Assembly: GCF_014195535.1 (NCBI RefSeq)
Contig: NZ_JACIBY010000022.1
Span: forward strand, 1 to 64,000
Source of the DNA: Runella defluvii
Lineage (GTDB): Bacteria; Bacteroidota; Bacteroidia; Cytophagales; Spirosomataceae
Length of the DNA stretch: 64,000 nt
Reading direction: 5' to 3'
Each line of letters begins with the position of its first letter. The stretch's first letter is position 1. The notes under the pieces were generated by a model, which saw only the letters and a program-made list of their open reading frames with translations, searched no databases and was not told the origin of the DNA. A program made the translations under genes and the position numbers. This document shows positions 1 to 64,000 of this stretch, piece after piece.

Positions 1-948
1 TAACATTGTGATTGACTTTTTGATTTGACCTAAGCTCGATGAAATAATTCCTTGCCCGATTTCAATTGACTTTGAGGTATGGGCAGGTAGAATTTCAACA
101 TTATCGTTCAATGCTGTAATCAAGTGAAGTGTATCATAAAGCATTGCTGCTTTCAGCCAAGTTTCGTGTTCGTTGGCTTTTAAATCAGGTCGTCCAACAC
201 TATCTATAAATAAAGTATCACCTGTCAGTAAAACACTATCCTCAATTAGAAAAGAGGTGCTTTCGAGTGTATGTCCAGGCGTATGAATAATTTTTATGGG
301 TGTGTTACCCAACAACAATTCTGTTCCATTTTTGACAGGTATAAAGTCGTAATTGACCTCTGCCAAATCAAGCATCAAATGCGCTGCTCCCGTGGCTTTT
401 GCTAATTCTTTGGTTCTCGAAACATAATCTGCGTGGATATGCGTATCGGCTACTTTTTCAATGACATACCCATGTTGAACAGCAAGGTTCAAATAAATGG
501 AAGGGTGAAGCGAGGCATCAATAACCATCGCTTTATGGCCTGCACCAATTATATAGGATAAACATCCTTTTGCTAATCGCCTAACTTGGATGATTTTAAC
601 GTTGCCGAGTTCGATAATAGCTGTATCCCATGCAAAATTCCACGCCTTCATACCACCTTCAAGCGAATAAGCGTCATAGCCATTTTCGGATAATAATTCG
701 GTAGCAAAAAGACTTAGGTTTCCACCTGCACACAAAGTAACTATGGGAAGTAATTTATCAAGAAGCAAAAAATCGAATGCGTCTCTGTTTCCTGCCTTTA
801 AATTTTCGTAAACGTTTAAGTGGATACTTTGTGGAATGTGCCACTCGGTTCTTTCGGATAAAGGGCGAATGTCTAAAATAGACACTTTTTTGTCCGTCGC
901 CAACCAATCACTCAGTGTCTGAGTATCAATTGTTTTGACTGTTGCCAT
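1..948 (-). CDS. Rhodanese / MBL-fold hydrolase fusion (partial, C-terminus outside window)
   Basis: Reading leftwards from ATG at 948, an open frame of 316 codons runs off the window without a stop. The first ~105 residues are a rhodanese domain (LDIRPL near the start, active-site loop LCAGGN with the sulfur-accepting Cys, then LEGGMKAW). The rest is a metallo-beta-lactamase fold: DTHIHADYVS (metal-binding H-x-H-x-D), HTPGHT, and GDTLFIDSVGRPDL, a signature of the persulfide dioxygenase (ETHE1-like) branch. Family knowledge suggests handling of protein or glutathione persulfides in the cytoplasm. The Crp/Fnr gene lies 70 nt upstream on the same strand, so the two are probably co-transcribed. 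Domain calls are firm; the exact substrate is inferred. Confidence 0.85.
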   Translation of the reverse strand, partial: MATVKTIDTQTLSDWLATDKKVSILDIRPLSERTEWHIPQSIHLNVYENLKAGNRDAFDFLLLDKLLPIVTLCAGGNLSLFATELLSENGYDAYSLEGGMKAWNFAWDTAIIELGNVKIIQVRRLAKGCLSYIIGAGHKAMVIDASLHPSIYLNLAVQHGYVIEKVADTHIHADYVSRTKELAKATGAAHLMLDLAEVNYDFIPVKNGTELLLGNTPIKIIHTPGHTLESTSFLIEDSVLLTGDTLFIDSVGRPDLKANEHETWLKAAMLYDTLHLITALNDNVEILPAHTSKSIEIGQGIISSSLGQIKKSITML

Positions 949-1018
949 TGTAGAGGGGATTAGTTCTTCACAAAGGTCAGACAGCTACAAATGCAATCCT
1001 TTTACATTTGTTAAATAA

Positions 1019-1585
1019 TCACTTAATGTTGGCTCTAATCCGACTCAAACTTACCTGTGTAATGCCCAAATAAGAAGCGATACATTTGAGGGGAACCCGT
1101 TGTACGATGTTGGGGGTGTCTTGCAGAAGAGCCAAATATCGTTCCTCTGCGGAATGGAATTGGATACTTTCGATTCGGTTGACTGTTTCGACATAAGCAC
1201 GCTCAAAAATTTTTCTAAAAAGTCGTTCAATTGATGGAAAAGTGTCGTAAAGTTGGAACAACTTATGGGCATTGATAGCGACAATTACGGCATCTTCCAC
1301 AATCTGAATGGCTTTTCGGGAGGGAGTACCCGTAAAAAGACTTTCAACTCGTGCAATTATGGTGTTCTCGGTGGAAAAAGATTCTGTAATGTCAATCCCG
1401 TCTTTGTAATAATAAATTCGTGCGATACCTTTTTTGACAAAATAAATGGTTCGGCAAGTGTGTCCAATGGATTGGAGATTTTCGTTTTTCTTGATACTAA
1501 GGGTAGAACATATTTCAGTAATGGCTATTTCAGCCTCTTTTGGCAATGCTTGAAATCGGTTAAAATACATCAAGAGTTCTTTCAT
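1019..1585 (-). CDS. Crp/Fnr-family transcriptional regulator
   Basis: 188 residues with the usual layout: an N-terminal cyclic-nucleotide-binding-type beta barrel (about residues 20-115, including the segment VKKGIARIYYYKDG), a dimer helix, and a C-terminal winged HTH whose recognition region is LKCIASYLGITQVSLSRIRA. There is no N-terminal Cys cluster, so it is not an Fe-S Fnr. Short Crp-like proteins of this kind are very common in Bacteroidota, and many lack cAMP-binding residues. It sits 6 nt after the zinc-finger gene and 70 nt before the rhodanese/MBL hydrolase, making it a likely local regulator of that hydrolase. Confidence 0.85.
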   Translation of the reverse strand: MKELLMYFNRFQALPKEAEIAITEICSTLSIKKNENLQSIGHTCRTIYFVKKGIARIYYYKDGIDITESFSTENTIIARVESLFTGTPSRKAIQIVEDAVIVAINAHKLFQLYDTFPSIERLFRKIFERAYVETVNRIESIQFHSAEERYLALLQDTPNIVQRVPLKCIASYLGITQVSLSRIRANIK

Positions 1586-1591
1586 GATTTT

Positions 1592-1894
1592 TTAATTACC
1601 ATTTGATTGAAAACGTTCCAATTCCTTTCTTAACGTCTCATTGTCGGTTACGTACCTTTGCAATTGTCCTTTCAAATAGGCATTTTCGGAAAGCAGGGCG
1701 GAGATCATCTTTTCTGTTTCGTCATAAGGCACGGCTTGTTCGGCGGCTTTGGCTTGGTTGGCGTAACCACGACAAGTAGCTGAACAATATTTAGCCGTTG
1801 AGCGACTGGCAAAGTAAATGGTTCCACACCAAAGGCAGGTTTTTTCAAAGACTTTGGCGTTGTATTTGAAGTTGGAGCGGTCTAATTGAGGCAT
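1592..1894 (-). CDS. Small zinc-finger protein with C-terminal coiled coil
   Basis: 100 residues. Two cysteine pairs, CLWC (about residue 20) and CSATC (about residue 38), form a likely zinc knuckle. Residues ~55-97 are charged and leucine-spaced (ENAYLKGQLQRYVTDNETL), predicting a coiled coil. I do not recognise a named family; zinc binding and self-association are inferred from pattern. It is the first gene of a minus-strand group with the Crp/Fnr and rhodanese/MBL genes. Confidence 0.6.
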   Translation of the reverse strand: MPQLDRSNFKYNAKVFEKTCLWCGTIYFASRSTAKYCSATCRGYANQAKAAEQAVPYDETEKMISALLSENAYLKGQLQRYVTDNETLRKELERFQSNGN

Positions 1895-1917
1895 AAGGGT
1901 AAGCGGTTATCTTATAG

Positions 1918-1925
1918 TAAAGATA
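1918..1925 (-). promoter_or_regulatory. Candidate -7 promoter box (TATCTTTA)
   Basis: On the minus strand TATCTTTA lies 23 nt before the ATG at 1894. It fits the Bacteroidota -7 consensus TAnnTTTG with one mismatch. The same octamer precedes minus-strand genes at 55275-55282 and 57612-57619 and also occurs upstream of parA at 35022-35029, which supports its being a promoter element here. Confidence 0.45.
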
Positions 1926-1990
1926 ATTGAAGATTTTTATATATCAAAATTATATCGTGATAATTCCGTTATAAAATCATTTAATAATTA

Positions 1991-2737
1991 CTATACTGAT
2001 AAATCCAATCTCTTCTTCAACTCTCTCCAATCAGGCATTAATCTCGTTTGCAACTCATAAAATGCCGTATTATGATATGGAATCACTAAATGACATAACT
2101 CGTGCAAAATTACATACTCAATACAGGCTTTTGAAGTTTTGATAAGATTAGGGTTGAGTAATATGTTTCCTGCAACAGTGCAACTTCCCCAACGCTTGAA
2201 CATTGAGAGTATCTTGAAATGAAGTTTTTCTTTACGCTCTTCTTCCAATGGTAATTTTTCAAGACACTTCTTAAAAATAGGCCCAAACTTTTCTTTCGCT
2301 TTTATTATATACCATTTTTCCAATGCTCTCTTAATTGTTATTTTATTTGATTTATCAATGGTGTAAACTTCAATATATCCGCCTCGGAAAACCACTTCTT
2401 GCTTCGGCGATTCGATGACCTTCAAACGATATTGCCGACCTAAGTAATAGTGCGTCTCACCCGAAACGTATTTTCGGGGAGTAGTTTTGGGTTGAAACTG
2501 CTGAAAATTATCCAGTTGTTTTATTATCCAAGCAGCTTTGCGATATACCTTTTCCTTGATTTGTTCTATCGTGGCATCTATTGGGGAAATTACTGCTATC
2601 AATCCGTCGGGATAAACCGTAATTTCCAAACTTTTACGCTTCCGATATTTAATCGAAAACATAATTTCTGTTGAGCCAAATTTGATACTATGGTTTTCCA
2701 TTGAAACGAACCTTGGCAAGGTTAATAAACTTTTCAA
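1991..2737 (-). CDS. YgjP/DUF45-type M48-like metallopeptidase
   Basis: 248 residues. The zinc-protease signature HELCHLVIPYH lies near residue 213 with an upstream RWGSC segment typical of the YgjP (DUF45) family. The start overlaps the 3' end of hsdR by 50 nt, so it is translationally coupled and is the last gene of the hsd operon. DUF45 peptidases are frequent passengers at the 3' end of type I RM operons; their role there is not established. Start choice follows the ATG at 2737; an internal ATG at residue 8 is possible. Confidence 0.85.
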   Translation of the reverse strand: MKSLLTLPRFVSMENHSIKFGSTEIMFSIKYRKRKSLEITVYPDGLIAVISPIDATIEQIKEKVYRKAAWIIKQLDNFQQFQPKTTPRKYVSGETHYYLGRQYRLKVIESPKQEVVFRGGYIEVYTIDKSNKITIKRALEKWYIIKAKEKFGPIFKKCLEKLPLEEERKEKLHFKILSMFKRWGSCTVAGNILLNPNLIKTSKACIEYVILHELCHLVIPYHNTAFYELQTRLMPDWRELKKRLDLSV

Positions 2738-5700
2738 TTAAATCATCAAGCGTACTCATATTCCAGTCTAAGCCATAATCGCTTTTGAAATCCCACAGTA
2801 AATCATCAAACGCCGTTCTCAATTTTCCTACTACTTCACTTTTGTTTTGCCAATCAATAATAGCAACGCCACCAGTAAACACGATTTTTTGAATCGTGTC
2901 ATCAATATGAATCGTTAACAATGTTGTTTGACCTATTAAAGTTTCCATTCCTTTTTCTGCTAAAATTCTGTAAATCGCTTGGGCCGTATCTCTACCTTGA
3001 AGTAACTCGGGTATATCGTCCGACTTACGATTTAAAACAGACTCCTTAATTTCATTGACCTTATTCAAAAACTCAATTTCGTTAATCCGCTGTTGCCGAT
3101 AGGCTTCTAAGGTGTCTTTAATCATCTCCGAAAACCGCTTGTAAAATGCGGGATCTTCTTCCATTTTTTCCGTAATGGTCTTCTGAGTTCGACTGGCAAT
3201 AGCGTGTGCTTTTGAGGCAGTACCTACTATTTTTTGAACCTCCGCTTCAAATTTTTCTCTGTCAAAGATATTGACTTGATGGGTAATGCTAACAATTTCA
3301 TCGGCAGATACGTGGGTGTCTATCAGCTTCTGTATTTGTCCTTCAAACTGCTTATAGTCAATTTCTAATGAATAGATTTGAATAACGGTTTTTCGTAAAT
3401 TCTGAAAAAAGGCAAGGTCATTTTTGTATCTTTCTTGTTCTGATTCAGGGGCTTGGGTGGCAAATTGATACGAAGAAAGTGCCATTTTAAGCAATCGAGC
3501 GAAGCGAGATAGCCTTTCAAAAAACAAGGTTCTTAACGCTTCATCTGAAAGCAAATTTTCGTATGCTGTCGAGTCTTTCTTGTTTGTTATTGTTTTGAAT
3601 ATGTCCCAAACCATTGAATGAGCCTGCGGCAATTGCTGAATCTCTTCTTGGATATTGGTGATGGTATCTTCCAAGTCTTTATTATCGTAGTCTTCATAAC
3701 TCGTATATAGTTGAAGGGTACGGTTTAATTCTTCAATGACACCGTCGTAATCAATGATGTAACCAAACTCTTTGCCTGCATATTTTCTATTTACTCGGGT
3801 TATGGCCTGAAAAAGCGTATGCTCCCGTAGCTTTCTGCACAAATACAGCACTACATTGCGAGGGTTGTCGAAGCCCGTCAGTAGTTTATCAACCACGATG
3901 ATGAGCTCAGGTGTATCACTTTTTTTGAAGGCTTGCCGTAGGGTTTCATCGTATTTTTTGGCGGTACCGTACTTATCCAGCATCTTTTTCCAGTGCATCA
4001 ACACCTCATCGCTAATGTGGCCGTAGGCATCTTCTGTTCCTTCTCGGTCGTCGGGTGGCGATACCAATACTTCACTTGATACCAACCCAATTTCGTCTAA
4101 AAACCGTTTGTACCTTACGGCGGCTTGCTTGTTGGGCGCTACCAATTGCCCTTTGAAGCCTGTTCCCTGCCAGTTGTCTTTATAGTGTTTAGAAATATCC
4201 CAAGCCTTGGCATAAATCACCTGCTCCCCTGCCGTAAGCGTATCTTGACGGCTAAATTTTCGCTTCAAATCCGCCCGCTGATAGTCATTCAACGGCTCCG
4301 AAATCTTATTGAAGTAGTTGTCTAAGGGTCTTTCGTTGACGTTGAAAAGCGGTGAACGGCCCTCAAACAACAGCGGCACTATTGCCCCGTCGGCTACGGC
4401 ATCAGATACGGTATAGCTGTCTATGATACCACCAAACTTAGCAGCGGTATTCTTTTCTTTCTTCATCAAGGGAGTACCTGTAAATGCAATAAAACAAGCC
4501 GTGGGCAGCACCCGTTGCATTTTTACATTCAGCGTGCCGTATTGGGTACGGTGTCCTTCATCTACGAGTACAAAAACATTTGGAGTGGTAATGGCCTCCG
4601 TCATTTTTTTAACGGCAGCATCAAATTTGTTGATAATGGTTGTAACAATGGCATCCGAGCTTTGGCTTAAATAGACTACTAAATCGTTGCCTGTTTTGGC
4701 TTGTACTACTTCTTTATCGCACTTGGCGAAAGTCTGGTAAATTTGGTCGTCTAATTCTACACGGTCAGTTACTAAGATAATTTTCGGATTTGGAATTGTT
4801 TTTTCCATGGCCAGTAACTGCGCAAGCATGACCATCGTGTAAGATTTGCCACTCCCCTGCGTGTGCCAAATCACACCGCCAGTCCGCACCATAACGCCTG
4901 GTACTACGGGCGAAGGGCTTGAAATTTTGAGCCGCTCTAAGGTTTTCCGAACGCCAAAGTATTGCTGATATCGAGCGATGATTTTGGCACCAGCGTCATA
5001 AACTACAAAGTTAAAAATCAAATCGAAGAGCCTTTCGGGACGACAGATATTGTATAGGTGTTCGTCCTGACTTGTGATACTCCACTCCGCTCCGATGGCT
5101 TCTTGGTATGGGTTATATTGCCCTGTTCGCTCTTCATTGCGCAATAGGTTATTCCAATAAATGATATTGTTAATGCTTTCGTTTTTGAGGGTCTGTAAGA
5201 CTGCTTTTTGATTTTCTTCGGCTTGTCTGTTGGTATATTGCTCTCGCCATGCTCCCCAAAACGCCTCTTCGGTGGCGGTGGTGCCATATTGGGCGGTGTT
5301 TTCGCACAGGGCCATACAAAGCTGGGAAAACACGTACAAACCACGGATGCCGTCTTCGTTTTGGTTGCGTAAATGCTGTGATATGGCTTGGCTGAGGGGT
5401 CTATCAATCTTGGGGCTTTTGCACTCTATCACCACCAACGGAATGCCATTGACGTACAAAACAATATCGGGACGATAGTGACTGGTGGCAGCCCCATCAG
5501 AACGATTAGACCGCTGAGCACTGAGTTCTTCTGTTACATGAAAAACGTTATTAGCGATATTATGCCAATCTATATAGTGTAGTGTATAGCTTTTTCTGTC
5601 TCCCAAAATCGTCTCTTCAAAACTCTTCCCAAGTGTAATGAGGTCATAGATGTATTTGTTTGAGGCCATAAACCCCTCTTGCAGCGGATAATCTTGTAAT

Positions 5701-5936
5701 GCATAGATGGCATTGCTTATGTTGGTTTCTGAAAAGCTATGTTCTCGACCTTTGTAGCGAAAAGCGTTGTTTTTATGTATTTGTTCCCGCAAAACCTCCT
5801 CCAATACGATGCCGCTGGTCTTGCCACCCCGAAGTTTAAGGGCTTCGGAAGGGGTCAAATACTTGTACCCTATGGCTTGCAAGGCCAGCAGAGCGGGTAT
5901 TTGGCTTATATCGTCTTCTCGGTAGGAGTGATTCAT
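2688..5936 (-). CDS. hsdR: Type I restriction endonuclease subunit R
   Basis: 1082 residues, normal length for HsdR. Near residues 150-175 is the nuclease core PDIVLYVNGIPLVVIECK (PD-(D/E)xK). The SF2 translocase follows: Walker A TQGSGKSYT near residue 360, DEGHR as motif II, AFTGTPL as motif III, and a C-terminal helical domain that docks on the methylase. It restricts unmodified DNA when bound to HsdM/HsdS and translocates DNA using ATP. It is separated from hsdS by the DncV-like CD-NTase and DUF3800 genes and followed by the YgjP-like peptidase. All catalytic motifs look intact. Confidence 0.95.
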   Translation of the reverse strand: MNHSYREDDISQIPALLALQAIGYKYLTPSEALKLRGGKTSGIVLEEVLREQIHKNNAFRYKGREHSFSETNISNAIYALQDYPLQEGFMASNKYIYDLITLGKSFEETILGDRKSYTLHYIDWHNIANNVFHVTEELSAQRSNRSDGAATSHYRPDIVLYVNGIPLVVIECKSPKIDRPLSQAISQHLRNQNEDGIRGLYVFSQLCMALCENTAQYGTTATEEAFWGAWREQYTNRQAEENQKAVLQTLKNESINNIIYWNNLLRNEERTGQYNPYQEAIGAEWSITSQDEHLYNICRPERLFDLIFNFVVYDAGAKIIARYQQYFGVRKTLERLKISSPSPVVPGVMVRTGGVIWHTQGSGKSYTMVMLAQLLAMEKTIPNPKIILVTDRVELDDQIYQTFAKCDKEVVQAKTGNDLVVYLSQSSDAIVTTIINKFDAAVKKMTEAITTPNVFVLVDEGHRTQYGTLNVKMQRVLPTACFIAFTGTPLMKKEKNTAAKFGGIIDSYTVSDAVADGAIVPLLFEGRSPLFNVNERPLDNYFNKISEPLNDYQRADLKRKFSRQDTLTAGEQVIYAKAWDISKHYKDNWQGTGFKGQLVAPNKQAAVRYKRFLDEIGLVSSEVLVSPPDDREGTEDAYGHISDEVLMHWKKMLDKYGTAKKYDETLRQAFKKSDTPELIIVVDKLLTGFDNPRNVVLYLCRKLREHTLFQAITRVNRKYAGKEFGYIIDYDGVIEELNRTLQLYTSYEDYDNKDLEDTITNIQEEIQQLPQAHSMVWDIFKTITNKKDSTAYENLLSDEALRTLFFERLSRFARLLKMALSSYQFATQAPESEQERYKNDLAFFQNLRKTVIQIYSLEIDYKQFEGQIQKLIDTHVSADEIVSITHQVNIFDREKFEAEVQKIVGTASKAHAIASRTQKTITEKMEEDPAFYKRFSEMIKDTLEAYRQQRINEIEFLNKVNEIKESVLNRKSDDIPELLQGRDTAQAIYRILAEKGMETLIGQTTLLTIHIDDTIQKIVFTGGVAIIDWQNKSEVVGKLRTAFDDLLWDFKSDYGLDWNMSTLDDLIEKFINLAKVRFNGKP

Positions 5937-6013
5937 AATTTTAGACGTTTAATTATTTGCTTCTTCAATGATTTTCAGTGGTTAAACGGTTGCAAAATCT
6001 TGCCTGTAAAATG

Positions 6014-6898
6014 TTAATAGGTTGGAAAATGTTTACCTAAATGCTTTCGCCAAAGCTGGATTGCTTTCTCTTTCTTTGTTGTTTTAACAGCGATTTCTCC
6101 ATCTTCTATGAGGGCATCAAGAAGGCGAAAAAACGCCTGTCGCTTTGGCAATGTATTTATATTTCTCAACAAGTCATCATTCGGTTTTACTGGCATATTA
6201 CAACTAAAACCCCTTTTAAGAGTTTGCCTGATACTTACTATGGTTTCTAAAAATGCTATATCATCTCGACTGTGTTTTTCGTGATGGGTAGCTGCTAAAA
6301 CGGTCATAGCCACTCCTTTGGGCATTTCAATCTGTTGGCCGTGGTAAGTTGCCCAACCTTTTAGGTAGCGAATAATGTGCGTCAATTGAACATTTCTACT
6401 GCCCTTATTTTCTTTATACCATGCCTCAAATTCGGTTGCATCACTCGAAATCCAACCGTTTCGAGTAGCCAATTGTGGATTGCGCTCTCCCCTTAGCTGT
6501 TCTAAATAAAAAATAGGTACATCAATGTGGATTTTTGATTTCTCAACATATTCTACTCTAACACATTTGTTTTTTCGAGTAGGTGCATATACAGTACGTA
6601 ATTCGTGTAGAGCATTATAGACTCGCTCAATAAGTGTAGCAGGTTGTACATTGGGTTTAGGATAAAAATAGACCCCAAAATCTATGTCCACGGTATCGCC
6701 TTGCTTGCGAATCATGGTGCTGATACTTTTTGAACCTTGTACCTTGAAACCCTTTACATTATACCCTTCCCTTTTATCGAAATACTTCCTCAGTTGTTTT
6801 TCTACCCCATATTGGGCAGTTTTCAAGCGGTCAAAGGTCGTCCTTGGTATATCCAAGTTACTCCGATAGGTGATGAATTGTTGATGACAATTTGCCAT
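6014..6898 (-). CDS. DncV-like CD-NTase (second CBASS-type cyclase)
   Basis: 294 residues. The polymerase-beta-like active site is complete: G55-S56 in VQGSKSIS, D71-x-D73 in DTVDIDFG, and the third carboxylate D126 in KIHIDVPIF. The downstream WISSDATEFEAWY and IIRYLKGWATYHG segments resemble Vibrio DncV at equivalent places, so a cyclic (di)nucleotide synthase is likely. It lies between DUF3800 and hsdR, 77 nt from hsdR, well away from the Cap5 CBASS unit at 10.3-13.1 kb, and has no adjacent recognised effector. It is shorter than DncV (about 430 residues), lacking part of the long N- and C-terminal extensions. Its own upstream region holds palindromes at 6919-6983. Confidence 0.8.
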   Translation of the reverse strand: MANCHQQFITYRSNLDIPRTTFDRLKTAQYGVEKQLRKYFDKREGYNVKGFKVQGSKSISTMIRKQGDTVDIDFGVYFYPKPNVQPATLIERVYNALHELRTVYAPTRKNKCVRVEYVEKSKIHIDVPIFYLEQLRGERNPQLATRNGWISSDATEFEAWYKENKGSRNVQLTHIIRYLKGWATYHGQQIEMPKGVAMTVLAATHHEKHSRDDIAFLETIVSIRQTLKRGFSCNMPVKPNDDLLRNINTLPKRQAFFRLLDALIEDGEIAVKTTKKEKAIQLWRKHLGKHFPTY

Positions 6899-6918
6899 GA
6901 CGTTCTCATTTTATAATT

Positions 6919-6983
6919 ACTAAGTGTACACTTAGTTTTGTGTTTTAGGGTGATTTAGTTGACCTTTATTGTACATTGTACAA
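6919..6983. promoter_or_regulatory. Palindromic operator cluster upstream of the second CD-NTase
   Basis: A perfect 18-bp palindrome, ACTAAGTGTACACTTAGT, occupies 6919-6936, only 20 bp before the CD-NTase ATG. A second near-perfect palindrome, TTGTACATTGTACAA, is at 6969-6983, and another half-site (ATTGTACTTTA) follows at about 6989. All share a GTAC core. The arrangement looks like binding sites for a dimeric repressor, but no regulator gene is adjacent. Confidence 0.5.
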
Positions 6984-7092
6984 AAAACATTGTACTTTAT
7001 TTGGAAATATTCAAATATTTAAACACTTTTGCATCAAGTCGACTCGGTCAAACCCTTGTTTGTATCGGGCCGCAACAATCAAAATCCTTTTG

Positions 7093-7119
7093 AGCCTTGG
7101 TTTGTAACCAGGGCTTTTT
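7093..7119. terminator. Hairpin after the DUF3800 gene
   Basis: AGCCTTGGTT / AACCAGGGCT forms a 10-bp stem (one G-T pair) with a 3-nt loop at 7093-7115. The T-run follows on the plus strand, whereas the adjacent DUF3800 gene ends here on the minus strand, so its direction of action is uncertain. Confidence 0.4.
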
Positions 7120-7865
7120 CATTTTCTGACAATTCCGAGTGGATCGTTTCTACTGGCTTTTTTTAGCAAAATAGATTCCAATTCATCAAAAATTTTATCT
7201 AAACCAAATTTCTTCAAACTACCCTTGGGAAACTCCTTGCGATAAAGTGTATGTGCTACAAAATCTGCCGCTTGTATGAACATCGAGTGTTGAGAACTAC
7301 GCATAAAAATATCTTCAATGATATTGTCCACGGGTACGTTATAAAACCCCTCATAATGCGATGGGGTTGGATTATATACTCGCATTTTGCGTAATAGTTT
7401 TCTGATATTTGCATCTTGACAATCATCGCTTACGATAATTCCACGGCCTTTATGCATTTTTTTTAAATACGTATCAAAACGTTGAATAAGTCTTGCCCAA
7501 GCCAGTTCTTGAAAATTTGTCTCTTTTGGAAAATTATTTTTATTCAGTACAATATTGATAATAACTGCATTATTGAAAATGATGGGTATTTGGCGTACAA
7601 ATTCTTTCAAAATATTGATTCTTTGAGACTTATGTATTTTTTTATACTCTTCGATTTTACCGACCCGTATCAATTCAGCAGCATGAAGTTCGGTTCTAAT
7701 CAACAATCCGTAGGTGTCTTTTAGGTGTTTGCGAAACGCTTTCATCCTATTCAGTGATTCTTGCCAATCGTCTTCACTCACGACAATCCCACTCAAAATA
7801 TAGTGCTGTGAACCATATTTTGAGCATCCGTTGTCTCCACTTTCGTCCACGTACATGATTTGCAT
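7119..7865 (-). CDS. DUF3800 domain protein
   Basis: 248 residues. It starts with the DUF3800 hallmark MYVDESGD (acidic residues in the first strand of an RNase H-like fold), has IIVSDDCQDANI mid-protein and ends the domain with IQAADFVAHTLYR, matching the family pattern of conserved Asp/Glu residues. Biochemical function is unknown; a metal-dependent nuclease role is only inferred from the fold. It lies 5 nt after hsdS and is the last gene of the upstream part of the hsd/CBASS operon. DUF3800 genes are common in defence islands. Confidence 0.8.
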   Translation of the reverse strand: MQIMYVDESGDNGCSKYGSQHYILSGIVVSEDDWQESLNRMKAFRKHLKDTYGLLIRTELHAAELIRVGKIEEYKKIHKSQRINILKEFVRQIPIIFNNAVIINIVLNKNNFPKETNFQELAWARLIQRFDTYLKKMHKGRGIIVSDDCQDANIRKLLRKMRVYNPTPSHYEGFYNVPVDNIIEDIFMRSSQHSMFIQAADFVAHTLYRKEFPKGSLKKFGLDKIFDELESILLKKASRNDPLGIVRK

Positions 7866-7870
7866 AGTTG

Positions 7871-9091
7871 TTAGGTTGTTTTCACCCGCACCTTTCCCGT
7901 CAATAACTGCTGCATCAGCCCCCGTTTTTGGGCTTTGAGTTGCTCCAAATACGCCTTCGTTTCCCGAATCTCAGCATCGGCAGCGTTCAGGATTTCGGCA
8001 ATGCGGATTTGCTCAGCGAGGGGGGGAAGGTTGATTTTGAGTTTTACTACTTCCCCTTTTGAAATATTGAACCTTGTTGAGCCTTGCGCTAATTTGTACA
8101 TCTCAATTCTAAATTCTCTACAACGAAACAAATACCCTGCAAACTCTGGAAGTAGAGTTTCAAAATCATTTAGCCTAAATCCAAAACAAAAACTATTCAA
8201 GTAGTAGCCTTCTATTTTTCGAAGAAATACAGAAGACATGCCCACTTCATCGGGTGTTTCTGACGATACAGTAAAAAAAATATCACCGTATCGAACCTCA
8301 TTTTGATTGTCTGTTTGTGAAATATCAACTAATCCAACATCTGACAAATCAATTATGGTATTTTTGAAGATATTGAGATAAGTAATATATGGCTTCCCTC
8401 TTCCGAAATCTTCTGCCGACTTTCCCGTAATTCCATTAAATGTGCTCCCTATCTCCCCCAATCTCACTTCTTTCCAGTCGGTTTTTGGGCTAAGGAGTTG
8501 TTGCATGAGTCCTTTTTTGCGTTTTTCGAGTTGGGCCAGTAGGGCAGTGGCGGTTTGGGTGGCCGTATCCCAAGTGCCCAATATGGCCGCTATTTTCTGC
8601 TGTTCGGGAAGGGGGGGGAGTATAATAGGAAAACTAACCACATCACTTTTTGTGATATTGGGGTCTTTTCGACTACTTGCCGCAAAACCTTTCCAATCTT
8701 CTATTTTACAATTTAGCCAGTTCAACAAAAAGTAGGGTTCAACAACTTCATAGTTTGGAAGAATTGCTGAAAGAGCCTGATTTACACTTGCTTCTTTTTG
8801 AAGAAGACCTGTTCGCCCTATTTGATTAAACCCGCCATACATCGCTACCAATACCGTTCCCACTGGCATTTTTTTTAGAGATGTCTCCTTCATTGCCAAA
8901 TCAGTTACTTTTTCTTGGGTATCGTTGATGAAGTGATTGTTTAAATCTGTGGTTTTAACCCATAAATGAGTTCCTTTTTCAAAATATTCATTTACGGCTC
9001 TTGAAGGTGTTGTACCTGATGTAATATTGAATACTTCCCCTAATTTTTTGAGGGACCAGCCGTTGGGGAGGGTGTGTTTGGGGTTGTTCAT
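7871..9091 (-). CDS. hsdS: Type I restriction specificity subunit
   Basis: About 406 residues from the chosen start MNNPKHTLPNGW; the frame stays open to 9184, but HsdS proteins typically begin close to such an LPxGW segment. Two target-recognition domains are visible, the first ending in LPPLPEQQKIAAIL and the second in LPPLAEQIRIAEIL, each followed by a spacer helix ending in KKGLMQQLL or KRGLMQQLL. These paired helices set the distance between the two half-sites. It should direct HsdM and HsdR to a bipartite target. It is separated from hsdM by four CBASS/Fic genes, which is unusual. Confidence 0.93.
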   Translation of the reverse strand: MNNPKHTLPNGWSLKKLGEVFNITSGTTPSRAVNEYFEKGTHLWVKTTDLNNHFINDTQEKVTDLAMKETSLKKMPVGTVLVAMYGGFNQIGRTGLLQKEASVNQALSAILPNYEVVEPYFLLNWLNCKIEDWKGFAASSRKDPNITKSDVVSFPIILPPLPEQQKIAAILGTWDTATQTATALLAQLEKRKKGLMQQLLSPKTDWKEVRLGEIGSTFNGITGKSAEDFGRGKPYITYLNIFKNTIIDLSDVGLVDISQTDNQNEVRYGDIFFTVSSETPDEVGMSSVFLRKIEGYYLNSFCFGFRLNDFETLLPEFAGYLFRCREFRIEMYKLAQGSTRFNISKGEVVKLKINLPPLAEQIRIAEILNAADAEIRETKAYLEQLKAQKRGLMQQLLTGKVRVKTT

Positions 9092-9099
9092 AGAGGTAA

Positions 9100-9171
9100 A
9101 ATAGGTAAAGAAAATGGCGGTTTTGTTTACTTGTTTTGAGAATAGGTAAAGAAAAATGGCATTTTCTTTAC
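9100..9171. repeat. Direct repeat and hairpin at the fic-hsdS junction
   Basis: AATAGGTAAAGAAAATGGC at 9100-9118 is repeated with one inserted A at 9141-9160, a 41-nt offset. An inverted copy of its core (ATTTTCTTTAC, 9161-9171) abuts the second repeat, so 9146-9171 can fold into a hairpin that includes the fic stop codon. It sits exactly between the fic stop and the hsdS start. It could be an operator, an RNA processing site or a duplication scar. Confidence 0.45.
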
Positions 9172-10247
9172 AGTTTAGGGACATTCATAATCGTTTCAAA
9201 AAGCCGTTGATTGATATAATAGGTTTCTCGTCCTATTTTGTGTTTTTGCAAAATACCTATTTCAATGAGTGCGTCGAGGTATTTGATAGCCGTGGGTTTA
9301 CTCAATAACAACTCGTTCATCACAAACTCAATTTTGGTGTAGGGGTGGTTAAACAAGTTGTTGAGTAGGTCTTGGCTGTATATTTTGGGGAGTTGGCTCC
9401 GCATGGTATGCTTCACCTCCTGCATTTGGGTTTTGATGTTTACAATCATTTGGGTGGTTTGCTGGGCTGTCTGAGCCACGCCTTCGAGCATAAACAGTAG
9501 CCACGGTTCCCAATCTTGGGCTTGGCGGGTTTGTTGCAGCAGGCGGTAATATTCGGCTTTGTGCTGATTAATGTAGCGGCTGAGGTACAGAATGGGGAGT
9601 GTCAGCAGCCCTTCTTTAACCAAGTATAAAATATTGATGATACGTCCCGTGCGGCCGTTTCCGTCGTAAAACGGGTGAATACTCTCAAACTGGTGGTGAA
9701 TGATGGCCATTTTTACCAAGGGGTCGAGGTCTGAGCTTTCCGAGTCATTGATGAACTGTTCGAGGTTTTGCATCAACGCCACAATTTGGTCGTGGGTCTG
9801 TGGAGGGGTATAAACGGTTTCGCCAGTTTGTTCATTTTTGAGGGCGGTTCCTGGCAATTTCCTAAAACCCGCACTGTTTTCTTCGATGATGCCCTGTATC
9901 TGAATAATGTAATTGTTGGTCAGGATGCCGTGCAAACGAACCTGCCCATAGCCGTGTTTGAGGGCTTGGGCGTAGCTATGCACCTCTTTGGCGGCCATAG
10001 TTGCAAAGTGACGTTTGAGGGCATCACTTTGGTAAAGTTCGTCGTGCGTAGTGATGATATTTTCGATAGCCGAACTGTCTTTGGCTTCTTGCAAAGCCAG
10101 CGTATTGATAATGATGGCATCGTTAGGGATGGTTTGGGCAATACCTTTCAGTTCAGCTAACTGTTGGTGTGCCTTGGCTGTTTTTTTCAATACAACCCTT
10201 GTTTCGATGTCTTGGGGTAGTGGCAGTAGCGGTATGGTGTATTCCAT
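9168..10247 (-). CDS. Fic family protein (probable AMPylase) with N-terminal inhibitory helix
   Basis: 359 residues. The Fic active-site loop HPFYDGNGRTGR is intact (catalytic His, acidic Asp and the phosphate-binding GNGRxGR). Near residue 55 the segment SSAIEN matches the inhibitory motif (S/T)xxxE(G/N), marking a class II self-inhibited Fic. The C-terminal ~90 residues (ELLLSKPTAIKYLDALIEIGIL) form a winged-helix DNA-binding domain. Fic enzymes usually transfer AMP to protein hydroxyls. It lies 11 nt after the E2-like gene and ahead of hsdS in the same transcriptional direction, so it may regulate or arm the island; this is inference. Confidence 0.9.
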   Translation of the reverse strand: MEYTIPLLPLPQDIETRVVLKKTAKAHQQLAELKGIAQTIPNDAIIINTLALQEAKDSSAIENIITTHDELYQSDALKRHFATMAAKEVHSYAQALKHGYGQVRLHGILTNNYIIQIQGIIEENSAGFRKLPGTALKNEQTGETVYTPPQTHDQIVALMQNLEQFINDSESSDLDPLVKMAIIHHQFESIHPFYDGNGRTGRIINILYLVKEGLLTLPILYLSRYINQHKAEYYRLLQQTRQAQDWEPWLLFMLEGVAQTAQQTTQMIVNIKTQMQEVKHTMRSQLPKIYSQDLLNNLFNHPYTKIEFVMNELLLSKPTAIKYLDALIEIGILQKHKIGRETYYINQRLFETIMNVPKL

Positions 10248-10258
10248 GTTGGGCTTGG

Positions 10259-10744
10259 TTAGCGTTTCAATAATTTGGGTAGTAATACACTAAATCTTTT
10301 CTTTGATTCTACCTCTACTTTGCTGGGTTGTTCGTGCTCAATTCCACCACCCTTCCAATCGCCAGTAGCTACCCAGTTTTCGTAATGATATAGCCATTCT
10401 GATGCCCAAGGGACAATGGTTTCTACAATCCATAAACCGCTGTACCATTCATTATTTTTGGGATAATAGAGGCAAAGCTCCTGCTTGTTCTGCGAATATA
10501 CATGAGGGAGTTTTTTGCCTTCGGGGATGAACAACGCAGAGTGAACTTTGGTAATTGGCGGCTTACCTTGGAAGTATGTTACGCTTATTTGATAGAGTTG
10601 ACTAATGGGATTGGGCTGTATGCCCCCTTTCCACCTGATACCCAAACCGTGTGCCAGTACCGTAAAATCAGACAACGGGAACAAGGTTTTCAACCTTGCT
10701 CCCTGCATAATAGGAGTCATTTTTTTAATCTTTATGGCTCCCAT
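10259..10744 (-). CDS. Stand-alone E2-like conjugating protein of type II-short CBASS
   Basis: 161 residues. The pattern LPHVY, ELCLYYPKNNEW, ETIVPWASEWLYHYENW, ATGDWKGGGIEH is what I know from the stand-alone E2-like proteins of short type II CBASS operons; Cys91 in LCLYYP is the expected catalytic cysteine. Family knowledge: these proteins conjugate the C-terminus of the partner CD-NTase to targets and so prime it. The ATG at 10744 overlaps the CD-NTase gene by 20 nt; a second ATG at 10720, four bases past that stop, may be the real start. No E1 or JAB protease gene is nearby, which fits the short subtype. Confidence 0.75.
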   Translation of the reverse strand: MGAIKIKKMTPIMQGARLKTLFPLSDFTVLAHGLGIRWKGGIQPNPISQLYQISVTYFQGKPPITKVHSALFIPEGKKLPHVYSQNKQELCLYYPKNNEWYSGLWIVETIVPWASEWLYHYENWVATGDWKGGGIEHEQPSKVEVESKKRFSVLLPKLLKR

Positions 10745-11936
10745 ACGGATTGTGTTGGGTTACGGGTACACTTTTGGGCGTATGTTGTGAGCTTAAAATA
10801 CCTGTTCCTGCGGCCATAAAGAGACGATTGGCTTCTCGTTCTTTCAACGTTTGTTCAGCTATCTCGTTGAGGGCTTTATTTACTACACCCTCACCAAAAT
10901 ATTCTTTCAAAGGTACTGATAGTTCGGGGCGCCCTCTTTTTTGAGCGAGCTGTTCAAAGTCTCCCCTTGCACGGTTTAGCCATTCAAAAAACAGTCGTTC
11001 TTTTTCGGGATTCTCTGCCCATTTATCAGCAAAGTTTTCGAGTGGATTTACGGGGTTTTTAACAACTCTATTACCTTGCTCATCCAGCTCAATAAAACTT
11101 GCCATTCGGCTCAGTACATTGCGTAGGGCTACAAAAATATCGGTTTCGTTTTGGTAGGCTTTGGCTGCAAGGGTCGTAATAATTATCGAAATAGGTGCAT
11201 TGGGATTGTCGCCATAGCATAAGTCTCGGTGGCGTTTCAAAAGTTGCACTACCCGCTGTAAGGGAGTTTTCACTTGGTATTCGGGTATAGCATCCATACT
11301 TTTTTTCAACTGCTCTGCCAAAAGTAAACGACGGCGGTCAAACTCAACCCTCATACACTGCAAAAACCACAAGGCATAGCCTTCGGGATTACTCTTAGGA
11401 AAATCAATGTCGGTATGCCAAGTTTCATTGTCCGTAATACAAAGGGCATGAATGGCCAGCGAACGAGGTACAGCCAGTAACGAAGTGAGTTGCTGAATAT
11501 ACTGAGGGCTATCAGGAATAGACGGTACGATGTCTAAATGAAAACGAAACTGGTCATTGTATTGCAGTCGCCAACATCTCCGTTTTTCGGGCGCAAGCAT
11601 ACGCTTGTAAGTTTCATTCGCTTTCAAGCGATCACCTACTACTTTTTTTAACCGCTGTTGTGTAACTTGGCTTTCGGAGATATGTAGTTTACAAGTCAAA
11701 TCAACGTCGTACTCTTCATCTTCCAAGAGCGGTCTAATCACTGTTCCGTACCTAAAAGACCCTTGTGGGCTGATATGCGGACGGTATGGTCTTAATGGTG
11801 AATCGGGGGCATCTAACCAACTTGCTACGGCTTGATAACTCCGTGTGGCAATTTCATACTGGGTATCTGTAAGGTCTAATTTTTCAGCAATTTTATCAAG
11901 AATTTTGCTGTACTCTCTGTCTATTTCTGGGGTCAT
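10725..11936 (-). CDS. CBASS CD-NTase (cGAS-like cyclase)
   Basis: 403 residues. The catalytic set is complete: G59-S60 in PQGSFRYG, D77-x-D79 in EEYDVDL and D135 in FHLDIVPSIP. The C-terminal helical half and a flexible tail ending NPYGSHKD follow. It should make a cyclic oligonucleotide on phage infection that activates the SAVED domain of the Cap5 encoded two bases upstream. Order is cap5, CD-NTase, E2-like. In type II CBASS the CD-NTase C-terminus is the conjugation point; here the only glycine in the final residues is Gly399 with four residues after it, so either processing or a different acceptor end is implied. Confidence 0.9.
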   Translation of the reverse strand: MTPEIDREYSKILDKIAEKLDLTDTQYEIATRSYQAVASWLDAPDSPLRPYRPHISPQGSFRYGTVIRPLLEDEEYDVDLTCKLHISESQVTQQRLKKVVGDRLKANETYKRMLAPEKRRCWRLQYNDQFRFHLDIVPSIPDSPQYIQQLTSLLAVPRSLAIHALCITDNETWHTDIDFPKSNPEGYALWFLQCMRVEFDRRRLLLAEQLKKSMDAIPEYQVKTPLQRVVQLLKRHRDLCYGDNPNAPISIIITTLAAKAYQNETDIFVALRNVLSRMASFIELDEQGNRVVKNPVNPLENFADKWAENPEKERLFFEWLNRARGDFEQLAQKRGRPELSVPLKEYFGEGVVNKALNEIAEQTLKEREANRLFMAAGTGILSSQHTPKSVPVTQHNPYGSHKD

Positions 11937-11938
11937 TT

Positions 11939-13096
11939 TTAATCAATTTTGATTGTTTGGTAAAACCCACTGGCTGGGTTTTGAAAATTTTGGTCGTAAA
12001 CGAGCATCGGTAAGTCTGCCTTAGGCATTCTTACTCTTCCCAATTCAATTGCCATGGCACTGGGCATTGCAGGGAATACGTGAATGAGGTTATTTTGACC
12101 ATGGCGGGCCTTTATTTCATTCAAGAGCAATCGCAATTCCGTTCTAAACCGTGCCAATTGCTCTCTATTTCTCAGAAAGTCATTGTTGGGTTTGTTCACT
12201 GTAAATGTCCAAATCGAACATTCCTCACCTAATACGCTCACGATACGGTCTTCCATAATGGTAGCGCTCAACGCAAATACCAAAGCAACGGTCGAGTAAC
12301 TATTTTGAGGTTTGATTATCTCAAAAGTTACCTCGTCCATTTCATTCAACCACTTCCATGTTTTCGGCTCTCGATGAAGCTGATAAACCTCCGTTGGGTG
12401 TAAATCACCCAATAGGCTACCCAAAAGAATCAGTAAAGGCTGGGGAGCTAACCCAAAAACGGATAGGTGTTTGATTGTACCTTTTTCCTGTTTTTGCTTT
12501 ATTTTATCACCAAAATTTGCTCTTAGGTTAGCTTCTTCCATTACCCAGAACTCTTCTCGATGATCAATTACACCGCTATTTAGCAACCCTAATTCTATTC
12601 CGTAATTACTTGACGGATAATACTTCTCCGAAATCGTATCAAAGGCATCATTATACGTTAATAAAACCTTCTGATTACCGATATTCGCCCCAAAAAGTAA
12701 AATTTCAGACTCTGTTTTATCCTTGAAATCAGTCAAGCGCTCTATCAGTGCCTCATGCCGTCGTTTCATTGCTACAAGTCTTTCGATGGAATGGCTTACA
12801 ACTTCAATTCTATCAATCAAACGATGATGTTTGTCACACATTAGCATCAGGTTCTCAAAGTCCTGACAGTGTTTAGGTGATAAAATTATATCTCCCCTTG
12901 GTCCGTCTGGTTCTGCTGCGATAATGTGAGCAATGTATGCAGCATTATAGTTTCTTTTTGTGAGGATGTCCCGTGAAAGAATCTCATTACATCCTTCATA
13001 CTGACACCTACCTGCGGCTCTTGCCCAAAGCAGATTTACTACTTTCTCTGGAATTTCTTTTCTATTCTTTTTCTTTTTTTCTCCCTCGTTTTTCAT
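11939..13096 (-). CDS. cap5: Cap5-like HNH-SAVED effector nuclease
   Basis: 385 residues. Residues ~25-105 carry a zinc-supported HNH fold: CQYEGC, AYIAHIIAAEPDGPRGD, ENLMLMCDKHHRLID. The C-terminal ~230 residues are a SAVED domain with LSVFGLAPQPLLILLGSLLGD and the closing IHVFPAMPSAMAIELGR / LPMLVYDQN. Known Cap5 proteins bind a cyclic dinucleotide through SAVED, oligomerise and degrade double-stranded DNA non-specifically, killing the infected cell. It starts 12 nt after hsdM and is followed two bases later by its CD-NTase. A basic stretch (KKKKNRK) precedes the HNH domain. Confidence 0.92.
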   Translation of the reverse strand: MKNEGEKKKKNRKEIPEKVVNLLWARAAGRCQYEGCNEILSRDILTKRNYNAAYIAHIIAAEPDGPRGDIILSPKHCQDFENLMLMCDKHHRLIDRIEVVSHSIERLVAMKRRHEALIERLTDFKDKTESEILLFGANIGNQKVLLTYNDAFDTISEKYYPSSNYGIELGLLNSGVIDHREEFWVMEEANLRANFGDKIKQKQEKGTIKHLSVFGLAPQPLLILLGSLLGDLHPTEVYQLHREPKTWKWLNEMDEVTFEIIKPQNSYSTVALVFALSATIMEDRIVSVLGEECSIWTFTVNKPNNDFLRNREQLARFRTELRLLLNEIKARHGQNNLIHVFPAMPSAMAIELGRVRMPKADLPMLVYDQNFQNPASGFYQTIKID

Positions 13097-13108
13097 GGCT
13101 GTAATTAC

Positions 13109-14620
13109 TTAGATTCCTAATTCCTGCAAATAGGCTTTCATTTGCTGCTTAATATCGGTCAATCGGTTTTCAAGATTATCAATCTCGCTTTGGGTAGCTT
13201 TCAGATCTATTTCTGGTTCTTCCTCAAATGTGTCCACGTAACGAGGAATATTCAAGTTGTAATCGTTTTGGCGTATTTCCTCAATATCAGCACGATAGGC
13301 ATATTTAGATTCAATTATTCCTGCTGTTGATTTGGAGGTTTGAAACGCTCTGTATGTTTCTGTAATATGATTGATATTTTCCGTGCTGAGTGAGTTTTGA
13401 TTTTTTCCTTCTGCATATTCCTTAGAAGCATCAATAAAGAGTACATCGGAGGTTTGTTTGCCTTTGTTAAACACCATGATGGCAGTAGGGATGCCTGTTC
13501 CGAAGAATAGATTGGCAGGCAAACCAATGACGGCTTCGAGCACGTTGTCTTCGATAAGTTGCTGGCGAATCTTGCCTTCGGCTGCACCTCTGAACAACAC
13601 GCCATGCGGCACAACTACGCCCACTTTACCTTTACCTTCATAGGCGGTTTCTATCATGTGGCTAATAAAGGCGAAATCACCTTTTGATTTCGGTGGAACT
13701 CCCCGCCAAAAACGATTATGACGATCATGCCCTGCGTCTTCGGCTCCCCACTTATCAAGTGAAAATGGCGGATTGGCTACGACGATGTCATACTTCATCA
13801 GATTGTCGCCTTCCAGCAATAGCGGGTTATTAATAGTGTCGCCCCAACGGATGGTAGCATCGTCCATACCATGCAAGAACATGTTCATACGGGCAAGCGC
13901 ATACGTTGAGCCGTTTACCTCTTGGCCGTATATGGAGAAATTATTAGAGCCAATTTTTTGAGCGACTTTAATCAATAAAGAACCTGAACCGCAAGTAGGG
14001 TCACAAATGCGATTGCCTGGCTGAGGGTTCATTAAGGCTGCCAAAAGTGTAGCAATTGGTGAAGGCGTATAAAACTCCCCAGCCTTTTTGCCTGCGTCGG
14101 AGGCAAAACGTTCAATTAAAAATTCGTAAACATCACCAATAATGTCCGCTGACTCCAAGTGTGACGGTGTTAAATCGACATTTTTGAAATCTTCAATGAG
14201 GTTTTTCAGGCGTCTGTTACGGTCTTTGGTCTGCCCTAAATTCGACTCTGAATTGAAATCAATATTCCGAAATACGCCTTCCAGCTTAGTACGGTTTGAG
14301 TCTTGCAACTCTTCAAGTGCTTCGTTGATAAGTTCGCCGATGTTGGGTTCGTTGCGATTAGTATGGAGATAGTCGTATTGGCAATGCTCGGGCAATTGGA
14401 AACGTTCGTTTCGCATGGCTCTTTCGGTTCGTTCGGTGTTGCCATCGTAGCGGTTCAGATGGTAGTTGTAGCGGTCTTTCCATAAGTCAGACAGGTACTT
14501 CACAAACAGAAAAGTCAAGATATAATCTTTGTACTGACTGGGGTCTATTACCCCCCTGAATGTATCACAGGCTTTCCAAACGGCATTGTTAATCTCTGAT
14601 TGGGTAATGATTTTAGACAT
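13109..14620 (-). CDS. hsdM: Type I restriction-modification methyltransferase subunit
   Basis: 503 residues, standard for HsdM. The N-terminal helical domain (ITQSEINNAVWKACDTFRG) is followed by the N6-adenine methylase fold: motif I DPTCGSGSLLIKVA and motif IV VVANPPFSLDKW. It uses S-adenosylmethionine to methylate adenine at the site chosen by HsdS. Its start overlaps the upstream half-hsdS gene by 8 nt and its end is 12 nt from cap5. Motifs look intact. Confidence 0.95.
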   Translation of the reverse strand: MSKIITQSEINNAVWKACDTFRGVIDPSQYKDYILTFLFVKYLSDLWKDRYNYHLNRYDGNTERTERAMRNERFQLPEHCQYDYLHTNRNEPNIGELINEALEELQDSNRTKLEGVFRNIDFNSESNLGQTKDRNRRLKNLIEDFKNVDLTPSHLESADIIGDVYEFLIERFASDAGKKAGEFYTPSPIATLLAALMNPQPGNRICDPTCGSGSLLIKVAQKIGSNNFSIYGQEVNGSTYALARMNMFLHGMDDATIRWGDTINNPLLLEGDNLMKYDIVVANPPFSLDKWGAEDAGHDRHNRFWRGVPPKSKGDFAFISHMIETAYEGKGKVGVVVPHGVLFRGAAEGKIRQQLIEDNVLEAVIGLPANLFFGTGIPTAIMVFNKGKQTSDVLFIDASKEYAEGKNQNSLSTENINHITETYRAFQTSKSTAGIIESKYAYRADIEEIRQNDYNLNIPRYVDTFEEEPEIDLKATQSEIDNLENRLTDIKQQMKAYLQELGI

Positions 14621-15191
14621 GGTCTTGGGTGATGATTTGAGTGAATATCCCGTGAAATAGTTGTTCTTTTTTTTCGAGTAATTGAATCGTAATTGCTCGT
14701 TCCTGTTGGTAAATGTGGTGCAATTGAATGATTTCTTTTTGTTCAGCCAATGAAATTATAGGTACAGGCAACTCTTGGAACTCTTTTTTGTTCAAAACAG
14801 GTACAGTCAAAGTAGAACTAATCATGGCCTTTATTTTTGACTGAGTTGCTGGGTGATTCAGATAGATGGCAAGAAACTGAGGCAAGATGGTTCTATCTTG
14901 TAGTCGAATCACAAAAAACAGCGAAGATGCCACAGCAGGCAAATGATGTTCATTGATATGAAAAGCAGCATTTTTTAGCCCTTTGGCTGGTAAAAGTATG
15001 TCACCAGAAGTTAAGAATTGTCTTTCGTTATTAATTTCAGTTTGGTTTATATAAGATTTATCTTTGCCTAAAACCAGATTTCCATAGGCATCAAAGTCAC
15101 CAATTTGCAAGTACAACACCCCGCCAGTTGCGCTTCTTTCTTTGGCATATACACCAAAGAGAATTTCCGCTATTTCTTTAATTGGTTTCAT
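14613..15191 (-). CDS. Half-size HsdS-like specificity protein (single recognition domain)
   Basis: 192 residues with one type I S target-recognition domain: LQIGDFDAYGNL, SGDILLPAKGLKNAAFHI, a central ASSLFFVIRL strand, LPVPIISLAEQKEIIQL, then one conserved helix (QLLEKKEQLFHGIFTQII). Ordinary HsdS carries two such units. A single unit could dimerise to give a palindromic bipartite site, or act with the full-length HsdS at 7.9 kb as an alternative subunit. It is the first gene of the island and overlaps hsdM by 8 nt. It may be a remnant, though the frame is clean. Confidence 0.75.
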   Translation of the reverse strand: MKPIKEIAEILFGVYAKERSATGGVLYLQIGDFDAYGNLVLGKDKSYINQTEINNERQFLTSGDILLPAKGLKNAAFHINEHHLPAVASSLFFVIRLQDRTILPQFLAIYLNHPATQSKIKAMISSTLTVPVLNKKEFQELPVPIISLAEQKEIIQLHHIYQQERAITIQLLEKKEQLFHGIFTQIITQDHV

Positions 15192-15609
15192 AGCTTATTA
15201 ACAATACAATGATGATTTTTAGTTCAAATAGTCTAATTATTTTTTATTTTATTTTTATGTAATGATTATTTGTGATATTATCCTTAAAGAAATGATTAAG
15301 ATTTATGAGTCTATAACCTTAGACCGAAACCTCTCCGAGCAGGATTGGCAGGCATATTAATTTTCAAAAAAGTGTGTACTTGTTGCTGACAGACGATACC
15401 CGACTCCGAAATCGTGCTTCATTTGGATGTTATCGAAGTCTATGGTATCCATTTTGGATGAATTGTAATCGAGACATCACAATACCCCACCGATGCGTAT
15501 CACTTATAACAACAGTTGATGTCGGTAAATAAGCAACTACTCACCAGAGCTTATGGAAAAAATGTACGGATATAATATTAAATTGCACTAAAACAATCAA
15601 AGACTACCT
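15192..15609. other. Intergenic region between divergent hsd and qat operons
   Basis: 418 bp that should hold both divergent promoters. The first ~100 bp next to the hsdS half gene are very A/T rich. From ~15330 to 15540 the composition becomes more balanced, unlike a plain promoter. A 22-codon open frame (ATG 15291 to TAA 15359) is too short to call a gene. I see no RNA gene or clear repeat. The segment before qatA contains ATATAATATTAAATTG at about 15570. Confidence 0.4.
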
Positions 15610-17454
15610 ATGTGGGCTGATAACGAGACCGAATTAGATTTTATTGATTTTGAGCCATTGATAAAGGCTACTTCTAAAATCATAGACACCGATGTTTTAC
15701 ATCCATGCAGTATCGGCATTTTTGGCAATTGGGGCAGTGGGAAGTCAAGTCTAATGAAGATGCTTTACAACCGATATAACGGATTCGAAGATATATTAAC
15801 AATACATTTTAATGGTTGGCTTTTTGAAGGATATGAGGATGCCAAGACAGTTTTAATAGGTCAGCTTATTGAGGAGATTGCTAAAAAGAAGACACTTTCA
15901 AACAAAGCATTACTTCTAAGTGCTAATTTGTTAAAGCGTATAGACTACATGAAAGTTGCAGGGGCCGTTGCTAAGCACGCTATGGCTTTTGCTGTCGCTG
16001 GTCCAGTTGGGAACATAGTTGCCTCTTCTATTGAAGGCATGAAGGACTTTGATTATACCAATTACCTCAAAGATTTAGGTAAATCAGAAGGCAAACAGTT
16101 TGAAAAAACATTACGAAATGGTCTGCACTCCTTTCACGAAGACTTTGATGAGCTTCTGGAAGAAACTAAATTGAAGAAAATTATCGTATTCATAGACGAT
16201 TTAGATCGTTGCATGCCCGATACAATTATCGGAACACTTGAAGCAATTAAGCTATTTTTGTTTTCTAAGAAGACAATTTTTGTAATTGGTGCGGATGAAC
16301 GTCTCATAAAATATGCTGTCAGAAAGCGATTTCCCGAAATACCAGACGATAGAGACCGTACAGAAGTAGGTAGAGATTATTTGGAGAAACTTATTCAATT
16401 CCCCGTAATCATCCCTCCCTTAACTGCTGCCGAACTTACAACCTATATTAACCTATTATTTGTTTCTCTGCATTGCCCACTTTTATCTATCACTTCGCTT
16501 ACAAAAGTTCTAAATGAGGACAGAAAAAACGGAAATTTGCGAGAAGGCTTCTCTACCAAAAACGCTAACGAGTTTGCAGAAAAAATAAATTGGAAAATAC
16601 CAGAAGATTTAAAAGATTCTTTGGAAACGTCTTATCAAATTACCCCACTGCTTGCCCAAGGATTAAATGGCAACCCAAGACAAGCAAAGAGATTCTTAAA
16701 CATGCTTTTGATGCGTATGGAAGTAGCCGAGCAAAAGGGTATTTCTTTGAAAAAACAAATACTGGCTAAGTTAATGCTATTAGAATATTGTAAATCCGAA
16801 ATATTTAGAAAGTTTAGTCAATGGCAAGAAAAGCAACACGGTATCTTAAAACAGCTTCAAAATGCAGAAACTGAGATAGTCAATTACACCGACAAAACGA
16901 AGTCCCCATCTATATCCGAAGAAATCACCGCCATAAAAGACGATAAATGGTTTTCGACTTGGCTTAAAATAGAGCCTCAACTTGCGGATGAAAATGTTAG
17001 CGAATATTTTTATATCGCTCGTGACACTTCAAGTATGACCGATATTTTTGTCCAAAAAATGTCTCAAATTGCAAAAGAGAGTTTCCTACAAATAACCGAT
17101 AAAAGTCAGGTTAAACGAACTATGGGATTAAAATCAGTCACAACACTGAGTTCTAATGATGCGAATGCGATTTTTGAGACTATGGCAGAAAAAATAAGAC
17201 AAGTCGAAGGGAAACCTTCTTGGGAGGATTCAATGCTTCAATACTTACTTGACTTTTGCGCTTTGAGGATAGAATTACACGTTTCTCTTTATTTATTTTT
17301 AGATAGCATACCCGAAAAGAACTTACCTATCCCTGCAATATCCGTAGTAAAACGGGTACTTTCAAATACAACAAATCAACAAGGGCAATTACTGTTAAAA
17401 AAATGGTCAGAATCTTCTAATAAAAATATAGCTAATGCTGCCAAACTAAAATAA
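15610..17454 (+). CDS. qatA: QatA: KAP-family P-loop NTPase of the Qat antiviral system
   Basis: 614 residues. Walker A is GNWGSGKSS near residue 40 and Walker B is IIVFIDDLDRC near residue 195, the KAP NTPase pattern, with FVIGADERLI (sensor) and a helical C-terminal part. A small hydrophobic insert (AMAFAVAGPVGNIVASS, about residues 125-141) is present between the Walker motifs, as KAP proteins often have. In Qat systems the ATPase works with QatB, QatC and QatD to block phage; the mechanism is not resolved. It is the first of four tightly packed genes. Confidence 0.9.
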   Translation: MWADNETELDFIDFEPLIKATSKIIDTDVLHPCSIGIFGNWGSGKSSLMKMLYNRYNGFEDILTIHFNGWLFEGYEDAKTVLIGQLIEEIAKKKTLSNKALLLSANLLKRIDYMKVAGAVAKHAMAFAVAGPVGNIVASSIEGMKDFDYTNYLKDLGKSEGKQFEKTLRNGLHSFHEDFDELLEETKLKKIIVFIDDLDRCMPDTIIGTLEAIKLFLFSKKTIFVIGADERLIKYAVRKRFPEIPDDRDRTEVGRDYLEKLIQFPVIIPPLTAAELTTYINLLFVSLHCPLLSITSLTKVLNEDRKNGNLREGFSTKNANEFAEKINWKIPEDLKDSLETSYQITPLLAQGLNGNPRQAKRFLNMLLMRMEVAEQKGISLKKQILAKLMLLEYCKSEIFRKFSQWQEKQHGILKQLQNAETEIVNYTDKTKSPSISEEITAIKDDKWFSTWLKIEPQLADENVSEYFYIARDTSSMTDIFVQKMSQIAKESFLQITDKSQVKRTMGLKSVTTLSSNDANAIFETMAEKIRQVEGKPSWEDSMLQYLLDFCALRIELHVSLYLFLDSIPEKNLPIPAISVVKRVLSNTTNQQGQLLLKKWSESSNKNIANAAKLK

Positions 17455-17456
17455 AT

Positions 17457-18242
17457 ATGGGAACATCCAGTTCATTTGGTGGGTCGAAACCTAACTCTTC
17501 TTTACTTCCTTCATGGGCTAATGTAGATAATGACATAAATCCCCAAGAAGAAACGCCAAAAAATGGTAAATGGCAAGGGGCAAAAAGTGCTTTGGGTAGA
17601 GTTGTAAGCGGCACATCTGGTGCTTCAATTGGAAATGCTGCTCGAAGTTATGTAAGGGGTTTGGGTGGCGCAAAGTCAGCAGCTCGTTCCTCCCAGAAAG
17701 GAAGCCAAGCAATTGGAGGGTTTGGTGGTTTTCTATCCAGTGTTTCAGGGTCTGGATTTAATGAAACCTTAGCAGAGTATGGATTACAAAACTGTATTGG
17801 CAAACCTGTACAGATTGTTTTTGCCAATATTGCAGACAAATTTGCCCCTTCTGGGGGCATTCCACAAGATGATTATATTCGAGAAGCTATTTTGAAAGCA
17901 CTGGATTGCCTTTGGGAAAAGTATGAAACTGAGGGCCGCAATGTTGATACGCTTGAAAACCTAAATCAAGAAGATATACAAGAAGCTATGCTTACGGCAG
18001 TAACTGCATTTATTTTTTCCCGTTGGATACATGAAACAGGCATCGCAATTGAGAAAAAAATGGTAGATATTTCTGTTGTCGCTTCAACAGAAGAAGAAGC
18101 ACGAAGTTTTATAAAAGAAGAAGTGAGAAATGCTTTTAGTAATCAGAATATGATTAACTATGATTATCGGTCTGTTCAAACCGACAAAAATATGGACTCC
18201 ATATTTGAAACAGCTTATTCATTTATAGAACAATCAAAATGA
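17457..18242 (+). CDS. qatB: QatB
   Basis: 261 residues, 2 nt after qatA and overlapping qatC by 4 nt. The N-terminal ~75 residues are low complexity and Ser/Gly/Pro rich, followed by GGAKSAARSSQKGSQAIGG and a helical C-terminal half with acidic runs (STEEEARSFIKEEVRNAF). No catalytic motif is visible. QatB is defined mostly by this position between the KAP ATPase and the QueC-like gene and by the Gly-rich N-terminus; its biochemical role is unknown. Confidence 0.85.
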   Translation: MGTSSSFGGSKPNSSLLPSWANVDNDINPQEETPKNGKWQGAKSALGRVVSGTSGASIGNAARSYVRGLGGAKSAARSSQKGSQAIGGFGGFLSSVSGSGFNETLAEYGLQNCIGKPVQIVFANIADKFAPSGGIPQDDYIREAILKALDCLWEKYETEGRNVDTLENLNQEDIQEAMLTAVTAFIFSRWIHETGIAIEKKMVDISVVASTEEEARSFIKEEVRNAFSNQNMINYDYRSVQTDKNMDSIFETAYSFIEQSK

Positions 18243-19570
18243 ACGCAACTCATATTATTTTGAAAACCCATACAGAGGATAATTTTTCTCTTGATTTGGG
18301 CAATGTCGAAAAAGCCATTACCATCAATTTACACGCCCTTGATGCCGAAACTTTGGTTGCTGAGAAAGTCTTTGAACTACTAAAAACCAATCAAGTAACT
18401 TTAAGTACCGCAATGTGGGATTTATTAAAAATTGGTCTATTTGTCTATACAACAGACCAATTAGTTTCAAGAAGGCATCAAGGGTATCTTAGTTGGTCAA
18501 GACACTTTATATGTCATGTACCTGTATTAAAGCCTGAACTTTGGGCAGGAAATAAGCCAATTATTGAAAAAATGCTCTCTTTTCTGACAGGAGATTTTTG
18601 GGAATTTAATTTTAGGAAAGATAACTTAAACGTTTATAAACCATACAGTCCAAAAAATCCATTACAAATAACAAATGCTTGTCTATTATCTGGCGGCTTA
18701 GATTCTTTCATCGGTGCGATTGACTTATTAGAAACTAAGGAAAAAATTGCTTTTGTGAGCCACTATAAAAGAGGTGGTGCTGAAAGCAAAACTCAAAATG
18801 AGATTGTTACGGCTTTTGAAACATCGTATGGGAAAAATTCATTTAAACACTTTCAGTTTTATGTTCAACCTATGCACAGAAAAGGCATAGAAAAAGAGAA
18901 TTCATCTCGTGGACGTTCTTTTCTATTCATTTGTCTGGGCTTGGCTGTGGCTCATAGCTTTGGTGAAAATGTTCCATTAATTATTCCTGAAAATGGGTTT
19001 ATTTCACTTAATGTACCATTGACCTCAACCCGATTAGGTAGTAATAGCACCCGAACCACACATCCATTTTACCTCAATACTTTTCAAGAGTTACTTACCG
19101 AGCTTGGCATTTTAAATACACTTGACAACCCTTACCTATACTGCACAAAGGGTGAAATGATTAACAATTGCAAAAATCTTAACTTTTTTAAAGAACATTT
19201 CCAAAAAACAGTTTCTTGCTCTCACCCAGATGTAATGCGCCTTGAAGGTGACAAACCCAACCAACATTGTGGCTACTGCGTTCCATGTTTAATTCGTCGG
19301 GCTGCACTAACAAAAAACGGGCTAAGAGATGCCTATTATTTTAAGGATGTATTACAAGATGCTATTCCTGCTAATCAAAAAAGGAGCAGTGATTTGCGAG
19401 CATTCAAACTTGCTATTCAAGAAACAAATTCGATGAACCAAAGACAATTGTTGTTTCACATTTTGCGTTCAGGACCATTATCTTTCCTCGGGCAATCAAG
19501 CCTTGAAAAGTGCGTCAGTATGTATCAAAATGGAATTGGAGAAGTAGCTTCATTCATCAATAACACCTAA
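18239..19570 (+). CDS. qatC: QatC: QueC-like PP-loop protein
   Basis: 443 residues. The PP-loop ATP pyrophosphatase motif SGGLDSFIGAI (about residue 150) and the C-terminal zinc-binding region (SCSHPDV, HCGYCVPCLIRRAAL) match QueC, the 7-cyano-7-deazaguanine synthase. A ~145-residue N-terminal extension not found in housekeeping QueC precedes it. The rest of the queuosine/preQ0 pathway is absent, so it acts within the Qat defence module, perhaps modifying a nucleotide or a protein terminus. ATGA overlap with qatB shows translational coupling. Confidence 0.9.
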   Translation: MNATHIILKTHTEDNFSLDLGNVEKAITINLHALDAETLVAEKVFELLKTNQVTLSTAMWDLLKIGLFVYTTDQLVSRRHQGYLSWSRHFICHVPVLKPELWAGNKPIIEKMLSFLTGDFWEFNFRKDNLNVYKPYSPKNPLQITNACLLSGGLDSFIGAIDLLETKEKIAFVSHYKRGGAESKTQNEIVTAFETSYGKNSFKHFQFYVQPMHRKGIEKENSSRGRSFLFICLGLAVAHSFGENVPLIIPENGFISLNVPLTSTRLGSNSTRTTHPFYLNTFQELLTELGILNTLDNPYLYCTKGEMINNCKNLNFFKEHFQKTVSCSHPDVMRLEGDKPNQHCGYCVPCLIRRAALTKNGLRDAYYFKDVLQDAIPANQKRSSDLRAFKLAIQETNSMNQRQLLFHILRSGPLSFLGQSSLEKCVSMYQNGIGEVASFINNT

Positions 19571-19571
19571 A

Positions 19572-20294
19572 ATGTACTTCATTGATACTCATTGCCATTT
19601 AGACCTTTTTGAAGACAATAAGTTTGCTGACTTAATTGAACACGAAAAAATTTATACAATTGCAGTCACAAATACGCCTTCTGTTTTCTTTTTTACTCAA
19701 AATCAAGCAAAAAACAAAAAATTCATTCGAGCGGCATTGGGCTTACACCCCCAACTTGCCTCTGAACGAGCGAAAGAAATATTATTATTTAAAGAACTTA
19801 TCCATCAAACCCGCTACGTTGGTGAAATTGGTTTAGACAATAAGAAGGGGGCAGATTTTGAAATACAGAAGCAAGTTTTTGAGAAAATTATAGATATCTG
19901 TGCTCAGGCAGGAAACAAAATACTTTCTATTCATTCAAGAGGTGCCGAAGAAGAGGTCATTGAAATAATTGGGAGAAAATTCCCCGGTAAAGTGATTTTG
20001 CATTGGTATTCGGGCGGACTAAAACCATTAGAAAAAGCATTAGAATTTGGTTTCAATTTCTCAGTCAACTTCTCTATGTCAAAAAACCAGAATGGGAGTA
20101 AGATAATAAATTCTATTCCCATAGATCGAATACTTACTGAATCCGATGGGCCATTTCAAAAGATAAATTCTAAAAATAATGCCTCACCACTTAATATGAA
20201 TCAAACTATCGAAGCGATTAGTTTGATTAGAAATATGCACCCTAATGATTTAAAAAAACAGGTATATCAAAACTTTTTCCAGCTTTTATCTTAA
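19572..20294 (+). CDS. qatD: QatD: TatD-like metal-dependent DNase
   Basis: 240 residues. Metal ligands of the TatD amidohydrolase fold are all present: THCHLD (H-x-H at the start), VGEIGLD (Glu), LSIHSRGA (His), ILHWYSG (His) and LTESDGPF (Asp). TatD proteins are 3'-5' exonucleases or endonucleases; in Qat the gene is required for phage protection. It starts one base after qatC ends and is the last gene of the operon, converging on the methyltransferase-helicase gene with only a 3-nt gap. Confidence 0.9.
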   Translation: MYFIDTHCHLDLFEDNKFADLIEHEKIYTIAVTNTPSVFFFTQNQAKNKKFIRAALGLHPQLASERAKEILLFKELIHQTRYVGEIGLDNKKGADFEIQKQVFEKIIDICAQAGNKILSIHSRGAEEEVIEIIGRKFPGKVILHWYSGGLKPLEKALEFGFNFSVNFSMSKNQNGSKIINSIPIDRILTESDGPFQKINSKNNASPLNMNQTIEAISLIRNMHPNDLKKQVYQNFFQLLS

Positions 20295-20297
20295 CAC

Positions 20298-23200
20298 CTA
20301 CCCAATCTTCACCCCCTTCCTCTGCTCCTCTTTCTTTTCCGAAATCTTCTCCGTCAGCGAATCCTGAATCTTCTTTTCAATTCGTTGAAGATCCTGTCGA
20401 AGCTGAGTGAGTTCGTGCTTGTGTGGCCACGGCTTTGACACAAATTCTTTCAGTTGGTCAATGTCCTTTTTGAAATCTACTAACCGCTTTTTCTGGTCTT
20501 CAGAAATTTTGGGGATTTTTTCGAGGGCATTGTGGACAAACTGCGCCGCAATTTCGGGCGTTCGAGGCATTTGTCCACCATTGTGCTGGTACTTGATGCC
20601 GTTGGGTGATACCACCGAAAAATGGTTTTCTCGCTGGGCATAGCCTTCGACAAAATTGGTAATCGTCGTTACTTCCAACTTAAAACCGTGCAACTCTCCT
20701 ACCACTTTCGGTTCGGAATTGCGGTTGTTTTTGTCAATAATGATAAGTTTTTTACCGATTTCTTTGGGGTCTTTACTCTCCAAATCGAGAATAACGAGCT
20801 GTCCTTTCAGCTTCCCATTTTCGTCATAAGCGTTTATTTTTTTGAGATGAATTTGGTCAGCTTCCACTTTTTTCAATTGCGTTTCTCCTTTGTTCGCTTG
20901 CTGTTCTTTTCCTTCTAAACGCTGCTTTGCCTGTACCACATCCTTGTTATAAATCAATAAATCTGACTCTAATCTGCCCAGTCGTTTTTCAATCTTGGCC
21001 TTTTCCAATAAATCCGTATTGCCCGACAAAATGGCGATGTACTCGCTAAAATTCATGCCGTTTTTCTCGTCCAAACTACCTTCGTCAATCCGTCGAGTGG
21101 CCAGATTGGAGTTCTTGATTTGGCTAATGAACAAGGACTTGTTCTGCAACAGATTGAATTTGTAATTATCCAAGGTCTTTTCGACGGCGTACACGTAGTT
21201 GTGAACTTGATTGCCGTATAATTTCGCTATCTCGTTTCCTTTACGAACGCCCCTTCCTATACGTTGGTCTAATTCCGAAGGTTTCCAAGGAATATCCAAA
21301 TGGTGCATGGCCACAATCCGCTGTTGTACGTTTACCCCCGTTCCCAACATTTCGGTCGAACCCAACAAGATTCTTACTTTACCTGCGTTGGTGTCGGCAA
21401 AGAGTTTGGTTCGTTGGGCTTCGTTTTTGCATTCTTGAATGAATTTAATTTCGTTGGGCGGTATGTGATAGTCTTCTACCAACTTTCGTTTCAATTCGCT
21501 ATACACATTCCATTGGTGAGCTTTGTAGGTTCCCAAATCCGAGAAAACCAACTGCGTTCCTTTGTGCTGTTTGGTTTGCTCGTAATGTTCAGCCATTTTC
21601 TTGGCGCATTGGCTTACTTTATTGTTGGGATGGTCATCATAATGGGGATTGAGCAAGCGCATATCCAAGGCCATCTTTTTGGCGTAGTTCGTCGCAATCA
21701 ACATTTTAGCGGCTTCTTCGCCTTCGCTTAGTTTGGGACGACCCAACAACGTTGCATCGCCAGTTTCTGCAAACTTCATCAGCTTATGAATAAAGTCCTC
21801 TTGCTGAGGGGTCGGCGGCACATGAACGAGCTTTTGGTTCAATTTTGGACGTTCAATTCCAATCATGTCTGCCGTCCTAAAATCGGTGATTTGATTGTAA
21901 AACATCGCCAGTTCAGGCACTTTGATAAAATAGCGAAAACGTTCTTTCTGAATCAAATTGTTGGTCACCGAAAACTCAAAATCGGTGGTTTTCTTGGCAT
22001 ACACCGCCGCCCAAGCGTCAAAATTAACGATGTTTTGTTTTTGGAGTTCTTTAGGACGCAGGTACTTGAAAATCAAATACAGCTCGGTAAGTGAATTACT
22101 GATGGTTGTTCCCGATAAAAACGTGGCGCAGAGGTCTTTGTCTTTTCGTTGCTGCATGGTTCGGATGGCATATAGTAGGTTGATGGCCTTTTGGCTTCCT
22201 TCTTGATTGCCTAAGCCTGCCACTCGGTTGTGACGGGTCGTAAACATCAGGTTTTTGAAACGGTGGCTTTCGTCAATAAATAAATGGTCTATACCCATCT
22301 GCTGAAAGTCGGGCACATCGTCCTTCTTTTCTTTGAGTTGGTGATTGATACGGGACATCTCTACCGTCAGATTGGCTTTGCGTTTTTCCAAACCTTTCAG
22401 AGCCGCTTTCGATACTTCGTTGTTTTGTTGCCGCATTACTTCCAAATCCAACTCTACATTTGTTAATTCGGCTTGAACAGTCTTTTGCTGAATTTTCGGC
22501 GATTGGGGGATTTTGCCAAACTGGTCGTGGGTCAGAATAATACAATCCCAATTATTGTTTTTGATGTCATTGAATAGCTTGACTCGGTTTTCGGGGCTAA
22601 AATCGCTGGCTTGCGGGTACAATAATTTGGCTTCGGGATAGGCTGATTGGAAAGTTTCGGCGATTTGGTGGACATTGGCTTTCAGGCCAATAATCATTGG
22701 TTTGTTGACGATCCCCAACCGTTTCATCTCATAAGCCGCTACGCACATAATCAGGGTTTTTCCCGAACCTACTTCGTGGTCGGCTACGCCGCCTTCGTTT
22801 TGCAACAACATCCACACGGCATCTTTTTGACTTTGGTACAGACTCGGAATACCTAAGTTTTTATAATTGAGGTGCGGGAATTGTTGATGCTGACCGTCGT
22901 ATTGGGGTTTGACATAACAGTTAAACAGTTGGTTGTAACGCTGTTCTATGTCGGTTTTGAGTTCTTTTGGTTGCTCATTTAACCAAGTGGGAAACTGATT
23001 ACGAATCTGTTCAATTTTGCCGGCGGCCAATTGGGTTTTCTCCTGGTCTTTGACCGTAACTTCCTGCCCGCCATCGTACAATTTCTTAGTAATATGCGGA
23101 TTGGTATTCAGTAAGGCATATTCGGCTAAATCAAGACCGTCGTAGGTACGGGTTTGGGCATTGACGGCATATTCGGTGGTAATTTTAGCATTACTTTGGG

Positions 23201-25280
23201 TACTGCGAGAGGTGCGTACTGTGAAAGTATCGGTGGATTGGGCATATTGAATCCGAATAGGAATGTCGAACAAATGACTTAAATAATCCTGATAAACTTG
23301 CGTCGGAATCCAGCGTTCGCCAAAGTTGAATTCCAATAATTCAAAAGGGACTTTTTCGGGTTGGTTTTCGACAAGCGCCGCTTGGGTTCTGCGAGCTTCG
23401 TTGTTGTGGGGGTTAGTTTCGCAGTAGTTTTGAACGGCTTGTAGTTTTTCAAAAACGTTGCCCGACAAAAGCATTTCACGGGTTTGGTATTCTTCTCGAA
23501 TCGGATTATAAAGTAACCGGTCTTGCAATTGGTTCAGCAGCCTTTCTTGGCTTTGGCCACTGATTTCTTGCATGTAATCTATGTTCACTTTCCCAAACCA
23601 ATTCAACGAAGCAAGTAAGGTATCCTCGGCAGTTTCAATTCGTTGTTTAGAGGAAAACGCAACAGATTGTTCGAAAATATCGGCCTTGACAAATTGCCCA
23701 TCTTTGACTCGTTCTAAGGCCAACAGTTCTTTGCCTTGCGGATCAAGCAAGACTGTCCCTACGTTTTCTTTACGGTTTAACTCTCTGTATTGTTGCTTGA
23801 ATTGGTCATACGATTCGTTGAGTAATTGACGTAAACCTGCATTTTCGACTTGAAATTCCTGTTCAAAGTTGTAAAGTAAATGGTAGTTATCTCGAAGTTG
23901 AATTAGGTTTTTTACTTTTCCTTGCTGGGTTTTTGAAACTTCGAGGGAACGAAAAAGTGGATTTTTCTCAGTCAATTCATAGACCTTGCCTACTTCCCCA
24001 TTTTGTTCCACCAATGAGCCTTCTTTCAAGTGAGGATATTTAATACCCTCAAAGGGTTGAGGTTCAATGATTGGCTGAATCGTGGCAAAAAGGTCTAATT
24101 GCGGCGTAAGTGGTGCTTTGCTGGTAGAAATACTGATTTTTGCTGTTGGTGCAACGATTTTGAGGTACTGACCCAAATCCTCGTCCAGCATTTTTTTCAA
24201 TTCCTGCCCTATGGCTTCGGTACCACCTTGATGGGTAAAAATTTGGGCGGGTTTACCGTACTGGTCAGTATCAAATTGCAGTTGATTGTGAACAATTCGA
24301 CTGAGGTCTTCGTAATATTGGTTACTTGGATATTCTCGGCGAGTGCTTTGGACGAAAAGCCGCTCCCGTTGGTTCAAGCTGGTTTTTTGCGTGTCTTTTT
24401 GGAGGAGGATTAAATCCGTGCCGACACTCGTTCCTGCAAAGTTGGTGAACAAATTGTGGGGCAAACGAACCGAACTTACCAGATTAGTATTCCGCATCAA
24501 ATACTGTCTAATCGGTTCATTACTTGGACTGTTCATCAAAGCATCGGTCGTTAAAAAGGCCACTACCCCACCCTCTTTGGCCACGTCCACGGCTTTGGTA
24601 AAAAAATAACCATGCAGGCTACGGCAAGCTTGTCGTTTGGTTTTGTCTTTGCTGTTGGCAAAGGACGCATCCCATACGGTCACGTCGCCAAAGGGAATGT
24701 TGGAGGCTACTAAGTCGAAGGTATTCAAGTAGCGACTGCTGATGTCTTCAAATCCTTGTTGCTTGACGTGGTTTTTGCCGTGCAGGGTTTCTAACAGCGT
24801 GGCCGTCAGTAAGTCTTTTTCAATCAAAAGGAGCTTGGAAAGCGGCAAGCCAACTCGCTGAAAACCATCTGAGAACTGCCCCAGTCCTGCCGAAGGGTCT
24901 AAAAAACTGTTTACCTCAAATCCTGTATTTCGGATAGCCTCGCCCAGAGCTTCAATCACCGCAGGTGGCGTGTAAAAGCTGGTCAAAACGCTGTTTTTAA
25001 GGCTTTGCCAATATTCATCGGCTCGTTGTTCTCCTACTTCATTTTCTATTGTTCCCCGCAGTAGTTGCACATAGGGACGTAGTTCAATATCAGCTTTGGT
25101 TTGCCAAGCATTGTCATCTTCCAATGGCAACAGAATCGCTTTGATACCACCAAAACCTGCATAGTGCCGAATAAGGTCGGCTTGTTCTTCGGTTGGGACT
25201 TTGCTTTCTTTTTGTAATCGCAAAGCAAGGCGAATCGCCTCCGTATTCTGAACGAGGTGGTGTTTGGGATTAAACGCCAT
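20298..25280 (-). CDS. Giant N6-adenine methyltransferase / SF2 helicase fusion
   Basis: 1660 residues. Residues 100-210 carry an adenine methylase: SFYTPP, motif I DPSAGLG (128-134) and motif IV SNIPFGD (193-199), a variant of NPPF/Y with Ile at the second position. Walker [10 protein letters not shown] is near residue 833 and the DExH-type box DESHRFKN near residue 1003, followed by a C-terminal helicase half ([36 protein letters not shown]). The last ~200 residues are helical and charged. Such proteins are hallmarks of Bacteroidota conjugative elements and phage-plasmids, where they probably protect or remodel element DNA. It overlaps the next upstream gene by 11 nt. Confidence 0.85.
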
Positions 25281-25710
25281 GCGTTTGAATCAAATTTTCA
25301 AGTTGACTGATAATTAAATGGTAGCAGAGTCGCTGATTCTCGCCCGTGTCTGATTCTTCGTGCTTTTTTACCAAATTTTCAAGCAAGGGGCAAATTGCAA
25401 TGAGAAAGGTTTGCCGTTTCTCTGATGCGGTTAGTCTCTGATAGTCAGACAGAAACTCTGTTTCGAGTAAATTATTTAAAAACGAATAGGTCGAAAAAGA
25501 TAACCCATTGGTGAGTTCAGCAATGGCTACCTCTTGGGCTTGTAGAATGTCTTTTCCTGCCAATCGTTCTTGCTCAAAAATAGAAGCCGCTTGATTTACC
25601 CGCTCTGAAACAAGATTCTCTATTTCTTCTGTGGTGAGTTTAGCCAGCACATCAGAAAAATCGCTTTGCAGATAGCTTTGTAAGTAGATGGTAAAGTAAT
25701 CCTGTTGCAT
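25270..25710 (-). CDS. Hypothetical protein, helical, between primase-like and helicase genes
   Basis: 146 residues, all-helical in appearance, with heptad-like segments ([23 protein letters not shown]) and no Cys pair or catalytic motif. I do not recognise it. It starts 6 nt after the Toprim protein gene and overlaps the methyltransferase-helicase gene by 11 nt, so the three are one operon and it is probably an accessory subunit of that DNA-processing set. Confidence 0.6.
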
Positions 25711-25716
25711 AGTTAA

Positions 25717-28032
25717 TCAAAAACCAATTTTGTTCTTTCCTTGTGCAAACCCCTGTGATTCAGCACTTTTCATTTTTTCCTGTTTTGATTTTTGAATCTC
25801 TTGATAGGATTTGATGACAGGTGGTTCATTCAATTTGAGGTTATGAGAAGGTGGTAAGGCTTGACCATTACGCTCTTTCAACACCTCGTTCAAATCTTTT
25901 TGCTGACGGGTCGGACGAACGATTTGAAATAGCTTTTGCTCTTGCCGTTTTTCTATTTCATCACTAATTCGGTTCAATGCCTTGGTCAATAATTTAGTAT
26001 CATTCGGGAAGTGAATAATGGTACGGGTAATCATGAATTTCATGTTTTCATCGAGCATCGTTTCCCGCTGAAACTCATTGATTTTCTTTTCTTTATCGTT
26101 CAAATCTGTGCTGTATCTTTTCACGAACAAGTTCATGTCTTCGACCAAATCTTTTATAAATCCTTCGTTTAACTCCTGCGCTTTTCTTGCCCCCAACGCT
26201 AAGGGGTAGCGAAGCTCTAAGTTCAACCGATTCGTTCCTACGGATTCTTGATTCTCAGTGCTTTCCTCCGTTTTTTTGACTTGTTGATTGGTTGGAGATG
26301 AATACGTCAAGTAAGGTTTAATCTTCATTTCAGGGTTTTCGGACGGGTGGTCTAAGGCCAAGTAATTCACCGCAAACCGTAGCCCGGCATTGTCACCATC
26401 CTGTGCAATCACTAATTGCGCTTGTGGATTTCGATTCAAGATTTCTTGTAAAAAAGCTATTTGTTTACCGCCAGGCTGCCCACCTGTGGCGACATAAAAA
26501 CGTCGTTCATCAGCTTGTTCGGGGTTGAGTTGCTTCAACGAAATCGCATCAATGGCTGATTCTGAAATCACAATTCGTTGGACAGGAACTTCATAAAATC
26601 CCGTTTTTGCTTGCTCAATGGGCAGAATAACACGCTTTTCTTCCCCTAATTCTCCATATAAAAATACCACGTTTTTAGCATCTTGGCGGTAAATTGTACC
26701 AATTGTTCCTATTGGGATTTCTTGCCCCTTTTCATCTTTCACTGCTTCTTTTGCCTTAAAAAACCGATTTGAGTGCCATAAAGCCTCTCCTCGTTCACCT
26801 TCTGGAAATGCTTTGTAAGCCAAATTCCGAATATCCATTGACGCAATGTTTCCGTCACGAGCATACATGGGGAAGGCTGTATTCACGTGCCGAATCACGC
26901 CAGTATCAAACGCCACATTTTTGATTCGTCCCTCAAATTCCTTGGAAAAAAGTATCTGTTTTGCAATATTCCGTCCTTCCAAATATTCGGTATCAGTCAG
27001 CGGGGCAATCTGATATTTACTGTACAAATCCTGCTCTCGGAGGAGCGTATCTTTCAAAAAATAATTGGCAGAAACTTCAATCATTGGCTCAACAAGTCGC
27101 TTCTTTTCAGCAAATCCGTCTTGCATCATGATTGAGTCAATCGTTTGAAAAATATGGCGGTAGTTTCCGTGCTCCATACGTTCCATGAATTTGAAAATAT
27201 CGCCCTTAAACTGTGGGTCATTCAAGTCCACAAAAAACTTCGTCCCATAATCCTTTACGGCTGCTACTGCCAATCGTTGCTTATCGCCTTTGATTCCCGT
27301 TTCGTACAGTCGCCAAGCGTCATTGGGGCGTGACTTCTTTTTATCTAACTGGTAACCATAATGTTGCAGTACAATTTCTAAATCTAAATCCTGCTTTATT
27401 TGGCTCAAATCTCGGGTCATGCGTCCGCCTTTTCGTTGGGTTTGGGATGATATAGCTACTTTATCTCGCTCCGTAATTTCACTACCATCAGGATTTTTTA
27501 AGGTCAAATCATTTTTAGCAGCAAATCGCTCAATAGTTTCCAGATTCCACGCCTTATGAACCGACTTTGATTCTCGAACATTGTGATACAAGTCGTTCAG
27601 ATTTAACTGCTTGTACCCAACAGAACCATCTAACTTACCCGTTTGACTTGGTAAATACGCTCGACCTTTTTCGCTTCGTTGATACACCTCTTTAAACTCG
27701 GCAGGATGAAAGCCACTTATTGCGGGGTAAACAGCAACTCGAACCTCACCACTCCCCAATGTTAAAGTACGTTTGGCTTCTGGATTGGTAACGACGCTCT
27801 GAGGCAGTTGGGTGATGCTCCTGGCCCCATACATATTTTTGATGGCCTTATTGCACCTTTCAACATTATCGGGTGTAGGTTCAATCCAGAGTTGAACATT
27901 TCCAATCGTGCGGGTATTATCAATGCCATTTAAAGCAAAATCACCGAATGCGATGTAGCGAACTGCTTCTTTGTTTAAATGTCGAAGAATGGCTAATTGC
28001 TCTCTCGAAGCTCGGTTTTTGACATCTTGCAT
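25717..28032 (-). CDS. Toprim primase-like protein with degenerate nucleotidyltransferase-like N-domain
   Basis: 771 residues. Residues 200-310 resemble the CHC2/DUF3991 primase-like region (SQIKQDLDLEIVLQHYGYQ, DIFKFMERMEHGNYRHI). A Toprim domain follows at ~486-565 with Glu491 in ISESAIDAISL and D545-x-D547 in IAQDGDNAG. The N-terminal ~125 residues (AFGDFALNGIDNTRTIGNVQLWI, split around residues 28-50) look like the MNT/AbiEii nucleotidyltransferase core, but the catalytic D-x-D is replaced by N45-x-Q47. It is probably a primase or DNA-processing protein for conjugative DNA. The C-terminus is Lys/Gln rich and possibly disordered. Confidence 0.75.
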   Translation of the reverse strand: MQDVKNRASREQLAILRHLNKEAVRYIAFGDFALNGIDNTRTIGNVQLWIEPTPDNVERCNKAIKNMYGARSITQLPQSVVTNPEAKRTLTLGSGEVRVAVYPAISGFHPAEFKEVYQRSEKGRAYLPSQTGKLDGSVGYKQLNLNDLYHNVRESKSVHKAWNLETIERFAAKNDLTLKNPDGSEITERDKVAISSQTQRKGGRMTRDLSQIKQDLDLEIVLQHYGYQLDKKKSRPNDAWRLYETGIKGDKQRLAVAAVKDYGTKFFVDLNDPQFKGDIFKFMERMEHGNYRHIFQTIDSIMMQDGFAEKKRLVEPMIEVSANYFLKDTLLREQDLYSKYQIAPLTDTEYLEGRNIAKQILFSKEFEGRIKNVAFDTGVIRHVNTAFPMYARDGNIASMDIRNLAYKAFPEGERGEALWHSNRFFKAKEAVKDEKGQEIPIGTIGTIYRQDAKNVVFLYGELGEEKRVILPIEQAKTGFYEVPVQRIVISESAIDAISLKQLNPEQADERRFYVATGGQPGGKQIAFLQEILNRNPQAQLVIAQDGDNAGLRFAVNYLALDHPSENPEMKIKPYLTYSSPTNQQVKKTEESTENQESVGTNRLNLELRYPLALGARKAQELNEGFIKDLVEDMNLFVKRYSTDLNDKEKKINEFQRETMLDENMKFMITRTIIHFPNDTKLLTKALNRISDEIEKRQEQKLFQIVRPTRQQKDLNEVLKERNGQALPPSHNLKLNEPPVIKSYQEIQKSKQEKMKSAESQGFAQGKNKIGF

Positions 28033-28052
28033 GGTCTTTTCGGACTTAGAGG

Positions 28053-28337
28053 TTAGTCAGGAATTTCAAAACCACCTTCGGGTTCGTTGATGTCGAACAG
28101 TGAATTTAACAAGTCTTTGGTATCGAAAAGCGTATCCAAATGAGCTGTATAGAGTAGGTTTTGCTCGTCATTAGATAGTGATTCCCATAGTTCAGGGTCG
28201 TTGATAGAAGCATTTATCACATATTTACTTGGGTCGAGCGGTTCTTCACCGTCAGCAATGTAAAGCGGCTGAATAGCTACGTTGATTCGTTCGGCCCCGT
28301 ACCTTTTCGTTAGGTCATTGAGAGATAACATCATCAA
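28053..28337 (-). CDS. Small acidic hypothetical protein
   Basis: 94 residues, strongly acidic towards the C-terminus (DTKDLLNSLFDINEPEGGFEIPD). The start is MMMLSLNDLTKRYGAERINVA. No recognised domain. It lies 20 nt upstream of the Toprim gene on the same strand and heads that operon. The acidic surface would suit a DNA-mimic or partner protein, which is only a guess. Confidence 0.5.
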   Translation of the reverse strand: MMMLSLNDLTKRYGAERINVAIQPLYIADGEEPLDPSKYVINASINDPELWESLSNDEQNLLYTAHLDTLFDTKDLLNSLFDINEPEGGFEIPD

Positions 28338-28422
28338 TAGTTATGGATTAGCAGTTGAAAAATGGCTCAACTTATTTTTCAATTACAAAGTAAGTTAAGT
28401 CATTTTAATAAAACAAATTATT

Positions 28423-28430
28423 TATTTTTG
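28423..28430 (+). promoter_or_regulatory. -7 promoter box TATTTTTG just upstream of the M23 peptidase gene
   Basis: TATTTTTG matches the Bacteroidota -7 consensus TAnnTTTG exactly and ends 5 nt before the ATG at 28436. If used, transcription would start at or next to the start codon, giving a leaderless or nearly leaderless mRNA. Confidence 0.45.
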
Positions 28431-28435
28431 CCTTT

Positions 28436-29050
28436 ATGATTAAATGTATATTGAAAATAATCTTATTTTTATTTCCAATACTAACCAACGCACAAGCTAC
28501 GTCAGATAGTATTCTACACTCAGAAAGGTCGTTAATGAGCGAATTACAGCGATTATCTCATGCCGAGATTATCCGTCAATTTCCTTCTTTTTTTGAATCA
28601 AACCCAGTCGTGGCTTTCACCATTCCTTGTCTTCCTCCTGTCGGTTTTTGGGAGGGAAACCGAATTTCTTCGGGATTCGGCTGGCGTAAACACCCATTGA
28701 AGGGCAAGTTTCAGCACCATAGCGGAATTGACATTGCAGGAAACTATCAATATGTCCGAACAACAGCAACAGGTTTAGTAGAGCAAGTGGGCTATGATAA
28801 CGCCCTCGGTTTATTCGTTATTGTCAATCATGGCAACTCATATCAGACCATTTATGGTCATCTGGCTGATATTCAGGTGAAAAAAAATCAATTTTTAAAC
28901 GTTGGCGAAAAGATTGGAATATTGGGGAATACAGGCCATTCCACAGGGAAACACTTACATTATGCCATCAAGAAAAACAGTATTTATGTGAATCCTGCGG
29001 AATACTTGACGCTCGGAATTCGATTTTTGGAAGGTTATTTTCATAAATAA
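28436..29050 (+). CDS. M23 (LytM-type) peptidoglycan peptidase
   Basis: 204 residues with an N-terminal signal sequence (hydrophobic IILFLFPILTNAQA). The LytM fold shows GFGWRKHPLKGKFQHHSGIDIAG (first zinc His and Asp), YGHLADI, and GKHLHYAI (H-x-H). It should cut peptide cross-links in the periplasm; conjugative elements use such enzymes to let the secretion channel through the wall. It stands alone between the primase operon and the hipBST locus. Confidence 0.9.
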   Translation: MIKCILKIILFLFPILTNAQATSDSILHSERSLMSELQRLSHAEIIRQFPSFFESNPVVAFTIPCLPPVGFWEGNRISSGFGWRKHPLKGKFQHHSGIDIAGNYQYVRTTATGLVEQVGYDNALGLFVIVNHGNSYQTIYGHLADIQVKKNQFLNVGEKIGILGNTGHSTGKHLHYAIKKNSIYVNPAEYLTLGIRFLEGYFHK

Positions 29051-29055
29051 TAATC

Positions 29056-29130
29056 TGCAATATATTACACATTTTAATAAAAATACCCTAATAAGTATTT
29101 GCAATACTACTAAATAGGCATTATATTGCA
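29056..29130. promoter_or_regulatory. Candidate HipB operators upstream of hipBST
   Basis: TGCAATATA (29056-29064) and its exact reverse complement TATATTGCA (29122-29130) flank the region just before hipB, with a third related box TGCAATACT at 29100-29108. HipB-type antitoxins bind inverted repeats ahead of their own operon, so autoregulation is likely. Confidence 0.5.
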
Positions 29131-29147
29131 CATTCAAATTGGCATTT

Positions 29148-29351
29148 ATGAACCTTGTTCAAGTAGGTGAAACCATCAAGCAACGACGACAACGGCTCGA
29201 CATTCGGCAAAACGACTTAGCCGAGTTGTCGGGGGTGGGGCTTCGTACCCTCATCGCCATTGAAAACGGAAAGGGCAATCCATCGTTTGAAACGCTTACT
29301 AAAATTATTGATGTGCTGGGTTTAGAACTTACTTTGACTATTAAATCATGA
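29148..29351 (+). CDS. hipB: HipB-like XRE antitoxin / repressor
   Basis: 67 residues from ATG 29148 (the frame is open from a TTG at 29139). Classic Cro/C1 HTH: IKQRRQRLDIRQNDLAELSGVGLRTLIAIENGK. Its stop overlaps the hipS ATG (ATGA), so the three genes are coupled. As first gene of hipBST it should repress the operon and bind the kinase complex. Confidence 0.85.
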   Translation: MNLVQVGETIKQRRQRLDIRQNDLAELSGVGLRTLIAIENGKGNPSFETLTKIIDVLGLELTLTIKS

Positions 29352-29689
29352 GAAAAGCCACTGTATTTCTCAACTTAGAAGCCGTTGGAAAACTCTCTGA
29401 AATGCCTGACGGTTTCATTTTTCAGTATGATGACAATTATATCGCTCGCCCCAATGCCCGTGCGTTGAGTTTAACAATGCCTATTTCTCAACAAGAATTT
29501 AGGTCGTCTTCTTTATTTCCCTTTTTCTATGGGCTACTATCAGAGGGTTACAATCGTGCCGTGCAATGCCGATTGCTTAAAATTGACGAAAATGACGATT
29601 TTGGACTTTTGCTGGCCATTGCCCACACTGATACGGTTGGGGCGGTGCGGGTGATAGAGCAAACTAAAAACCTGACTTTTGAAGTATGA
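29348..29689 (+). CDS. hipS: HipS-like protein (HipA N-terminal subdomain)
   Basis: 113 residues equivalent to the N-subdomain 1 of HipA: VFLNLEAVGKLSEMPDGFIFQYDD ... ALSLTMP ... LFPFFYGLLSEGYNR ... DDFGLLLAIAHTDTVGAVRV, split here in parts. In the HipBST type this piece is a separate protein that acts as the antitoxin for HipT. It overlaps both neighbours by 4 nt. Confidence 0.85.
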   Translation: MRKATVFLNLEAVGKLSEMPDGFIFQYDDNYIARPNARALSLTMPISQQEFRSSSLFPFFYGLLSEGYNRAVQCRLLKIDENDDFGLLLAIAHTDTVGAVRVIEQTKNLTFEV

Positions 29690-30699
29690 AAACAATCGTT
29701 TGTCCTTCTACCCTACAATCAGGATTCGATACTTTTAGCCCCAAAGCTCGAAAATCGCTTTTCGGCGGCAAACAAGTTTCACCTATCCTACCCTTCAAAC
29801 ACCAAGACATCAGAACCACGGCCTTTCAGGGTTTTGGGCAATCGTTTCGACAGCTTTCTATTTCGGGAGTACAAGAAAAATATGGATTAGTTCTTGACAG
29901 TAATACCTTACGGCTACCTAAACCCAATGAGCAAACGAAGTACATTCTAAAACCTATTCCGCCCGATTTACCCAACGCCAGCGAAATTCCTGCCAATGAA
30001 CACCTGACCATGCAAATTGCCCAGCAAGTATATAGTATTCCAACAGCGGCCAATGGTCTGATTTTCTTTGCCGACGAAGAACCTGCTTTGCTCATCAAAC
30101 GCTTTGATTTTCGCCCTGATGGTTCAAAATGGCGGCAGGAAGATTTTGCTTCATTGTCAGGAAGGACCAAGCAAACCGCAGGATTAGATTATAAATACGA
30201 AGGAAGCTACGAAGAAGTGGCTCAATTGATTAAACAACATTTGCCTGCTTATCGGGTAGAGACAGAGAAGTTTTTTCGATTGCTCTTGTTCAATTATTTG
30301 TTCTCGAACGGGGATGCTCACCTCAAAAACTTCTCCATTGTCGAAACCCTTGACGGTGATTTTGTACTTAGCCCCGCTTACGACTTGATTTGTACCCGCT
30401 TACATCTCACCGATTCGGATATGGCATTAAAAGACGGGCTTTTTAGTAATGATTACGAAACAGATAGCTACACCGCTAATGCTTTTTACGCTTTCGATGA
30501 TTTCCTGATATTTGGCTCTCGTATTGGTATTGCCGAAAAACGAGTACGTCAGCAATTGGTTATTTTTCAGAAAGACTACGAGAAAGTACGGGCCATGACA
30601 CAAAATTCTTGGTTGAGCGATGCTGCCAAGGCCACATACTTAGCTTGTTACGAATCTCGGTTGAAGCGATTAAATTACGCTTTCAAGATGAATAGGTAG
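29686..30699 (+). CDS. hipT: HipT-like Ser/Thr kinase toxin
   Basis: 337 residues. The Gly-rich loop with the autophosphorylation Ser pair is LSISGVQEKYGL (near residue 65), the catalytic loop is SNGDAHLKNFS, and the metal-binding motif is PAYDLICTR. In known HipBST systems HipT phosphorylates tryptophanyl-tRNA synthetase; the target here is not shown by sequence. All kinase motifs are intact, so the toxin is probably active and held by HipS and HipB. Stabilises the element after loss. Confidence 0.88.
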   Translation: MKTIVCPSTLQSGFDTFSPKARKSLFGGKQVSPILPFKHQDIRTTAFQGFGQSFRQLSISGVQEKYGLVLDSNTLRLPKPNEQTKYILKPIPPDLPNASEIPANEHLTMQIAQQVYSIPTAANGLIFFADEEPALLIKRFDFRPDGSKWRQEDFASLSGRTKQTAGLDYKYEGSYEEVAQLIKQHLPAYRVETEKFFRLLLFNYLFSNGDAHLKNFSIVETLDGDFVLSPAYDLICTRLHLTDSDMALKDGLFSNDYETDSYTANAFYAFDDFLIFGSRIGIAEKRVRQQLVIFQKDYEKVRAMTQNSWLSDAAKATYLACYESRLKRLNYAFKMNR

Positions 30700-30704
30700 G
30701 AAAA

Positions 30705-31229
30705 TCAGAAAAACAAGTCCTTCAATTCTTCACTGGTATATTTATCACTTTGCAGAAGTTGATAGTAGGAATACGCCTTATTGATGAGCGTATCTGTGTA
30801 TTGTAACGAAATAAAATTGACACCGTTTTCGTACAAAAATGACTGATATTGCAACAAATTCTTGGCATTTCCTCGTCCTGAGTACATATTTTTGAAGTTA
30901 TGATACTCAATATCCACTATTTCGGCCAACTGTTTGAGGTTCATTTTCTTGATATTTTCGAGTGTAGTCGTGTCTGCCCGTTCAAAAATAGCGTCGGTCA
31001 TACGTCGGTTTTTATACACAAAAAACGAGTAGGTAAATACCAACTTCCAGTAGTATTCACTTGCTTCGGGGTGTTCTTTCACAATTGTTAGTTTGACTTG
31101 CAATTCGGCTTGTTCCTCGGGCTTTTCCGAAGATATCTGCAAGGTTTTCAGTACATCTTCTCCTACCAAAATAGGGTTGTAGCTACCTTTCTCATCGGCA
31201 GCTAACTTAGGTCTTCCTCGTGGGTTCAT
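30705..31229 (-). CDS. Hypothetical protein with N-terminal AT-hook-like motif
   Basis: 174 residues starting MNPRGRPKLA; RGRPK is an AT-hook core that can bind A/T-rich minor grooves. The rest is helical with many Tyr/Phe (EYYWKLVFTYSFFVYKNRR). Unrecognised. Its end lies 5 nt from the converging hipT end, and it is transcribed ahead of nothing; upstream (47 nt) is the coupling-protein gene on the same strand, so it may be the last gene of that operon. Confidence 0.6.
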   Translation of the reverse strand: MNPRGRPKLAADEKGSYNPILVGEDVLKTLQISSEKPEEQAELQVKLTIVKEHPEASEYYWKLVFTYSFFVYKNRRMTDAIFERADTTTLENIKKMNLKQLAEIVDIEYHNFKNMYSGRGNAKNLLQYQSFLYENGVNFISLQYTDTLINKAYSYYQLLQSDKYTSEELKDLFF

Positions 31230-31253
31230 TGGTTACAAATTTTCAAAGTGGTC

Positions 31254-31306
31254 CGCCGAAGCGGTGGTTAGATTACTTAGTGGTTTCGGGGCGCCGAAGC
31301 GGTGGT
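31254..31306. repeat. 15-bp direct repeat at the 3' end of the coupling-protein gene
   Basis: CGCCGAAGCGGTGGT occurs at 31254-31268 (intergenic) and at 31292-31306 (inside the last codons of the coupling-protein gene). It is G/C rich in A/T-rich surroundings. Possible slippage or recombination scar. Confidence 0.6.
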
Positions 31307-33439
31307 AATTCCGTATTCTGCCATTTCATACTCAATTAGTAGTGAAATGTCTTGCTTTACACGGTGGTAATGTTCTTGTAAAAGCCGATTTCTGAAAGAA
31401 AGTTTCTCGGGTTCAGTTAATTTTTGGTAATCAATTTCATACTTTCTTTCAACCAAAACGGCCAAGTCATTGATTTTAGGCAGTTTTTGTGTTTTTTTGA
31501 GTTGGTCTTTCTCAACACTTACAAATGCTTTGAATGTTTTTAAATCAAATTCCTCGCCAAAATTGTCAACAAACTGCCCTACAAACTCGCCTTGCTTTAA
31601 TGTCGAGATTTTTGAGGAAGGAATTACATCGGCCTGTTGCGTCGAAACGTTGATGGTTGTATCGTTTTTAGAGTAGGTGATTGATTCCTTTTCCTGATTA
31701 GTTCTGCCAAAACGACGGGATAGTTTTTCGGCGGTTTCAAAGACTACCGTTCCCGAAAACAGGTTGCCGATAATGTTGATAATTACCTTTGCTTCCCGCT
31801 CACCATAGTCCCGCACCAACTGCTCAAAGTCCTGTATTCCTAACCAAGTCGCTACTTTATTGCTTCGAGCCGTGGCAATGAGCATATCAATCCCTTTAAT
31901 AAACATGGTCGGCAATTCGTCCCAAAAAAGTGCTGATTTTAGCTTCCCTTTTTTGTTCACGAGCTTCATCATCCGAGAAGTATAGAGTGAAAACGCCGTA
32001 CCATACACGCTAACCCGTTCGGGGTTGTTACCTGTGCAAAGTATTTTGGGGTCGTCTGGATTGTTAATGTCTAAACTAAAATCATTGCCTGTCATTACCC
32101 AATATAGTGTTGGCGACGAAAGTCGGGCCATGGGAATGCGCACCGACGAAATCTGTCCTTCTAACTGCTCCATTGCGCCACCTGCTTTGGCATCAATAAA
32201 CGGACGGACGTAAATCTCGACCTCGGGGTACTGCTCCATTATCTGAAACGTTTCGTCGTAACGGCGGTTGGTAAATTCGAGCGTGTGCGGAAAAGTACAG
32301 ATTTGGCCTAATCGCTTAAAATCCTCCAAAAGTTTAGGGCTTTGCTCGCCTTCATTCTTTTGTTTTTCTTGCTCGTACAACTCCCGATACTTCATGCTGA
32401 CCGTTCGTAAATACCAAATCACCGAAGTTAGGAAGTTAATCGCCGATTCGGGAAAAAACTCACCTTGCTTCTGCGCCCAAGTACGGTTGAGATTCAACAT
32501 AATGGTTTGCGCTGATTCATAGGCATCCATTACGTCGGTCATCAACTCTGGTAGCAGCGGATTACAACGATGTGAGTATTCAATGTCATCGAAATTGATT
32601 ACATAAAATTTGGGGATAATTGGCTCACCGTTCGCTTTTTTTCCCCAGGCAAATTTATTTTCCCGCAGGGTTTTCAAATACGCATTGTAGGCTTCTTCGG
32701 TTAAATCAGGGAACTTAAAATCATACACATACGCCGTATATCCCTTGTAAATAGACTGCCAAAGTGCGGGTATCAAAATAGCATACGACTTACCCGAGCC
32801 TGGCACTCCCAACACCATCGTCGAACGAAACGGGTTGACTATATTGACCAAGCCTTCTCGCCATTTACCACGATAGTGATACGTTGTTTTGAAGTGAATT
32901 GAAAACTCGTTAGATACAAACGCTTCATTTTGAGGAAATTCCTCATTTGATTCATTAAAAATATCATTTTCGGGCTGAGCAAAAAGCAATCGGGATAGGT
33001 GCTGACCTGACTTGATCAAAAACAGTGTACCCACCAATGTGACGATAATATAGAGCGTATCAATCAGAATAGGAGAAAATGCTACTTTGAGGTAAAGCAA
33101 AAAAATTGAACCCATGAATAAGGCCGTCCCCATTGCGGCATCAGCCATAATTTTCTGCCGTTTTACATTTGGGTCAATCTTTCCTTTTGAGCCAAGTGAA
33201 TACAGAAAAATCAGGAAGTAGGTCAGAATTTTAGAAAGAATAGGTGTATTAAAGAGCCCAAATTGGCGGTGGATCTTGGTCAAAAACGTATAAATGAAGC
33301 CTCGAATAGGTAGGCTTTCAGCTACAATCTCATGGCAAAACCACAAAAAGTGAAACACTAACAACAGAATGGCAATAATCAGCAATAGCTCAACACCCTG
33401 AGCATATCCTTCTTTCTCTTTGCTCGTCAGCCCCGACAT
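31277..33439 (-). CDS. VirD4/TraG-type type IV coupling protein
   Basis: 720 residues. The N-terminal ~150 residues hold several membrane segments (LLLIIAILLLVFHFLWF, ALFMGSIFLLYLKVAF, LYIIVTLVGTLFLI). Walker A is LGVPGSGKSYA near residue 213 and Walker B with the TraG signature is LFWDELPTMFIKGID plus TARSNKVATWLGIQDFEQL. It links the relaxosome to the mating channel at the inner membrane. It is encoded opposite to the tra operon, as often seen for Bacteroidota coupling proteins, and preceded by a membrane protein, an RHH protein and ParA. Confidence 0.9.
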   Translation of the reverse strand: MSGLTSKEKEGYAQGVELLLIIAILLLVFHFLWFCHEIVAESLPIRGFIYTFLTKIHRQFGLFNTPILSKILTYFLIFLYSLGSKGKIDPNVKRQKIMADAAMGTALFMGSIFLLYLKVAFSPILIDTLYIIVTLVGTLFLIKSGQHLSRLLFAQPENDIFNESNEEFPQNEAFVSNEFSIHFKTTYHYRGKWREGLVNIVNPFRSTMVLGVPGSGKSYAILIPALWQSIYKGYTAYVYDFKFPDLTEEAYNAYLKTLRENKFAWGKKANGEPIIPKFYVINFDDIEYSHRCNPLLPELMTDVMDAYESAQTIMLNLNRTWAQKQGEFFPESAINFLTSVIWYLRTVSMKYRELYEQEKQKNEGEQSPKLLEDFKRLGQICTFPHTLEFTNRRYDETFQIMEQYPEVEIYVRPFIDAKAGGAMEQLEGQISSVRIPMARLSSPTLYWVMTGNDFSLDINNPDDPKILCTGNNPERVSVYGTAFSLYTSRMMKLVNKKGKLKSALFWDELPTMFIKGIDMLIATARSNKVATWLGIQDFEQLVRDYGEREAKVIINIIGNLFSGTVVFETAEKLSRRFGRTNQEKESITYSKNDTTINVSTQQADVIPSSKISTLKQGEFVGQFVDNFGEEFDLKTFKAFVSVEKDQLKKTQKLPKINDLAVLVERKYEIDYQKLTEPEKLSFRNRLLQEHYHRVKQDISLLIEYEMAEYGITTASAPRNH

Positions 33440-33545
33440 TTCAAATATTCATTTAATTAGGGGCTTAAAATAATAGAAACATTTAATTATATAACGTTAA
33501 ATTATATTTTTATGTTATTTGAGTAGATAAGCGGCGGTATTTACA

Positions 33546-33986
33546 CTATTTGTTCTCAAATGCCCGCCTTAACTCTAAGGCTTTGGAATCCTTTTCTTCG
33601 TCCTCCTTCATTCGTTCTTTAAGGTGTTGATAATAGAGATACACTTTGTAATCGTTGGTGTGTTTGTAGTAAATCAACGCTCCAATCAGCGAGCCAGTCA
33701 CAATTCCCATAAAATTATCCACTGAGTCTCGTACCATGTAGTAGGTCAAAAATCCAATGATAAGCGTTAAGCCCCAAATCAAGATTAGACGAATAAACTT
33801 CACTTGAATCAATGCCCAAAAAGTCACCGCAGCAACAAAGAATACAAGCAAGCCATACGACCAATGCAAATCATATACCTTACAGACTTTATATCCCGCA
33901 AAAATGCCAATGGCAAGAGCTTCGTAGTCCAAAATCCCAATTGGATAATCAACTTCTGAATAATGTTTTCCGTACTCTAATTTCAT
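33546..33986 (-). CDS. Hypothetical inner-membrane protein
   Basis: 146 residues with about four hydrophobic helices (YGLLVFFVAAVTFWALI, LILIWGLTLIIGFLTYYMV, FMGIVTGSLIGALIYY) and a charged C-terminal cytoplasmic tail (ERMKEDEEKDSKALELRR). Its gene begins 3 nt after the RHH gene. Unknown function; context suggests transfer or partition. Confidence 0.65.
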   Translation of the reverse strand: MKLEYGKHYSEVDYPIGILDYEALAIGIFAGYKVCKVYDLHWSYGLLVFFVAAVTFWALIQVKFIRLILIWGLTLIIGFLTYYMVRDSVDNFMGIVTGSLIGALIYYKHTNDYKVYLYYQHLKERMKEDEEKDSKALELRRAFENK

Positions 33987-33989
33987 TCT

Positions 33990-34268
33990 TTACAAATTCT
34001 TAAAGTGATCAATCAAAATCTGAGCCACCATGTCCTTGATGTTGATGTCCTGCTCCACCGCTTTGAGTTTGATTTTTTTCATCAGTGTAGCGGGAATTTT
34101 CACGTTAAACTGCGTGATTTCCTCCTCCGGCTCTTCCACGGTTTTCTTCTGAACCTGTTGAACAGGTTCAACTTTTTGCATGGGCAAAGTAGCTGGCTCT
34201 TCCGCTAATTTTGTACTTAACTTGCCCAGGCGATTTTTAAATTCGTCACTTACTGCCATATTGCTCAA
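33990..34268 (-). CDS. Ribbon-helix-helix protein, likely ParA partner
   Basis: 92 residues. The C-terminal 45 residues are a ribbon-helix-helix domain (ITQFNVKIPATLMKKIKLKAVEQ, DMVAQILIDHFKNL). The N-terminal half is flexible, with KLSTKLAEEPATLPM. This is the layout of ParG/Omega-type centromere-binding proteins that pair with small ParA ATPases: flexible tail to stimulate ParA, RHH to bind DNA. It is 5 nt downstream of parA. DNA sites may be the TATCAAAATA motifs around 34.9-35.07 kb. Confidence 0.7.
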   Translation of the reverse strand: MSNMAVSDEFKNRLGKLSTKLAEEPATLPMQKVEPVQQVQKKTVEEPEEEITQFNVKIPATLMKKIKLKAVEQDINIKDMVAQILIDHFKNL

Positions 34269-34273
34269 TTCGT

Positions 34274-34870
34274 TTAAAGTTGTCCTACGATTTCTTCGGC
34301 TAACGCCATGATTTCTTCACGTGCCTTTGCATCTTCGATATTTCCTACCCCATTAGCCACTACCGACCGAATGTAACTTACCCGCTCCATAATTTTTGTT
34401 TTCAAAGTTGGAATCGGGTAGCTATCCAAAATACTTTTGATGTCGGCATTGACACTCGTGCGGTGTTTCACCATGTTCAAAACAATTCCTGCCTTCATGG
34501 CCGGATTTTGTTTTTGGGCCTCAGCAATCAGAGCAATAGTTGCTTTAATAGCCATAACGTCCAAATAACTCACCTTGGTAGGCACTAACACAAAATCCGA
34601 AATCTCAAATAGCGTTGAAAGTTGGTCTGTTAAGTAAGGCGGTGTGTCAATAATCAAAATATCTAACTCTGGCACATCTCCTGTGGTCAGAACTTCCTGC
34701 GGTACGAGTGTAATCCCTTCAAGCAAGTCACCCAAACCTACTACGCTGCCTTGTAAATCGGTATCGAGAATACCTACTTTGAGCGTATCCTTAAATAGAA
34801 AGGAAAGGTTCAATGCCAATGTGGTCTTGCCTACTCCCCCCTTTTGATGTGCCACGGTTATTACTTTCAT
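34274..34870 (-). CDS. parA: ParA-family partition ATPase
   Basis: About 198 residues from MKVITVAHQ; the frame opens at 34906 but the Walker-type ATPase should begin there. Deviant Walker A KGGVGKTT, switch LDTDLQGS and Walker B LDILIIDTPPYL are intact. Small ParA of the MinD/ParA Ib type. With the downstream RHH gene it forms a plausible partition pair. A second ParA lies at 52.8 kb. Confidence 0.9.
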   Translation of the reverse strand: MKVITVAHQKGGVGKTTLALNLSFLFKDTLKVGILDTDLQGSVVGLGDLLEGITLVPQEVLTTGDVPELDILIIDTPPYLTDQLSTLFEISDFVLVPTKVSYLDVMAIKATIALIAEAQKQNPAMKAGIVLNMVKHRTSVNADIKSILDSYPIPTLKTKIMERVSYIRSVVANGVGNIEDAKAREEIMALAEEIVGQL

Positions 34871-35136
34871 CGGTTTTTTATAAAGTCTTTTTCTGGGACA
34901 AATCAACTGATAAATAGTAAAATATCAAAATAAAAATGTATCTGAATAGAAAAATATTAAAATATCTTACTAAAAATCTGTCAAGTTTTAACAGAACATA
35001 ATTCATTGATTTATACATGAATAAAGATACATTATGGTTTTAAATAAATAATTTTTATTATTTTGATAGCTTTAATAATAAATAAAATGATTTATTTTGC
35101 GTTTGAAAATTAATCACAAACCAAAATAAATACGTA
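34871..35136. promoter_or_regulatory. Divergent parA / tra promoter region with TATCAAAATA sites
   Basis: Very A/T-rich 266-bp divergent region. TATCAAAATA at 34923-34932 and its exact reverse complement TATTTTGATA at 35059-35068 stand 127 bp apart. Between them are ATATTAAAATATCTTAC-like repeats and a minus-strand TATCTTTA (35022-35029) resembling -7 boxes elsewhere in the window. Candidate operator or centromere for the ParA/RHH pair and control region for the transfer operon. Confidence 0.45.
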
Positions 35137-35139
35137 TTG

Positions 35140-35457
35140 ATGAAAAGGAAGGTTCACTACCTATGGGGAGTTGCATTGACAATAGCGACCTTAACCCAAT
35201 CCAACGCACAGAACGCAGGAATTCAACGAGGCGCACAGGTAATTGAGCAACAAGCTACCGCTTTGCAGTCTTATTTCCAGCCCGTAACCACCATTATCTA
35301 TGTAATTGCCGCCATTGTAGGCTTAGTTGGCGGATTTCGGATTTATAGTAAGTGGCAAAATGGTGACCAAGATACCCAAAAAGCCGCTGTGGGCTGGATG
35401 GGTGCAATTTTGTTCATTTTAGCCATTGCTGCTACCCTACAAGCTGTCTTCTTTTAA
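35140..35457 (+). CDS. traE: TraE-like VirB2-type pilin (DUF4134), first copy
   Basis: 105 residues from ATG 35140 (frame open from a TTG at 35137). Signal peptide ending SNAQ, then two membrane helices joined by the module GFRIYSKWQNGDQ. This is the DUF4134 pattern of CTnDOT TraE, a VirB2-like channel/pilus subunit. It starts the tra operon and is followed within 4 nt by a second copy. Confidence 0.85.
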   Translation: MKRKVHYLWGVALTIATLTQSNAQNAGIQRGAQVIEQQATALQSYFQPVTTIIYVIAAIVGLVGGFRIYSKWQNGDQDTQKAAVGWMGAILFILAIAATLQAVFF

Positions 35458-35461
35458 GCCA

Positions 35462-35851
35462 ATGAAACGACTCCAATATATCGTTTCTTCATTATTACTG
35501 ATTGCACTAATGAATGAATATACATTTGCTCAATCAGTAGATTTGACGAAGAAAAACGGGTTTTCGAGGGTGGGAATTGGTGAACAATTCACCGACCCGC
35601 TGCATGATAACCTTTCTATGTTCGTCACCTTTACTTATTTAGTCTGCGGGCTGATCGGATTGATTGGTGGATTACGCATCTATAACCGTTGGCAACTGGG
35701 TGAAAGTGAACGTATTACAATTGAAATTTGGAGGTGGGTGGCTGCCATACTGGCCGTACTTGCCATCACTACGGGTCTGAGTGCTTACGTTTCAGAAATG
35801 GAAGTAGGTTCTCGGCGAGTTACTCAGCAAGATTTTGGAATTAACCCTTAA
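35462..35851 (+). CDS. TraE-like VirB2-type pilin (DUF4134), second copy
   Basis: 129 residues from ATG 35462. Signal peptide (LLLIALMNEYTFAQ), a longer soluble linker, then GLRIYNRWQLGES between two membrane helices, the same module as the preceding gene. Divergent enough (different linker and C-terminal tail VGSRRVTQQDFGINP) to be a specialised paralogue rather than a recent duplicate. 2 nt before the next gene. Confidence 0.8.
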   Translation: MKRLQYIVSSLLLIALMNEYTFAQSVDLTKKNGFSRVGIGEQFTDPLHDNLSMFVTFTYLVCGLIGLIGGLRIYNRWQLGESERITIEIWRWVAAILAVLAITTGLSAYVSEMEVGSRRVTQQDFGINP

Positions 35852-35853
35852 AA

Positions 35854-36273
35854 ATGGACTCATTCTACGCCATAGCCCGAAATACCTGCCTATCATTAGC
35901 CGCTGCCGCTGCGGTGATTGCGGGATTACGGCTTTTTCAAAAATGGAACCGTGGTGAAGAAGTAGAAGGCATGATTTTTATCTGGTTAATCGGAATCTTG
36001 TTTGCGGGTGGTATCGTAGTCATGGTAGATAATTTCATCGTCGGCGGAGCTTATGTCTTTTTTACGGGAATTTCGGGAACAGCAGAAGGTCTTTCAATTG
36101 AACTTTATCAAGCCTCATTACTACTCGGTATCGTTATTACAATTGTGGGAATCATCAAAATCTACCGAAAATTTCAAAATGGTGAAGAGGACATTTACGA
36201 GTATATGCTCAAATGGTTTGGTTCATTGGTGTTTTTGTTCAGTATGGGTTATTTAATCAGTGCGATTTTATGA
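35854..36273 (+). CDS. Tandem VirB2-like membrane protein (two modules)
   Basis: 139 residues without a signal peptide. It contains the TraE module twice: GLRLFQKWNRGEE (about residue 24) and GIIKIYRKFQNGEED (about residue 98), each flanked by two membrane helices. It thus looks like a fused pair of pilin-type modules. Its TGA overlaps the traF ATG (ATGA). Possibly a channel base or minor subunit. Confidence 0.65.
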   Translation: MDSFYAIARNTCLSLAAAAAVIAGLRLFQKWNRGEEVEGMIFIWLIGILFAGGIVVMVDNFIVGGAYVFFTGISGTAEGLSIELYQASLLLGIVITIVGIIKIYRKFQNGEEDIYEYMLKWFGSLVFLFSMGYLISAIL

Positions 36274-36602
36274 AGTCTTTTCCTGTTTTTAGGGGCGTTG
36301 ACAATGAAATTGAGTTTCGAGGACTACGAGGCAAACATTTCTACTACGCCGCCGTCGGAATCATCGCCAGTATTTTCCTGACGCTGTTTTTGTACATCAT
36401 TGGTTTAAACACACTGATTGCCATTTCAGTGTTGTTGATCAGCGCAGGGAGTACGCTTTTTTATACTTACGATGCCAATAAACGGCACGGACGCTGGGGT
36501 GAAATCAAACTGGCCGTCAAAAATCACAAGCCCTTTTATGTTTACCAAAATCGTTCGTTTGCTCGATTGATTGAAGTACGAACCTTATCCAAACGCAAGT
36601 GA
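36270..36602 (+). CDS. traF: TraF (DUF4133), VirB3-like
   Basis: 110 residues from ATG 36270. Conserved opening MKSFPVFRGVDNEIEFRGLRG, two adjacent membrane helices, then the cytoplasmic segment ending RSFARLIEVRTLSKRK. This matches CTnDOT TraF, the VirB3-like partner of the VirB4 ATPase. Overlaps neighbours at both ends (ATGA and GTGA). Confidence 0.85.
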   Translation: MKSFPVFRGVDNEIEFRGLRGKHFYYAAVGIIASIFLTLFLYIIGLNTLIAISVLLISAGSTLFYTYDANKRHGRWGEIKLAVKNHKPFYVYQNRSFARLIEVRTLSKRK

Positions 36603-39121
36603 AAAGTATCAATCCAAACAAGGCAAAAAATCTTGAAACACTATTCCCTATTTTGGCAGTGGATGCCGAAACGGATATCATTGTTTCTAAAAATGCAGAT
36701 TTGTCGGTAGCTTTTGAAATGAAAGTCCCCGAAATATTCGCCATTTCGGATAGCGAATACGATACGCTGCATGATATTTTGGTTCGGGCAATCAAGATTC
36801 TGCCCATTGGCTACATGATTCATAAGCAAGATATTTTTATTGAGGATGAATACAATCCAAATTTTGAGAGTGAATATCTGCAATCCAACAATTATGTTGC
36901 TTGGGAAAACGAACGACACTTTGCAGAGCGTCCCTACCTGCGGCATCGTTGCTATTTGTACATTACTCGTCCTGCTTCTTCGCCTTTGAAACGAACCAGT
37001 CAGCAATCTTCGCTACTCAAACGGCATTTAGTACCCAAGGAAATCCAAGATCCAAAAACGTGGATTGAGTTTACAGACATCGTAAATCAATTCGAGGCAA
37101 CCTTCAACGATTCTGGAAAGGTAAAGCTGAACAGGCTGAACAAAGACGAAATTCTCGGTACAAAAAGAGAAACAGGAATTTTTCAAAAATACTTTTCGCT
37201 TTCGTTCGATGATGAAGCGCTGTACGACCTCGAAACAAGAGACGGTTTGAAAGTAGCAGGTAACACAACTTACACCTACGCCATTACCGAACTCAACGAT
37301 TTTCCGAATGATTTGCAAAATTCGGCTCGGCTCGAACAGTTCTCGACTGATAGCAGTCATTTTCCCATTTCGTCGGGTTCGACGCTTGGAATGATGCTCT
37401 CCTGCAATCACGTATATAATCAGGCGTTAGTGATTTGCGACGGTGATGCAATGGTAAATGAAATGGTCGGTGAAGTACGCCGACACTATTCTTTTTCAGC
37501 ATGGTCGAAGGAAAACGAAGTGAGTATTTCAGCCAAAGATACCTTCATGGGAGAAGTAAAAGCCAACAACCGAAAGGTTGTAAAAGCACATTTCAATGTG
37601 ATGGTTTTTCACCGAGATTCCGAAACTGCCGACAATTATCGTTCATTAGCAGCAGCGGCGATTTCCAAGTTAGGTTTCAAGCCAAAGTTGGCTACTTGGG
37701 ACGCTGAAACGTTGTTCTGGGCTTGTATTCCCGGTAATATTTCAGAAATTGGGAAAGACAATTTGGCTACTTGTTTTTTGGAAGAGGCTACAACCATCTG
37801 GAACGTAGAAACCAATTACCAAGATGGCTTTTTCAACAAAAATGGAATTCTGCTCACTGACCGCTTTGGCCGCCCGTGTATGGTGGATCCTTTCTTTGCA
37901 CCGTTGGAAAAAGGTTTGATTTCCAATCGAAATTTTATGGTCATTGGCCCATCGGGGTCGGGTAAGTCGTTTACGATGAACAACATCATTTACTACTTAC
38001 TTTCACACGGTGTTCATATCAGCATGGTGGACGTGGGACACTCGTACAAACGCCTGTGCCATCTTATGGGCGGAAGGTACATTACCTACGAAACTGATAA
38101 CCCGATAAATTTCAATCCGTTCTATATGAAGGATTTGAACCCCGATGAAGAAACCAAAGATGCTTTGGCTAACTTATTGATGGCACTTTGGAAGAAGGAC
38201 GGGGAACGGTCATCAAAGTCAGAAGAAGTAACCATTTCGAGCATTGTTCACGAATACTACGCAGCATTGCGTCGCCATAGAAATGATGGAAACGACCTTT
38301 TCGCCTGCTTTGATAGTTTTTATGAGTTTACCCAAACCGAATACCCGGACATTTTCAGGCAGAATCAAGGACGTTCGGAGAAAGAATTCGACTTACAAAA
38401 TTTTCTGTACGTATTACGCCCATATTACAAAGGTGGCCAATATGATTACCTGCTCAATTCTCGGCAAAACATTGACCTCATGGACTTACCTTTTGTGATT
38501 TATGAGCTGGACAATATCAAAGACCACCCCGTACTGTTTCCTGTGACAACCATCATGATTATGAACACTTACGTTCGTAAGCTGTTCACTGTCAAAGGTG
38601 TGTTGAAAATGCTGGTGATTGAAGAAGCTTGGAAAGCTTTGGCAAAGGATAGTTTTTCCGACTTCCTCAGGTGGTGTTCTAAAACTGTTCGGAAACATTA
38701 CGGCTCATTGGGAGTAGTTACGCAGGAAGTAGATGATTTGGTTGGAAATGCCATCGTCAAAGACGCCATTATCAACAATTCACCCATTAAGTTTCTGCTC
38801 GACCAGAGCAATTATGAGAAACGTTTTGGCGAAATCATGCAGACACTGGCACTCTCAGAAAAGCAGGCCAACATCATTTTGAGTATCAACAAAGGCAAAA
38901 ACCCAAATCGCCCACCTTACAAAGAATTGGCATTATTACTGGGTGATTATTGTAAAGTTTATGGTGTCGAAGTTTCCAAAACTGCCTATGGAACATTCAC
39001 AACTGAGCGGCGAGAAGTAGAGGAAATTCAAGACTTAGCCCAAAACAAGTACAACGGCAACCTTGAAAATGCCGTAAAAGCGTGGGCAAATGGTGAACGA
39101 GCAACTGTTTTTCAACCTTAA
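36599..39121 (+). CDS. traG: TraG, VirB4-type conjugation ATPase
   Basis: 840 residues. Starts with GTG that overlaps the traF stop (GTGA). Walker A VIGPSGSGKSFTMNN near residue 450; Walker B region VLKMLVIEEAWKAL near residue 680; the late segment SLGVVTQEVDDLVG is typical of VirB4/TraG of Bacteroidota elements. It powers pilus assembly and DNA transfer at the inner membrane. Confidence 0.93.
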   Translation: MKSINPNKAKNLETLFPILAVDAETDIIVSKNADLSVAFEMKVPEIFAISDSEYDTLHDILVRAIKILPIGYMIHKQDIFIEDEYNPNFESEYLQSNNYVAWENERHFAERPYLRHRCYLYITRPASSPLKRTSQQSSLLKRHLVPKEIQDPKTWIEFTDIVNQFEATFNDSGKVKLNRLNKDEILGTKRETGIFQKYFSLSFDDEALYDLETRDGLKVAGNTTYTYAITELNDFPNDLQNSARLEQFSTDSSHFPISSGSTLGMMLSCNHVYNQALVICDGDAMVNEMVGEVRRHYSFSAWSKENEVSISAKDTFMGEVKANNRKVVKAHFNVMVFHRDSETADNYRSLAAAAISKLGFKPKLATWDAETLFWACIPGNISEIGKDNLATCFLEEATTIWNVETNYQDGFFNKNGILLTDRFGRPCMVDPFFAPLEKGLISNRNFMVIGPSGSGKSFTMNNIIYYLLSHGVHISMVDVGHSYKRLCHLMGGRYITYETDNPINFNPFYMKDLNPDEETKDALANLLMALWKKDGERSSKSEEVTISSIVHEYYAALRRHRNDGNDLFACFDSFYEFTQTEYPDIFRQNQGRSEKEFDLQNFLYVLRPYYKGGQYDYLLNSRQNIDLMDLPFVIYELDNIKDHPVLFPVTTIMIMNTYVRKLFTVKGVLKMLVIEEAWKALAKDSFSDFLRWCSKTVRKHYGSLGVVTQEVDDLVGNAIVKDAIINNSPIKFLLDQSNYEKRFGEIMQTLALSEKQANIILSINKGKNPNRPPYKELALLLGDYCKVYGVEVSKTAYGTFTTERREVEEIQDLAQNKYNGNLENAVKAWANGERATVFQP

Positions 39122-39132
39122 TATCTATTCCC

Positions 39133-40134
39133 ATGATACACTTAAAACCCTTAAAATTACTCGCTCTGACAGGTTTATTGACTTTTTTTCAATTGAAAGC
39201 CAATGCCCAATTTGTTGTGTCTGACCCTTTACACACGGCAGTTACTCAGCTCATCAAACTATTACAAGACCCCTCATTTAAAACCTTGGTCAAGAATGTC
39301 GAAAAGTTAAAGAGAGTAACCAGTGGTGTGCAGCAATTTCACCGGGGAACTCAGTTGGTTTCAACCATTACTCAAACAACTTCGATGCTTAACCAAATGG
39401 CAAATTCAATTGGAAAAGATGGACATATCTATCCTGCTGAGTACCAAATGATTATTCAGGATTTCCAAGGTCTAACCAAGGCGGGTACGGACATTTTGAA
39501 AGATATGCGACAATCTACCTCACAAAATATTCTGGAAATGAATGATTCTGAACGGATGAACTGGCTCAATATGGCGCACGAACGAGCGGGAAAATTTCAA
39601 AATCTGGTACAGGCATACTACAATCGAATTCGAGCCACGTCCATGCGGAGGGCAGGAAATTTAAGAGACCGTCAGGCCACGGCAAAACTCTATGACATTG
39701 CTTTGGCAAACGTCACGACCAATCCGTTAGGAGGTAATTTCAACTTTAACAACGGAAACGAACAAGCCTATGACGCCTTTTACCCCGAAGGTTCATCCGT
39801 TCTGGACAATTATACCGAAACCGAAGATGCGGTAAAAATGCGGCAGGCACAGGAAGATTTTAATAAACGCCTCTTGAATTACCAAGATGAGTTACAAATC
39901 GCCGAAATGAAAGCTCAACGCATTGCACTGGGGATAAAACTGGCCGAGGGTTATCGGCCCATTGAAAACTGGGCAGGCACTAAAACGGTGGGCTGGGCTA
40001 CCCCCGATGGCAAAGAGATTTCCAAAGAAGAATTTGAAGTAATAGTCAAAATTTTAGGAAGGGAACTTCTCGTTCCTATGCGGGAAGAGCTGACCAAAAA
40101 ATATCGAATTGACGAAGGCATTAAACTAAAATAG
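39133..40134 (+). CDS. traI: TraI-like (DUF4141) conjugation protein, VirB5-like
   Basis: 333 residues with a signal peptide (LLALTGLLTFFQLKANAQ). The mature protein is helical with TKAGTDILKDMRQ and NRIRATSMRRAGNLRDRQATAKLYDI in parts, as in CTnDOT TraI/DUF4141 proteins. Periplasmic, probably a minor pilus or channel component. It directly follows traG; no traH equivalent is seen between them. Confidence 0.75.
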   Translation: MIHLKPLKLLALTGLLTFFQLKANAQFVVSDPLHTAVTQLIKLLQDPSFKTLVKNVEKLKRVTSGVQQFHRGTQLVSTITQTTSMLNQMANSIGKDGHIYPAEYQMIIQDFQGLTKAGTDILKDMRQSTSQNILEMNDSERMNWLNMAHERAGKFQNLVQAYYNRIRATSMRRAGNLRDRQATAKLYDIALANVTTNPLGGNFNFNNGNEQAYDAFYPEGSSVLDNYTETEDAVKMRQAQEDFNKRLLNYQDELQIAEMKAQRIALGIKLAEGYRPIENWAGTKTVGWATPDGKEISKEEFEVIVKILGRELLVPMREELTKKYRIDEGIKLK

Positions 40135-40135
40135 C

Positions 40136-41401
40136 ATGAACTTCGATATTCTAAAAACCCTCGAACAAGTCTATCAAAGCACCCTGACCAGTTCTAATAG
40201 TGCGGCTGAGAAAATCGAAGTCAGCATACGAGCGGCTGCGGGAATCGGAGCATTGGTGTATATCTTTTCGAGACTAATTGGGCAGATTTCCCGTAATGAA
40301 CCGATTGACTTTTTTCCGTATCTACGACCGTTTCTGATGGTTTTACTTATTGCCTCTGCACCCAAGATGTGCGACGTAATGGACGCTTTTGGCAAGAAAA
40401 CAGTAGGTTTGGTCAACGCATCGAACGGGGATTTGTACGAAAAGGTAAAGAAGAATACCGAAATGATACAAAAGAAAATTCGGGAGAAGTGGGATGAAAT
40501 TGGAACTAATCCTCAACGATACAAAGAAATTTTCGGTGGTGACCTAAACGAAGACCGTGAAGCATTTATGGGTCTGGGTAGCGTAGGGGTTGATTTTAAA
40601 ATTGGCTTTCAGCGGTTTACCGAAGAATTCAAGTTTCAGATTCTATCAGCTCTTCAAGATATTCTGATGGCAATCATGCACTTGGCCGAAGCCATTTTAT
40701 TCTTGATTTCCATCTGTTACCGTCTTATCCTTCGCATGGGTGCACCCATTGCATTTGTATTAGCAATCTTCCCTGGCTTTACCCAAAATATTGCCAGTTG
40801 GTTTGGTAGCTACATCAACTACACGCTTATGCCTACCGTAGCCGCTTTGTACAGCAGCATTGCATTTGCTGCTTCGGATGCTTACCTAAACGCCTACGAC
40901 CCTGCTGCTGCCGTACAGTCAGGCGGAGCTGAGGCACAGCAACCCGAATATTTGGGACTGGCTTACATCGCCCTGCTCGTCATGTTCTTAATTGGCTATT
41001 TTCAAGTTCCGTCCATGACCAATATGCTCGTAACCGTCGGAGGAGTCGGTGCTATGGTACAAGGTGCTACCCGCATGGCCAATCAAACGCTTGGCAGTGC
41101 AGCCTCATCAGTTGCCAAAGGAACGGCTGGGTCTGGTATTCGGATATCGAGAGATACCAGTAAAGCTTCATTAGATGGTTTAGGAAACATTCCCAAGAAC
41201 GTTTCAGCAGGGGTGCAACAAGGCTCGACCAAAGGAGCAACATATAGCCTACAGGGGAAAATAGTGGGTGGGGTTATTGGCGGAGTCGGTGGTTTGGCAA
41301 AATCTACAATTGGAGCTACCGCCATCGGAGCACTGAACGCTACCAAACAAGAGGGTAAACGCCAAAAGAATCGCTTTAATCGTAAAATTAACCGTTTGTA
41401 A
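40136..41401 (+). CDS. traJ: TraJ, VirB6-like polytopic channel protein
   Basis: 421 residues, with multiple membrane helices (AAAGIGALVYIFSRLI, FLMVLLIASAPKMCDV, AILFLISICYRLILRMGAP, LAYIALLVMFLIGYFQVP). The segment RMGAPIAFVLAIFPGF is characteristic of TraJ. The C-terminal ~110 residues are Gly/Ser/Ala rich and soluble. It should form the inner-membrane translocation path. It starts one base after traI ends. Confidence 0.88.
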   Translation: MNFDILKTLEQVYQSTLTSSNSAAEKIEVSIRAAAGIGALVYIFSRLIGQISRNEPIDFFPYLRPFLMVLLIASAPKMCDVMDAFGKKTVGLVNASNGDLYEKVKKNTEMIQKKIREKWDEIGTNPQRYKEIFGGDLNEDREAFMGLGSVGVDFKIGFQRFTEEFKFQILSALQDILMAIMHLAEAILFLISICYRLILRMGAPIAFVLAIFPGFTQNIASWFGSYINYTLMPTVAALYSSIAFAASDAYLNAYDPAAAVQSGGAEAQQPEYLGLAYIALLVMFLIGYFQVPSMTNMLVTVGGVGAMVQGATRMANQTLGSAASSVAKGTAGSGIRISRDTSKASLDGLGNIPKNVSAGVQQGSTKGATYSLQGKIVGGVIGGVGGLAKSTIGATAIGALNATKQEGKRQKNRFNRKINRL

Positions 41402-41405
41402 ATCT

Positions 41406-41615
41406 ATGCTTTTAAAAGCTTTTCAATACCGAAACAACCTGCTGTACTGCCATAGAAAAACGCTCAATTTCCATCTTGGGGCGTTAGGGCTATTGGCCTT
41501 CATAACAATTGTGGTAGTGGTTTGGTCATTCAAAAAATACCAACATCACACGGCTAAAACCTATGTTTTCCATCCAAAAGGAGCATCCATTGAAATCTAC
41601 GACGACAAAAAATGA
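41406..41615 (+). CDS. Small single-pass membrane protein in the tra operon
   Basis: 69 residues with one membrane helix (LGALGLLAFITIVVVVWSF) flanked by a basic N-terminus and a short periplasmic tail. It lies between traJ and traK and overlaps traK by 4 nt. Unnamed; likely an assembly factor of the secretion channel. Confidence 0.65.
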   Translation: MLLKAFQYRNNLLYCHRKTLNFHLGALGLLAFITIVVVVWSFKKYQHHTAKTYVFHPKGASIEIYDDKK

Positions 41616-42226
41616 AAGAGTTATTGCAATTGGAAAAAGATTTTCAGCGAGGTAGGCTGCTGGTTATCGTGGCATTTGCCTGTTCGTTTCTTATCTCTAT
41701 TACGGCAGTGGTGCTGGCTTTTAAGTATAGTAACGATTTCTCAAAACGCATCTATTTGGTCAATAGAGGTGAGGCCATCGAAGTAACCTGTGGAGATGTA
41801 ACCGACAACCGCCCAGCCGAGGCCCGTCACCACGTGAGCCGTTTTCATGAACTATTCTTCAATGTTTCGCCTGACCCGAAGTCCATTGAAGACAACATGA
41901 AAAAGGCGTTATTTCTCTGCGATGAGTCAGCAAAGAAACTGCACGATAACCTCAGCGAGCAGAATTTTTACCGTGAAATGATACAGGGAAACGTAACCCA
42001 ACGAGTTAAAGTAGATTCTGTTTTGACAGACTTACGGATGTACCCCTATCGAACCATCACCTACGCAACGCTTATCCAAGAACGGGCCACTGCTATTTCA
42101 GAAAGGCAACTTATTACGCAAACATATTTGGTGGACATCAATCGTTCCGATAATTCACCGAATGGTTTTTTGATGCGTGATTTCCAAATTCTTACCTCCA
42201 AAATTGTGCGGGAACGTTCCAAATAA
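41612..42226 (+). CDS. traK: TraK, VirB8-like
   Basis: 204 residues: short cytoplasmic N-terminus, one membrane helix (LLVIVAFACSFLISITAVVLAF) and a periplasmic domain containing AEARHHVSRFHELFFNVSPD and YRTITYATLIQERATAIS, segments typical of Bacteroidota TraK. VirB8-like nucleation factor of the channel. Confidence 0.88.
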   Translation: MKELLQLEKDFQRGRLLVIVAFACSFLISITAVVLAFKYSNDFSKRIYLVNRGEAIEVTCGDVTDNRPAEARHHVSRFHELFFNVSPDPKSIEDNMKKALFLCDESAKKLHDNLSEQNFYREMIQGNVTQRVKVDSVLTDLRMYPYRTITYATLIQERATAISERQLITQTYLVDINRSDNSPNGFLMRDFQILTSKIVRERSK

Positions 42227-42229
42227 GCC

Positions 42230-42454
42230 ATGTTATCCTTATTCAAAAAAGTCAAAAAGGAGGAAGAACATCCAGCCTTTCAAGTGGGCGAACAAGTAGG
42301 AAAATGGTTTTCGGAACTGACTATTAAAATAGCAAACTATCTAAATAGTTGGCAACACCGAGTAGGTTTTCGGTTAAGGAACGTACTGATTTTAAGCATT
42401 TTGCTTTTACTGTTCTCCTGGTTCATCTGGCAATTAAGGAATGTTTTTAATTGA
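42230..42454 (+). CDS. TraL-position small membrane protein
   Basis: 74 residues: charged N-terminus (KKVKKEEEHPAF) then one C-terminal membrane helix (VLILSILLLLFSWFIW). It occupies the place of traL between traK and traM. I see no sequence signature to prove homology with TraL. Confidence 0.6.
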   Translation: MLSLFKKVKKEEEHPAFQVGEQVGKWFSELTIKIANYLNSWQHRVGFRLRNVLILSILLLLFSWFIWQLRNVFN

Positions 42455-42468
42455 AATTTTCACTAACA

Positions 42469-43950
42469 ATGCACATGAATGACAACTCAAATCCGCACCA
42501 CGTACCCATGACGGCGGGAGCTGAAACGGCTAAAAAATTGAGCTTCAATAAAAAACAGTTGGCCATGTTTCTAATCCCAATTGCTTGTTTGATTGGAATA
42601 GGGATTTTTGGAGTAATGGGTGGATTTATCTCAACTGGTCAAAGTACTTCTGCTGATAGTACTCACTTCGACTTAGCTCCACCCGAAGCAAAACTAAAAG
42701 ATGTAAAGGGTGACGAGAAGTATGACAAAGACTTTACCCCTTCCGACCTTAGCCCTAATCATTCAGGTACAAATGCCCTCGATCAACACGCTGCTCAAAA
42801 TACCGAAATGCTCACGGGCCAAAACCCAACGCAACGTCTGGGCACGAATGAATACTTGACTGAAAATGATTTGCGAGAAATTGAACAACGAAATGATAAA
42901 CTAAAATACGCTTCGCCCATTGAGCAAAAGCAGTTTCAAAAACGTCAATTCACGAAACAAAACCAACGACGATTGCGGGAACAGCAACGAGTCCTGAATA
43001 CGATGTACCGCAGCCCGAAAAGTAAGGAGCAATTAACCGAGGAACGCCAAGACCAAGCTGACCGTGATTTTAATCGTCATGCGACTGAAACTGTTTTACG
43101 ACAAATTGAAATGGCGAATCAAAGGACCGTGGGTGGCCAAACCGAAGGTGGAGCTTCCCCTACCCTATCTGCCGAGCCATTGATGAGCAAAGAATACTTG
43201 ACCCTCAAAAAAGCCTACGGAGGCAAATTGCCCACTGAGTACCGCACGTTGTTCAAAAAGGAAATTGAAGCAGAGAACAAGGGCCTGCTTAAAAATGAAG
43301 CCGAAGAACCCACTACCCTAATTTTGACAGAAACCGAAAAGAAATCTACTAATGGTTTTTACGGAGCTAATAGTGCAAAAACCAACTCCAAATCAGCCCG
43401 AACGAACAACACCACCATTGAAGCAGTAATACACGGCGATGGTGACAAAGTGGTAGTAGAAAATGGAAGTACGCTGAAAATTCGATTAACCGAAACCGTA
43501 CAACTTCTGCTAAATGGCGAACGAGTTACCTTGCCAGCTCACACACTACTGGCGGGGACTTGTCAAATTAACGGCGAAAGGATTAGCGTTACAATCAGTA
43601 GTATTAGACTCGGGGCAACCCTCTATCAAACCAATCTCACGGTATATGACTTGGATGGCCGTGCAGGGCTTTATGTTCCTAAAATTCGGGAGAAAAATAT
43701 CATGGCCAATAGTTTGGGGCAATCAGCACAAACTGCGGTAGCTTCGCCTTCTTTCTTTATTCAGCAAGGCAGTTTAGGGCAACAAGTGGGTACACAAATG
43801 GCACTGCAAGCTGGAAATTCGATATTTTCGGGTGTAAGAGCATACGCCCAAGCGAAAATTGCGAACGTAAAAGTAACCGTAAAACCCAATTACAAAATCT
43901 TACTCAAACCCACCGAACGGGGTAATTCGCTCGGAACAATCAACGAATAA
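42469..43950 (+). CDS. traM: TraM, VirB10-like
   Basis: About 493 residues from ATG 42469; the frame is open to 42451, where a TTG would overlap the preceding stop. N-terminal cytoplasmic part, one membrane helix (MFLIPIACLIGIGIFGVMGGF), a long charged Gln/Arg-rich linker, and a C-terminal beta domain (LTETVQLLLNGERVTLPAHTLLAG, ISSIRLGATLYQTNLTVYDLDG in pieces) as in TraM of CTnDOT. It spans the periplasm and gates the outer-membrane ring. Confidence 0.88.
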   Translation: MHMNDNSNPHHVPMTAGAETAKKLSFNKKQLAMFLIPIACLIGIGIFGVMGGFISTGQSTSADSTHFDLAPPEAKLKDVKGDEKYDKDFTPSDLSPNHSGTNALDQHAAQNTEMLTGQNPTQRLGTNEYLTENDLREIEQRNDKLKYASPIEQKQFQKRQFTKQNQRRLREQQRVLNTMYRSPKSKEQLTEERQDQADRDFNRHATETVLRQIEMANQRTVGGQTEGGASPTLSAEPLMSKEYLTLKKAYGGKLPTEYRTLFKKEIEAENKGLLKNEAEEPTTLILTETEKKSTNGFYGANSAKTNSKSARTNNTTIEAVIHGDGDKVVVENGSTLKIRLTETVQLLLNGERVTLPAHTLLAGTCQINGERISVTISSIRLGATLYQTNLTVYDLDGRAGLYVPKIREKNIMANSLGQSAQTAVASPSFFIQQGSLGQQVGTQMALQAGNSIFSGVRAYAQAKIANVKVTVKPNYKILLKPTERGNSLGTINE

Positions 43951-43964
43951 TAAACTATCTTGAT

Positions 43965-44909
43965 ATGAAAATATTTTTCTATCCGACGGTATTTGTCGGT
44001 CTCAGCTTGTCATTTTCAGGTTACGCACAGAAAGAGAGCGTTTCCGTCGCCAATCCAATACTGACTCAATCAGTAAACAGCACTCCTTATATTCTGCCGA
44101 TTGATAAAGGTTCGGTAAAAGGAAGCTACCCAATCGGGGTTTCCAATCGAAAAACAACACACATTATTTTCCCCGCAAAAATCAGAGAGTTTGACGCCGG
44201 CACAGGCGATGTGATTGCCCAAATCCCTGAAACAGTACCGAATATATTGCGGATAAAAGCCAAAGAAAAAGCCGATTTCTGCGAAACCAACATGACAGTC
44301 ATTACTGAGGAAGGAGGTTTTTATAGTTTTTTGGTTCGTTTTCAAGAAGACCCTGAAATACTGAACATCAACATTGCCAACAATCTTTTAGCAGACAATT
44401 TTACGTCTGAACAAAAAGGGATGAATCACAGTCCTATCATTTCATTCGTAGATAAACCCAATGAGAAAAACGAAAATGAGCTGCTAACCGAATGTCAGAA
44501 GGTTCAGAAACTAACTTCGTACATTCGGAACATCGGTGCTTCCAAAATGAAATTGACTTGTTTGCTCACCAGCCTATACGTGAAAAACAAAACGATTTAC
44601 TTTCAAATGAGCGTTAGAAACGATTCTGAGATTGATTACGAAATTGATTTCTTCAAGTTTTACCTGCGAGACAAAGACGTACTCAAACGCATGGCTGCCC
44701 AAGAAGTAGAAATGAAACCTTTCGCCAATTATCCTAAAACATTGACTACCATCCGCAGCAATACCGAATACACCACGGTGTATGCCCTCCCCTTGCGAAC
44801 TTTCCCCGAAGACAAAGTAATTGAAGTAGAATTGTACGAAAAAGACGGTGGTCGCCACTTGCGTTTCCAAGTAGAAAGCGACATCATGCTGCAAGCCAAG
44901 AATCTATAA
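43965..44909 (+). CDS. traN: TraN, VirB9-like
   Basis: 314 residues with signal peptide (VFVGLSLSFSGYAQ). The N-terminal beta domain begins NRKTTHIIFPAKIREFDAGT, a hallmark of TraN, and the C-terminal domain contains GASKMKLTCLLTSLYVKNKTIYFQM in parts. Outer-membrane-associated ring component working with TraM. Confidence 0.9.
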   Translation: MKIFFYPTVFVGLSLSFSGYAQKESVSVANPILTQSVNSTPYILPIDKGSVKGSYPIGVSNRKTTHIIFPAKIREFDAGTGDVIAQIPETVPNILRIKAKEKADFCETNMTVITEEGGFYSFLVRFQEDPEILNINIANNLLADNFTSEQKGMNHSPIISFVDKPNEKNENELLTECQKVQKLTSYIRNIGASKMKLTCLLTSLYVKNKTIYFQMSVRNDSEIDYEIDFFKFYLRDKDVLKRMAAQEVEMKPFANYPKTLTTIRSNTEYTTVYALPLRTFPEDKVIEVELYEKDGGRHLRFQVESDIMLQAKNL

Positions 44910-44930
44910 TCCTTTGATTTTGAGTTGAAA

Positions 44931-45494
44931 ATGAAGAATAATAAACTATCAAAATATCTTTCTATTCAAATAGCTTCCGTTTGGTTCATATTTGGGCTTT
45001 CAGCAAATGCCCAAAATCATTTAAAAGGACAACGGTTTTTTGAAGGTTATTTGGGAACAGTGGGCGGTTTTCGTCCCCTTAGTGGTGCCCAAATACTGCT
45101 TTCAACTGGAAAATACAACCGTCATTACAACGCCTGGAAAGCCACCGCCAGTTACCAACGTAAAACCTCTGCATTGGTTGATTCAACCAACATTCCACAA
45201 GAACAATTTACCTTGGGATATGGCTACGAATTCATCTTACACCGCAATGCCACCCGTACCTTTTTTGTAAGGGGATTGGCTCAACCCTTTGCAGGGTACG
45301 AGTCCATCAACCATGACCAAGTTATTTCTGAAACTACAACACAACGCTCCAAGTTTCTGGTAGGTTTGGACGCTGGCCTCGAAGTAGAAATAAACCCCAT
45401 TGTATTCGGTTTCCGCCAACGGTGGAATCCTATATCCTCGGTGCAAGTGTTTCACTCAACAGTGTTTGTGGGAGTGAGGTGGCATAGAAGATGA
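44931..45494 (+). CDS. traO: TraO conjugal transfer protein
   Basis: 187 residues from ATG 44931. Signal peptide ending SANAQ; then a small beta-barrel-like protein with KGQRFFEGYLGTVGGFRP, IPQEQFTLGYGYEF and a C-terminal aromatic strand ending VFVGVRWHRR. Matches the TraO family of Bacteroidota conjugative elements, an outer-membrane protein. Last gene of the tra operon; a TraO-like paralogue lies at 54.65 kb. Confidence 0.85.
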   Translation: MKNNKLSKYLSIQIASVWFIFGLSANAQNHLKGQRFFEGYLGTVGGFRPLSGAQILLSTGKYNRHYNAWKATASYQRKTSALVDSTNIPQEQFTLGYGYEFILHRNATRTFFVRGLAQPFAGYESINHDQVISETTTQRSKFLVGLDAGLEVEINPIVFGFRQRWNPISSVQVFHSTVFVGVRWHRR

Positions 45495-45495
45495 A

Positions 45496-45894
45496 CTATT
45501 GGGTCAGCCTCTCAATTCTTTCAATCAACATCTGAGCATACTCCTCCTTCATTGCATCGGGCAAAAAACTCTGCCCAATCAGCTCTAACATCACCAATTG
45601 CTTCTTAGCAAACTTATCATAAACCCGTTCGGAGGATTTAACAGGAATGCCCAGTTTCAAGGCTAATTCGCCAAAATCGGCTCGTTTGAGTCGGTTTTTC
45701 TTGCCGTTTATGGTTAAAGCCGATTCTTCCAGGTCTTCGGGCATAGCCAATTTGGTAGAAACTAAATCGTAGACGGGAGATAGAGCCACTTCTCCATTAT
45801 CAAACCGTACCAATGAAAAGTTTTTTAGGTGCATATCGGCATTGCCCGTAATAAAACAAAAAACCACCAACTCAAATAGAGCCAACGCATCCAA
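45496..45894 (-). pseudogene. C-terminal fragment of a HipA-like kinase
   Basis: 132 residues carrying only the C-terminal part of HipA: FCFITGNADMHLKNFSL (catalytic loop) and LSPVYDLVSTKL (metal site), then the helical tail. Upstream in the same frame a stop (TAA) is met within ~15 nt, exactly where the insert begins (~45900). The matching N-terminal fragment is at 50650-50901. The middle ~200 residues, including the Gly-rich loop, are missing, so the toxin is dead. Confidence 0.8.
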
Positions 45895-46071
45895 CCCTTT
45901 GTTAAATATTTACAACTTGATCGCATGATAGAATTTGGTTTAGGTCTGAAAATACTATTTTTTGACAACTTTCAGTAAGTTATGAAAACTAAACCAGAGG
46001 CTGTTTAAACTTATACAAAAATCCCCAAAGTAATGTGAATTTTGAAGTGCGAACTTTAAACACACATACTA

Positions 46072-46477
46072 ATGGTGACTATGAGCAAAGATATGATTGA
46101 AAAGTGGATTTTACCACATCTTACAGTAGGGGAACGGGGTTTTGAACCAACAGTACCCATAATAGAGATAGAAGAATGCATATTTTATCGTTTAAAGACA
46201 GGTTGCCAGTGGCGAGAAGTGCCAACAAAAGCGTTTTTTAATGATATAATACTAAGTTGGAATAGTGTCTATTATCATTTCAATGCGTGGTCTAAGGACG
46301 ATTGTTGGCGTAAAATTTGGATTAATATTTTGAGTCAAAATTCAAAATATCTGGATTTGTCGAGTGTCGAATTCGATGGCAGTCATACACCAGCTAAAAA
46401 TGGTGGCGATGCTGTCGGTTATCAGGGACGCAAGTCATCTAACACAACAAATGCCCTATTTGTATCTGATAATCAAG
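46072..46477 (+). pseudogene. IS5-like transposase, N-terminal part
   Basis: About 135 residues: a DUF4096-type N-terminal domain (ECIFYRLKTGCQWREVPTKAF, in part) and the first catalytic Asp region (EFDGSHTPAKNGGDAVGYQGRK, in part). The frame runs into IS110 sequence after SDNQ and stops at 46503. It continues at 48901. Confidence 0.75.
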
Positions 46478-46499
46478 CGGGGCCGCCCTTTAGATTTGT

Positions 46500-46706
46500 A
46501 TGATGGTAAAATTTCAAGATTGTGTATTTTTATCAAACAGTAATAGAGTAGGTTTCCCTATAGGGCCGCAGAGGTTAACTCTATGCACGGATTCAGGCCC
46601 TACTCTATATTGCTTACCAAAGCTCAAATGGAAATTAGGGCATTATGGCCCATTAGTAAGGGTTTGAGTTGAAAGGTAAGTTATTGGTAGAATCATTAAA
46701 AAATTA
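46500..46706 (+). ncRNA. Candidate bridge RNA of IS110 element A
   Basis: The ~230-nt leader between the element end and the transposase start has several stems: ATAGAGTAGG (46543-46552) with CCTACTCTAT (46599-46608), an inner AGAG/CTCT hairpin, and GGGC/GCCC and CTTAC/GTAAG stems between 46613 and 46675. IS110-family elements encode a bispecific guide (bridge) RNA in this position. The extent is approximate. Confidence 0.6.
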
Positions 46707-47545
46707 ATGCTCATGGACACTCAACATTTTATTGGCATTGACATTTCTAAAGCAACTTTAGATTGGGCGGTTTACAGTCTTGGAGGAACAATTATCTATC
46801 AAACGCAATCGGCCAATTCAGAAACTGCTATTAAAGCCACTGTAAAAATCATTGAATCTCTACCCGGTTTTGATCGTGAAAAGTCAGTGTTTTGTATGGA
46901 ACATACGGGTATTTATAATGCCCATCTGTTGGCTTACCTTCATAAGTTACATTTTCCTGTTTGGTTAGAAAACAGCCTCCAAATTAAACGAGCCGGAGGG
47001 CTGCAACGCGGGAAAACCGATGCTGTTGATGCGGTTCGTATTGCTGAATATGCTTGTCGTTTCAGAGACAAAATTCGCTTATGGCAACCTCCACGTCAGG
47101 TTATTCAGCAGTTGGCAGCGCTGAGTGGAGTTCGCCAAAGATTATTAAGTGCTCGTCAGCAATTACAACAACCCTTGCAGGAGCAACAGGGATTTCTAAC
47201 CCCTTCGTTGCAAAAACAGCTTACCAAAACCTGTCAGACATCATTGAAAGCCATCAATCTTGACATTGACAAGATTGAAAAACAGATTAAAGAGCTGATA
47301 AACAAAGACCCTGATTTAAAAGAACTTTTTGAATTAATTACCTCAGTACCCGGGGTAGGTTCAGCTACAGCCTCCGAGGTCATTGTCGCCACTAACGAAT
47401 TTACTTCCATTACCGATCCCAAAAAATTAGCTTGTCATGCAGGCGTAGCTCCTTTTGAGCATCAATCAGGGAGCAGCATCAGAGGTAAAGCAAGGGTGAA
47501 CCATCATGCGCGAAAACGGTTAAAAAGCCTTTTTCATTTAGGGGC
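46707..47545 (+). pseudogene. IS110-family transposase A, truncated
   Basis: About 280 residues. The N-terminal RuvC-like DEDD domain is present (IGIDISKATLDW, CMEHTGIYN, DAVDAVRIAEYA) and most of the C-terminal Tnp domain (SVPGVGSATASE, CHAGVAPFEHQSGSS with the likely catalytic Ser). The frame is broken after LKSLFHLGA by element B. The last 35 residues are found separately at 48775-48882. Confidence 0.8.
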
Positions 47546-48517
47546 CTTTCGATGAACGCACGAGAAAACTCGATGAATTAACTTATTACAAATGTTATTT
47601 CTGACCAGCATTTCGTTTTTCCCCTGGGCAGTTTTACGAACATAATACTCTTTCATTTCTTTGGAATGCTGTATAGCAGACGCCGCTCCATTGTGGAGTA
47701 ATGCTTTGAGTTGCTTATTAGCCTTATTGCTGGTTTTAGCTTTCCCCTTGTATTGTCCCGAGGAGTAAATAAAGGGAGCTACTCCCGCGTGACAAGCAAA
47801 TTTTTTAGGGTCATTAATGTCCTTGAATTCATTTGTAACTATCAGAATTTCAGTTGCAATGACAGGTCCAACACCTTTGACAGATTCAATCAATTCGTAT
47901 AACTCATTTAGATATGGGTCGCCTTGAATAGTGGTATCAATGTCTTTTTGAACTTGTTTGATGTCTTTTTTAAGTGCATCCATCGTACTTTGGCAAGCTT
48001 TTTTTGCTTCATTATGGTCTTTTTTAGAGATAAAACCATCAGAATCAGTCAAGGGGGATTGTAACATTTTTCGAGTTTTAACAAGACGATTACGCATGGC
48101 TGTTAAGCGGTCAAGTTTTTGAATTACATCACGTTTAGGCATCCATAATCGAACCTCATCACGATTTTTGTAAGCATAATTAGCGATTCGTTGAGCATCA
48201 ATCTTATCATTTTTGCCCCGAATCATCCCTAAACTATCTTTAATGTGGATAGGATGTTCTAACCAAATTTTCGCTTTTTTTGAATGTAAGTAGTTCAGTA
48301 AATGATTATTATATATGCCTGTATGTTCCATACAATAAAGGCTATTGGTAAAATCAGCATCAGGACATTGACTTTTTAAATGTTTTACAAACGACTTTAT
48401 TCCTGCTTTATCATTCGTTGACTGATAGTGAAACAGCAACTTCTTAGCCACTACGACGGCAAAGTCAAGCGTCGCTTTTGAGATGTCAATACCGATGAAA
48501 AATGAAAATGTTTCCAT
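47534..48517 (-). CDS. IS110-family transposase B (intact)
   Basis: About 327 residues from METFSFFIGIDISKATLDF (frame open to 48583). RuvC-like DEDD residues (IGIDISKATLDF, CMEHTGIYN, DKIDAQRIANYA) and the C-terminal domain (SVKGVGPVIATE, CHAGVAPFIYSSGQYKGKAK) are all present, ending NKLIHRVFSCVHRKAPK. It looks complete and should be a DEDD/serine recombinase-type enzyme guided by the adjacent bridge RNA. It is related to but distinct from transposase A. Confidence 0.88.
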   Translation of the reverse strand: METFSFFIGIDISKATLDFAVVVAKKLLFHYQSTNDKAGIKSFVKHLKSQCPDADFTNSLYCMEHTGIYNNHLLNYLHSKKAKIWLEHPIHIKDSLGMIRGKNDKIDAQRIANYAYKNRDEVRLWMPKRDVIQKLDRLTAMRNRLVKTRKMLQSPLTDSDGFISKKDHNEAKKACQSTMDALKKDIKQVQKDIDTTIQGDPYLNELYELIESVKGVGPVIATEILIVTNEFKDINDPKKFACHAGVAPFIYSSGQYKGKAKTSNKANKQLKALLHNGAASAIQHSKEMKEYYVRKTAQGKNEMLVRNNICNKLIHRVFSCVHRKAPK

Positions 48518-48770
48518 AATTTTGAATGAGTTTATGTTTTTACTCAAACCAGTACACTGTCGCACACTCGATACCTTGCTCATGGGTCACAAACCCGAAT
48601 TTCTATCTGAGTCCTGTGTTACAGTAACCCAGTGGGGTCTTAAATCGATCCATGAGTCATTAACTCAGCCGACGGCGGTAAGGCATCCCCACTGGAACTG
48701 GTTTACTCTCACTTTAAGAGAATTCTAAGTTATGATTTTCTTGGATTTTTTATATCACGCAAATCTAAAG
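47546..48770 (-). mobile_element. IS110-family element B, nested inside element A
   Basis: Contains the intact minus-strand transposase and its structured leader. It separates the LKSLFHLGA codons of transposase A from its C-terminal NAVRNKLIHR codons at 48775 onwards. About 25 residues of A are missing at the join, so insertion was accompanied by, or followed, a deletion. Exact ends are uncertain. Confidence 0.6.
48518..48740 (-). ncRNA. Candidate bridge RNA of IS110 element B
   Basis: The leader upstream of transposase B has nested stems: outer AAACCAGT (48546-48553) with ACTGGTTT (48697-48704), inner CCAGTGGGG (48629-48637) with CCCCACTGG (48687-48695), plus small GGGT/ACCC and TGAGT/ACTCA hairpins. 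This is the position and type of structure expected for an IS110 bridge RNA. Confidence 0.6.
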
Positions 48771-48774
48771 GCCG

Positions 48775-48882
48775 ATGCGGCTGGTCCTCAATGCGGTGCG
48801 TAATAAACTTATTCATCGGGTATGTGCAGTGGTGCATAATGGAAAAAAATATGATAAAAATTATACGCCTGTGCTTGCTTAA
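48775..48882 (+). pseudogene. C-terminal remnant of IS110 transposase A
   Basis: 35 residues, MRLVLNAVRNKLIHRV... ending YDKNYTPVLA, match the usual C-terminus of IS110 transposases and lie just after element B. They complete the truncated frame at 46707-47545 apart from ~25 lost residues. Confidence 0.7.
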
Positions 48883-48905
48883 ACCATGGAAATCCCTGCG
48901 GTATT

Positions 48906-49339
48906 ATGCTTGCTATGTCCACGCCACAAGAAGGCCAACATCATGACTTATTCCAAATTCAGACACTCTTTGATGAAATTTGTACCATTTTGAAAGCCGC
49001 TGGTATAAACTTAAAAGATTTATTTCTAAACGCAGATCCAGGTTTTGATTCCAAAGAATTTCGGGAGGCTTGTCAAAAAGAAGAAATTATTGCTAACGTC
49101 AAAGCCAATACAAGAAACTCAGCTAATCAAGAACAAGAACCTTATGAATCAGGAACTCATATTTTTGATGATGAACTTTACAAAGATAGGTCGGTTTTGA
49201 ACACGCAAATGCCTGGATTGATGGATTTAAAGCCCTTTTAGTCAGATTTGAATTCTCGGTGCGAAATTGGATGGCTTTGCATTTTATCGCATTCTCAGTC
49301 ATTTTCCTACGAAAAATTGATAAAAAACAGAAAGTTTAA
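48906..49339 (+). pseudogene. IS5-like transposase, C-terminal part with frameshift
   Basis: MLAMSTPQEGQHHDLFQI continues the N-terminal part at 46072-46477. It contains NADPGFDSKEFREAC (catalytic Asp region). Near 49190 the frame shifts: the expected EHANAWIDGFKALLVRFEF and FIAFSVIFLRKI segments are read in another frame, ending at a TAA (49337-49339) inside the right inverted repeat. Confidence 0.75.
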
Positions 49340-49406
49340 ACAGCTTCCCAATGATAGTTTTATTCGAACAAATGTTTGATAATATATTTATTTTGAATTA
49401 ATTTAA

Positions 49407-49443
49407 CAATTTGCTTAAATAAGCAAATTGTTATCTACCTTTG
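49407..49443 (+). promoter_or_regulatory. Operator and promoter of the mer-type cassette
   Basis: A palindrome with arms CAATTTGCTTA and TAAGCAAATTG (49407-49430) immediately precedes TACCTTTG (49436-49443), an exact Bacteroidota -7 box. Spacing and symmetry fit ArsR-type repression of the gene that starts at 49467. Confidence 0.65.
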
Positions 49444-49466
49444 GTGTTCATAACTAAACACATTAA

Positions 49467-49841
49467 ATGGAAAATCAAGATATAAACTGTCAAAGAATAT
49501 TTGCAAATCAAGTACAAATTCAAAATTGCAAGGAAAATTTGCAGCTTGCGGATGAGTCGTTTTCAAACCTTTCACAAGTTTTGAGTTTGGCAGGTAATGA
49601 AGTACGGTTAAAAATTCTCTTTCTACTTGACAAAGAATCTGAATTATGCCCTTGCGATCTTTCAGATATTTTAGAAATGAGTGTACCTGCTATTTCTCAA
49701 CACCTCCGAAAATTGAAAGATGCCAATGTTATTCAGTTTCGAAAAGAGGGACAAACTATCTTTTATTCATTAAAATCTAACCATTTTTCTATCGTCAAAC
49801 CCTTATTTGAACATATAAGCCAAATCGAATTATCAATATGA
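49467..49841 (+). CDS. ArsR-family metal-responsive repressor (MerR-equivalent)
   Basis: 124 residues. Winged HTH with LAGNEVRLKILFLLDKESELCPCDLSDILEMS in parts, VPAISQHLRKLKDANVI and FRKEGQTIFYSLK. CPC (about residue 72) in the alpha-3 region is a metal-sensing site as in ArsR/SmtB proteins, and an extra Cys pair is near the N-terminus. Overlaps the MerTP gene by 4 nt. In Bacteroidota, ArsR-type proteins replace MerR as regulators of mercury operons. Confidence 0.8.
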   Translation: MENQDINCQRIFANQVQIQNCKENLQLADESFSNLSQVLSLAGNEVRLKILFLLDKESELCPCDLSDILEMSVPAISQHLRKLKDANVIQFRKEGQTIFYSLKSNHFSIVKPLFEHISQIELSI

Positions 49842-50440
49842 AAAATACGCTTTTAATTCCAAACTTAGGTATTTTATCAGCATTTGCATCTTCTCTTTGC
49901 TGTATTTTACCTGTTTTTGCTTTTTTAGCAGGAACTTCTGGCATGGCTTCAAATATTTCGTGGCTTGAACCTGCCAGACCCTATTTTATCGGTTCGACAG
50001 TTCTGATTTTAGGCTTCGCATGGTATCATAAATTAAACCAAAAGAAGGAAGTTTCATGTAATTGTGAGAAAGAAAATACAGTTTCTTTTTGGCAATCAAA
50101 GGCATTTTTAAGCATCATTACAATCGTATCGGTTATTTTGCTATCATTTCCAAGCTACTCTTATCTTTTCTTTCCCAAATCACAAAATCAAAATTCGTTT
50201 GTTGCCATAGCCGAAACACAAAAAGTAGAATTTACTGTAAAAGGTATGACTTGTACAGGTTGTGAACATCATGTAAAAGCTGAAATCCAAAAATTGAAAG
50301 GTATAATCGAAGTTTTGGTTTCTTATGAAAAGGGAAATGCTATTATCAAATTTGAGAAAAGAAAAACAAATGTTGAAGAAATTGAGAAAGCAATCAATTC
50401 GACAGGTTACAAAGTTGTTAAACATAAAATTCTTACATAA
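49838..50440 (+). CDS. merTP: MerTP-type mercuric ion transporter
   Basis: 200 residues. N-terminal MerT-like part with SSLCCILPVFAFL (vicinal Cys pair in the first helix) and two further membrane helices, with a CNC pair between helices; the C-terminal ~70 residues are a heavy-metal-associated MerP domain with GMTCTGCEHHVKAE. Imports Hg(II) for reduction by MerA. MerA is not encoded in the window, so import alone would be harmful or the substrate differs. Confidence 0.8.
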   Translation: MKNTLLIPNLGILSAFASSLCCILPVFAFLAGTSGMASNISWLEPARPYFIGSTVLILGFAWYHKLNQKKEVSCNCEKENTVSFWQSKAFLSIITIVSVILLSFPSYSYLFFPKSQNQNSFVAIAETQKVEFTVKGMTCTGCEHHVKAEIQKLKGIIEVLVSYEKGNAIIKFEKRKTNVEEIEKAINSTGYKVVKHKILT

Positions 50441-50649
50441 TGGAAACTATAATTTTAGAATCAGAAATTACTTGCCCGAGTTGCGAATATAAAAAAACTG
50501 AAATAATGCCAACTGATTCTTGCCAATTTTTTTATGAATGTGAGAATTGTAAGCAAGTTTTAAAGCCAAAAAGTGGAGATTGTTGTGTTTTTTGCAGTTA
50601 TGGAACAGTTCCATGTCCACCAATTCAACACAACAAATTTTGTTGCTAA
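50440..50649 (+). CDS. GDCCVxC-domain protein
   Basis: 69 residues with the defining GDCCVFC motif near residue 45 and many other cysteines (CPSC, CENC, final CC). Such proteins accompany mer and related operons in Bacteroidota and probably bind a metal. It overlaps merTP by 1 nt. Directly after its stop the broken hipA N-terminal fragment begins. Confidence 0.8.
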   Translation: METIILESEITCPSCEYKKTEIMPTDSCQFFYECENCKQVLKPKSGDCCVFCSYGTVPCPPIQHNKFCC

Positions 50650-50901
50650 TTATAGCCTCGGGTTGAGCTTCCAATTTTGAATGGCAATGTCCAATAACCA
50701 ACCTTCGGGAATCAATCCGTCAAAAAATGGGAATATAATTTTGCTTTTATAGGATGCTTCCCTCAGCGGTAAAGTTAAGCTCACTGGCAGGAAATTATTT
50801 TTCAAATAAACTGCTTCATACGTGAATACATACTCTTCTTCTTCTTCGCTAATGATACCAGCCAAGTAGTCTTGGTAATAAACCTCTCCACTCCTATTCA
50901 T
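50650..50901 (-). pseudogene. N-terminal fragment of HipA-like kinase
   Basis: 84 residues of the HipA N-subdomain (NRSGEVYYQDYLAGIISEEE, LPVSLTLPLRE, FPFFDGLIPEGWLLDIA). The frame stops at the insert junction after KLNPRL. The C-terminal fragment is at 45496-45894. Starts within an 8-nt overlap with the upstream HTH gene. Confidence 0.8.
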
Positions 50902-51106
50902 GGCTTACCTCCTTCCTGACGGGTCCTACTTCACACCCAAATAAATCCAAGACTTGGTTTGCTTTGTCGAGTCGCAGCGTGGCTTTGCCCTGTTCGAGTT
51001 CTCGCACAAAGCGAAGTCCCACGCCTGATTTTTCGGCCAAATCTACTTGGGTTAGTTTCAGCGATTTACGTTTTTCCTTTACAAATTCGGCGATAAGGCT
51101 TTTCAT
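50894..51106 (-). CDS. HipB-like XRE regulator, orphaned
   Basis: 70 residues, HTH: FVKEKRKSLKLTQVDLAEKSG, GLRFVRELEQGK. Intact although its hipA partner is disrupted. Upstream are three operator-like repeats (51110-51203), so it can still repress itself. Confidence 0.85.
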   Translation of the reverse strand: MKSLIAEFVKEKRKSLKLTQVDLAEKSGVGLRFVRELEQGKATLRLDKANQVLDLFGCEVGPVRKEVSHE

Positions 51107-51109
51107 TTA

Positions 51110-51203
51110 TACCTGTTCGGGGTTATTTTATTTACATTTATACATTTTATACCCAATCGGGTACGAATATATAAAATACTTTCGATTTATACCCGAATGG
51201 GTA
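51110..51203. promoter_or_regulatory. Triple operator of the second hipB gene
   Basis: TACCCAATCGGGTA (51150-51163) and TACCCGAATGGGTA (51190-51203) are 5-4-5 palindromes with TACCC/GGGTA arms, spaced 40 bp centre to centre. A third degenerate copy, TACCTGTTCGGGGTTA, starts at 51110, also 40 bp away. Regular spacing suggests cooperative binding of HipB dimers. Confidence 0.7.
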
Positions 51204-51219
51204 CAAACTATTTTCATGC

Positions 51220-51510
51220 CTATTCTAAACAGGGCATGATTCCTAAGTCTCCGCCTTCTTCCCAAAAAAGTGAGCCGTAGTATTCATCCATTGCCAAGGT
51301 GAACAAGGCATCTTTTTCGGCTTCGCTCCAACGTTGCCAGTTTGGGTCTTCGTCCCATTCATCACAAAGTCTGATTTGCCACAAATGCCCTGTTGGGTCG
51401 AAAATCTGATACACATCTGCCGATTGCTGTTGTACTCGAACCAATTGAAATCCCAATGCTTCGGCTCGTCGTTTGGGTGCTTGTTCAATTGGTAATGTTG
51501 TTGTTTCCAT
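51220..51510 (-). CDS. Small hypothetical protein
   Basis: 96 residues, rich in Trp and acidic residues (DPTGHLWQIRLCDEWDEDPN, then WSEAEKDALFTLAMDEYYG). No family recognised. Just upstream is an A/T-rich region with TAGATATTAAAATAGC-like repeats; its stop lies in a CATGCC/GGCATG hairpin. It stands between hipB and the relaxase gene. Confidence 0.5.
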   Translation of the reverse strand: METTTLPIEQAPKRRAEALGFQLVRVQQQSADVYQIFDPTGHLWQIRLCDEWDEDPNWQRWSEAEKDALFTLAMDEYYGSLFWEEGGDLGIMPCLE

Positions 51511-51626
51511 TGGAAATATTTAGCTATTTTAATATCTAAATATACAGATAGTAAATTATTTTGCCAAAAAATAGGGTTTAATAGGTGATTTTTTTATCCA
51601 AATAGATTCCTCTTAAATTAATAAGA

Positions 51627-52253
51627 TTATCCAAAGCGCACTTTTAGACGTTTAGAATTAATCGTTTCCGTAACATCTTTGGTATCAGCACTTTGCTGTT
51701 CTTTCCAAGTAACTCGCTTCATTTGAGTAGTTGGCGTAAGCTCATAATGTTGCTCCATTTCCCTACAAAAACGACCCATTTCTAAAAAATTGAAGCGAGT
51801 TTTTGCGGTATTTTTTCCGTCTAAACTGATTCTGTTGGCAATGATGTGAAAATGATCATGGTCTTTATCAGCATGACGAAAAGCAACAAGTTGGTTGTTT
51901 TCCATGCCGAAACGCTGTGCAAACAACTGACAAATCTCGGCCATCGTTTCGGTATCAACTTTCTCACCTACTGGAAACGAAAAAGCCTGGTGCCAAACGG
52001 GTTTCTCAATACGACGATTCATACCCGCTGTTCGCTGCATCCGTTCTGCCATTTTTTCGAGATTTAGAAAAATCTCTTTTGCCCCTTGTTCCTGCCTTGA
52101 ATCATTGACTGTCGAAACAGGTACGTGCTGAAAATAGACCAATTCACCCCTTACTTGTGAACGGTCCAAGCTTCGATTGGGGCGAGTGGTGTAATAACAG
52201 TATTCCAGTGTTCCCAAGAAGCTCGTTCCGATAGAGGCTACTTTTCCAATCAT
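51627..52253 (-). CDS. Relaxase (MobA/VirD2-like nuclease domain)
   Basis: 208 residues consisting of just the nuclease domain. Motif III is FRHADKDHDHFHIIANR (three-His metal site) and a tyrosine cluster YCYY near residue 18 supplies the candidate nucleophile. It nicks oriT and leads the strand into the recipient. Shorter than most relaxases, with no helicase or primase extension. ATGA overlap with the MobC-like gene. Confidence 0.85.
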   Translation of the reverse strand: MIGKVASIGTSFLGTLEYCYYTTRPNRSLDRSQVRGELVYFQHVPVSTVNDSRQEQGAKEIFLNLEKMAERMQRTAGMNRRIEKPVWHQAFSFPVGEKVDTETMAEICQLFAQRFGMENNQLVAFRHADKDHDHFHIIANRISLDGKNTAKTRFNFLEMGRFCREMEQHYELTPTTQMKRVTWKEQQSADTKDVTETINSKRLKVRFG

Positions 52254-52684
52254 AAGGTTTCTTCCAGATAGTCATAAGTACGCTGAACGATATTAGATAC
52301 CTGCAAAGCAGTCTGTTTTATCTCCGTTGAAATAGTTTTTTCGTGGCTTACTTTGTGACTCATTTGCAACATCGTTCCTGATAACTTTTCAAGGTTTTTG
52401 AGTAAAGCAAGTACATCCGTCGGTAACGATTGTTGCACAGGGAAGTAGGGCTTATTTTGCATACTGCATTGCCTCAAAAAGTCAGCCCTACTCAGGTTAC
52501 TTGCTTTACTTTGTTTACTCAATAAGTCCCATTCAGCCTCCGTAAATCGTACAGTAAGTCGCCTATTCCTTACTTTCGTTTCGTCTTTTTTAGGGCGGCC
52601 ATTTACTGGAATTTTCGATTTTTTGAGTTTGGATTTTAACCCTTCGTCTGTTTCTTCTACCCTTTTTTTGTCTGCCAAAAACAT
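52250..52684 (-). CDS. MobC-like relaxosome accessory protein
   Basis: 144 residues. Basic N-terminus, RHH-like LTVRFTEAEWDLLSKQSKA, then NLSRADFLRQC and a C-terminal helical part that ends TYDYLEETL. Layout matches MobC (DUF of plasmid mobilization relaxosome proteins), which binds oriT and aids nicking. Upstream 155-bp region to the divergent parA is the expected site of oriT. Confidence 0.8.
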   Translation of the reverse strand: MFLADKKRVEETDEGLKSKLKKSKIPVNGRPKKDETKVRNRRLTVRFTEAEWDLLSKQSKASNLSRADFLRQCSMQNKPYFPVQQSLPTDVLALLKNLEKLSGTMLQMSHKVSHEKTISTEIKQTALQVSNIVQRTYDYLEETL

Positions 52685-52839
52685 AACTTGCTTATTCTGA
52701 TTTTAACCTTTAAAGTTTCCCCTTCATTCCTAAATTCTTTCCTCTTTATCGAACTAATTTCGAGTTATCTCAATTCAAAAACAATATTAAATAAACTATT
52801 TTATTTATTTTAGCAACTTTAATATAATTTACTAAATTT
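52685..52839. other. Intergenic region likely to contain oriT
   Basis: 155 bp between divergent mobC and the TraA-like parA. It includes a small inverted repeat TCGAAC-TAAT-TTCGAG near 52756 and a very A/T-rich half (52790-52835). oriT usually lies beside the mob genes; I cannot identify a nic sequence. Confidence 0.35.
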
Positions 52840-53664
52840 ATGTCGGCTCAAATCATCTGTGTACACACTTCCAAAGGTGGAACAGGAAAATCTACTATCA
52901 CGACCATTTTAGCGTCTTACTTAACTTACGAATTGAGTAAACGGGTCTTGGTGATTGATGCTGATGCTCCGCAGTTTTCTATTGACAGCCTGCGCCATCG
53001 AGAACAAACCATTTACCAAAATATCAGCCAAAAATGTCACGATTTTGATGAGGTCAAAAAAGCTCTTTTTGCCTCTCAGCTTTCAGCAGCCGACCAAGCC
53101 ATTTATGAACGGTATCGCCACAATCAACAACGCAGTATTACTGATTTTTATCCGATTTACACTGTTGAGCAATCGGAATTAGACGAATTGGACATTGAGA
53201 AAATCAGTGACTCCTACGACTTTGTTTTCTTTGATTTGGGTGGTAGGTTTGACGAAAGTATTGTTCGTACACTCCGTTTTGCCGATTTGGTTCTCGTCCC
53301 TTTTACAACGCAAAACATTGATGTGATGGCTTCGCTTGAATATTGTCTAACCTTAGCCGACCATGTGAAGCAAGGACATCTTTCGGACTCAACCCAATTT
53401 CATTGCTTTTGGAACAAATATAAGTTCACGTTTCAGAAAAAAGCCGAACTCATTGAATTGCAATTAAAAACCAAGTTTGCTGCCAAGGGCGTTTCATTTG
53501 ACTTTCTTGAAACTCGATTGAATGATGCCGACACTGGCTTTGACCGTGCCAAGATGTGGACAACCATTTCGTCTCCTATCCTATTCAAAGGCGGTCAGTA
53601 TCTCAATGGTATTGCACGGTTCACCGAGGAAGTTATTAAGCTATCTAATTATCAAAATAGTTAA
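52840..53664 (+). CDS. TraA-like ParA-family ATPase
   Basis: 274 residues. Deviant Walker A TSKGGTGKST, LVIDADAPQFS and FVFFDLGGRFDES. This is the larger ParA-type protein that begins the mobilisation/tra segment in CTnDOT-like elements (TraA position). It has a long helical C-terminal part. Followed 6 nt later by its small partner. Distinct from the ParA at 34.3 kb. Confidence 0.85.
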   Translation: MSAQIICVHTSKGGTGKSTITTILASYLTYELSKRVLVIDADAPQFSIDSLRHREQTIYQNISQKCHDFDEVKKALFASQLSAADQAIYERYRHNQQRSITDFYPIYTVEQSELDELDIEKISDSYDFVFFDLGGRFDESIVRTLRFADLVLVPFTTQNIDVMASLEYCLTLADHVKQGHLSDSTQFHCFWNKYKFTFQKKAELIELQLKTKFAAKGVSFDFLETRLNDADTGFDRAKMWTTISSPILFKGGQYLNGIARFTEEVIKLSNYQNS

Positions 53665-53670
53665 ATATCC

Positions 53671-54054
53671 ATGCCACAACTACCCGAAACCCTCAAAACA
53701 GGATTGTCCAAACAAAAGAAGGCAGAAAGCCAAACCCCTTCTGCCATCTCAGAAATGGACTTTGACGACGAGACCCTCAATCGGCGGGTATCTACTTACC
53801 AAACAAGTATAAAACCCAAGCCTCAGCAGGCAGTAAAGGTAAAATCCGAAAAGGTATTTCACATCGGTCTAAAATTAGATGAGCAATTCCGTTCGGAGTG
53901 GTTACAAATCAAATACTCGTTGGCATTGCGGAATGGTGTGGAGATTTCAATGCAGAAATATGTTGAGTTCCTTCATGCCAAAGCTGTTGAAAAAAGCGAA
54001 TCTGATGATTTTTTAGCAGAAATGGCAGATTATTTTCAAGCTAAAACCCAATGA
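53671..54054 (+). CDS. ParB/TraB-position protein
   Basis: 127 residues: flexible Gln/Ser/Lys-rich N-terminal half, then a C-terminal domain (KVFHIGLKLDEQFRSEWLQIKYSL, in part, and GVEISMQKYVEFLHAKAV) similar in layout to DUF3408/TraB proteins that follow TraA. Probable DNA-binding partner of the upstream ATPase. Confidence 0.6.
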   Translation: MPQLPETLKTGLSKQKKAESQTPSAISEMDFDDETLNRRVSTYQTSIKPKPQQAVKVKSEKVFHIGLKLDEQFRSEWLQIKYSLALRNGVEISMQKYVEFLHAKAVEKSESDDFLAEMADYFQAKTQ

Positions 54055-54533
54055 TGTTACAAATCTCGTTGAGTTTATACTTAGTCGGTGCCATATTGAT
54101 AATTGTAATCTGGGCGGCTCTGCTCTTGGGCTTTTTCAAAGTTTCAAAACGAACTAAGAAAAAAAGACCTACTCCCGAAACCTTCACATTCTTTCAGCCT
54201 AAACAAGGTGGCTCATTCAAAAATACGGATGACTTAATCATTAGTTCACGGTTAGATGACTTAGATACTAAAATAGTTTCCTATCAAAATAGCTTAATAG
54301 GTCAGAAACTAAAACCAGCGGCTCTACCTATTGAAGAACATTCCGAGTTTGCAAGTGATGATTCAGAACAGCATTTTGCGCTATTTTCTAATGAGGAGAT
54401 TCAAGCCTCGGTAAGCCAAGCTCAACAAAACTTGGAAGAAATTATAGCCAAGCGTAAAGAACGAAAAGCTGAGTTATTTGAATTTGAGCAACTATTGGAG
54501 GCCATGGAAGAGGAGAATAAAATAGTTGAGTAG
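54051..54533 (+). CDS. Single-pass membrane protein after parA/traB
   Basis: 160 residues: N-terminal membrane helix (LYLVGAILIIVIWAALLLGFF), basic stop-transfer (KRTKKKRP), then an acidic coiled-coil-like C-terminus (ELFEFEQLLEAMEEENKIVE). Position equals TraD of CTnDOT. Overlaps the previous gene by 4 nt. Confidence 0.6.
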   Translation: MMLQISLSLYLVGAILIIVIWAALLLGFFKVSKRTKKKRPTPETFTFFQPKQGGSFKNTDDLIISSRLDDLDTKIVSYQNSLIGQKLKPAALPIEEHSEFASDDSEQHFALFSNEEIQASVSQAQQNLEEIIAKRKERKAELFEFEQLLEAMEEENKIVE

Positions 54534-54580
54534 TTTTCTATTTAGATATTTTTCTATTTTATTATTCGGTTATTAGCGTT

Positions 54581-54662
54581 TACCCCCTGATTCTCCCTGC
54601 AAAGAGCCTCCTTTTCAGAGGCTCAACCAAATCGCTTGGGGCTTCGATTTGGATTATTTTTT
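54581..54662 (+). terminator. CCCCCTGATT element followed by two hairpins
   Basis: TACCCCCTGATTCTCC (54581-54596), then hairpin GAGCCTC/GAGGCTC (54604-54624), then hairpin CCAAATCG/CGATTTGG (54627-54652) followed by ATTATTTTTT. The second hairpin is a good plus-strand terminator for the parA operon. The first motif belongs to the repeated family described under 56371-56760. Confidence 0.7.
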
Positions 54663-55208
54663 CAATCGAAATAACTGAGCATCGAAACGATACCCGAAGG
54701 AAACAAGCGCATAACTTTTCTCAGCCAGTGATAAAGGACTAACTCGGTAACGAAAACCAATAACAATTGGTCCTTTTTCAGCTTCTACATTTCCCTCAAT
54801 GCCAGCAACAAAGCGGGATTGCTTCCCTTCGACCACAAAGCCTAATACCTGGTACTCGCTGGATTTTTTCTCGTGCCCACCAAAAACGGACAAACCCCAA
54901 AAACCAGACACGCCACTTTGCAATTCAAGGATTTTTTTCCTTATCCCTACACCAGCTAATATTTGACGGGTCGTATTGTCGCCAATCAATTTGGTCGAAT
55001 TGAACCATACTCGTATATCTCGATTAGGGTTTAGATTATCTTTCAATCCTAATCGAAAGCCGTACATATTGCCAGTAGGGTGAAGTCCCAAGCCCACCAT
55101 GGCCTCTGCATTCGATAAAGTAAAGCGTTTAGTTGAATCGGTCTGAGCCTGAATTGTTAAAGAAAAGACCAGAGAAATAACTGTAATTTTGAGTAATAAA
55201 TTTTTCAT
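54654..55208 (-). CDS. TraO-like outer-membrane protein, second copy
   Basis: 184 residues with signal peptide (VISLVFSLTIQAQ). Beta-barrel character; LGLHPTGNMYGFRLGL, VAGIEGNVEAEKGPIVIGFRYRVSPLS and an aromatic last strand (YALVSFGYRFDAQLF). Compare EVEINPIVFGFRQRWNPIS in TraO at 44.9 kb. It is probably a paralogue, perhaps exchanging with TraO. Confidence 0.65.
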   Translation of the reverse strand: MKNLLLKITVISLVFSLTIQAQTDSTKRFTLSNAEAMVGLGLHPTGNMYGFRLGLKDNLNPNRDIRVWFNSTKLIGDNTTRQILAGVGIRKKILELQSGVSGFWGLSVFGGHEKKSSEYQVLGFVVEGKQSRFVAGIEGNVEAEKGPIVIGFRYRVSPLSLAEKSYALVSFGYRFDAQLFRLKK

Positions 55209-55274
55209 TTTGTGATTGATTAATGATGAAACAAAGTGCTAATAACTGCCCCATTTTGAGTAATTAGCTTACTA

Positions 55275-55428
55275 TAAAGATACCTAACTATTTAGATATT
55301 TTTATATTTAACTTGATAATCAAGCATTTACCTTAGACTTCTAACTACCATTCGTTTTAAATTGGATTCTACCCCTTGATTCCCAACCAACGAAAAGCAA
55401 AGCAGTTAAGCCTTACCTTCGTGTTGGT
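55275..55428. repeat. Intergenic element: promoter-like A/T block, CTTCTAACTACC, CCCCTTGATT, hairpin
   Basis: Contains TAAAGATA (55275-55282; TATCTTTA on the minus strand, a candidate -7 box for the gene starting at 55208), TGATAATCA, ACTTCTAACTACCATTCG (55337-55354), TACCCCTTGATTCCC (55370-55384) and an AACCAAC...GTTGGTT hairpin (about 55385-55430). The same order of blocks recurs at 56316-56480 and 57612-57743. Confidence 0.6.
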
Positions 55429-56226
55429 TTACTTTCTTGACGATTTTTTAGAGCTGGATTTTGAAACGATTTGTACCTCCTCAACAGGTATGGGCTCAAC
55501 TACTGGTAATGGTTCGCTTCTAACTTCTTCCTTTGGTGGTTCAATTAAGGGAAGTCCATAAATTAGGTGTTTGGGAAACCAGTCAGATAGGAAGGTAGTA
55601 ACGGTATTTTGAAGGGTAACAACTCCATACACATTGTAGGCTCGTGCCACATCTCGCCCTAACTTCCGAAATCCTAAATCACCTTCTTCAAATTGAAAAG
55701 TTGCGGCAAAGTAGTTGCCTTTTTGCGTTTTTCCATCGGGTAGAGTTATCTCGTAATCCTTCTTTTCGGCTTTTAATACGAACTTTAAGTCTTCAAATTT
55801 CTTACGCTGATAGACTATTTTTTCACGGGCTTCTTTGAAGTTAATAGCGCTCGTGTTGTTAAACATAATCGTGCTGACACACAAATCAGCGTCCAAAAAG
55901 AAGAACTCAACCCACTGTGTACTTTCTTTACGGTCGAATAATCCACCACTGAAAAGCCGCCAAGCAAAAGGTTGAAAAGAAAACTCTGTCCCTAAATCTT
56001 CTTTCCCATCGAGATTGAAACGCCCTGTTTTTCCATCAAAGCGGTATATCTTGGGTCTTCCTTCAATGTAAATGATTTTGGGTTCGAGCGTCTCCTCACC
56101 TGTATCTTCATCTACTAACGTTTCAAATAAATTAGGGAACAATTCTTGAAGTGGTCTTTGCGTACCGTTTACAGTTAGAGCAGTTGAAACTGTGGTAGTT
56201 TCAGGAGAAATTGCAGTTGCTGACAT
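55429..56226 (-). CDS. Hypothetical protein with basic Ser/Lys tail
   Basis: 265 residues. N-terminal Thr/Ser-rich part, a central folded region rich in Phe/Tyr (SFQPFAWRLFSGGLFDRKESTQWVEFFF, in part; NNTSAINFKEAREKIVYQRKK), then a Pro/Glu/Val-rich linker and a tail SKSSSKKSSRK. I recognise no family. Its layout (globular domain, acidic-Pro linker, basic tail) would suit a DNA-associated plasmid protein. It has a good promoter at 56274-56304. Confidence 0.6.
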   Translation of the reverse strand: MSATAISPETTTVSTALTVNGTQRPLQELFPNLFETLVDEDTGEETLEPKIIYIEGRPKIYRFDGKTGRFNLDGKEDLGTEFSFQPFAWRLFSGGLFDRKESTQWVEFFFLDADLCVSTIMFNNTSAINFKEAREKIVYQRKKFEDLKFVLKAEKKDYEITLPDGKTQKGNYFAATFQFEEGDLGFRKLGRDVARAYNVYGVVTLQNTVTTFLSDWFPKHLIYGLPLIEPPKEEVRSEPLPVVEPIPVEEVQIVSKSSSKKSSRK

Positions 56227-56273
56227 GATGAAAATGATTAAAGTGAAAGAATAACTTATCTTTGATTACTTAC

Positions 56274-56304
56274 CAAAAATACGGATTTTAAAGCACAACA
56301 AAAA
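56274..56304 (-). promoter_or_regulatory. Bacteroidota-type promoter for the 265-residue protein gene
   Basis: On the minus strand TTTTTG (56299-56304) and TATTTTTG (56274-56281) are 17 bp apart, matching -33 TTTG and -7 TAnnTTTG. The start codon at 56226 follows 48 bp later. Confidence 0.6.
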
Positions 56305-56370
56305 CAATTCATATCTGATAATCAATTAGTTATAAAACTTCTAACTACCATTTGATTAGACGATTATAGC

Positions 56371-56760
56371 TTTCCCCATGATTGCGCTTAGGTCAAAGAC
56401 TTTCAAGCCAGACAACTGACCTGTGTAGGGGGTTCGTGCGTGTTTGGCTTGAATGTCTTTGGTGTGTTTTGCCTTCAAAATGTGTTCAAAGCGAAGCTGA
56501 ACTTATTTTGAAGGCTTCCCCTTGATTGTGCTTAGGTCAAAGGTTTTCGAATCAGACAAAAGATTTGCGTAGGGGCTTCGTGCATATCTGATTTGAAGGG
56601 CTTTGGTGTGATTTTTCCCCATGATTGCGCTTGGGTCAAAGATTTTCAAGTCAGACAATTGAGTTGAGAAGGGGTTTTGTGCGTGTCTGGCTTGAATGTC
56701 TTTGGTGTGTATTTTGCCTTCAAAATGTGTTTAAAGCAAAGCTGAACTTATTTTGAAGGC
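56371..56760 (+). repeat. Three-copy structured repeat array (about 100 nt each) with two spacer hairpins
   Basis: Copies at ~56371-56470, 56515-56612 and 56613-56713 each begin TTCCCC(A/T)TGATTG(C/T)GCTT and fold into a long stem: copy 1 pairs 56394-56410 with 56445-56461, copy 2 pairs 56538-56556 with 56587-56605. Copies 1 and 3 are followed by an identical-arm hairpin CCTTCAAAAT/ATTTTGAAGG (56472-56514 and 56717-56759). Between copies 1 and 2 two adjacent stem pairs change from G-C,C-G to A-T,T-A, so the fold is conserved. A truncated fourth start, TTCCCCTTGGTTTC, is at 56761. No open frame explains this. Confidence 0.8.
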
Positions 56761-56874
56761 TTCCCCTTGGTTTCTTGACAGCGTACAAGGTTGTGAACTC
56801 ATATCCTTATACGTTTTTTTTTCGTTCTCAAAAAAGCAGCCCAGTATTTTAGTATCAAAATAGAAAAATATCTA

Positions 56875-56906
56875 AATCTGAGATTACAAAAACGCAATCT
56901 CAGATT
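56875..56906 (-). terminator. Hairpin AATCTGAGATT / AATCTCAGATT
   Basis: Perfect 11-bp stem with a 10-nt loop, overlapping the end of a possible 51-codon frame. Likely a transcript end or an inverted-repeat scar between the structured array and the gene at 57104. Confidence 0.45.
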
Positions 56907-57039
56907 CAAAAACCAAAAAGGATAAATCAGGATTGATGTCTGGTACGAACTCAAAATCGGGTGTAACCCTGTGGTTCGCAAGCAGTATTTGTTTCTGATT
57001 AGGAATCACCTTTCCTACGAGTCCTTTTCTGAGAACCAT
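56884..57039 (-). CDS. Possible small ORF (51 codons)
   Basis: MVLRKGLVGKVIPNQKQI... ending FVFESEIAFL-like residues (LVFESEIAFL). It lies between two hairpins (57058-57082 and 56875-56906), i.e. downstream of the terminator of the 160-residue gene. No family recognised and no clear promoter; the composition is protein-like. Low confidence. Confidence 0.25.
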   Translation of the reverse strand: MVLRKGLVGKVIPNQKQILLANHRVTPDFEFVPDINPDLSFLVFESEIAFL

Positions 57040-57057
57040 ATCAATCGTATGACAAAT

Positions 57058-57082
57058 AACAGCCCGACGGTATCGGGCTGTT
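57058..57082 (-). terminator. Terminator-like hairpin after the 160-residue gene
   Basis: AACAGCCCGA / TCGGGCTGTT is a perfect 10-bp stem with a 5-nt loop, 22 nt past the stop of the gene ending at 57104. Confidence 0.65.
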
Positions 57083-57103
57083 TCAGCGTTTGGGCATGAT
57101 GAT

Positions 57104-57586
57104 TTAATCAACGATTTCACGACTATACCCGAATTTTTGAATCTTACTGGCTGGATGAATGGTGAATCTAAAAGTCCCGTCTTCATCATAGAGTTGAACT
57201 GGTGTTTTCGATTTTTCGGCTTTCTGGGCATATTGCTCAATCAACGCCACATCGTCCTTCAAGCGTTTGTAATCAGGCGTTGCCGAATAATCGTAGCGTG
57301 TCGAAGTAGCCTTTCGGGTAAAAGCCAATCCATAAGCAGCAGGAATTTTTTCAGGATAACGATCTAATTCATCTTGCAAAGTTTGAGCGATTTTTTCACG
57401 GGCTTGCTTGGCAATGTACTCAATTCGGTAGAGCCAAGATTCCGCAAGCACAGGATTAACCTCACCACTTTCTACCTTTTCAGCAATGGCAGTGGCAAAT
57501 TCTTCCAGCTTACTTTTGCCGAAGTGAATCAATTCTAATTGGAATTCCTTTTTCAAAAGGGTAGGCACACGTTTTGTTTTTCTCAT
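57104..57586 (-). CDS. Hypothetical helical protein
   Basis: 160 residues. Long helices with charged residues (ESWLYRIEYIAKQAREKIAQ, KDDVALIEQYAQKAEK) and a short C-terminal beta segment (YDEDGTFRFTIHPASKIQKFGYS, in part). The central GLAFTRKATSTRYDYS stretch looks conserved in type but I cannot name the family. It is preceded by TATCTTTA (57612-57619), a candidate -7 box, 26 bp before its ATG. Confidence 0.6.
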   Translation of the reverse strand: MRKTKRVPTLLKKEFQLELIHFGKSKLEEFATAIAEKVESGEVNPVLAESWLYRIEYIAKQAREKIAQTLQDELDRYPEKIPAAYGLAFTRKATSTRYDYSATPDYKRLKDDVALIEQYAQKAEKSKTPVQLYDEDGTFRFTIHPASKIQKFGYSREIVD

Positions 57587-57611
57587 TGGATTTTAGTTTA
57601 TTATCTTGATA

Positions 57612-57743
57612 TAAAGATACTTAAATACTAAAATATCTTTCTCATTATCAGAAAGTTAGTATCAACTTCTAATCACCTATTGTTTTACATTTTTCAATTA
57701 CCCCCTGATTCCCGATTTTAGTAGCTTGTAAAATCAAGCTACT
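57612..57743. repeat. Intergenic element, third full copy of the promoter-motif-hairpin arrangement
   Basis: TAAAGATACTTAAATACTAAAA-type block from 57612, ACTTCTAATCACCTATTG (57665-57682), TACCCCCTGATTCCC (57699-57713) and hairpin AGTAGCTTG/CAAGCTACT (57720-57743) followed by TTTT. Same block order as 55275-55428. Confidence 0.6.
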
Positions 57744-57816
57744 TTTTGAAGTATTAGAAAATCAAGAAAACCTTAATTATTTTCATATTAAGATAGGTAA
57801 ATATTAAAATATCTTA

Positions 57817-58818
57817 TTAGTTAAGATATGCTGTTAGCAAACCATGAAACACCCTTTCATCAGCATAGAATCTGTCTTGCACGCTCATAGAGGTTGGTTG
57901 ATTAAATAGAGAGTGATTCACCGCATTATAAAACAGCCAAACATTGGCGGAGCTTCCCAACAATCCTTGCTCTAATTCCATTCGCTCCAAAGCCGCCGCT
58001 ACTAACTTTTTAGGAATGCCGACTTTTCGTACAATTTCGGTTGCTTCGTCCAAATCTGTTACTTGTAAATCCGTCATTAAGTTGTACACCTGAGAAGTAC
58101 TGCTTTCTTTCTTAGTTTGGGAAAAGTCGCTGACCAAACCCACTAAGAACTGTTGAAACTTGTCTAAGTTAATGCCTTTGTGCGAGAAAATCCGAAGGAA
58201 TTGTTCTTCTTCATTTTTCTCAAATCGTTCTTCGAGCCCTTTTACCTTGGCGTTAGCAGGCATCCCGTTTGTGAGCCAGCGCAAATACTCATCCAATGAA
58301 ATAAACTCGTCGGCCCAACCCATCATTCCGTTTGAGCATATTTGGCGATAATACGAAACTCTCATGACGGCACTTTTCATACCTCGCATTTCATGCCCCT
58401 GAATGGTAAAAGGCGTTTTCCCATTGTAAGAGTTCGTAAAAGTCAATTGTTTCCGAATGGTATCATTCCCAGTTTTACCAATTACCATCGAATCAGGCAG
58501 TACAATCCCAATCGAAAACTCACCTTGTGAGCTGTACCGAATGCTAAGTTCATAATCAAGGCCTAAGCACTCGTCGGCCACGGACTTAATGAGCGAATTA
58601 GGAATCAAAGAGTAGCTTTTGCTCTGGATAGCGAAAACTTGGTTACTACCGTCTGCCTTTTGGCCTACAATCGCTTGTTGGCGGTCAGTCGCTATAATGT
58701 TATAGTTTTCGGGCAAAAGTCCTTCTAAGGCTACGGTTTCAACAGGAAAGCAGATTTTGTCCCAATTCGTAGCATGAGACAATAGATTTTTACTGGCATT
58801 TTTTGATGCTGTTTTCAT
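57817..58818 (-). CDS. DUF932 (plasmid/phage-like) protein
   Basis: 333 residues. The DUF932 pattern is visible: YSLIPNSLIKSVADECLG, LTFTNSYNGKTPFTIQ, and YYRQICSNGMMGWADEF. DUF932 proteins are found on plasmids and phages, often in the leading region that enters the recipient first; function unknown. Normal length. Confidence 0.85.
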   Translation of the reverse strand: MKTASKNASKNLLSHATNWDKICFPVETVALEGLLPENYNIIATDRQQAIVGQKADGSNQVFAIQSKSYSLIPNSLIKSVADECLGLDYELSIRYSSQGEFSIGIVLPDSMVIGKTGNDTIRKQLTFTNSYNGKTPFTIQGHEMRGMKSAVMRVSYYRQICSNGMMGWADEFISLDEYLRWLTNGMPANAKVKGLEERFEKNEEEQFLRIFSHKGINLDKFQQFLVGLVSDFSQTKKESSTSQVYNLMTDLQVTDLDEATEIVRKVGIPKKLVAAALERMELEQGLLGSSANVWLFYNAVNHSLFNQPTSMSVQDRFYADERVFHGLLTAYLN

Positions 58819-58849
58819 TGTGATAAGTGTTAAAGTGTTTGTTACAATT

Positions 58850-58857
58850 CAAAAGTA
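58850..58857 (-). promoter_or_regulatory. -7 box TACTTTTG for the DUF932 gene
   Basis: TACTTTTG on the minus strand fits TAnnTTTG exactly and lies 31 bp before the ATG at 58818. Confidence 0.5.
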
Positions 58858-59695
58858 CGAACGAATGTTGATTGAAAAAAGCACTTAAATATCTAAAAAT
58901 CACTTATTTATCCCTCTGGTTGCGGTTCAAAATTACCCCCGCATCGGCGGTTCGATTTGATTCTCTTGTAAGAATGTATATTCATTCATGTCGAGCAATA
59001 AATAATTTTGTTTATTTTATCAATTTAAAGTATCTTTATCTTTAAAGTCAATACAAAAACTAAACTTTTAGTTTTTGTGACATCCTTTTAATAAATTTTT
59101 CTTTTCCCCATTGATTCAAAAAATAAAAGAACAAAAATCAAAAATATCTTTTTTATATAGTTTTTTAAGGAAGGTTTTTAAATGCTTTTATATAATAGTT
59201 TTTTAGAAGTCCTAAAAGTGGCTGTAATTGCCTGATTTTTAATAGTTTATAAAACATAGAATGTATATCCATTCATGTATAAATGTATATTGAGTCATGT
59301 ATAAATGTATATCCATTCATGTGAAAATGTATATTGAGTCATGTATAAATGTATATCCATTCATGTATAAACCCCAAACGGATAAAATGTATATTCATTC
59401 ATGTGTGGATAAGTAGTTATTGATCTGATAAACAAATAGTTAAATTAAATTTATTGTTGATAACTCAGGATAAAATGTATATCCATTCATGTAAAACTGC
59501 CGTGACCAACTCCAAAAAATGAATACTGGTGTGAGGTAATATACATTTTTGGCGATAATGTATATCCGTTCATTACTGAATAATGGTTAATTGACTGATA
59601 ATCAATATACTTATAAAGTAACAATGTAAATGTATTTTGAGTGTATTTACTTTTTTTCTATGTTTGCTTGAATTCTAAATCCAATCATACTCGTA
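58858..59695. other. Iteron origin of replication (oriV)
   Basis: Eight copies of a 17-bp iteron of form ATGTATATYCATTCATG or ATGTATATTGAGTCATG: 58974, 59261, 59283, 59305, 59327, 59349, 59387 and 59475 (start positions), with a degenerate ninth at 59558. Five of them, 59261 to 59365, are in exact 22-bp register and alternate between the two types. A consensus DnaA box TGTGGATAA is at 59404-59412 and a near match TGTTGATAA at 59455-59463, with A/T-rich DNA between and after. A CCCCATTGATT motif sits at 59107. The Rep gene starts at 59696. Confidence 0.92.
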
Positions 59696-60886
59696 ATGGC
59701 AAAGAAGACCAATTCAGAATACATTGAAGACTTGCAGAATAATTCCGATGTGGTCATTCTGAATAACCCCATTGCAACGCCCACCTTTATACGTCAGTTG
59801 TCGAAAAGCAAAAAAGCGGAGATTAACGAAGTATATACTCCAAAGTTATTCTACGAAATTGCTTCACGCCTAAAACCCTCCGACTTAGAAAACCTAAGCC
59901 GCAATACAAACATTGTACTAACACTCGAAATTAAAGACTTCTTAAAAAGTATCCAAACTACCAATACATCGGGCTATTCGTATTTGATTGACTCGATTAA
60001 AATGCTTCAAACTACGCTTGTAGAATGGATAGAAGGTCGAGAGACCATCATCGTACCGATTATTTCACAGAGTGTACATAAGCACGATTCAGGGAAGATA
60101 GACCTATACATCTCGCATGACTTAGCCAAACAGATTTTGCAAGTAAAAGAAACCGAGAATTTTAGTTTCTTCAAGAAGAACGTATTTGCGCTACAAACTA
60201 CTCGGTCTATCAAGCTATTTCCTTTTTTTAGTAGTTGGAAGAATTATGGTCGCCCCATTGACGTAGATTTGAAGTCATTCAAGGAAAAATTGGGCTTCAA
60301 TAAAGCAGTTTATTCACGTTTTTCGTCTTTAAAGAAGCACGTCATTGACCCAGCCATTCACGAGATAAACGAGAAAACGGACTTGTTTGTAAAATATGAA
60401 CTACTTGGTAATAATTTAGAATCAAAAAAACCACGAGTAACAGGCATACGGTTTTGGGTGTGGGAAAAGAAAAACGTGAAGATCCTGGAAGAGAAGAAAG
60501 CCAAGCAGGGTAGGGGAGAAGCCATCGTGGACGTGGACAAATACATTGAGCAAGTAACAGCCGACTATAAAACTCGGCTACGAAAACACGCCGATGAATT
60601 TTATGACCGCCTCTTGGGTAATGCAGCCAATAAGATTCATTATGGAGAATTAGTTGCCAAATTCCAAGGCACAGCCTTAGTCAATCAGTTCAATATGATA
60701 ACTGATGTAGAATGGATGATGAAAGAATTCTTCCGTATGTTTCCCTACCATGCTGAATCATTACGCTCACTCTCTGCTATTCGCTCGCACATTGAAGTTA
60801 CGGAACAAGAATCTAAACAACGAGGATTTTTGCTATACTTTGAATTAGACGAGGGATTTGGGTTGAAAGTGACAAAGGCAATATAG
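59696..60886 (+). CDS. rep: Rep_3-family replication initiator
   Basis: 396 residues. Two winged-helix units typical of RepB/RepE initiators: FFKKNVFALQTTRSIKLFPFFSSW and PIDVDLKSFKEKLGFN with FSSLKKHVIDPAIHEINEKTDL in parts. It should bind the adjacent iterons to open oriV and also limit copy number. Located directly downstream of the iteron array, on the plus strand. The C-terminal ~110 residues extend past the usual domain. Confidence 0.9.
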   Translation: MAKKTNSEYIEDLQNNSDVVILNNPIATPTFIRQLSKSKKAEINEVYTPKLFYEIASRLKPSDLENLSRNTNIVLTLEIKDFLKSIQTTNTSGYSYLIDSIKMLQTTLVEWIEGRETIIVPIISQSVHKHDSGKIDLYISHDLAKQILQVKETENFSFFKKNVFALQTTRSIKLFPFFSSWKNYGRPIDVDLKSFKEKLGFNKAVYSRFSSLKKHVIDPAIHEINEKTDLFVKYELLGNNLESKKPRVTGIRFWVWEKKNVKILEEKKAKQGRGEAIVDVDKYIEQVTADYKTRLRKHADEFYDRLLGNAANKIHYGELVAKFQGTALVNQFNMITDVEWMMKEFFRMFPYHAESLRSLSAIRSHIEVTEQESKQRGFLLYFELDEGFGLKVTKAI

Positions 60887-60921
60887 CATAAAATTCTATA
60901 AATCTTACCGAAAATCTTGTA

Positions 60922-60952
60922 ACAGCCCACCCATCAGTAGGCTGTATTTTTG
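60922..60952 (+). terminator. Hairpin ACAGCC/GGCTGT with T-run; overlaps a -7 box
   Basis: ACAGCC (60922-60927) and GGCTGT (60940-60945) are followed by ATTTTTG, a likely rep terminator. TATTTTTG at 60945-60952 also matches the -7 consensus 22 bp ahead of the copA ATG, so end and start signals overlap. Confidence 0.5.
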
Positions 60953-60974
60953 TGCTGTCAAATGAACAATAATC

Positions 60975-63191
60975 ATGAAAACGGTTATCAATCAAGCAAC
61001 ACAGCAACATATCGTACCCATAACGGGCATGACCTGTGCCGCCTGTGCCAACAGCGTAGAAACTATCCTGAACCAACAAACAGGGGTATTGGAATCTGCC
61101 GTGAACTTTGCCAATGAGTCTGCCAAAATCACCTTCGATTCGTCGCAGACTACCATGCAGGCACTCAAAAAGTCGCTCCAAGCGGTTGGGTATGATTTGC
61201 TGGATACTGCAAATGCTTCGACTAAACAGGCTGAAATCAAGGCTAATCACTACGAAAGTCTCAAAAAGAGGATAATATGGGCGGGAGTAATGACCTTGCC
61301 TGTGGTCATAATCGGGATGTTTTTTATGGACACTCCTTATGCTAATTGGCTTATGTTGGTACTTTCGACTCCCGTTTTAGTGGTGTTTGGAAGGTCTTTT
61401 TTTGTCAATGCTTGGAAACAGACTAAACATGGGAAGGCTAACATGGATACGCTGGTAGCCCTCAGTACAGGGGTAGCGTATTTGTTCAGCCTCTTCAATA
61501 CGGTTTATCCCGATTTTTGGCACAACCGTGGCCTACACCCCCACGTTTATTACGAAGCGGCGGCTGTGGTCATTGTATTTATCATGCTCGGTAAACTGTT
61601 AGAGGAAAGAGCCAAAGCCAACACCTCCTCGGCCATCAAAAAGCTCATGGGATTGCAACCCCGCACAGTGTGGATTATTGAAAATGGCGAAGAACGAGAA
61701 ATCCCGATTAGTGAAGTACGGGTAGGCGACCGAATCATTGTGAAGCCAGGTGATAAGATAGCCGTGGACGGAAAAGTATTATCGGGTACTTCGTTTGTAG
61801 ATGAGAGCATGATTTCAGGAGAACCGATTCCTGTCGAAAAAAGTAAAGGACATCAAGTATATGCAGGCACTGTCAATCAGCAGGGCAGCTTTCGATTTAT
61901 TGCTAAAAAAGTGGGTGGTGAAACGCTGCTGGCTCAAATCATTGCAATGGTTCAAAATGCTCAGGGAAGTAAAGCTCCTATTCAAAAACTTACGGATAAA
62001 ATTGCGGGGATTTTTGTACCTGTTGTGATAGGTATTGCGTTACTTACCCTGCTTGCTTGGGTCGTTTTGGGTCAGGAGAATGCCTTTACTCAGGGTTTGT
62101 TGGCAGCCGTAACAGTACTGGTCATTGCCTGCCCTTGTGCCTTGGGATTAGCGACTCCGACGGCTATTATGGTAGGCGTAGGAAAAGGAGCCGAAAACGG
62201 AATTTTGATAAAAGATGCCGAGAGTTTGGAATTAGCACATAGGATCAATGCAGTTATTTTGGACAAAACTGGCACTATCACCGAAGGAAAACCTACGGTA
62301 GTCAATCAGTCATGGTTGCTACCCGACTCACAGGAACTTAAAGTAATTGTTCTTGCCATTGAGAGCCAATCAGCCCACCCATTGGCGCAGGCGGTGGTCA
62401 AACACTTACGGGCCGAAGGCGTTCAGACAACCATCGTCCAACAGTTTGAAAATCTGACGGGTAAAGGCGTACAGGCTATGGTGGAAGGAAAATGGTATCG
62501 CATAGGAAGCCCGACCTGGATAAACGAACTGGGCTTTCCTGTGGTGAATTTGCCCGTTGAGCAGTGGCAACAAGCAGGGCAGACGGTGATTGCTTTTGCC
62601 GACGAACAGCAGATTTTGGCTATTTTCGGTATTACCGATCCCATTAAAGCTACTTCGGCGCAGGCCGTAGCAGCATTGCAAGCAGATGGAGTTGAAGTGT
62701 ATATGCTCACGGGCGACAATGCTGCCACGGCGCAAAAAGTAGCTATGGCGGTCGGTATTTCGGAATTTAAGGCGCAGGTTATGCCTGCCGATAAAGCGGC
62801 CTTTGTGCAGGAACTGCAAAGTCAAGGCAAGGTAGTAGCGATGGTCGGTGATGGTATCAACGACTCTCACGCCTTGGCCCAAGCCGATGTGAGCATTGCC
62901 ATGGGAAAAGGCTCAGACATTGCCATGGACGTGGCCAAAATGACGCTTATTTCGAGCGATTTGCAGAAAATACCCCAAGCCATTCGCCTTTCTAAATGGA
63001 CAGTAGTCGCCATTCATCAAAACCTGTTTTGGGCGTTTATTTACAACCTTATTGGAATTCCACTGGCGGCGGGGGTGCTGTATCCTGTCAATGGCTTTTT
63101 GCTCAATCCTATGATTGCAGGGGCGGCCATGGCACTCAGTTCGGTATCGGTAGTAGCTAATAGCCTTAGACTCAAATACAAAACTTTTTAA
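60975..63191 (+). CDS. copA: Cu(+)-exporting P1B-type ATPase
   Basis: 738 residues. One N-terminal heavy-metal-associated domain (GMTCAACA), a membrane CPC motif ([12 protein letters not shown], near residue 385), phosphorylation site DKTGTITEG (Asp near residue 430), [11 protein letters not shown] (HP locus) and [10 protein letters not shown] hinge. Pumps copper out of the cytoplasm. Full length, with a copper chaperone gene next to it. Confidence 0.93.
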
Positions 63192-63212
63192 ACAATCATA
63201 ACAATCAATCCA

Positions 63213-63422
63213 ATGGAAACCTTACAATTCAAAACCAATATCAATTGCGGCGGGTGCGTGGCAAAAGTGACTCCCTTTCTGAATCAACTGGAAGAAGTAG
63301 AAAACTGGAAAGTAGATACTGCCAATCCTGATAAAATCCTGACAGTAGTGGGTGAAGACCTGACTTGCGAACTCGTAGAAACGACGGTTAAACAAGCTGG
63401 ATTTGAGATTGAACTCGTCTAA
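63213..63422 (+). CDS. copZ: CopZ-like copper chaperone
   Basis: 69 residues, ferredoxin-like HMA domain with metal motif NCGGCVAKV (CxxC). Lies 21 nt after copA and is followed by a strong bidirectional terminator. It would deliver Cu(I) to CopA. Confidence 0.85.
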   Translation: METLQFKTNINCGGCVAKVTPFLNQLEEVENWKVDTANPDKILTVVGEDLTCELVETTVKQAGFEIELV

Positions 63423-63463
63423 AAACTACAAGAGGGCTGATTATTAGCCCTCTTGTAGTTTTT
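63421..63463. terminator. Bidirectional intrinsic terminator
   Basis: Perfect 18-bp stem: arms AAAAACTACAAGAGGGCT and AGCCCTCTTGTAGTTTTT around a 7-nt loop, between the converging copZ and redoxin genes. A/T runs on both sides allow termination in both directions. Confidence 0.9.
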
Positions 63464-63482
63464 AGATATTTTGAGAATTGTC

Positions 63483-64000
63483 CTATTTTCGATAAGTGAT
63501 TACACATCCTTTGGCGGTAGTGGTAGTCACTTTTATTTCTTCTTTTGCCAAAATGGATGCAATTGCTGTTTCGATGTACTTCTCGGTAATTTTACTTTCG
63601 TCCCTATTATCATCAATTGCACCAATATAAACGATTTTGTAACCATCTTTTTCTTTTACCAAAATGCATGTATGCGTATTGACGATTGCACCATAAGAAA
63701 ACGAGGTTTTTTGATTAGCATCATGCAAATAATAGAAATTAAAGCCTTTTTCTGAGGCAACTTTTTTCATATCTTCCATCGAATCGGCGGGGTCAACGGC
63801 TACCACAACAAAACCCAACTTACTATATTTTTCCTGTAATGCCTTCACCCGATTTTGATACATTTTGGCAATAGGGCAATTGTTGGTAAGGAATGTTAGG
63901 ATAATGCCTTTTGAGTTTTTAAAACTGTTCATTGAAATGGTTTCACCATTGACGTTTTTCAACTCAAAAGCAATCGCTTTACTATTCAAAAATGGGGCAG
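63483..64000 (-). CDS. Thioredoxin-fold redoxin / AhpC-TSA-like protein (partial, N-terminus outside window)
   Basis: 172 codons to the window edge; the frame is open beyond it (APFLNSKAIAFELKNVNGE reads through), so the annotated ORF start is internal. ILTFLTNNCPIAKMYQNRVKAL has the redox Cys in NNCP, followed by VVAVDPADSMEDM and SYGAIVNTHTCILVKEKDG. This is the redoxin/alkyl hydroperoxide reductase-like family with a single conserved Cys. Thiol redox role inferred. Confidence 0.75.
   Translation of the reverse strand, partial: APFLNSKAIAFELKNVNGETISMNSFKNSKGIILTFLTNNCPIAKMYQNRVKALQEKYSKLGFVVVAVDPADSMEDMKKVASEKGFNFYYLHDANQKTSFSYGAIVNTHTCILVKEKDGYKIVYIGAIDDNRDESKITEKYIETAIASILAKEEIKVTTTTAKGCVITYRK

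Follow-up and report, generated by a model that had tools for sequence, protein, structure and literature searches.

A tandem array of conserved hairpin repeats, possibly encoding a structured RNA, associated with transfer genes in a Runella plasmid lineage

The window analysed here (64,000 nucleotides of Runella defluvii, NZ_JACIBY010000022.1, positions 1 to 64,000) comes from a plasmid that is very like pRUNSL02 of Runella slithyformis DSM 19594. The latter plasmid, from a freshwater bacterium, has been completely sequenced and typed as conjugative, and an excerpt of one published report mentions it for copper resistance and size (PMC4224046). The array lies between the gene of a 265-aa protein (55429–56226, minus strand) and the next minus-strand genes. 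Further to the left are the genes of a MOBP-type relaxase (51627–52253, minus strand) and of a NikA-like mobilization protein (52250–52684, minus strand; PF21983, E 1.3e-11). The start of nikA and the adjoining gap (52661–52755), 96% identical in three relatives, form a candidate oriT, which holds TTTCCCCTTCATT in the window, L067 and L068 and not in L007. To the right of the array, a hairpin followed by nine T (56780–56822, plus strand) resembles a terminator, and a Rep gene stands at 59696, with iteron-like ATGTATATCCATTCATG repeats (59260–59580) upstream of it. By RNA folding, the most stable 100-nt segments for their G+C content in the whole window are found elsewhere, at 63361–63520 and 51121–51240.

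The 265-aa protein belongs to a widespread family, present in 85 of the 222 genomes of Spirosomataceae, that has no Pfam assignment and no sequence match better than E 0.36. Its predicted structure (mean pLDDT 81) retrieves mostly single-strand binding proteins as top PDB matches, at E 0.013 or worse and low TM, and unnamed phage proteins from BFVD at E 7.5e-7; the likeness to single-strand binding proteins is thus best taken as a lead from structure modelling. Among 36 loci scanned upstream of its homologues, some of them the plasmids themselves and seven inspected by eye, no clear counterpart hairpins were found. Strong folds near these homologues fall mostly inside other reading frames, and the gap at L023 contains hairpins.

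A repeat search of the window finds a repeat of 100 nt in register at 56371, 56515 and 56614, the latter two copies being 78% and 88% identical to the first, in agreement with the three-copy structured repeat of about 100 nt described in a first-pass annotation of this DNA. Each of these A units is 99 nt long and all align without gaps; the TTCCCC which that annotation saw at the start of each copy is present, but the true starts, at 56372, 56516 and 56615, lie one or two bases further right. A second, two-copy family, which contains GCCTTCAAAAT.../...ATTTTGAAGGC, at 56471–56515 and 56716–56760 comprises the 45-nt B hairpins, and these are the separate hairpin that copies 1 and 3 had been said to share. 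In plus-strand orientation, which is a leaning rather than a certainty, the order is A1 (56372–56470, defined by repeat search, alignment and fold), B1 (56471–56515, apical GCGAAGC), A2 (56516–56614, with no B behind it), A3 (56615–56713) and B2 (56716–56760, apical GCAAAGC), followed by a fourth TTCCCC.

Homologues on other Bacteroidota plasmids had been proposed as material for comparison; alignable relatives do exist, but they were found in one Runella plasmid lineage only, a far narrower range. Three A units occur in Runella sp. MFBS21 (L009/L067), in the same order as in the window plasmid, while one unit occurs in pRUNSL02, a close DNA relative, and in R. zeae DSM 19591 (L010/L068), and one decaying unit in Runella sp. 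CRIBMP (L012/L069). A further contig with a single decaying unit, L064 (JAIXUT010000150.1), is filed under an alphaproteobacterial MAG; as it matches the CRIBMP plasmid at 98% identity across the 8 kb examined, it is probably misbinned. A model of the A-B unit matches five of the 222 genomes of the family at E 0.01, all of them Runella; an exact pattern run over all genome contigs gives four stretches, and among 72,556 plasmid records the single match is pRUNSL02. A phage search gave no match, and the exact patterns gave 0 and 0 hits in IMG/VR. Weak matches in other genomes (L013–L016), which come without the rest of the unit, were dismissed as chance.

The units follow the relaxase. The Rep of this plasmid is present in 7 of 13 Runella genomes; a close relaxase (84–100% identical) accompanies it in four of the seven, and all four carry one or three intact units. 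The remaining three comprise one genome in which a decaying unit adjoins a broken 265-aa gene and two without any unit; one further Runella genome, without this Rep, has relaxase matches of only 30%. The genome with the decaying unit is that of Runella sp. CRIBMP, in which no relaxase is matched at E 1e-8. On its plasmid (L069, 8286–12943) Rep is intact, only the end of ParA is matched and the 265-aa gene is broken. The possibility that the array represents the iterons of Rep was discarded, given that iteron-like repeats stand elsewhere and that the Rep-bearing G009 (R. rosea, coordinates as NZ_CP030852) and G012 are without the array.

Among the window plasmid, pRUNSL02 and the MFBS21 and R. 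zeae plasmids, B1 is 98.5% and B2 94.8% identical, whole A units are 82–88% identical and, within A3, the 3' arm (98.4%) exceeds the 5' arm (88.9%) and the loop (79.5%), although these figures partly compare paralogous units. Over the same plasmids, identity is 69.6% at the fourfold sites of nine genes and 72.8% in the spacer to the right of the array. These values indicate, at the level of sequence comparison, that purifying selection acts on the units in the intact plasmids. Conservation by itself does not single out the array, since the block has other conserved gaps (81–93%); what sets it apart is the conservation of stem over loop. When the decaying CRIBMP plasmid is compared with its intact relatives, A is 80–85% identical, B 86–89%, the broken 265-aa gene 79–80% and the spacer 82%; by these identities A decays there at about the background rate and B slightly more slowly.

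The A consensus folds, on the plus strand, into P0 (columns 13–16/91–94), a bulge, P1, an internal loop and a small apical P2 (54–57/61–64). P1 has 20 pairs and one internal mismatch in columns 23–43/70–90, the mismatch lying at 30/83 in the alignment and at 28/85 in A2 units. The corresponding helices of A1 are P0 56384–56387/56462–56465, P1 56394–56414/56441–56461 and P2 56425–56428/56432–56435. B forms a 12-pair stem with an inner hairpin tipped GCGAAGC or GCAAAGC in six of the seven B copies and GCGAAGT in L012. Folded as plus-strand RNA and compared with dinucleotide shuffles, A copies 1 and 3 score z −4.0 and −3.2 and the B hairpins z −6.5 and −5.6; copy 2 alone, at z −0.9, hardly beats its shuffles, 36 of 200 of which fold equally well.

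In an alignment of nine A units from five plasmids, 95.2% of the cells paired in the consensus are indeed paired, compared with at most 50% in controls in which the fold was slid along the alignment. The gapless alignment agrees with the annotation on two adjacent compensatory pairs: 36/77 and 37/76 are G-C,C-G in copy 1 and A-U,U-A in copy 2, with copy 3 (G-C,U-G) as a wobble intermediate. In total, five A pairs show two-sided change, a number attained by 12 of 500 shuffles, which average 2.4, and by none of the slid versions, which have 0 to 2. The changes fall at 36/77 and 37/76 jointly in the ancestor of A2, at 40/73 in L009A1, at 13/94 in L009A2 and at 55/63 in A3 of the window. The change of copy 2 is also present in the homologous middle copy of another plasmid (L009), which makes it one inherited event; in this alignment the two-sided changes are few as independent events and partly inherited. 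The covariation test that had been called for in a wider alignment exceeds shuffled and slid controls on the nine A units; restricted to the seven A+B rows, it does not exceed shuffles, 59 of 500 of which reach the observed level. The contention that compensatory change implies selection for the fold is upheld by the conserved fold, by two-sided changes in excess of controls and by purifying selection in the intact plasmids. Taken together, these observations establish the A-B element as real, selected, able to fold when single-stranded and associated with the transfer module in a single lineage of Runella plasmids.

The pattern of wobble pairs leans towards the plus strand as the one that folds. 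Read on this strand, P1 has G-U in 13 cells and A-C in 3 (6 and 3 pairs), or 12 and 1 cells (5 and 1 pairs) without the decaying L012, pair counts that by themselves are not significant. Over all helices (P0, P1, P2 and B) there are 45 wobble and 5 A-C cells (17 and 5 pairs, one-sided binomial 0.008), in a set whose P0 and P2 were chosen from plus-strand folds. The scores against shuffles do not separate the strands: the three A copies of the window give z −4.0, −0.9 and −3.2 on the plus strand and −3.7, −1.9 and −4.5 on the minus strand as RNA, and over all units the shuffle-corrected scores favour the plus strand for 5 of 9 A and 4 of 7 B units under RNA parameters and for 7 of 9 A and 1 of 7 B units under DNA parameters. 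Raw energies are lower on the plus strand for all nine A units folded as RNA and for eight of the nine folded as DNA, but they track the G+T content of that strand (59–67%) and were rejected as strand evidence; the minus-strand preference of three neighbouring hairpins was rejected as a strand control for the same reason.

A minus-strand RNA, either a structured leader or a free RNA read leftwards to the 265-aa gene, would fit the adjoining genes, which are read from the minus strand, and the shuffle-corrected RNA folds, which are as strong on this strand as on the other. We nevertheless consider it very unlikely, the least probable of the readings, as the wobble counts lean the other way and the transcriptional signals are placed against it. 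The Bacteroidota −7 promoter consensus is TAnnTTTG, and a 6/6 match to it, TATTTTTG (56274–56281, minus strand), probably serves the 265-aa gene as an ordinary promoter; for a minus-strand transcript, this site would be downstream of the array. It reads TA(T/C)TTTTG in all four intact plasmids and is changed in L069 and L064. In addition, terminator-like sites at 56871–56910 and 57058–57082 close the previous minus-strand genes.

On the plus strand, a −7-like element, TAGCTTTC (56367–56374), matches the consensus at 5 of 6 positions at the left edge of the array, without a −33 element at the usual distance. TA..TTTC is kept there in all six carriers (two of them nearly identical), variation being confined to the two n positions, and in none of the six is a −33 element found at the usual spacing. 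The T run of the terminator-like hairpin is present in two of the six (the window and L007; not L067, L068, L069 or L064), and the spacer that contains this hairpin changes at a rate close to neutral.

The left edge of the array also overlaps a module of about 85 nt (56304–56386, plus strand), the right end of which is TTWCCCCNTGATT, as at the starts of the A units. With the layout TGATAATCA...AACTTCTAACTACC...TTACCCCYTGATT, the module has a second copy at 55301–55384 and a third at 57629–57713 (both plus strand), the gaps before the 184-aa and 160-aa genes also containing it, so that it stands upstream of three minus-strand genes; judged from sequence, it looks like a shared upstream control region of these genes. 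TTWCCCCNTGATT occurs four times in the window, always on the plus strand in gaps of one block, as against 3 to 8 times elsewhere in each of eight Runella genomes; exact sites number 3, 5 and 3 on pRUNSL02 and the plasmids of MFBS21 and R. zeae, where they keep to one strand, and they are few elsewhere in those genomes. When one mismatch is allowed, TTYCCCYNTKATT has ten matches in the window, seven of them on the plus strand in gaps of one 6.4-kb block (52716, 54580, 56371, 56515, 56614, 57698 and 59104) and three outside it (two plus, one minus). The module is not claimed for the rest of the Spirosomataceae: although 101 of the 222 genomes reach E 0.05, matches outside the carriers lie in A+T-rich DNA and are E 1.8e-4 at best. 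A few of these genomes share TGATAATCA...AGTTA, fragments that appear related to the module.

The array could accordingly be regarded as the far end of the upstream region of the 265-aa gene, acting as double-stranded DNA, with the module and TTWCCCCNTGATT as operators of several minus-strand genes. The repetition of the module before three such genes and the confinement of TTWCCCCNTGATT to one strand and to the gaps of one block are what this proposal explains well. It accounts for the module and not for hairpins with compensatory changes, and among the gaps that share the module the A-B hairpins are present only in that before the 265-aa gene; moreover, the motif copy at 54580 sits between convergent genes, upstream of no minus-strand gene. 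We therefore regard it as improbable.

Another property of the A units is a plus-strand reading frame. The annotation had seen no coding potential, and indeed the ORF list has no frame of at least 60 aa overlapping the array; however, six intact units (A1, A3 or single) have an uninterrupted frame of 43–47 aa that starts at the TTG of column 11, and in A1 it extends for 47 aa through B1 (56382–56525, plus strand), a possible small coding sequence with an excess of synonymous change in its A part. In these six units, third positions vary at 13 of 29 sites and other positions at 8 of 60, a difference that is seen among paired positions (8/21 and 3/35) and among unpaired ones (5/8 and 5/25). The synonymous share is 0.57, where 0.27 is expected with the structure class kept, and it is reached by none of 2,000 replicates; with all nine A units, 58 of 2,000 reach the observed share. 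The test was devised after the fact, and because third positions of P1 face third positions, structure alone may mimic part of the coding signal. No excess is found in the A2 pair, in which the compensatory change makes an in-frame stop, or in L012, which has stops.

An A unit might thus be the gene of a small protein of about 30–50 aa with a TTG start and a folding mRNA, the middle copies being pseudogenes kept by structure or by recent origin. The open frame and the third-position excess in six units speak for this, but the sole start available is a TTG directly behind an in-frame TGA, the most conserved part, B, has no synonymous excess, a 2-base insertion shifts the frame between A3 and B2, and the L011–L010 pair alone has one synonymous and three non-synonymous changes. 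Pfam, NCBIfam and PHROGs contain no family for the product (E 0.08 and 0.27 for the best weak matches), no other plasmid of note turned up, and the only matches in 394 other genomes of the phylum are at E 0.005 or worse. This explanation is in our opinion unlikely, and the synonymous excess in the plus frame points, in any case, to a plus-strand transcript.

The association with the relaxase raises a more interesting alternative, in which the plus strand is the transferred DNA strand and the hairpins form on entry into the recipient. There, much like Frpo/ssi elements, they would recruit RNA polymerase or a priming system to produce a leftward RNA for the minus-strand block, or to start second-strand synthesis. 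The array would be a control element of single-stranded DNA, unrelated in sequence to Frpo, adapted to the Bacteroidota type of promoter and tandemly amplified, serving as promoter or priming site before the second strand is made. The operon of relaxase and NikA reads left from the conserved gap at 52661–52755. The relaxase gene typically enters the recipient last (PMC11541004), and with relaxase and NikA to the left of the gap, the right side would lead and the plus strand would be the one transferred. The genes of 54654–58818, read from the minus strand, would then use the transferred strand as template. Intact units in four of four Runella genomes with both Rep and the close relaxase, as against none of three with Rep only, and the near-background decay of the A unit in L069 agree with such a role. 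Conservation is among the highest in the 3' arm, which would serve as the non-template strand. Folded as DNA, the plus strand of the window A copies beats its shuffles (z −4.5, −2.1 and −4.1) and outscores the minus strand in 7 of 9 A units; the tip of B, GCGAAGC, is a known stable DNA mini-hairpin.

Several observations weigh against this alternative. The stem has no −33 element, and −7-like matches (5/6) to TGTCTTTG or TGTTTTTG occur in only 7 of 9 units, such matches being common (27 in 1,582 bases). The 265-aa gene has its own conserved likely promoter, the three genes nearest to the candidate oriT (52840–54533) read the opposite way, and with DNA parameters B folds relatively better on the minus strand in 6 of 7 copies. 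The stability gap between wobble and A-C pairs is larger in RNA than in DNA, and the lean towards wobble suits RNA better. Finally, all the evidence linked to transfer would hold equally for an RNA of the transfer module. A role as single-stranded DNA is, to our mind, doubtful, if less so than the alternatives above.

The best reading, which we put forward tentatively on the strength of sequence comparison, is that the array encodes a plus-strand structured RNA of the plasmid's transfer module. RNA is modestly favoured on account of the preference for wobble over A-C, the likely separate promoter of the 265-aa gene and the third-position signal, which implies a plus-strand transcript. Transcription would begin near 56378, at the TAnnTTTC element, and proceed rightwards, yielding one or three A units with their B hairpins; the folded products would be a bulged hairpin of 82 nt per A unit and a hairpin of 45 nt per B, and the RNA might carry a short reading frame too. 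Its most likely function would be to bind and titrate a protein. This is proposed on the grounds that conservation is found in the stems and one arm, that variation is greatest in the A loop and that the unpaired pieces tested have no complementarity to gene starts above chance: the 5' tail and A loop of two plasmids, compared with 57 and 16 ORF starts, give best duplexes at most 0.1 kcal/mol beyond the shuffled mean best. Tandem duplication would then add binding sites.

The annotation's remark that no known RNA family fits is confirmed by Rfam 15, which gives no match at the curated gathering score in the window and weak ones of E 1.1 or worse in this region; a tRNA and tmRNA search found none, and no structured element of this kind on Bacteroidota plasmids is described among the literature matches listed. 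The titrating RNAs CsrB and RsmZ resemble the array in having several similar hairpins per (here presumed) RNA and a copy number that varies among relatives. They differ in their GGA motifs, which the alignments show in no consensus loop of A or B and, among A units, only in L009A2 and, outside the loop, in L012; an RNA of that type was therefore rejected. The ToxI arrays of type III toxin-antitoxin systems are likewise tandem structured repeats on plasmids, but their units measure about 36 nt and those described here about 100 nt, and such a system was discarded as no annotated or conserved plus-strand gene follows the array before Rep at 59696. FinP of F-type plasmids is also a two-hairpin plasmid RNA opposite a neighbouring gene, whereas the presumed array RNA overlaps neither the likely promoter nor the start of the 265-aa gene.

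The array is small, offers natural variants with one and three copies and tracks the relaxase. If it acts as RNA, it represents a plasmid RNA that is absent from Rfam and has its dosage altered through tandem duplication; should it instead act on the transferred strand, single-stranded promoters would extend to Bacteroidota. The systems to be compared in the latter case are the Frpo/ssi elements, which are repeated hairpins in non-coding gaps, required in F for early gene expression (PMC9849209, PMC11541004). The array differs from them in the lack of a recognisable −10/−35 pair in the stem, in its tandem and not dispersed units, in the likely ordinary promoter of its downstream gene and in its Bacteroidota host, which has a different promoter consensus. 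What it has in common with the elements of F and ColIb-P9 is the arrangement itself: repeated non-coding hairpins in a presumed leading region, among genes oriented for transcription from the transferred strand.
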